From the NCBI GenBank assembly GCA_030587435.1, contig JAUQZC010000120.1, positions 1-18,486 of the forward strand: a stretch of DNA of 18,486 bases, in the 5' to 3' direction. The position numbers were made by a program, and so were the translations under genes. Each line of letters starts with the position of its first letter. Position 1 is the stretch's first letter. Positions 1 to 18,486 of the stretch are shown piece by piece. The notes beneath the pieces are model-generated. The model searched no databases. It was given only the letters and a program-made list of their open reading frames with translations, and was not told where the DNA came from. Source of the stretch: Candidatus Baldrarchaeota archaeon (GTDB lineage: Archaea; Asgardarchaeota; Baldrarchaeia; Baldrarchaeales; DXJG01).

Positions 1-653
1 ATATTAGTGCATATTTTGATTTAGGGACTGGATGGAAACTTGGTTTAAGAATTTACTTAACTAAGCCGTATAAGATGTTGATATGATAACCATACTTAGC
101 TTTAACAATAAATAAATTTGCTATTTATTGTTAAATTGGATGTTAAGTATTTTGCCCTATGTTTTACGAAGTTTTGAGGAACATAAGCTTAAAATAGTTA
201 AAGGGGTGTCAAAGCATCGGAATTTAAACTTTATAACAGTGCTATGAATCATTTCCGCAATGTTTTTCGATGCTTCTCTTATCTTCTTCATTTACTCTTT
301 CAAATGTTAAATGCGTTCCGTTTGGAAACAGTATGTGTAGGTAACCGTACATAGATATGAGATGCTATTGTATCCACATGTTTCGTTAAGATATCCAAAC
401 CATTTAGCATAAAAGTTATGTTATTGTGGATAAACAGCAAATAAAGTATACGTGTATTTTGTAGTATCGTGATTGTTAGAATAATGGCTTTTACGGTAAT
501 TTTGTTATTATTCTCCTATGTTAAAATATTGTTTCAAGGTTTATTTACGCTTTTCTCATTTGTTTTACTTTTGTTTTGTTCCTTTACTGGTTTTTGCTTT
601 GAGACTGACGGTTGTTTAATAAAATTCTCACCTGTGGTGTGGTTAGCTGCGGG
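1..653. other. Left intergenic region without a convincing gene
   Basis: I see no ORF here that I trust. A plus-strand frame at 469-660 is hydrophobic and F/L-rich, as expected of T-rich DNA, and lacks a ribosome binding site. On the minus strand a 36-codon frame (352 to 242) has a coding-like composition, and an adjoining frame upstream (about 490 to 365) is also coding-like but has an internal TAA. The two may be remains of one decayed gene of unknown identity. The strongest structure is the inverted repeat at 92-150, listed separately. Confidence 0.5.
92..150. repeat. Long AT-rich inverted repeat
   Basis: TTTAACAATAAATA at 101-114 is followed by a 7-nt loop (115-121) and its perfect reverse complement at 122-135. 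An outer pair, ATACTTA at 92-98 and TAAGTAT at 144-150, extends the symmetry, with 2 unpaired bases on the left and 8 on the right. A 14-bp perfect arm plus a 7-bp outer arm is unlikely by chance even in AT-rich DNA. It could be an operator, a transcript hairpin or the core of a small mobile repeat. No gene lies within 500 nt to the right. Confidence 0.75.
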
Positions 654-660
654 TTTATAA
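654..660 (+). promoter_or_regulatory. TATA box of the CARF/cas2/cas4 operon
   Basis: TTTATAA at 654-660 is centred about 27 nt upstream of the GTG at 684. That fits an archaeal TATA box driving a leaderless or near-leaderless transcript. It is the only such element immediately before the six-gene operon. Confidence 0.5.
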
Positions 661-683
661 CGGTGAAGTTCGTAGTATAAGCA

Positions 684-1451
684 GTGGTGGTTAGGTTGGA
701 GTGTTTGGTGGCAGGTGTGGGATTGCAGCCATCGCCTATATCCGCTCTTATTGACTGTTTGGCTTCTATTGTTCCTAGGGGTAAACTGGATTTTGTTGAG
801 CTGATTGCTACGAGTAGTGAGCGCTGTTTAGATTCCGCTTATCTCATTAAGTTTGATGTTGAAGGTAGATTGGATGCGCGTGTAAATGTTCATGTGCTTT
901 CCGGCGAAGATGTTAAAAGTTTTGAGGATGTTGCTGAGTTCTTAAAGGTTTCAGGTAGAATTATCAGATATTATGTTGAGAGGGGCGTTGATGTTTATGT
1001 TTCTGTTAGTGGTGGACGTAAAGACTCTGTATCTTCCTTAATTTTTTTGGGTTCTCTTTTCGGAGCGAAAAGAGCTTTCCACATAATTACCGAGGGTATT
1101 TCCTATCTGAATGAGCTGTGGTTTCAAGTGTATCAGCATCTAAAAGGTTTTCACCGTTTTCCTCAAGAGGAAAAACAGCAAAAATACAATGCGTATAAGG
1201 ATCTTATAAATGAGGTTCTTCACCCTTCAAAAGAAGCTGTCAACCTTGTTGAGGTTCCTCTACTACCCGTGACAAACTCTTTCAGAAAAAATCTACATAT
1301 TACTCTTAAAGGTATTAGTTCTGGTGAAGTTTCAACTAAAAGTGAAGAGATAATTTCTGTTCTTAGGAAAATGGGTTATGTTGAATTCAAAGAAAAAACT
1401 GCTTTTTTAACTAGGCTTGGAAAACTTCTCTTAGATTTACTGGAGGGATAA
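684..1451 (+). CDS. CARF-wHTH protein, first gene of CRISPR accessory operon
   Basis: The 255-residue protein has a CRISPR-associated Rossmann fold (CARF) domain. The first strand and turn read VAGVGLQPSP (about 9-18), and the second signature, SVSGGRKDS (107-115), is followed by a hydrophobic helix and strand (118-134). Such domains bind cyclic oligoadenylate. The last 45 residues (about 212-255) look like a winged helix (SEEIISVLRKMGYVEF, then an LTRLGKLLLDLL helix), as in Csa3 or Crn1-type ring nucleases. The GGRK lysine sits where I recall ring nucleases having a catalytic lysine, so cyclic-oligoadenylate cleavage is possible but unproven. GTG at 684 is 27 nt after the TATA box; GTG 687 and TTG 696 are alternatives. 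Its codons end largely in T, unlike the A-rich genes that follow, which suggests a separate origin. Confidence 0.75.
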   Translation: MVVRLECLVAGVGLQPSPISALIDCLASIVPRGKLDFVELIATSSERCLDSAYLIKFDVEGRLDARVNVHVLSGEDVKSFEDVAEFLKVSGRIIRYYVERGVDVYVSVSGGRKDSVSSLIFLGSLFGAKRAFHIITEGISYLNELWFQVYQHLKGFHRFPQEEKQQKYNAYKDLINEVLHPSKEAVNLVEVPLLPVTNSFRKNLHITLKGISSGEVSTKSEEIISVLRKMGYVEFKEKTAFLTRLGKLLLDLLEG

Positions 1452-1453
1452 AT

Positions 1454-2278
1454 ATGGGAACTTTTCACTTTGTAACCTTAGGTTACAGTCCCGGTGTAGT
1501 TACATGTCCACTATACATTTTAAGCAAGTATATGGCTAAAGAAATGCCAGGCGGCGTACAGAAAGTTTTAATATTTACCCCAAGCGAACTACGTGAAAAG
1601 ACGTTGGGCAAATTTGTCGAAGAAAGCAAGTCTATTAAGAAACCAACCTTTTTCATCAAAAATAATGACGTTACTAAGAGATATTTGCATTTATCTATTC
1701 CAGAAATCGCTGAGAGGGTGTTAAGCGAATATGTAGATGTAAAAGAGGATATAGAAATCATATATTTGCCAGATAAAGTTAATGTAAGTCGAATGCTTCC
1801 GATTTTCGCTGAACACTTTGCAGAGCACTGGAAGCATAGAAATAATGTATGGGTTAACCCTGCAGGCGGAACCGTACCTATGTCTATCGCAATAATGTTC
1901 ATGGCGCAGCTTTACGCTGCAGCTGGAAAAATATACTACACATATGCTCATCCAGGCAGTGAAAGATATTTAATCCCACCTGATAACTGGAAGGAACACT
2001 TTGAACTTACAATGCTACCTATTTTCCCAACGTTCTTACATAGAGCTTACATTTTAACCCTACAACACGTTAGAAAAGCTAGAAGTAAAGAAGAGATACT
2101 GTCTTTTTTAAGGGCTAACAACGAGGAAGTTGACGATAACAGGTTACGCTGGATGCTTTTACGACTAGAATCCTATGGCTACATCGAGAAAACACAGAGA
2201 AAAGTTGTTTTAAGCAGCAGAGGACAAGAAGTCCTAAAGGTGATCGATAAAATAGCTAAACTTTTCCCTAGGGGCTAA
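1454..2278 (+). CDS. CARF-wHTH protein, second in operon
   Basis: The 274-residue protein opens with a CARF first motif, FVTLGYSPGVV (6-16), and carries the second CARF signature, VNPAGGTVPMSIAI (134-147). It then has a winged-helix region (about 197-265: SKEEILSFLR, then LRWMLLRLESYGYIEKTQRKVVLSSRG). This is the architecture of Csa3-like regulators. Unlike the first and fourth genes of the operon it has no lysine after the glycines (GGTV), so I infer a sensor or regulator rather than a ring nuclease. GGAGGGA at 1442-1448 is a clear ribosome binding site for ATG 1454, and the gap to the previous stop is 2 nt. The ligand and target genes are unknown. Confidence 0.75.
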   Translation: MGTFHFVTLGYSPGVVTCPLYILSKYMAKEMPGGVQKVLIFTPSELREKTLGKFVEESKSIKKPTFFIKNNDVTKRYLHLSIPEIAERVLSEYVDVKEDIEIIYLPDKVNVSRMLPIFAEHFAEHWKHRNNVWVNPAGGTVPMSIAIMFMAQLYAAAGKIYYTYAHPGSERYLIPPDNWKEHFELTMLPIFPTFLHRAYILTLQHVRKARSKEEILSFLRANNEEVDDNRLRWMLLRLESYGYIEKTQRKVVLSSRGQEVLKVIDKIAKLFPRG

Positions 2279-2280
2279 AA

Positions 2281-2559
2281 ATGGTTAGGTTTTTCGTCGT
2301 TTATGATATCAGTGAACACGATGTTCGCAGGGAACTTAGAGAAACCTTGAAGAACTGGGGAGGCATATGGCTTCAATACAGTGTCTTCGAATTAGATCTG
2401 CCTAAAGATGAAATTGAAACATTGGTTAAGATCGTCAGAAGAATTTTAAGGAAAGGTACTGGGGAAGTCCGCTTCGTTTTCCCATGCAAATCTTGCTACG
2501 AGAAAATTGAACATATATCTACACGAATAAGTGATTTGATGGAATGGGATATAATATGA
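2281..2559 (+). CDS. cas2: Cas2 adaptation protein
   Basis: The 92-residue protein has the normal Cas2 length and ferredoxin-like pattern. The first strand is FFVVYDIS (4-11), carrying the conserved Asp9 after a Tyr; then comes REL..TLKNWG in helix 1, then the WLQYSVFELDL strand (30-40). Cas2 forms the Cas1-Cas2 integrase that inserts spacers next to the leader. The gene lies 2 nt after the CARF-wHTH gene and its TGA overlaps the ATG of the next gene (ATGA at 2556-2559), so it is translationally linked to CARF genes rather than to cas1, which lies 7 kb away. The frame is intact. Confidence 0.93.
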   Translation: MVRFFVVYDISEHDVRRELRETLKNWGGIWLQYSVFELDLPKDEIETLVKIVRRILRKGTGEVRFVFPCKSCYEKIEHISTRISDLMEWDII

Positions 2560-3035
2560 GCGAAGTATGGATATGCTTCCTCGGAGTAACTCCACAAGCC
2601 ATATATAACACTATTTGGGCAGCAGTATCCAAAAACATGTGCAAACCAGTAAAATTTCATTTCATCGCATCAAAAGAAGCAATAAAACACCGCAGCACTA
2701 TTGAGAAAAAGGTTAAAGCCATCTGCCAAGAATTCTTAAACATAACACCAGAAATAAAGTTCCATATAGTTGATGAACAAGATTTAGAGGAAATCTTTAA
2801 AGTTCCACGTGAAATAGCTAGGCAAGAAAAGGAAAAGGGCAACAATGCGGTAATTGATGTTACTCCTGGAAGAAAATACATGTCAATTGCATCGCTACTA
2901 GCAGCCCTTGACTGCGACGCAGAAAAAATTCTATACCTCCATTTAAAGGGCCCCTCTTATCAAGGAAAAGATTACCCCTTGATACCCTATCCTTTACAGG
3001 AGTTGAGGGATCTCAAAAATGAATTTGGAAGATAG
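2556..3035 (+). CDS. Stand-alone CARF domain protein (possible ring nuclease)
   Basis: The 159-residue protein is little more than one CARF domain: ICFLGVTPQAIYNTIW (6-21) is the nucleotide-binding first motif and VIDVTPGRKYMSIASLL (99-115) the second. There is no C-terminal wHTH or HEPN effector domain. A lone CARF with a GRK lysine fits a cyclic-oligoadenylate-degrading ring nuclease or a sensor subunit that partners another protein, perhaps the PIN protein encoded next. I chose ATG 2556 because it forms an ATGA overlap with the cas2 stop; an in-frame ATG at 2544 would lie deep inside cas2. Its 3' end overlaps the next gene by 17 nt, so the two are probably co-translated. Confidence 0.72.
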   Translation: MSEVWICFLGVTPQAIYNTIWAAVSKNMCKPVKFHFIASKEAIKHRSTIEKKVKAICQEFLNITPEIKFHIVDEQDLEEIFKVPREIARQEKEKGNNAVIDVTPGRKYMSIASLLAALDCDAEKILYLHLKGPSYQGKDYPLIPYPLQELRDLKNEFGR

Positions 3036-4089
3036 GTTTGAAAAATTTCTTATCTGTGAAGATGAGCTTCAAGTAGTTTTAAACGAACTTTATAAAGAAT
3101 CGGAGAAATTTGAAATCATGTTGCCTTTTACGCTTCGTGAACCTGCTCTTGAAATAAACTTTGAGACCCTTGAAATTAAAATAAATGTTGGGAAAAATGA
3201 CTTTCAACTTCCCGTAAAAACCGCAAAAAAAGTTAAGAGCGAAATATCTAATTACGGAGATGTTCTCGACGCGCTTTTCTCCGCAGGAATACTAAAACCT
3301 GAAAATGAAGACGAAATCATAAATTTTTTGAAGAATAAAATGACGGAAGCTGAAAAGTTTACTTCTTCGCCAAGGCCCTTTGCTATAGCTTTTGACACTA
3401 ACTGCTTTATGCTTAAAGTACCTTCAAACCTTTTAAAAAAGGAACTTAGAAAAATTCCTTGCGTATATTCGGAACTGGTTTTAGAGGAACTTGGGCTGCT
3501 TGCTCAACATAAACTTAACGGAATTATTGAACATTTAAAACAACTATATCCAAGCTCAGCCCATGAACTCTCTTTTTTACGGCACTGTGAAACTAGAATT
3601 GCTAGAAGAGCAAAAATGGGTATAGCTGAGGTCAACAAGCTTCAAATAGAACATGCTGGCAAAACAATAGGAGCCAAACCCCCAAACAACTTTTCAACAC
3701 TGAGTAGCATTGAGAGAGATAATCAAATTATAGAAAGCTACGTAAACTACCAGGAAGAAAGAAAAGTTGAGCTTATCTTCTTAACTACAGACAACAATGC
3801 AAATATTCGCGCAGCTACAAAAGGACTAGCAACATTTTACATAAAACAGCCAACAAACCTATCAAATATCAAAATAAACTATAAATCCTTAACAAAACTA
3901 TTTTACACCCTATCAGTAATGTTCGGCTACATCAAGCTTAGAACAGGATTCACAACCACACTAATTTATAGTACATGGCCTGGAAAAACTTTCAACGAAT
4001 GGAAAAACAACCTAATGAAAATCCTAATACCAAAAGACACCAAAGCAACTCAAAACATAAGGAAACATTTAGCAGTTTTAAGAACATAA
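3019..4089 (+). CDS. CRISPR-linked PIN-domain nuclease with novel N-terminal region
   Basis: Of 356 residues, positions about 120-280 match the PIN nuclease pattern: Asp126 in AFDTNCF, a Glu-rich helix SELVLEELGLL (151-161), Asp234 in ERDNQII, and Asp258 in FLTTDNNANIRAA followed by a strand. These four acidic positions would bind the catalytic metals, and PIN domains usually cleave RNA. The first 115 residues, with a strand-rich part and a helix about 96-113, and the last 70 residues match nothing I recognise. The protein is far longer than a VapC toxin (about 130-140 residues). It overlaps the upstream CARF gene by 17 nt and abuts cas4 with no gap, so a CRISPR role is likely; I infer an RNase whose activity may be controlled by the neighbouring CARF proteins. 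Family assignment by motif only. Confidence 0.72.
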   Translation: MNLEDRFEKFLICEDELQVVLNELYKESEKFEIMLPFTLREPALEINFETLEIKINVGKNDFQLPVKTAKKVKSEISNYGDVLDALFSAGILKPENEDEIINFLKNKMTEAEKFTSSPRPFAIAFDTNCFMLKVPSNLLKKELRKIPCVYSELVLEELGLLAQHKLNGIIEHLKQLYPSSAHELSFLRHCETRIARRAKMGIAEVNKLQIEHAGKTIGAKPPNNFSTLSSIERDNQIIESYVNYQEERKVELIFLTTDNNANIRAATKGLATFYIKQPTNLSNIKINYKSLTKLFYTLSVMFGYIKLRTGFTTTLIYSTWPGKTFNEWKNNLMKILIPKDTKATQNIRKHLAVLRT

Positions 4090-4830
4090 GTGAGAAACAT
4101 GATAAGAGGCTACAGCGAAAAAGCAAAAACCCCCTTAAAAATAATTCTTAACGTTAGAGACATATACTCCTACCTTTACTGTCCAATATGGGCATACATA
4201 CTAAAAACATACCATTTCAAACAACCCGTAACAAGAAAAATGCTACAGGGAAAAGCACTACACGAACTAAGATACACAACAACAAAATTCTTAATCAAAG
4301 GTTTAAATATCCAAAAAGCTATAAAACTTGCAATACAAGAAGTAACTGAAAAATTTAAAGAACTAAAACCATCAGAAATAAAAATTGTGATACAAGACTT
4401 CCGCAAAAACTATGAAATCCTTAAACACGTTCCAGAAACATTTGAATACGAAGTTTACTTAAAATCTGAAATACTTGGACTAAAAGGCAGAATAGACATC
4501 ATAGAGAACGGACATCCCATTGAAATCAAATACACAAACATGAGAACAGGGTTCCCAGAAAAAATTCAACTAACACTTTACGCCCTTCTTCTCGAAGGAA
4601 AAACTAAGAAAAACATTGAGTACGGATTTATAGAAAACTGGAAAACCGGAGAAAAAACAAAAATACAATTCACAGAAAAACTGAGAGAAAAAGCTATAAA
4701 AATGAGAAACAACGCAATAAAATACTTCTACATAGAAAAAACAAAACACATCAAAAAAGCTAAAGTAAGCATCAGAAAATGTGAAAACTGCGAAATAGAA
4801 GAATTCTGCAAAACAATAACCAACCAGTAA
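4090..4830 (+). CDS. cas4: Cas4 exonuclease
   Basis: The 246-residue protein is a RecB-like, Fe-S cluster Cas4. It has Cys31 in YLYCPIWAY, His58 in GKALHE, Asp136 in GRIDIIE, Glu145 and Lys147 in PIEIKYTN, QLTLY (160-164) as motif QxxxY, and Cys231, Cys234 and Cys240 in CENCEIEEFC. All four cluster cysteines and the catalytic residues are present. Cas4 trims prespacers and selects PAM-bearing ends for Cas1-Cas2. GTG 4090 follows the TAA of the PIN gene directly; ATG 4099 is an alternative start. The coding strand is very A-rich with AAA and ATA codons, in contrast to the first gene of the operon. This is the last gene of the operon; the orphan array-flank copy begins 125 nt downstream. Confidence 0.92.
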   Translation: MRNMIRGYSEKAKTPLKIILNVRDIYSYLYCPIWAYILKTYHFKQPVTRKMLQGKALHELRYTTTKFLIKGLNIQKAIKLAIQEVTEKFKELKPSEIKIVIQDFRKNYEILKHVPETFEYEVYLKSEILGLKGRIDIIENGHPIEIKYTNMRTGFPEKIQLTLYALLLEGKTKKNIEYGFIENWKTGEKTKIQFTEKLREKAIKMRNNAIKYFYIEKTKHIKKAKVSIRKCENCEIEEFCKTITNQ

Positions 4831-4954
4831 GCACACAGCATTATTAAATCACCCAATTTTAACATCTCCACTTTGTGTTCCTATAACTCTAAAATCCTAT
4901 GAATTCGATTTTGCATAAAACTAGGACATAGCTCTAACTCAAGTTAAGTCAGCC

Positions 4955-5243
4955 ATGAAGATATACGTATATTTTATTGCTGTTTGTCTTCAGTTTACAT
5001 AGCCTATTTCTTCAAAAGACATAACAACACGGCATAAAACTAATAATACACACTTAACCTTGATAAATCATCCATCAATAAAAATATCGATAAATATACA
5101 ACTATTAACAATGATGACAATCATTTATATTTTATTTCTAGTGGTAATGTTAATATTTAACGGAAAGCAAACTTTACATAGGTTTCTGGAAAATAAACCT
5201 ACCAAAAGAAAAATATCCAAAGAGGAAAAGCGAAACACATTGC
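4955..5243. promoter_or_regulatory. Second copy of the array-flanking (leader-like) sequence
   Basis: This stretch is a diverged copy of 11745-12056, the left flank of the CRISPR array, in the same orientation. By eye 5094-5139 matches 11881-11926 at 38 of 46 positions, including a shared CATTTATAT TATA-like core, and TTTACATAGGTTTCTG at 5173-5188 is identical to 11974-11989. Both copies share a GTTTGTCT-containing start and a purine-rich stretch before the repeat boundary. It ends in a decayed repeat (5244-5270) with no array behind it. It reads as an orphan CRISPR leader beside cas4. Confidence 0.7.
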
Positions 5244-5270
5244 TGTTTCAAATCTTAATTTAAAACAACA
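5244..5270 (+). repeat. Vestigial CRISPR repeat at the end of the orphan flank
   Basis: TTTCAAATCTTAATTTAAAA, then CAACA, resembles the array repeat with a deletion of about three As after TTTCAA and loss of the 3' part; ATCTTAATT is identical. It sits exactly where the first repeat sits in the homologous flank at 12057. Alone the match would be weak; its position makes it credible. Confidence 0.5.
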
Positions 5271-5327
5271 ATCGGAAAACACCTATGACCATTTGAGTTG
5301 ATTGTATCATATTTAAGATTAATATGC

Positions 5328-5370
5328 CCGTAGATTTTCTATAAGGTTTCTTAGTTCGAAGCATCTACGG
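5328..5370. repeat. Inverted repeat CCGTAGAT / ATCTACGG
   Basis: The 8-bp arms at 5328-5335 and 5363-5370 are perfectly complementary across a 27-nt loop containing TTCGAA. It lies between the orphan flank and the convergent zinc-ribbon gene. It could be a transcript hairpin. It is too short to be a tRNA. The rest of 5271-5550 shows no gene. Confidence 0.35.
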
Positions 5371-5550
5371 TTGTTATAAAATTACCTTACCAACATTTAA
5401 AGCAAATCTAAAGCTGTTAAATATGAGAAATGTTGATTCATTTAAACACTTAGTGACAATTAAACTAAAAATTCAATACTAATTTCATTATTTCCTCGGA
5501 AGCTAAGTTTGTTTTCGAACCATTAAACACATCAAAATAACGACGTTCAG

Positions 5551-6123
5551 CTAGTACTCTATGGTGTATTTTATTGAGAACGTTCTTGTAACTTCTGCAC
5601 CTATGGTTATGGGATGCGCCGCCCCGGTAACTTTTCCTACAATAATTCTGCCACAAATTTCAATTAAATATTTAAATCCACGCTGAATGATTTTACCAGA
5701 ATAGGAGGAAAACACTGCATCCCCTGTCCCTGCTCCACTTACGGTATATATTTTAATGGGGTGTTCTTCTCCTGGAAGTATTTTCTTCCCACCAAATACA
5801 TCTATAAGCCCTCCCATGAACCCCGTCTCTTTTCGCAGTCTCAACAATCCAAAGAAAACTTTCTTCTCTTTGGGTTTCGGGAGAATTTGACGAAAGTCTA
5901 TATTTTCAATCCTTATAGGGAAGTTATGTACATTTCTTATCAAAAAGTAGATACCTGTACCACCTTCAATTATTTGTATATTGTCTAGTTCAACAACCTT
6001 TTCTCCTTTGATTTGTATGATACGTACATCACTTGTACTTATTCTAGGTATTTTCTGGCCACAATAAGGACAGTAATTAAAATCTTCACTAACCTCTTTT
6101 CCACATCTAGGGCATCGTAGCAT
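5551..6123 (-). CDS. Zinc-ribbon protein of unknown function
   Basis: The 190-residue protein starts with a zinc ribbon: Cys4 and Cys7 in LRCPRCGKE, Cys18 and Cys21 in NYCPYCGQK. The remaining 165 residues look like an all-beta domain: alternating hydrophobic residues, a GGTGIYFLIRN strand and a glycine-rich centre (GFMGGLIDVFGGKKILPGEEHPI). This is a common archaeal layout of ribbon plus unknown beta domain, and I do not recognise the family. GGAGAAG about 8 nt upstream of the ATG serves as ribosome binding site, and an AATTTAAATTTT stretch further upstream may be the TATA region. That promoter region runs into the CRISPR relic at 6172. The gene is a minus-strand singleton. Confidence 0.8.
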   Translation of the reverse strand: MLRCPRCGKEVSEDFNYCPYCGQKIPRISTSDVRIIQIKGEKVVELDNIQIIEGGTGIYFLIRNVHNFPIRIENIDFRQILPKPKEKKVFFGLLRLRKETGFMGGLIDVFGGKKILPGEEHPIKIYTVSGAGTGDAVFSSYSGKIIQRGFKYLIEICGRIIVGKVTGAAHPITIGAEVTRTFSIKYTIEY

Positions 6124-6171
6124 GATTTATCTACTTCTCCGGGAAAATTTAAATTTTACTTAGTGCGCGCT

Positions 6172-6265
6172 AGAACAGCAAGCTTCCGGTGTTATAAGCA
6201 GTTCGTTCAAATTTTTCAAACTGGTTTTCACATTCAAAAAATCTTAATTAAAAAAGAACAGCACG
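6172..6265 (+). CRISPR. Relic CRISPR unit: partial repeat, spacer-like stretch, full repeat
   Basis: The 35-nt segment 6231-6265 matches the array repeat at all but two positions: A for T at repeat position 2 and C for A at position 34. Upstream, AGAACAGCAAG at 6172-6182 is identical to the last 11 bases of the repeat; the 48 nt between (6183-6230) would be a spacer, close to the 37-46 nt of the main array. The first half of the upstream repeat is unrecognisable. There is no further repeat on the right; a recombinase fragment starts 19 nt beyond. Orientation is the same as the main array. This is a fragment of a former array 5.8 kb from the present one. Confidence 0.8.
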
Positions 6266-6283
6266 TGAAGCTCAGATGTGTGA

Positions 6284-6570
6284 GTTTTTGGCTGGGTTCA
6301 AGGTAGTGATATGCCTTCAACCTATGTTCATCTATCAGGAAGGGATGTTGATAATGCAATTCTAAGGATCTACGGGGAACTTCCTAGGATGAGGGGGAGG
6401 AAGGGCTAAGAACTAAGGTTTGTCCTAGGTGCGGGAATGAGAACCCATCTGAAGCTGGTTTCTGTAACAGATGTAGACTTTTTCTAGATGAGAAAATAGC
6501 TTTAGAAGTTAAAAAGAAGGAAGAAGAATTTTTGTCAAGGCTTATCGATGAGGAAATTCTGGAGAAATGA
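6284..6570 (+). pseudogene. C-terminal relic of an archaeal tyrosine recombinase (integrase)
   Basis: Two frames together give the end of an archaeal XerC/D-like integrase. Frame one (6284-6409) reads [20 protein letters not shown], with the catalytic Tyr in STYVHL, and ends at a TAA. After a frame change, 6409-6570 reads CPRCGNENP..GFCNRCRLFL, the zinc-ribbon tail typical of these archaeal enzymes, then a Lys/Glu-rich helix. A further frame (MIEKKVREVLMEM, 6568-6615) may be more of the same tail. The whole catalytic core upstream of the Tyr is missing. It is a dead remnant of an integrated element, and it starts 19 nt after the CRISPR relic. Confidence 0.8.
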
Positions 6571-6668
6571 TTGAGAAAAAGGTTAGAGAGGTTTTAATGG
6601 AAATGAGGAGCTGAGACTTGTCTTATTCCGACTAAGGTGGATTATGTTGATGTTTGCATAAGCTTAAG

Positions 6669-7580
6669 TTAGGTGACATTTTCGGCTAGATCTTTCAGCC
6701 ACTTCATGAATTCTGTTAAGAATGAGTAAAGCTTTTTCTCGTCTATCTTTTCTATTAGGAGATGTCTTTCCGATCCGAAAGGGAAATTTTTAACACTTAA
6801 CATGGAAACTTTTTCTCTTAGGTTTCTCCTGTACTTCTTGTAAAGTTCTAGGATGAATCTTAATTTTTCCAATGTCTCCCTTTTCAATTTCTTTAGGTTT
6901 ATGTTAAATTTGCTAGAGATGAAGTATATGTCTATAAAGTCTCTTTCTTTAAACCCTCTTCTAGTTAGGATTGCTCTAACTTTTTCACACAATATTTCTC
7001 TGATGTCGTACACGTTGAAGGGTATGGTTTCTCTATACTCCATGTAGTACGTTGGAAAGAGAAATTCGAGTTCCTTCGATTCCGGGCAAATAGACCTTAA
7101 TTCAACCTTCTTTACTGGAAATATTATGTTTTCAACGAAATTTATCTGTATTTTAATGAACGTTTCGGTTTCGATTATTGAGGGAAACCATAACTTAAAT
7201 GTCACGAACTTGTTACCGCCACCAAGCTCCACATATCTTCTGTTACCTTTTTCACATTTGAAGTCTAGACCCCTTTTCTCAGATATTTTTTCGAACAACT
7301 TTCCAATTGAATCTATTTTGCTAGATAAAAGTCTTCTAACAGCTTTTTGGCTTAATCCTTTGAAAATCGATTGGTTAAGGAAGGTGAAGTCCAAGTCTAC
7401 TGAGAACCTATAGTAGCCGAGGTAATATTTTATTAGACAGCTTCCACCTTTAAAAGCAAAGTTTTCTGCAAAATTTGTTTTTGAGAGATCTAGTAAGATT
7501 TGATGTAACAGGAGATCTTTCTCAACTAGACTTTTATCTAACTTTAGCCTTTTGCTCACTTCCTCAACAAATTCTTTCAT
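6669..7580 (-). CDS. AbiEii-type nucleotidyltransferase toxin
   Basis: The 303-residue protein has the AbiEii/AbiGii nucleotidyltransferase signature: AFKGGSCLIKYYLG, then FSVDLDF. That gives Gly45-Gly46-Ser47 of the GS motif and Asp62/Asp64 of DxD. A later VYDIREILCEKVRAILTRR helix and the ERDFIDIYFI segment correspond to the third and fourth family motifs. Such toxins transfer nucleotides to tRNA or protein targets and act in phage defence as type IV toxin-antitoxin systems. ATG at 7580 overlaps the TGA of the antitoxin gene (ATGA), so the two are translationally coupled. All key residues are present, so the toxin is likely functional. Confidence 0.87.
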   Translation of the reverse strand: MKEFVEEVSKRLKLDKSLVEKDLLLHQILLDLSKTNFAENFAFKGGSCLIKYYLGYYRFSVDLDFTFLNQSIFKGLSQKAVRRLLSSKIDSIGKLFEKISEKRGLDFKCEKGNRRYVELGGGNKFVTFKLWFPSIIETETFIKIQINFVENIIFPVKKVELRSICPESKELEFLFPTYYMEYRETIPFNVYDIREILCEKVRAILTRRGFKERDFIDIYFISSKFNINLKKLKRETLEKLRFILELYKKYRRNLREKVSMLSVKNFPFGSERHLLIEKIDEKKLYSFLTEFMKWLKDLAENVT

Positions 7581-8209
7581 CTTATCATCTCCAAGGTTCC
7601 TCTAACTGTCTTTGGATACTTTTCCGAGTATTTGAAGAGTTTTTTCTTGGAAGCTTTACTGACTAGCTCTGAGATATCAAGAACGATTTTCTCCTCAGGT
7701 ATACCTCTGTACCGCCATAGGTATATGAAGTCTAAAATTGTTTTTTCCAAGTCAGAGTACCTTAACCTGTTTTTTTCCTTTATTCCGAAGAAAAGCGACG
7801 GTTTAATCTTTATGAACTTAAACCTGTGACCTGCTACCTTTATCTCGCTAGCTCTGAATATTTTATCGTTTAAGACGAATTCTATCGGGAAGTATTCGTG
7901 AGTAACACCATTAAGCCTTAAAGCTGTGTAAAGGCCAAAGTACCAGTTTTTAACTCCTTTGACTTCCATACCTTCAGCAATCAGTTCTAGATGGCTTAAG
8001 TCAAGTTTCCCAAGCTTAATCTCCCTTGGAGATTTCACGTAAAAAACTCCTTTGAAAATTCTGACAAGATAATCTCTACTTAGGAGATATCTGACCATAT
8101 TTTCGTATTTAGCTTCAATCTCTTTACACATACTCTTTAAGGTAGTAGAATCAGTAATCTTTCTATTCTCTACCCACAGTTTTTTCATAAGCAACTCTGC
8201 CTTTCTCAT
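7577..8209 (-). CDS. AbiEi-type antitoxin / transcriptional regulator
   Basis: The 210-residue protein has an N-terminal winged-helix region (LMKKLWVENRKITDS, then MVRYLLSRDYLVRIFKGVFYV) and a C-terminal domain with YFGLYTALRLNGVTHEYFP and the YSDLEKTILDFIYL helix. This is the two-domain plan of AbiEi antitoxins, which neutralise AbiEii and repress their own promoter. I chose the ATG at 8209; a GTG at 8218 is in frame but lies inside the repeated operator-like motif. The gene is first in a two-gene operon with the toxin. The upstream DNA carries several GTGATAT elements (see 8210-8275). Confidence 0.8.
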   Translation of the reverse strand: MRKAELLMKKLWVENRKITDSTTLKSMCKEIEAKYENMVRYLLSRDYLVRIFKGVFYVKSPREIKLGKLDLSHLELIAEGMEVKGVKNWYFGLYTALRLNGVTHEYFPIEFVLNDKIFRASEIKVAGHRFKFIKIKPSLFFGIKEKNRLRYSDLEKTILDFIYLWRYRGIPEEKIVLDISELVSKASKKKLFKYSEKYPKTVRGTLEMIR

Positions 8210-8275
8210 ATATATCACAATATCACACTTTTTATTACATTATAATATATATGATTATATCACATTATCAAATAA
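8210..8275 (-). promoter_or_regulatory. Promoter/operator region of the AbiE pair
   Basis: On the minus strand the motif GTGATAT occurs three times: once near 8258-8266, then twice in tandem (GTGATATTGTGATAT) immediately before the antitoxin start. A palindromic AT core (ATATATTATAATG) between them may be the TATA region. AbiEi antitoxins repress by binding repeats in their own promoter, so these are candidate AbiEi sites. Assigned by repetition and position only. Confidence 0.5.
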
Positions 8276-8463
8276 GAAGATTGTGAAAAGGAGTTCTCAC
8301 CTAAACTTAATAATTGTAGATGTAGAATCAATCTTTAGTTATAATTCCTTAAAATTTCTTTTAGAATGCTATTAATTGTTTGGTTAAGAACCGTTCTGGT
8401 TTGCCGTTACTTTTGGAGCATTTAACAACTTTGTAACAGCAAACCTTCCTACCTTCGGTTTCG

Positions 8464-8673
8464 TTGGGGGGGGTCACGGGAATGGTCTCATCTTATTTGC
8501 TCTGCGCCCCTCACCGTTTATTTAGGGAGCATTCCACACATCTCTCTTACGTGAATCCCACATATCGCTCGGAAAGGTGCATCCAAGTTTGTAAACACCA
8601 AAATTTGAGATACGAAACATATAAATGTTTTCGAAAGCTTCACTCCATGTTACCGCCCATCAACATAGATTAG
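8464..8673 (+). pseudogene. C-terminal zinc-finger relic of a TnpB-like transposon protein
   Basis: The frame reads SYVNPTYRSERC (about residues 28-39 of the frame), then C-KHQNLRYETYKCF and a terminal PPINID. VNPxYxSxxC, followed by a second Cys pair and an N-I end, is the C-terminal signature of IS605/IS607 TnpB proteins (zinc finger and final DxNAAxNI). Here the second CxxC is damaged and the DRDxNAA residues are lost. Everything upstream of about residue 20 is unlike TnpB. The fragment follows a run of eight Gs at 8466-8473 and has a higher GC content than its surroundings. It lies beside other mobile-element relics. Confidence 0.5.
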
Positions 8674-8691
8674 CTTCATGTTTATCACATT

Positions 8692-8866
8692 TTATATTGA
8701 TTTAATCAGAGTTGTTTTCCCTGAGCCAATAGGGCCATAAATAAAAGTGTTAACCTTATTAGCAATAAAAGAAACCATCTTTTTTCTCTCTTTTTCTCTA
8801 AACAAAAGTTTTTCCGGAATATATTTTTGACAATACTTCTGGATAAACTATTAATTTCTTAAACAT
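8692..8866 (-). pseudogene. N-terminal relic of an Orc1/Cdc6 replication initiator
   Basis: Reading from ATG 8866, one frame gives MFKKLIVYPEVLSK. After a frame change the next gives YIPEKLLFREKERKKMVSFI, then NTFIYGPIGSGKTTLIKSI and a stop at 8692. YxPExLxFREKE followed by a Walker A loop (GPIGSGKTT) is the N-terminal signature of archaeal Orc1/Cdc6 AAA+ proteins, normally about 400 residues. Only about 55 are left. A short coding-like frame further downstream on the same strand (KLIYVDGR, near 8655-8680) may be more of it. It is dead, and may come from an integrated element that carried its own initiator. Confidence 0.65.
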
Positions 8867-8938
8867 GAAAACAAGAATGAGATTAAAATCAAGAATAATT
8901 TATGCAAGCAGAGAATTCCGTTAGTAGTTTTTAGTCTT

Positions 8939-9345
8939 TCATAACTGGAATTCGATGAGAATTGAATCATGGAGTTCCCACTTTAGTAATTCTATTGCTT
9001 CAGCAAGCACTTGTTCACCATATTCAGCTATTAAATCGCCTACAATGACTTCATCTTCTACAGGAAGACCTTTCTTTAACCTTTCCACTATATCACGACC
9101 TGTTGTATTTACTTCTTCACCAAGCATAGTCTTTACCTCTTCAAGTGCCTTTTTCAGATCTCCTTTGTACTTAATTTGAAGACACTTAACATATTCAAGT
9201 ACTTCTTTCGAAAAATCCTTAATTCGAAAAACAGCAAGGCATGTTTATTAGTGGCTGCAAAGAGTTTTTCTGAGTAGAAAGGATACTCTAAGGTTTCAAT
9301 TAAATTTATATGAAAGAGTTTTGCGCTGTTTTTAAGTATTATCAA
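8939..9345 (-). pseudogene. Frameshifted gene of unknown function
   Basis: Two overlapping minus frames join into one protein-like sequence of about 135 residues. Frame one, from TTG 9345, reads AKLFHINLIETLEYPFYSEK and FAATNKHA. Frame two then reads AVFRIKDFSKEVLEYVKC, LKKALEEVKTMLGEEVN, DLIAEYGEQVLAEAIELLKW and ends at 8939. The frame changes near 9240, inside or beside the repeat-like element at 9205-9238. The product is mostly helical with amphipathic heptads. A HEPN-like helical bundle is possible, but I do not recognise the family. As written the gene cannot make one protein; the 62-codon ORF from 9127 is only its C-terminal part. Confidence 0.45.
9205..9238 (+). repeat. Degenerate CRISPR-like repeat
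   Basis: The segment begins CTTTCGAAAAATCCTTAATT and ends CGAAAAACAGCAAG. Compared with the array repeat it has one substitution (G for A at position 6), one inserted C, and a shortened, altered A-run. The first five and last eight bases are identical and the order of blocks is kept. It is in the array orientation, 288 nt upstream of the cas1 remnant, but lies in what looks like coding sequence on the other strand, so chance cannot be excluded. Confidence 0.45.
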
Positions 9346-9525
9346 ATTATGTTTTCAAGTTTTTACCGAAAAATGAGAAACAGCTTATTTATTTTTATGT
9401 GAGTTCTATGTTTACGGCTTGGAACGATGTTAAGAATATCAATTTTTCATATTTATATTGATATATTGCAAAAATGTATCTGTTTATGTACGATATTTTT
9501 GTTGTTTACTGTTTTTTATTTTTGA

Positions 9526-10050
9526 AGAGAGGCAGAAGCAGCTAGAATATATTTTGAAGCACTTAAAAGCACTTTGGATGAAAGTTATGGATTTACCGGT
9601 AGAACGCGGCAACCTCCCAAAGATCCTGTGAACGCCGCTTTAAGTTTCGGCTATGTCTGGCTTTACAATATTGTTGCAGAAGAGTTGTGGATGCAGGGAT
9701 TAGATCTTCGAGTCTCATTCTTGCACGTGCCTTGGAGAAAGAGAACCGGGTTAGCTTTAGATTTGGCGGAGGAATTTAAGCAGCCAATAATAGATATTGT
9801 TGTTTCATCGATGTTTAAGTCTAAAATATTCGATATAGAAGAAGATTTTACAAGAGATAGAGGAGTTCTTCTTTCGAGAAAGGGAAGGTCTAAGCTTTTG
9901 AAAGCTCTTTATACTAGACTTAATTTTCGGTTTAAACTTAAAGGAGAAACACAAGACCTAAGATCTTGGATTACTACCCAAGTTTCTAAGCTAAAAGACC
10001 ATTTTCTTAAAAATGTTCTCTACGAACCTTTTATGGTGAATGATGCATGA
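9526..10050 (+). pseudogene. cas1: Cas1 C-terminal half, N-terminal half missing
   Basis: The frame opens right after a TGA with REAEAARIYFEAL, the first metal-binding Glu region of Cas1. It continues with GRTRQPPKDPVNAALSFGY, FLHVPWRKRTGLALDLAEEF and PIIDIVV, carrying the catalytic His and Asp. The catalytic C-terminal domain (about 175 residues) is complete, but the beta-strand N-terminal domain of about 130-150 residues is absent. Only 180 nt separate this frame from the preceding pseudogene, so there is no room for it. A TTG at 9574 could start translation but would lose the Glu. The 3' end overlaps the second cas1 by ATGA (10047-10050). Cas1 normally dimerises through the N-terminal domain, so this fragment alone is unlikely to integrate spacers. 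Confidence 0.85.
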
Positions 10051-10850
10051 TTATTCATATAGTAACTTCGGATTTTACTTTAAAAGCTAAAAGCAAAAGA
10101 TACGTAGTTTCATTGAAAGAAAAAGAATACGAATTTCCAGCAATAAAAACCGAGTGCATAATTTTAAACCCTCATGGCAATTTAACCTCTGCCGCGGTAA
10201 AACTAGCAGAAGAACATAAAACAACAATAATATTCGTGGATGACAACTTTAAAATTACATACCTCAGTTTTCTAGACGCAGCTAAAGACATAAAATATCT
10301 TTTAGGTCAAGTCGAAAGTTTTCTACATAGAAAAGAAGAATACGCAAAAATATTTTCGAAAACCGCTGAAAACTCGCGAAAACAAATTGTAAAATACCTT
10401 GATCTAGGCTTTGAAAGCGAAGGAGATTTTTGGAAAGATGAAGAAAAATACATTTAACGTTTAGAGGAAGCCTTCGGACATGAAATACAATACATGGTTA
10501 ATTTTGCTAGAGCAAGGCTGGTAGCGGAGTGCCTACACTTTTTATTAAAGACAGGACTACACCCGTCGTTAGGTTTTCTCCACGAAGGGGAAGCATCTCT
10601 AGCGAAAGATCTAGCATTAGAGCTACAATACAATGTGTGTGATCTTACTGCAGTAAATGTTGTCAAGAAGGGTGGAACCATTAAAAACTTGGTTCAAATG
10701 TACCAGAAGAAAATGGAAACCAGCTTTACTCATCCAGTACTTAAAAGACAAACAACGTATCGAGAAGCAATAAAAATACAGGCAAAAACCTTAGCTGCAA
10801 CGATGATATCTCCAGACATAAAATACAGTCCATTAAGAACCCGCTTATAA
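10047..10850 (+). pseudogene. cas1: Second Cas1, interrupted by one in-frame TAA
   Basis: From ATG 10047 the frame gives a Cas1 N-terminal beta domain (MIIHIVTSDFTLKAKSKRYV, then ECIILNPHGNLTSAAVKLAEEHKTTIIFVDD), a helical linker and the Glu region FESEGDFW. It stops at TAA 10455-10457. The same frame continues without a shift: RLEEAFGHEIQYMVNFARAR, then LHPSLGFLHEGEASLAKDLA with the catalytic His and Asp, to a stop at 10850. With the TAA read as a sense codon the product would be 267 residues, somewhat short for Cas1. The region matching RxPxDPVN in the other copy is compressed to QYMVNFARAR, so this is a divergent Cas1. Either a nonsense mutation, two separately translated halves (second start near ATG 10494), or a sequencing error. 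Confidence 0.82.
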
Positions 10851-10943
10851 TACTATAGTCATGTAGTGATGAAGATATAATTGTAGACACGTAAAATTTT
10901 AGAAAGTAATTCAAATTGAAGCTAATTTAAGCATCGTTGTATG

Positions 10944-11369
10944 CTATAATTGTTTTCTTATTTTTGGTGGTATGGGGTTTTCATATATTAGTCCGTATTC
11001 CTCTGCTAACTTTTTTACGTGCTTATCGTTCGAAACTATTATTGGGATTTTATGTTCTAAAGCTGTAGCCACCAGTAGGGCGTCTCCTAAAGGTACGTTT
11101 TCTTCTGCAGCTATATTGAAACCTGTACTTGAAACATCGATTAAATTTAAGCCAAAAGCTATTATTCTAATTTTCTTAGCTACGTTTTCTCTAGGTCTAA
11201 CTTTATAGTACCAGTAAAGGGTGTTATATGTTTCAAGTAGAGTCGTTACTGTGACATATAGTTGAATTTTGCCTTTTAGGCCTTTGCTAATTAAGGGCTT
11301 AGTGTAAGGTGTTGCAATATGGTTTTCCAAAAGAGCGTAAGACAAAATATCTGCATCGATAAGCCTCAC
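10944..11369 (-). CDS. vapC: VapC-type PIN ribonuclease toxin
   Basis: The 141-residue protein is a typical small PIN toxin. Acidic residues are in MRLIDADILSYAL (Asp5, Asp7), TTLLETYNTL (Glu46), VPLGDALLVATAL (Asp95) and IIVSNDKHVKKLAEEYG (the NDKH Asp). Such toxins cleave tRNA or rRNA when released from the antitoxin. The GTG start at 11369 overlaps the TGA of the antitoxin gene, the usual coupled vapBC arrangement. It is not related in architecture to the long PIN protein at 3019-4089. The frame and active site are intact. Confidence 0.9.
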   Translation of the reverse strand: MRLIDADILSYALLENHIATPYTKPLISKGLKGKIQLYVTVTTLLETYNTLYWYYKVRPRENVAKKIRIIAFGLNLIDVSSTGFNIAAEENVPLGDALLVATALEHKIPIIVSNDKHVKKLAEEYGLIYENPIPPKIRKQL

Positions 11370-11608
11370 TCTTTAACACCGCCGTAAAGTTCTTTTCCTC
11401 TCTCAGCATCGGCTCTCGTCATATCATCACTAGTATAAAGCTTAATTTTATTAAACTCCTTAAACAATTCTTCTCTATTAAATCTCCTTAGAACAATGGT
11501 GTCACCGATTTTTTCAACTAAAAGTTCATCATCCGGCTTTAAATCGCTCCTATATTTCTTAGGTATAACAATACGCCACCTACTATCAATTTTAACAATT
11601 TCTCCCAT
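11366..11608 (-). CDS. vapB: AbrB/MazE-family (VapB) antitoxin
   Basis: From ATG 11608 the 80-residue protein begins MGEIVKIDSRWRIVIPKKYR, the swapped-hairpin DNA-binding motif of AbrB/SpoVT family antitoxins. This is followed by LKPDDELLVEKIGDTIVLRR and an acidic C-terminal tail that would wrap the toxin. An in-frame ATG at 11638 would add ten residues (MICYVGWGVG) that do not fit the family, so I prefer 11608. It is upstream of and overlapping vapC, and by analogy represses its own operon. Confidence 0.87.
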   Translation of the reverse strand: MGEIVKIDSRWRIVIPKKYRSDLKPDDELLVEKIGDTIVLRRFNREELFKEFNKIKLYTSDDMTRADAERGKELYGGVKE

Positions 11609-11744
11609 ACCCACACCCCAACCCACATAGCAAATCACAGCTATTTAAACATTACGAAAGACACTCCGCAAAGTTGTAACCAGCATAAACTACCCCGATC
11701 AACTCGTCTGCACAACACAGCGCCATCCTAATAGCATTAACATA

Positions 11745-12056
11745 GACATATATACATATTTTACTTGTTGTTTGTCTACGTTTACTTTTGTTTGTCTTCG
11801 AAGACATAATATCTCGACACAAAACATAAAACATGCATTTAAACTTGATAAAAATATTTACCGTTCAAAAATATCAACAGACATACAACCATTAACAGTA
11901 ATGACGACCATTTATATCTCATTTCTCTCCAAATATCAAGTTTTTATCGGAAAATCAAGGCTCTAAGGCAACATTTACATAGGTTTCTGTAAGTATAACC
12001 CTCACCAAAAAAGAGAAATAGATGAAAAAGAAAAGGAGAAACAAAAACACAAAACC
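11745..12056. promoter_or_regulatory. Left flank of the CRISPR array, leader-like
   Basis: This AT-rich, gene-free stretch runs straight into the first repeat. It is conserved at 4955-5243, where it likewise abuts a (decayed) repeat. It contains a CATTTATAT TATA-like core (11908-11918), the 16-base block TTTACATAGGTTTCTG (11974-11989) and a purine-rich run before 12057. Conservation next to a repeat is what a leader shows. A minus-strand TATA on the other side of the array argues for the opposite direction, so the leader call is provisional. ORFs in this stretch are not genes. Confidence 0.6.
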
Positions 12057-12479
12057 CTTTCAAAAAAATCTTAATTAAAAAAGAACAGCAAGTATCTCTA
12101 GCGACGTCGATCTGCTTCTTTTCCGGAGTCTTTCAAAAAATCTTAATTAAAAAAGAACAGCAAGGAGGGAGATCCTTAACCAGCTTCTTATCAACTATAA
12201 TCACAGCAAACTTTCAAAAAATCTTAATTAAAAAAGAACAGCAAGCTACATGTAAACGCTGATCAACGAAAAAGTCAACAATAGTTACTTTCAAAAAATC
12301 TTAATTAAAAAAGAACAGCAGGTTCTTGAATCTCTGGAATTAAGATAAACGGTTTGCGAAGTATTTTCTTTCAAAAAAATCTTAATTAAAAAAGAACAGC
12401 AAGATTCTTTGAACAACGTAGTTGATGATGTTTGAAATTTTATCCTTTCAAAAAGTCTTAATTAAAAAAGAACAGCAAG
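12057..12479. CRISPR. CRISPR array, 6 repeats and 5 spacers
   Basis: Repeats lie at 12057-12092, 12130-12164, 12211-12245, 12288-12322, 12368-12403 and 12445-12479. On the plus strand they start CTTTCAAAAAATCTTAATTA and end AAAAAGAACAGCAAG, 35 nt; the first and fifth have one extra A (36 nt), the fourth ends CAGG, and the last has G for A at position 11. Spacers are 37, 46, 42, 45 and 41 nt, all different. Read on the minus strand the repeat ends TTTTTTGAAAG, resembling the archaeal ATTGAAAG 3' end that becomes the crRNA 5' handle. No spacer matches elsewhere in the window by eye. The cas6 gene lies 360 nt to the right. Confidence 0.98.
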
Positions 12480-12505
12480 TTAACAGTGGCCGATTTTCCC
12501 CCATC

Positions 12506-12523
12506 TGACCATATATAGTCTTT
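12506..12523 (-). promoter_or_regulatory. Minus-strand TATA box beside the array
   Basis: On the minus strand AAAGACTATATATGG lies here, about 30-37 nt from the array edge at 12479. A transcript starting 25 nt downstream would begin at the array boundary. Together with the GAAAG end of the repeat on that strand, this supports right-to-left transcription of the array. Confidence 0.4.
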
Positions 12524-12623
12524 ACCTCTCCCTTAGTTATAGCTGTGGTAGCTTATTTTGCATCTAAACGTAAAATAGTTAAACAAGCTCTAACAGGTCT
12601 ATACATGATAGAGGAAAACTGTT

Positions 12624-12821
12624 ATGTTTATAATATGGATTATAATAATACCTTTCTTTATTACAGCAAATATAGTGTTTACCATGTTTATGGTAGCAAT
12701 TATCAACACTTTATTAATTGTTTTAATGATTTTATCATCGTTAGTTGTTTCATTTGCACTTTATTATCTTTCTTCTAAAATATTAACTAAAATATTAGAA
12801 AAGCTCGATTTAGCATTATGA
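12624..12821 (+). CDS. Small membrane protein of unknown function
   Basis: The 65-residue ORF has a hydrophobic N-terminal segment (about 2-22), a second hydrophobic segment (about 24-50) and a charged C-terminal tail (SKILTKILEKLDLAL) that could form an amphipathic helix. GAGGAAAA about 10 nt upstream of ATG 12624 is a fair ribosome binding site. T-rich DNA easily gives hydrophobic frames, so this needs caution. The overlapping frame from 12545 is less convincing. It lies between the CRISPR array and the convergent cas6 gene. Confidence 0.4.
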   Translation: MFIIWIIIIPFFITANIVFTMFMVAIINTLLIVLMILSSLVVSFALYYLSSKILTKILEKLDLAL

Positions 12822-12840
12822 GTTGCCTTAGAGGCTAGTT

Positions 12841-13864
12841 TTAACTTATAGTTTTATATATGTGTAGAGTGTATTTTCCGCATCCTGCTGTTGCTAGGGT
12901 TCCTGTATGAAGGTATTTTCCTAGTGTTAGAAGTTTGAATATCCATTTTGCTACTTCTTTATTTTCGTATAGATTTGGACTTATTTGATGTTGTGTAAGC
13001 CCTTTTATGAACGGTCCGTATTTTTCCCATTGCTTTCTTTCTAACGAATATTTCGTGAGATAGATGGTCTTTACTTTTGTTAACTGGTTTTTTATGTTTT
13101 TTTCCGCTGTTTCCGCTATTTTTGTTGCTGTTTCCGGTGTTAGTATTGGTTTGTTTAGGTGGTAGTGCATTGTTAAGCTATATTTTCTTGCTAGGTTTCT
13201 TACTATGTGGTGTACCTCTAGTTTCAATACGGGTTTACCGTTATAACGCACCATTGTAGGTGTTTCTAAAAGTAGTTGAAGAATATCTGGCTGTTTTTCT
13301 ACTATTTTTTCCGCTGTTTCTTCTATTTGCCCTATTGTAATGTCTGTTTTTATTGCCTTGTTATCGTAATTTAGATACCCTTCATTTTCATCGTAGATTA
13401 AGGCTTCTTGGCCCGTTAGGTCGTTTTCCGCTGTTATTTTTTGGATTTGAAAAGTTCTTCTCTTGGTTAATTTTTTGTCTCTGCCCAACCCCATTTGACT
13501 CATACACTTTAGGACTAGTATTATGAAGGGTTCTAGATTTATTGCCCGTTTTCCTATTAAATTTAGGTGAAAAATGAATTTCCTTTTTTCCTGAAGTTGT
13601 ATTGGCTCTAATGTGTAGGGTTTTGTTATTCCCTCTAGTTTTCTTGCTATTAGTGGATTTTTGAAAAGCTTAGGTGAGGTTTCAAACACATACTGGTATT
13701 CACATGTTTTTTGTAATGAACATTTTTCACGCGTTTTTTTTGTTTTTTCTGCAGAGAACTTGCTTTAAACACTGACCAAAGACGCCTCGTAAAGTTGTAC
13801 CTGTCCATTGTGGTATTTCATAGTTTTTGTCGAATTCTGCTTCTATTTTATATCTTCTTATCAA
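12841..13864 (-). pseudogene. cas6: Cas6 crRNA endonuclease with a one-base frameshift
   Basis: From TTG 13864, preceded by GAGGGGGT as ribosome binding site, frame one reads RRYKIEAEFDKNYEIPQWTG, then TTLRGVFGQCLKQVLCR and stops soon after the A-run. The frame holding the rest reads CSLQKTCEYQYVFETSPKLF (part of it upstream of ATG 13689), then GLGRDKKLTKRRTFQI and, at the C-terminus, LLTLGKYLHTGTLATAGCGK. These are RAMP features of the Cas6 family (PF10040-like): RGxFG, the CxxxxxC..Y.FE segment, and the glycine-rich C-terminal loop. Removing one base from the 8-T run at 13734-13741 fuses the frames into about 340 residues. Without the first 58 or so residues the 282-residue ORF from 13689 lacks the start of the fold. 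Csa3 is encoded 17 nt upstream, in the same operon. Confidence 0.75.
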
Positions 13865-13881
13865 TGGACCCCCTCACTTTG

Positions 13882-14544
13882 TCAAAATTTTTCTTGAATA
13901 TCTAGATATAGTTCTGCAAGTTCGGTTAGTTTTATTTTCTTTTTACCATGTGGCCCTCCAGGTTCTCTTCTGACCATGCCCAGTTTTTCGAGTTTTTTAA
14001 CGTATTGACTTACCATGGATTTTGTTCTTCTCTTATATGGGGTACTTAATCTTCTTGCTAAATCTGTGATTGATTCTGCTTCACCTTTCTTTAATTCTTT
14101 TAATATTGTTAATGCAAAAGTGCCTAGCTTTTTTGTCAGGCTTAATTTTCTTGTCGGTATTTCTATTGGCCCTATTGGTGGTCCGTCTTCTCTATGTAAT
14201 ATGTATATGACTTTTCCTCTTTCTATATCTGCAGCGAGCTGTGCTCCTAAGCTCATTGTTCTCGTTCCGCAACTCATGTTTATTACAGGGTCATAGTCTT
14301 CGTGAGTTTTTATGATTTTTAAGGTCTTTCTAAGGACATCGAATAAATCGAATGGTTCAACCTTTATTATTTCAACTGGGATCCCGTAAGTTTTTTGGAT
14401 TTTTGTTTCTAGCTCCTTAGCGTATGTCATAGTGTCTTTTGAGGGCATTAATACTACTTTGTCTGTTTGACATCTTGCTAGTCCTATTTCTATTGGTTTA
14501 TTATGTTCTCCTACAGTTGCGATGTATAAGATCTTTTTTGCCAA
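13882..14544 (-). CDS. csa3: Csa3 CARF-wHTH transcription regulator
   Basis: The 220-residue protein has an N-terminal CARF domain: KKILYIATVGEHNKPIEIGL (3-22) and the signature PVINMSCGTRTMSLGAQLAA (86-105). A C-terminal winged helix (about 140-215) follows, with SITDLARRLS, SMVSQYVKKLEKLGMV and a basic wing GPHGKKKIKL. This is the Csa3 layout; Csa3 proteins bind cyclic oligoadenylate and activate cas adaptation genes or arrays in Sulfolobales. TTG 14544 follows GAGGAGG, a strong ribosome binding site. It is the first gene of a csa3-cas6 operon. Three motif copies at a 21-nt period lie immediately upstream and may be its own binding sites. Confidence 0.87.
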   Translation of the reverse strand: MAKKILYIATVGEHNKPIEIGLARCQTDKVVLMPSKDTMTYAKELETKIQKTYGIPVEIIKVEPFDLFDVLRKTLKIIKTHEDYDPVINMSCGTRTMSLGAQLAADIERGKVIYILHREDGPPIGPIEIPTRKLSLTKKLGTFALTILKELKKGEAESITDLARRLSTPYKRRTKSMVSQYVKKLEKLGMVRREPGGPHGKKKIKLTELAELYLDIQEKF

Positions 14545-14576
14545 CTTTTTCCTCCTCAGCTATCTTAGGTTGTCAT

Positions 14577-14633
14577 TAAACTGTTAAGTTTTTTCATTAA
14601 ATCGTTCAATTTTATTTTATAACTGTTTAAACA
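14577..14633. promoter_or_regulatory. Three direct repeats with 21-nt period, candidate operator
   Basis: TAAACTGTTAAG (14577), TAAATCGTTCAA (14598) and ATAACTGTTTAA (14619) are spaced exactly 21 nt apart, two helical turns, so they face the same side of the DNA. The last overlaps a perfect palindrome TGTTTAAACA (14624-14633) and a TTTTATAA TATA-like element. They lie between the divergent csa3 and micropeptide ORFs. A Csa3 or other wHTH dimer array is the natural candidate binder; this is inferred from position. Confidence 0.5.
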
Positions 14634-14676
14634 AATAACAATTTACCTATTACATTTATTCTTGTTTTGATGTAAA

Positions 14677-14793
14677 ATGAACAGGAATAAACTACTACTA
14701 TTCGTTATCGCGGCTCTTATCACTGCTGCCACCTTCGTCGTAACTGGCGCCTCAGCTTGGCCACAAAATGATCCATGGCCTTTCCCTCCGTAA
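14677..14793 (+). CDS. Secreted micropeptide precursor, 38 residues
   Basis: ATG 14677 opens a 38-codon frame. The product starts MNRNKLLLF (positive N-region), continues with a hydrophobic core (about 6-24, ending in TFVVTG), has an ASA|W signal-peptidase-like site at residues 25-27, and leaves an 11-residue mature tail WPQNDPWPFPP. The codons are GC-richer (GCC ACC TTC GTC) than the surrounding DNA, which speaks for selection on protein. It reads divergently from csa3 across 132 nt carrying three 21-nt-spaced motifs, and converges with a small minus-strand ORF. The mature part is rich in Pro and Trp and matches no family I know. It could be a secreted signal, an antimicrobial or a surface peptide. 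The opposite-strand ORF here is a shadow. Confidence 0.6.
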   Translation: MNRNKLLLFVIAALITAATFVVTGASAWPQNDPWPFPP

Positions 14794-14844
14794 AATCTAA
14801 GCGGCGTTGTTTCAACGGTGCAGAGTTTAGCAACGTACACTAAC

Positions 14845-14979
14845 CTAACCTTTTTTTTCTGTTTCTTCTGTTAGAACAATTATTTGTCCGTTTTTAAACG
14901 CTATAATTCGCGCTTGTTTTTTCTCCTTTTTCAAGTCGTTTATAACGTCTTGGAGCTTTTTGTTTGATTCTTTTTTCAT
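14845..14979 (-). CDS. Lysine-rich small protein, 44 residues
   Basis: ATG 14979 opens a 44-codon frame: KKLQDVINDLKKEKKQARII (amphipathic helix then strand), AFKNGQIIVLTEE and a lysine-rich end. A TATA-like TTTTATACG about 33 nt upstream on the minus strand supports expression. The helix-strand-turn-strand pattern could be a tiny fold or an antitoxin-like peptide. It is not a family I recognise. It converges with the secreted micropeptide, 51 nt between their stops. Confidence 0.45.
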   Translation of the reverse strand: MKKESNKKLQDVINDLKKEKKQARIIAFKNGQIIVLTEETEKKG

Positions 14980-15254
14980 ATTTTTCACTGCATTAAATTG
15001 ATAAAATACGTATAAAATGAGTTGGAAAATTTAGATATTATGTTGTTCAATTTTTAATATCAGTGTTCGAATTGATCTCGGTTTTTTGTCTCTAAACTTA
15101 TGTTGACAAGTTTTCTAATTTTACATAACGTTTTCTTTTCTTTTCTGATTTTATGTTACATACCTTTCGTTGAAGGTTGACAGTCGATAACGTTTTTAGC
15201 GATACTTGTATTATCATGTATAGTTATGTTATTGGTGTTTTAGAGGGGATTGTG

Positions 15255-16853
15255 TTGAATTTGAATGAGGTTTTTAAGGGGTTTGTTAACTCTGCGGCTA
15301 GAATATTAAATGTTAAACCTCCAGATAAGGTTCCTGAAGTTTCTTTGGGTGATTTTGGTTTTGATTTAAATAGTAGGTGGTTTGGTGTTCGTAGAGAAAG
15401 TGATGTTATTTTTATTTCTAGGAAGCTGGTTGGCACGGGTTTGTTGAGAGGTGTTTTGGCTAGGGAGGCTTTTCGGCTTTTTATGCCTAAATGTTTAGAA
15501 AGTGTTGAAGAAGCTGGTGATTTGGCTTGGGAGTTTGCTAGGCTGCAGCTTCACGGCGATGAGGAGAAGCTTTGGGCTTCTACTTGGTTTAAGGTTAGTC
15601 CTAAGGTTTTTGTTAAGAATATTGTTTACTATGCTCCTTTTGGGTTTCCTATTTTTGAGAAGCTGTCTGGTGGCCGTTTTTTGGGAGAAGTTTTTAAGAT
15701 TTTTCGACAGCTTGATGTTTACCGTTATGATTTAAGTTTCGAAGAATATGTTGAGGTTTTAGAAGAGTTTATGTCGAATTTTCCTTATGTTTTGGATGAT
15801 TTTGAGAGAGGTGTTCTTCAAGTTTTTTTGAATAATCCTAGTTTGTCTAGGCAGGAGTTGGCTGAAAGAGTTGGTAGACATGTTTCGAAGGTTTCTAGGG
15901 TTGTTTCCCGCTTGAAGTCTCTTTACGTTTTACGTAGTTATCCTATGGTTTTTCTCCCTAAAATTGGCTTAAGAACATTTGTTTTCGTCTTTCAACCCAA
16001 ATTCGAATATAGAGATTACATTCTAGATATTCTTCATGAGTGTCCATTTCTTTATAGTGTTTTGGAAGCTGTTGACGGTAATATGCCTATTGTAGCGTTT
16101 TTCTGCGCTCCTCTTGGGTTTGATAAATATTTGGAAAGGTTTGTAAGTCAGCTTTTGAAGTTGAGGTTAGTGGATTTTGCTGAGTGGTTTTTGAGGTTTG
16201 AAACATATAAGCACTATAGTTTTAGGTTTTATGTTCCTAAGGTTGGTTGGAGGATCGAGTGGGAGGCTTGGGCTCTCTGGTTTAAGAAAGTTTTGCTTGA
16301 AGGGGAATACTATGAGGTTTTAGGTGTTGAAGGCCCTATATTTGAGGACGTTAAGGTTGAGAAGCTTGATAAGGTTGATTTGAAGATTTTGGATTTCGTT
16401 TGGATGAATAGGGTTGCGGATGTTCGTAGTGTTCGAGAAGCTTTGAAGATTAGTATGAATGATGCGGCTGAAAGACTTAGAGAATTAAGATCTCGTGGCA
16501 TTATTGTTAGAAGAGCTGATGCTTCAAATATTGGTTTAAGTGAGATTGCTGTTTTCGTGGCTGGGATGAACGAAAGAACTTATCAAGCTTTCATCGCAGC
16601 TTTGGATGATTTGCCTCTTCATTTTACCAGTAAACTTCAAGGTGAACATAGGAATGTAGTACTAAGCAACGTTTTGCTTCCAGAGGGTGGCGGTATTTGG
16701 TTTGCTAAGGTTTTGAAAAAATATTTTGAAGGGCCTTTTAATGTTTGGTTCGGCCGTTACGTTTCAGGTATAACTTTTAAGCTTCCTATTGATCTTTATG
16801 ATTATAGGAGGAGGAAATGGAAAATACCTGTTGAAATCTTAAGTTTAAAGTAG
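15255..16853 (+). CDS. Large transcription regulator with two winged-helix domains
   Basis: The protein (532 residues from TTG 15255) has two HTH regions. One at about 182-228 reads FERGVLQVFLNNPSLSRQEL and VGRHVSKVSRVVSRLKSLYV; one at about 371-421 reads LDKVDLKILDFVWMNRVADV and NDAAERLRELRSRGIIVRR. Both resemble Lrp/AsnC-like wHTH domains. The regions between and after are mixed alpha/beta of unknown type, possibly two RAM-like ligand domains. It resembles long double-wHTH regulators of Bathyarchaeia, but I cannot name a ligand or target. GAGGGG at 15243-15248 favours the TTG at 15255 (or GTG 15252); the frame is open back to TTG 15177, with ATG 15216 between. The coding strand is G- and T-rich, like the first gene of the CARF operon. 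No operon partner. Confidence 0.75.
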   Translation: MNLNEVFKGFVNSAARILNVKPPDKVPEVSLGDFGFDLNSRWFGVRRESDVIFISRKLVGTGLLRGVLAREAFRLFMPKCLESVEEAGDLAWEFARLQLHGDEEKLWASTWFKVSPKVFVKNIVYYAPFGFPIFEKLSGGRFLGEVFKIFRQLDVYRYDLSFEEYVEVLEEFMSNFPYVLDDFERGVLQVFLNNPSLSRQELAERVGRHVSKVSRVVSRLKSLYVLRSYPMVFLPKIGLRTFVFVFQPKFEYRDYILDILHECPFLYSVLEAVDGNMPIVAFFCAPLGFDKYLERFVSQLLKLRLVDFAEWFLRFETYKHYSFRFYVPKVGWRIEWEAWALWFKKVLLEGEYYEVLGVEGPIFEDVKVEKLDKVDLKILDFVWMNRVADVRSVREALKISMNDAAERLRELRSRGIIVRRADASNIGLSEIAVFVAGMNERTYQAFIAALDDLPLHFTSKLQGEHRNVVLSNVLLPEGGGIWFAKVLKKYFEGPFNVWFGRYVSGITFKLPIDLYDYRRRKWKIPVEILSLK

Positions 16854-16863
16854 GTTTACGGCT

Positions 16864-17091
16864 GTGAAAATTCTAATTCTAGGTTTAATAGCAACTGTTG
16901 AAATCTTCTGGGAAATGGGGCTTCTTCATATGGCATTATCGAGTTTTCCTTATCTTAGCTGCTATCTGAAGTTTAATATTTCTTCCAAGAGACTGGTGTA
17001 AGCATTTTGTCCACTTGGAGCATATATGCAACTCTACGCAAGAGTTAGAGTCCTCGGAATAAAAGTTGATCCTGGAGATGCAAAAGTATAA
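16864..17091 (+). pseudogene. Relic of a 4Fe-4S polyferredoxin-like membrane protein
   Basis: Three frames in succession give coding-like text. The first is KILILGLIATVEIFWEMGLL, a hydrophobic segment from GTG 16864. The second is PRDWCKHF (about 16986-17010). After a one-base shift the third reads CPLGAYMQLYARVRVLGIKV and ends at TAA 17091. WCxxxCPLGA followed by a helix and KVD is the NapH/CcoG-type iron-sulfur signature, and the usual cysteine-rich continuation is lost. The assignment rests on this short motif. No intact gene exists between 16854 and 17168. Confidence 0.4.
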
Positions 17092-17133
17092 ATAATGTAT
17101 ATGTTTGCGTCGTCGAGGCTTCTATTGATTCTG

Positions 17134-17150
17134 AAAATTTATATATTTAT
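17134..17150 (+). promoter_or_regulatory. TATA box of the DUF998 gene
   Basis: AAAATTTATATATTTAT lies about 20-30 nt upstream of ATG 17169, the normal archaeal TATA-to-start distance for a leaderless message. Confidence 0.5.
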
Positions 17151-17168
17151 TTGGTGGTTTTTAAGATT

Positions 17169-17768
17169 ATGAGAGTTGACAGAGTTATCGCGCTTTTTGG
17201 AATTTTGGGGCCTTTGGTTGCTTATTTTGCTATAGGTTTATCTATTTGTTTTTCGCCTTGGTTTGATTGGACTAAAAATGCTTTAAGTGACTTAGGGATT
17301 GGTGAGGCTGGATACATTTTTAATTATGGCCTCATAGTCGCTGGCCTTTTTCTTGTTCCTTTTTCCCTGCTTCTTAGAAAAATGCTTCCGTATTCTCGTT
17401 TAGGGAGAAATGGCGCTGTGATTTTTCTGTTTGCTGTTGTTTCTCTAGCTTTGATCGGTGTTTTTCCCGAGAAGGAGAATGTTTTGGCAGTTCATTTCAT
17501 TGTTTCTCTCCTTTTCTTTTGTTTAACTGCTGTTTCTTCCATAATGATTGGATATGGTTTGCTTAAGGAAGGTTGTAAAATGCTTGGATACATTGCCTTT
17601 GCAGCTGGTATTGTTATTATTGGCTGCCATATTGTTATTTTACCAATAGTTATTTGGACGTACCCGCTAAGTGCGATAGCTATACCCGAAATGGTGGCAG
17701 CGGTTTCAGCAACCATCTGGGTGATTGTTTTTGCTTTAAAAATCTTGTTAAAAGGGTCATTGAAGTAG
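17169..17768 (+). CDS. DUF998 family membrane protein
   Basis: The 199-residue protein has about six transmembrane segments: ALFGILGPLVAYFAIGLSIC at the start, then segments near 52-72, 83-103, 111-130, 139-160 and 174-194. The loop WFDWTKNALSDLGIGEAG, with the Asn-Ala-x-Ser-Asp-Leu-Gly stretch after the first segment, is characteristic of DUF998. The function is unknown; the family is widespread in archaea and bacteria as integral membrane proteins. I chose ATG 17169, 20-30 nt after the TATA box; TTG 17151 is in frame but falls too close to it. No overlap with neighbours. Confidence 0.82.
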   Translation: MRVDRVIALFGILGPLVAYFAIGLSICFSPWFDWTKNALSDLGIGEAGYIFNYGLIVAGLFLVPFSLLLRKMLPYSRLGRNGAVIFLFAVVSLALIGVFPEKENVLAVHFIVSLLFFCLTAVSSIMIGYGLLKEGCKMLGYIAFAAGIVIIGCHIVILPIVIWTYPLSAIAIPEMVAAVSATIWVIVFALKILLKGSLK

Positions 17769-17787
17769 GGGCTTGATTTAAACTGGC

Positions 17788-17797
17788 TAGACTTATA
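17788..17797 (+). promoter_or_regulatory. TATA box of the adenosine-specific kinase gene
   Basis: CTTATATATT lies about 35-44 nt upstream of ATG 17832 and about 25-32 nt upstream of an in-frame TTG at 17820. It is the only TATA-like element between the two genes. Confidence 0.4.
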
Positions 17798-17831
17798 TAT
17801 TTGGTGTTTTGATTTATGTTTGGTGATAGCT

Positions 17832-18323
17832 ATGCCGGTGTTGGAGATTAAGGTGGATATGCCTAAAGATTCGAATGTGATAATTGGTACTTCACATTTC
17901 ATAAAGACCGTGGAGGATCTATATGAGGCCATGGTGAACAGTGTTCCTAACATAAAGTTTGGAATAGGTTTCTGCGAGTCTTCTGGTCCATGTCTAGTTA
18001 GAAGAGAGGGGAACGATCCGGAGCTCGTCGAAGCAGCCGCTAAAAACGCTTTTAACATTGGAGCTGGACACATGTTTCTGATATTCATTAGGAACGCGTA
18101 CCCGATAAATGTGCTTCATGCGATAAAAAGGGTTCCAGAGGTATGCACAATTTACTGTGCCACCGCAAACCCGGTTAAAGTGATTGTTTACGAAGATGAA
18201 GATGGAAACAGAGCTCTTCTAGGAGTTATAGATGGATTTAGAAGCAAGGGGATTGAAGAAGAAGAACATGTTAAAGAAAGAAAGGAGTTTCTCAGGAAAA
18301 TCGGGTATAAACTGGCGCCTTAA
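17832..18323 (+). CDS. Adenosine-specific kinase (DUF355 family)
   Basis: The 163-residue protein matches the archaeal adenosine-specific kinase family (PF04008) along its full length: NVIIGTSHFIKTVEDLYEAM, then FGIGFCESSGPCLVRREGND, AGHMFLIFIRNAYPINVLHA and VIVYEDEDGNRALLGVIDGF. The cysteine-rich central loop (FCESSGPCL) and the GxxDG end are conserved family landmarks as I recall them. It is a single-domain cytosolic protein, and the kinase label comes from family naming; the physiological reaction is poorly established. ATG 17832 starts MPVLEIKVD, the usual N-terminus; TTG 17820 is in frame but less likely. This gene and its neighbour have no visible link with the CRISPR locus, so the accessory region probably ends before here. 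Confidence 0.92.
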   Translation: MPVLEIKVDMPKDSNVIIGTSHFIKTVEDLYEAMVNSVPNIKFGIGFCESSGPCLVRREGNDPELVEAAAKNAFNIGAGHMFLIFIRNAYPINVLHAIKRVPEVCTIYCATANPVKVIVYEDEDGNRALLGVIDGFRSKGIEEEEHVKERKEFLRKIGYKLAP

Positions 18324-18486
18324 AACTCTAAAGGTTAAATATTAGTTTGCTTTTTAGCCATCAAAAACGTGGAGACAAGCTTAATTTAAAACTATTTTTT
18401 ATTAACAGTACAGTTCACATATAAGATTCGCGACTTATTGCAGTTCCATTTATATACGTTTGTTAACATTAAAATAGTGATCGTTG
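18324..18486. other. Right end, non-coding
   Basis: No gene is visible. CATTTATATACG near 18449-18460 looks like a TATA box for a gene starting beyond the window. Confidence 0.4.

Follow-up and report, generated by a model that had tools for sequence, protein, structure and literature searches.

What does a CARF/PIN gene pair do when it lies between cas2 and cas4? CARF domains sense cyclic oligoadenylate made by Cas10, PIN domains cut RNA, and the usual picture of a CARF effector is a single protein activated by the Cas10 product. We analysed an 18,486-nt stretch of DNA from a Candidatus Baldrarchaeota archaeon (GCA_030587435.1, contig JAUQZC010000120.1; the whole stretch is called the window here), in which a CARF and a PIN protein are encoded by separate genes of one operon. 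Probably, the two proteins are subunits of a single ligand-gated RNase that corresponds to a SiRe_0806-type CARF-PIN fusion split in two, with Cas10-made cyclic oligoadenylate as the trigger.

As the original prediction held, six intact genes lie head to tail in the order CARF, CARF, cas2, CARF, PIN, cas4 (Table 1). They are separated in turn by 2 nt, 2 nt, a 16-nt overlap, a 17-nt overlap and 0 nt. Gene 1 matches Pfam Cas_NE0113 (3.6e-14) and PADLOC CARF5 (8.6e-29) and has a relative in a Baldrarchaeum locus (L061:2081-2863). Gene 2 matches PADLOC Csx1 (8.2e-9) and CARF3 (1e-7), and its Pfam CARF matches fall below the cut-off. Both had been described as CARF-wHTH proteins; the profiles bear out the CARF part, more weakly for gene 2, and the wHTH is likely from family and length, with no HTH model above its cut-off for either protein in the profile searches. 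Profile searches also assigned genes 4 and 5 to CARF and PIN families, as expected. The intact frames of the operon do stand against broken cas genes in the same window: two cas1 remnants, with relatives in the two Baldrarchaeia genomes G001 and G002, and a cas6 with an apparent frameshift near the N-terminus (three frames judged by eye). Rfam gave no match in the window at gathering thresholds, and sigma-70 and terminator scans of the window, which are ill-suited to archaea, returned counts at the level of shuffled sequence. The PIN protein had no match in phage records.

Table 1. Positions of the operon genes, predicted functional residues and neighbouring features in the window
Feature	Position	Strand	Basis or remark
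TTTATAA, archaeal TATA-box-like candidate	654..660	+	Read from sequence; centre 27 nt before GTG at 684
Gene 1, CARF5-type protein (Csx14/NE0113), probable CARF-wHTH regulator, 255 aa	684..1451	+	Pfam, PADLOC
Gene 2, CARF protein, probable C-terminal wHTH, 274 aa	1454..2278	+	Weaker CARF profile matches
Gene 3, cas2, 92 aa	2281..2559	+	Pfam CRISPR_Cas2 1.2e-16; NCBIfam cas2 above cut-off
Gene 4, CARF_m1 sensor subunit, 163 aa	2544..3035	+	PADLOC CARF_m1 2.1e-28
D-V-T-P-G-R-K loop of CARF (D105-K111), predicted ligand pocket	2856..2876	+	Conservation; aligns to Sso2081 TGGRK loop
Gene 5, predicted PIN RNase subunit, 356 aa	3019..4089	+	PIN_4 6.4e-8
PIN D126, predicted catalytic	3394..3396	+	73/73 rows
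PIN E157, predicted catalytic	3487..3489	+	73/73 rows
PIN D234, predicted catalytic	3718..3720	+	73/73 rows
PIN D258, predicted catalytic	3790..3792	+	73/73 rows
Gene 6, cas4, 246 aa	4090..4830	+	NCBIfam cas4 2.7e-20, above cut-off
Two tandem cas1 remnants, outside operon	9574..10850	+	First without 5' part; second with in-frame stop
CRISPR array, 6 repeats	12057..12484		
Csa3-like CARF3-wHTH regulator, 220 aa, context	13882..14544	-	PADLOC CARF3 6e-28; NCBIfam Csa3 3.3e-14, below cut-off

The CARF and PIN genes are two ORFs in different frames, a state shared by G001 and G002, and thus the pair is not a CARF-PIN fusion in the strict sense of one polypeptide; we therefore term it a split form, which would work like the fusion. 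Gene fission by assembly error is ruled out, since the split recurs in G001 and in dozens of genomes with similar short overlaps. Both proteins match the PADLOC CARF_m1 and CARF_m1-PIN models (1e-28 and 1e-32). The PADLOC fusion profile represents a single protein of 465 positions, of which CARF matches columns 2-150 and PIN columns 164-453. The stand-alone CARF_m1 models in PADLOC are silent on a neighbouring PIN, and they show that such CARF proteins have at least been seen before; these families reportedly originate in Makarova et al. 2020. In the literature searched (including PMC4012209, PMC12669027, PMC8730458, PMC7854544, PMC7694759 and PMC8844856), no split CARF/PIN pair is described; the 2020 CARF classification, outside this search, may report one. 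A term search of PMC11229360 had no match.

The closest structural counterpart we discuss, SiRe_0806 of Sulfolobus islandicus, is a CARF-PIN protein by its matches to both profiles and by structure alignments. Its structures were released on 2025-07-23 (PDB 9JXW, apo; 9JXX, with cA4), and no paper on the protein or on 9JXW was found in the literature. The confident models of the window CARF and PIN (residues 5-356) cover SiRe_0806 residues 1-138 and 150-414, respectively, so that the same two domains occur in the same order, in one chain there and in two genes here, at 15-17% identity of the aligned residues. Residues 4-163 of the CARF model (163 aa) are matched by CARF folds, which does not in itself exclude other folds, and the PIN model matches PIN folds in the PDB. 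In the pocket loop of CARF, T107, G109 and K111 occur in 64/64 rows, D105 and R110 in 63/64 and P108 in 60/64. These residue counts and those for PIN (Table 1) leave out L032 (broken), L110 (identical PIN protein) and ten loci that duplicate Asgard records or are partial or weak (L060, L061, L066, L067, L068, L075, L076, L089, L094 and L122); G001 is absent from the 73 PIN rows, and the 64 CARF rows still include identical ones.

From the computed homology, fold, split, active-site conservation and recurrence of the pair we infer its ligand, complex formation, RNase activity and regulation as follows. The CARF subunit would most likely bind cyclic oligoadenylate, probably cA4, supplied by a Cas10 that would be encoded outside the window; the observation bearing on binding and activation is the structural similarity to a cA4-bound protein. 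Ligand-bound CARF would unlock the PIN subunit for RNA cleavage, and the overlapping genes would be co-translated into subunits that form a complex. With the pair placed between cas2 and cas4 and behind two CARF regulators, the same signal could also raise transcription of the adaptation genes, by analogy with Csa3a. According to PMC8844856, this Sulfolobus CARF-wHTH protein activates the operon of cas1, cas2, cas4 and csa1, upstream of which it binds, and its S. solfataricus homologue binds cA4. In the window, genes 1 and 2 encode CARF proteins and lie directly upstream of cas2, with no HTH model above its cut-off in them. Unlike Csa3a, they are a CARF5-type and an unclassified CARF protein (the Csa3-like gene lies apart; Table 1), and a predicted RNase pair is located inside the adaptation operon.

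The placement of the pair is not confined to this contig. G001, the nearest genome compared, keeps the order CARF-cas2-CARF-PIN-cas4 at 96% identity over 3036 bases, and its contig ends inside gene 2 (149-aa C-terminal part present), with gene 1 outside the sequence available there. Thus, the order is not unique to this contig, nor is the operon a chance assembly, and the position of the pair within an adaptation-gene operon is conserved in a relative. Between the window and G001, dN/dS is 0.13 for CARF (only 3 changes), 0.15 for PIN, 0.18 for cas2 and 0.22 for cas4. The pair was found in only 2/4 genomes of the class examined, with adjoining cas2 and cas4 in both. The absence of Cas10 holds among the ORFs scanned by profile searches in the window. 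Of the relatives, G001 has a Cas10 carrying GGDD, while in G002 (Baldrarchaeum yapensis), which carries the pair, the Cas10 search had no match.

A scan of genome contigs listed at least 80 stretches, and the 63 named loci are a lower bound. In these loci the separated form, which had seemed a peculiarity, is instead the commoner one and represents the known CARF-PIN fusion in split form: adjacent split pairs occur in 58 of the 63 named loci, 22 of them with a 4-nt and 20 with a 1-nt overlap. L122 was scored as fused on weak matches (4e-6, 6e-6), and L068 retains only the first 110 aa of PIN. The two forms interchange: in the tree, the fused L114 is nested in a split Lokiarchaeal clade. An association of the PIN protein with CRISPR elsewhere, on which the original prediction depended, was found: Cas10 lies within ~8 kb of the pair in five genomes of the methanogen group, in two Asgard genomes and in one Thermococcus, which has the fused form, and the pair adjoins type III Cas10 operons in the methanogens and the two Asgard genomes. 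PADLOC confirmed the nearby Cas10 in L069, L037 and L030. Among Asgard genomes, 12/20 PIN-positive and 39/207 other genomes have a Cas10 match (Fisher p 1.6e-4, a statistic that ignores phylogeny); the Asgard search was based on a narrow alignment (A1) that may miss distant members. Five of the 23 Asgard PIN loci are without an adjacent same-strand CARF (L030, at a contig end, L041, L043, L045 and L047). The family is barely annotated. Among the matches listed are 59 relatives, of which 55 fall outside the close kin of the window protein; none of these has a precomputed Pfam domain, and they are mostly unnamed, the remainder bearing the labels hypothetical protein, uncharacterized protein or FCF1 (2 rows). 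Four relatives among the matches listed have an organism name, all haloarchaea. Forty neighbour clusters were listed, 10 of them annotated.

PIN was detected in 45/341 sampled haloarchaeal genomes (48/341 at E 1e-6, before the weak fragments in G315, G332 and G483 were set aside), and CARF is directly beside it or fused to it in 43/45 (fused in G439 and G496). In G404, CARF and PIN are at opposite ends of one contig, and G394 has a partial PIN without CARF.

These carriers bring up a different reading, a two-gene defence or stress module independent of CRISPR, in which CARF senses another nucleotide (viral, tRNA-derived or a CD-NTase product), PIN cuts RNA, and the cas setting is a secondary recruitment. 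In its favour, profile searches matched Cas10 and mCpol in 0/45 carriers each, SMODS was above cut-off in 6/45, the 8 annotated haloarchaeal neighbour clusters contain no cas gene, and Cas1 is present in 11/45 (115/341 overall); in ten of these 11 it is on a different contig from the pair, and in one the distance is 279 kb. Yet divergent cyclases can escape profile searches, no control genome exceeded the cut-off of the mCpol model, and linkage can go unseen in genomes that are split into many contigs. Moreover, the window pair is embedded in cas genes, and the haloarchaea form one branch (100/100) that joins type III-linked Methanosarcinales and one Hydrothermarchaeota row (96/81; midpoint root only). 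We regard this reading as rather unlikely. Still more improbable is a toxin-antitoxin system, with PIN as a VapC-like toxin, the small upstream CARF as antitoxin and a ligand that lifts the block. In VapBC, too, the gene of a PIN RNase is overlapped by a small gene upstream, whereas here the sensor is a CARF domain and the 356-aa PIN protein has extra N- and C-terminal parts. A VapBC antitoxin would have a DNA-binding domain; in the upstream protein here, the folds matched over residues 4-163 are CARF folds, and others may be present as well.

Another explanation is compatible with the split enzyme and denies only the coupling to adaptation: an ordinary CARF-PIN effector underwent fission and came to lie beside cas2 and cas4 by chance. 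Among the loci compared, the cas2/cas4-embedded order occurs only in the window and G001, with a divergent neighbour in G002, and most other Asgard loci showed no relative of the window cas2 or cas4 adjoining the pair. Against this, the six co-directed genes have no gap >2 nt, their order is kept in G001 with the dN/dS values given above, another family of the class also has cas2, cas4 and a CARF5 gene close to the pair, and Csx1, Cas1 and Cas2 follow just downstream of it in the methanogen loci. We consider such chance placement quite possible, at somewhat short of an even chance.

The split ligand-gated RNase remains the reading that we favour, and the same two-gene form recurs across archaea, often in genomes in which the search for a producer of the signal had no match. 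Tentatively, the split CARF/PIN pair could be an autonomous immune or stress module that is hosted by type III CRISPR, the Baldrarchaeia adaptation operon and other settings, and that in haloarchaea, without Cas10, mCpol and usually Cas1, would respond to a nucleotide signal yet to be discovered; in Baldrarchaeia, RNA cleavage and spacer acquisition may both be set off by one signal. The frequency of a conserved pair in haloarchaea without a Cas10 match raises the question of which signal is sensed, and this is testable, because Haloferax, genetically workable haloarchaea, carry the pair. In Baldrarchaeia, the position of the pair between cas2 and cas4 likewise makes it possible to test whether RNA cleavage is coupled to spacer acquisition.

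The operon outlined in the original prediction was borne out: six head-to-tail genes occupy positions 684-4830, all intact and co-directed, and neighbours are either 0-2 nt apart or overlap by 16-17 nt. A C-terminal winged helix is probable in the proteins of genes 1 and 2; no helix-turn-helix model matched either protein above its cut-off. Recurrence of the gene order was found in the nearest relative's genome (G001, Candidatus Baldrarchaeota), where a contig of 3178 bp, 96% identical to the window DNA, encodes the same order from a point inside gene 2 through to cas4. The dN/dS values between the window and G001 for the four complete genes are 0.13-0.22, the CARF value resting on three changes. 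The protein database contains four near relatives of the PIN protein (81-99% identity), each 356 aa long and hence likewise separate from a CARF. NCBI taxonomy places the phylum Candidatus Baldrarchaeota under Promethearchaeati, the Asgard archaea. The Baldrarchaeum PIN protein (L029:5672-6865) has a C-terminal extension that by eye resembles a MerR/excisionase-type helix-turn-helix. A Baldrarchaeum locus (L061) encodes two differing cas2 genes (2871-3161 and 3933-4241) inside a 1.4-kb span, one of which overlaps cas4.

Table. Features of the operon and its surroundings (window coordinates unless a stretch is named)
Feature	Position	Strand	Details
Gene 1			CARF5-type protein (profile searches)
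Gene 2			CARF protein, more divergent than gene 1 (profile searches)
Gene 3			cas2 (profile searches)
Gene 4			CARF protein of CARF_m1 kind (profile searches)
Gene 5			PIN protein (profile searches)
Gene 6			cas4 (profile searches)
AbiEii-type nucleotidyltransferase toxin and overlapping upstream gene	6669-8218	-	toxin: PF08843, 6.6e-27
Tandem cas1 region	9525-10850; L133:5452-7198 (G001); L134:1776-3601 (G002)		
VapC-like PIN gene and overlapping upstream gene	10944-11638	-	
CRISPR array	12057-12484		six repeats
Csa3-like regulator			elsewhere in the window

Relatives of the PIN protein occur in 20 of 227 genomes, in the Asgard group around G001. In 16 of the 23 Asgard PIN loci, L001 among them, the CARF is a distinct gene immediately upstream of the PIN; L032 is broken but has a CARF upstream, L038 is fused, and the other five show no same-strand CARF adjoining the PIN. 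Named archaeal contigs yielded at least 63 loci encoding the CARF, with an adjacent separate PIN in 58, a fusion in four (including L122, whose matches are weak) and a contig edge in one; eight of the 63 were excluded from later counts as repeats of Asgard loci, four of them confirmed to be the same DNA. Among the hosts are Asgard archaea, Thermoplasmatota, an Archaeoglobaceae member, Methanosarcinales, Methanoperedens, Hydrothermarchaeota, Thermococcus (fused) and many haloarchaea. Of the 58 split loci, 22 show a 4-nt overlap between the CARF stop and the PIN start, and 20 a 1-nt overlap. All 73 PIN proteins keep the predicted catalytic acids D126, E157, D234 and D258, and all 64 CARF rows keep T107, G109 and K111 of the predicted ligand-pocket loop. 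The tree requires three changes for fusion, and one fused Lokiarchaeal protein is nested within a split clade, so interchange occurs between the two forms; the window protein sits on a long branch, and its exact placement is unsure.

Several loci link the CARF/PIN pair to type III CRISPR. The distance between Cas10 and the pair is no more than about 8 kb in eight genomes: five from the methanogen group, one from Thermococcus, where the pair is fused, and two from Asgard archaea, whose loci are III-B-like (L037) and III-D-like (L030). The Methanohalophilus locus runs Cas6, Cas10, Cas5/Cas7-like genes, CARF, PIN, CARF-HEPN Csx1, Cas1 and Cas2, with Csx1 and Cas1 annotated in a sister locus (L098). 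Cas10 was matched in 12 of 20 Asgard carriers and in 39 of the 207 Asgard genomes without the PIN (Fisher p 1.6e-4, with no correction for relatedness or genome incompleteness), by a model that also matched the E. coli control genome, so that some matches may not be Cas10. The G001 Cas10 retains GGDD. Counted against the link are Candidatus Baldrarchaeum yapensis (G002) and seven further Asgard carriers, in which the Cas10 profile search gave no match.

Among named genomes with the pair, Cas10 was matched in one of 33 haloarchaea, at a site not near the pair, and in 7 of the 13 other non-Asgard genomes. An even sample of 341 haloarchaeal genomes, overlapping the named set, contained the PIN in 48, or 45 once three weak fragments were set aside. 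The CARF adjoins or is fused to the PIN in 43 of these 45 (two fused); one of the remainder has a CARF at the opposite contig end and one has none. Cas10 was matched in none of the 45, the sole match among the 341 being a non-carrier. Cas1 was found in 11 of 45 carriers vs 115 of 341 overall (Fisher p 0.18), on separate contigs in ten and 279 kb distant in one. SMODS cyclases exceeded the cut-off in six of the 45 and mCpol in none, although no control genome exceeded the mCpol cut-off either. Eight recurrent neighbour clusters were annotated (helicases, ADP-ribosylglycohydrolase, integrase, Cdc6/Orc-like, AAA-DUF4143, VWA and HEAT-repeat proteins), none of them cas genes. The haloarchaeal branch is monophyletic (support 100/100). 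Because it joins a group made up of methanogens linked to type III and a single Hydrothermarchaeota sequence (support 96/81, midpoint root), the branch may have departed from CRISPR instead of predating the CRISPR link. Near-identical PIN genes shared between two haloarchaeal families (L078, L079 and L080, 8474-9517; one contig is titled plasmid) probably reflect recent horizontal transfer.

The cas1 of the window is indeed broken, as two tandem remnants, the first without its 5' part and the second with an in-frame stop; the proposed breakage of cas6 stands as an apparent frameshift judged by eye. Both cas1 copies have open counterparts in G001 and G002. In this layout a short Cas1-like gene (256 aa in G001, open up to the contig end; 316 aa in G002) comes after a full-length cas1. 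The short gene aligns to the N- and C-terminal parts of the Cas1 profile alone, and the absence of the middle part recurs in two genera. Directly before the truncated cas1, 110 bases (9419-9528) share 84% identity with L132:3921-4029, at the far end of G001's Cas10-bearing contig, and may mark the scar of a deletion or the end of a mobile element. A single CRISPR repeat copy lies at 6230-6270, 5.8 kb from the array. There are two toxin-antitoxin-like pairs: the partner overlapping the AbiEii-type toxin upstream had no Pfam match, and that of the VapC-like PIN matched a MazE antitoxin model slightly under the cut-off. The only Pfam match above cut-off in a 558-aa protein (15177-16853) is a winged helix (PF13412).

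CARF-PIN fusions are already described, with two PIN-associated CARF families in section 7 of PMC4012209, and one fusion has a solved structure with cA4. As far as our literature searches reached, three points are new, though the 2020 CARF classification paper may cover part of them: the two-gene form is the commoner among the archaeal loci found, the pair is sited within a cas2/cas4 operon in Baldrarchaeia, and most haloarchaeal carriers have the pair without a detected cyclase.

Most likely the pair acts as the fusion enzyme does, but from two genes: the CARF subunit would bind cyclic oligoadenylate and, once ligand-bound, would turn on the PIN subunit. According to passages of PMC8844856, the CARF-wHTH protein Csa3a activates an operon of cas1, cas2, cas4 and csa1, and a homologue bound cA4, yet its specific DNA binding was unaltered by cA4. 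Since CARF regulators, cas2 and cas4 share one operon in the window, and given the Csa3a precedent, it is plausible that adaptation and RNA cleavage are under joint control in this organism.
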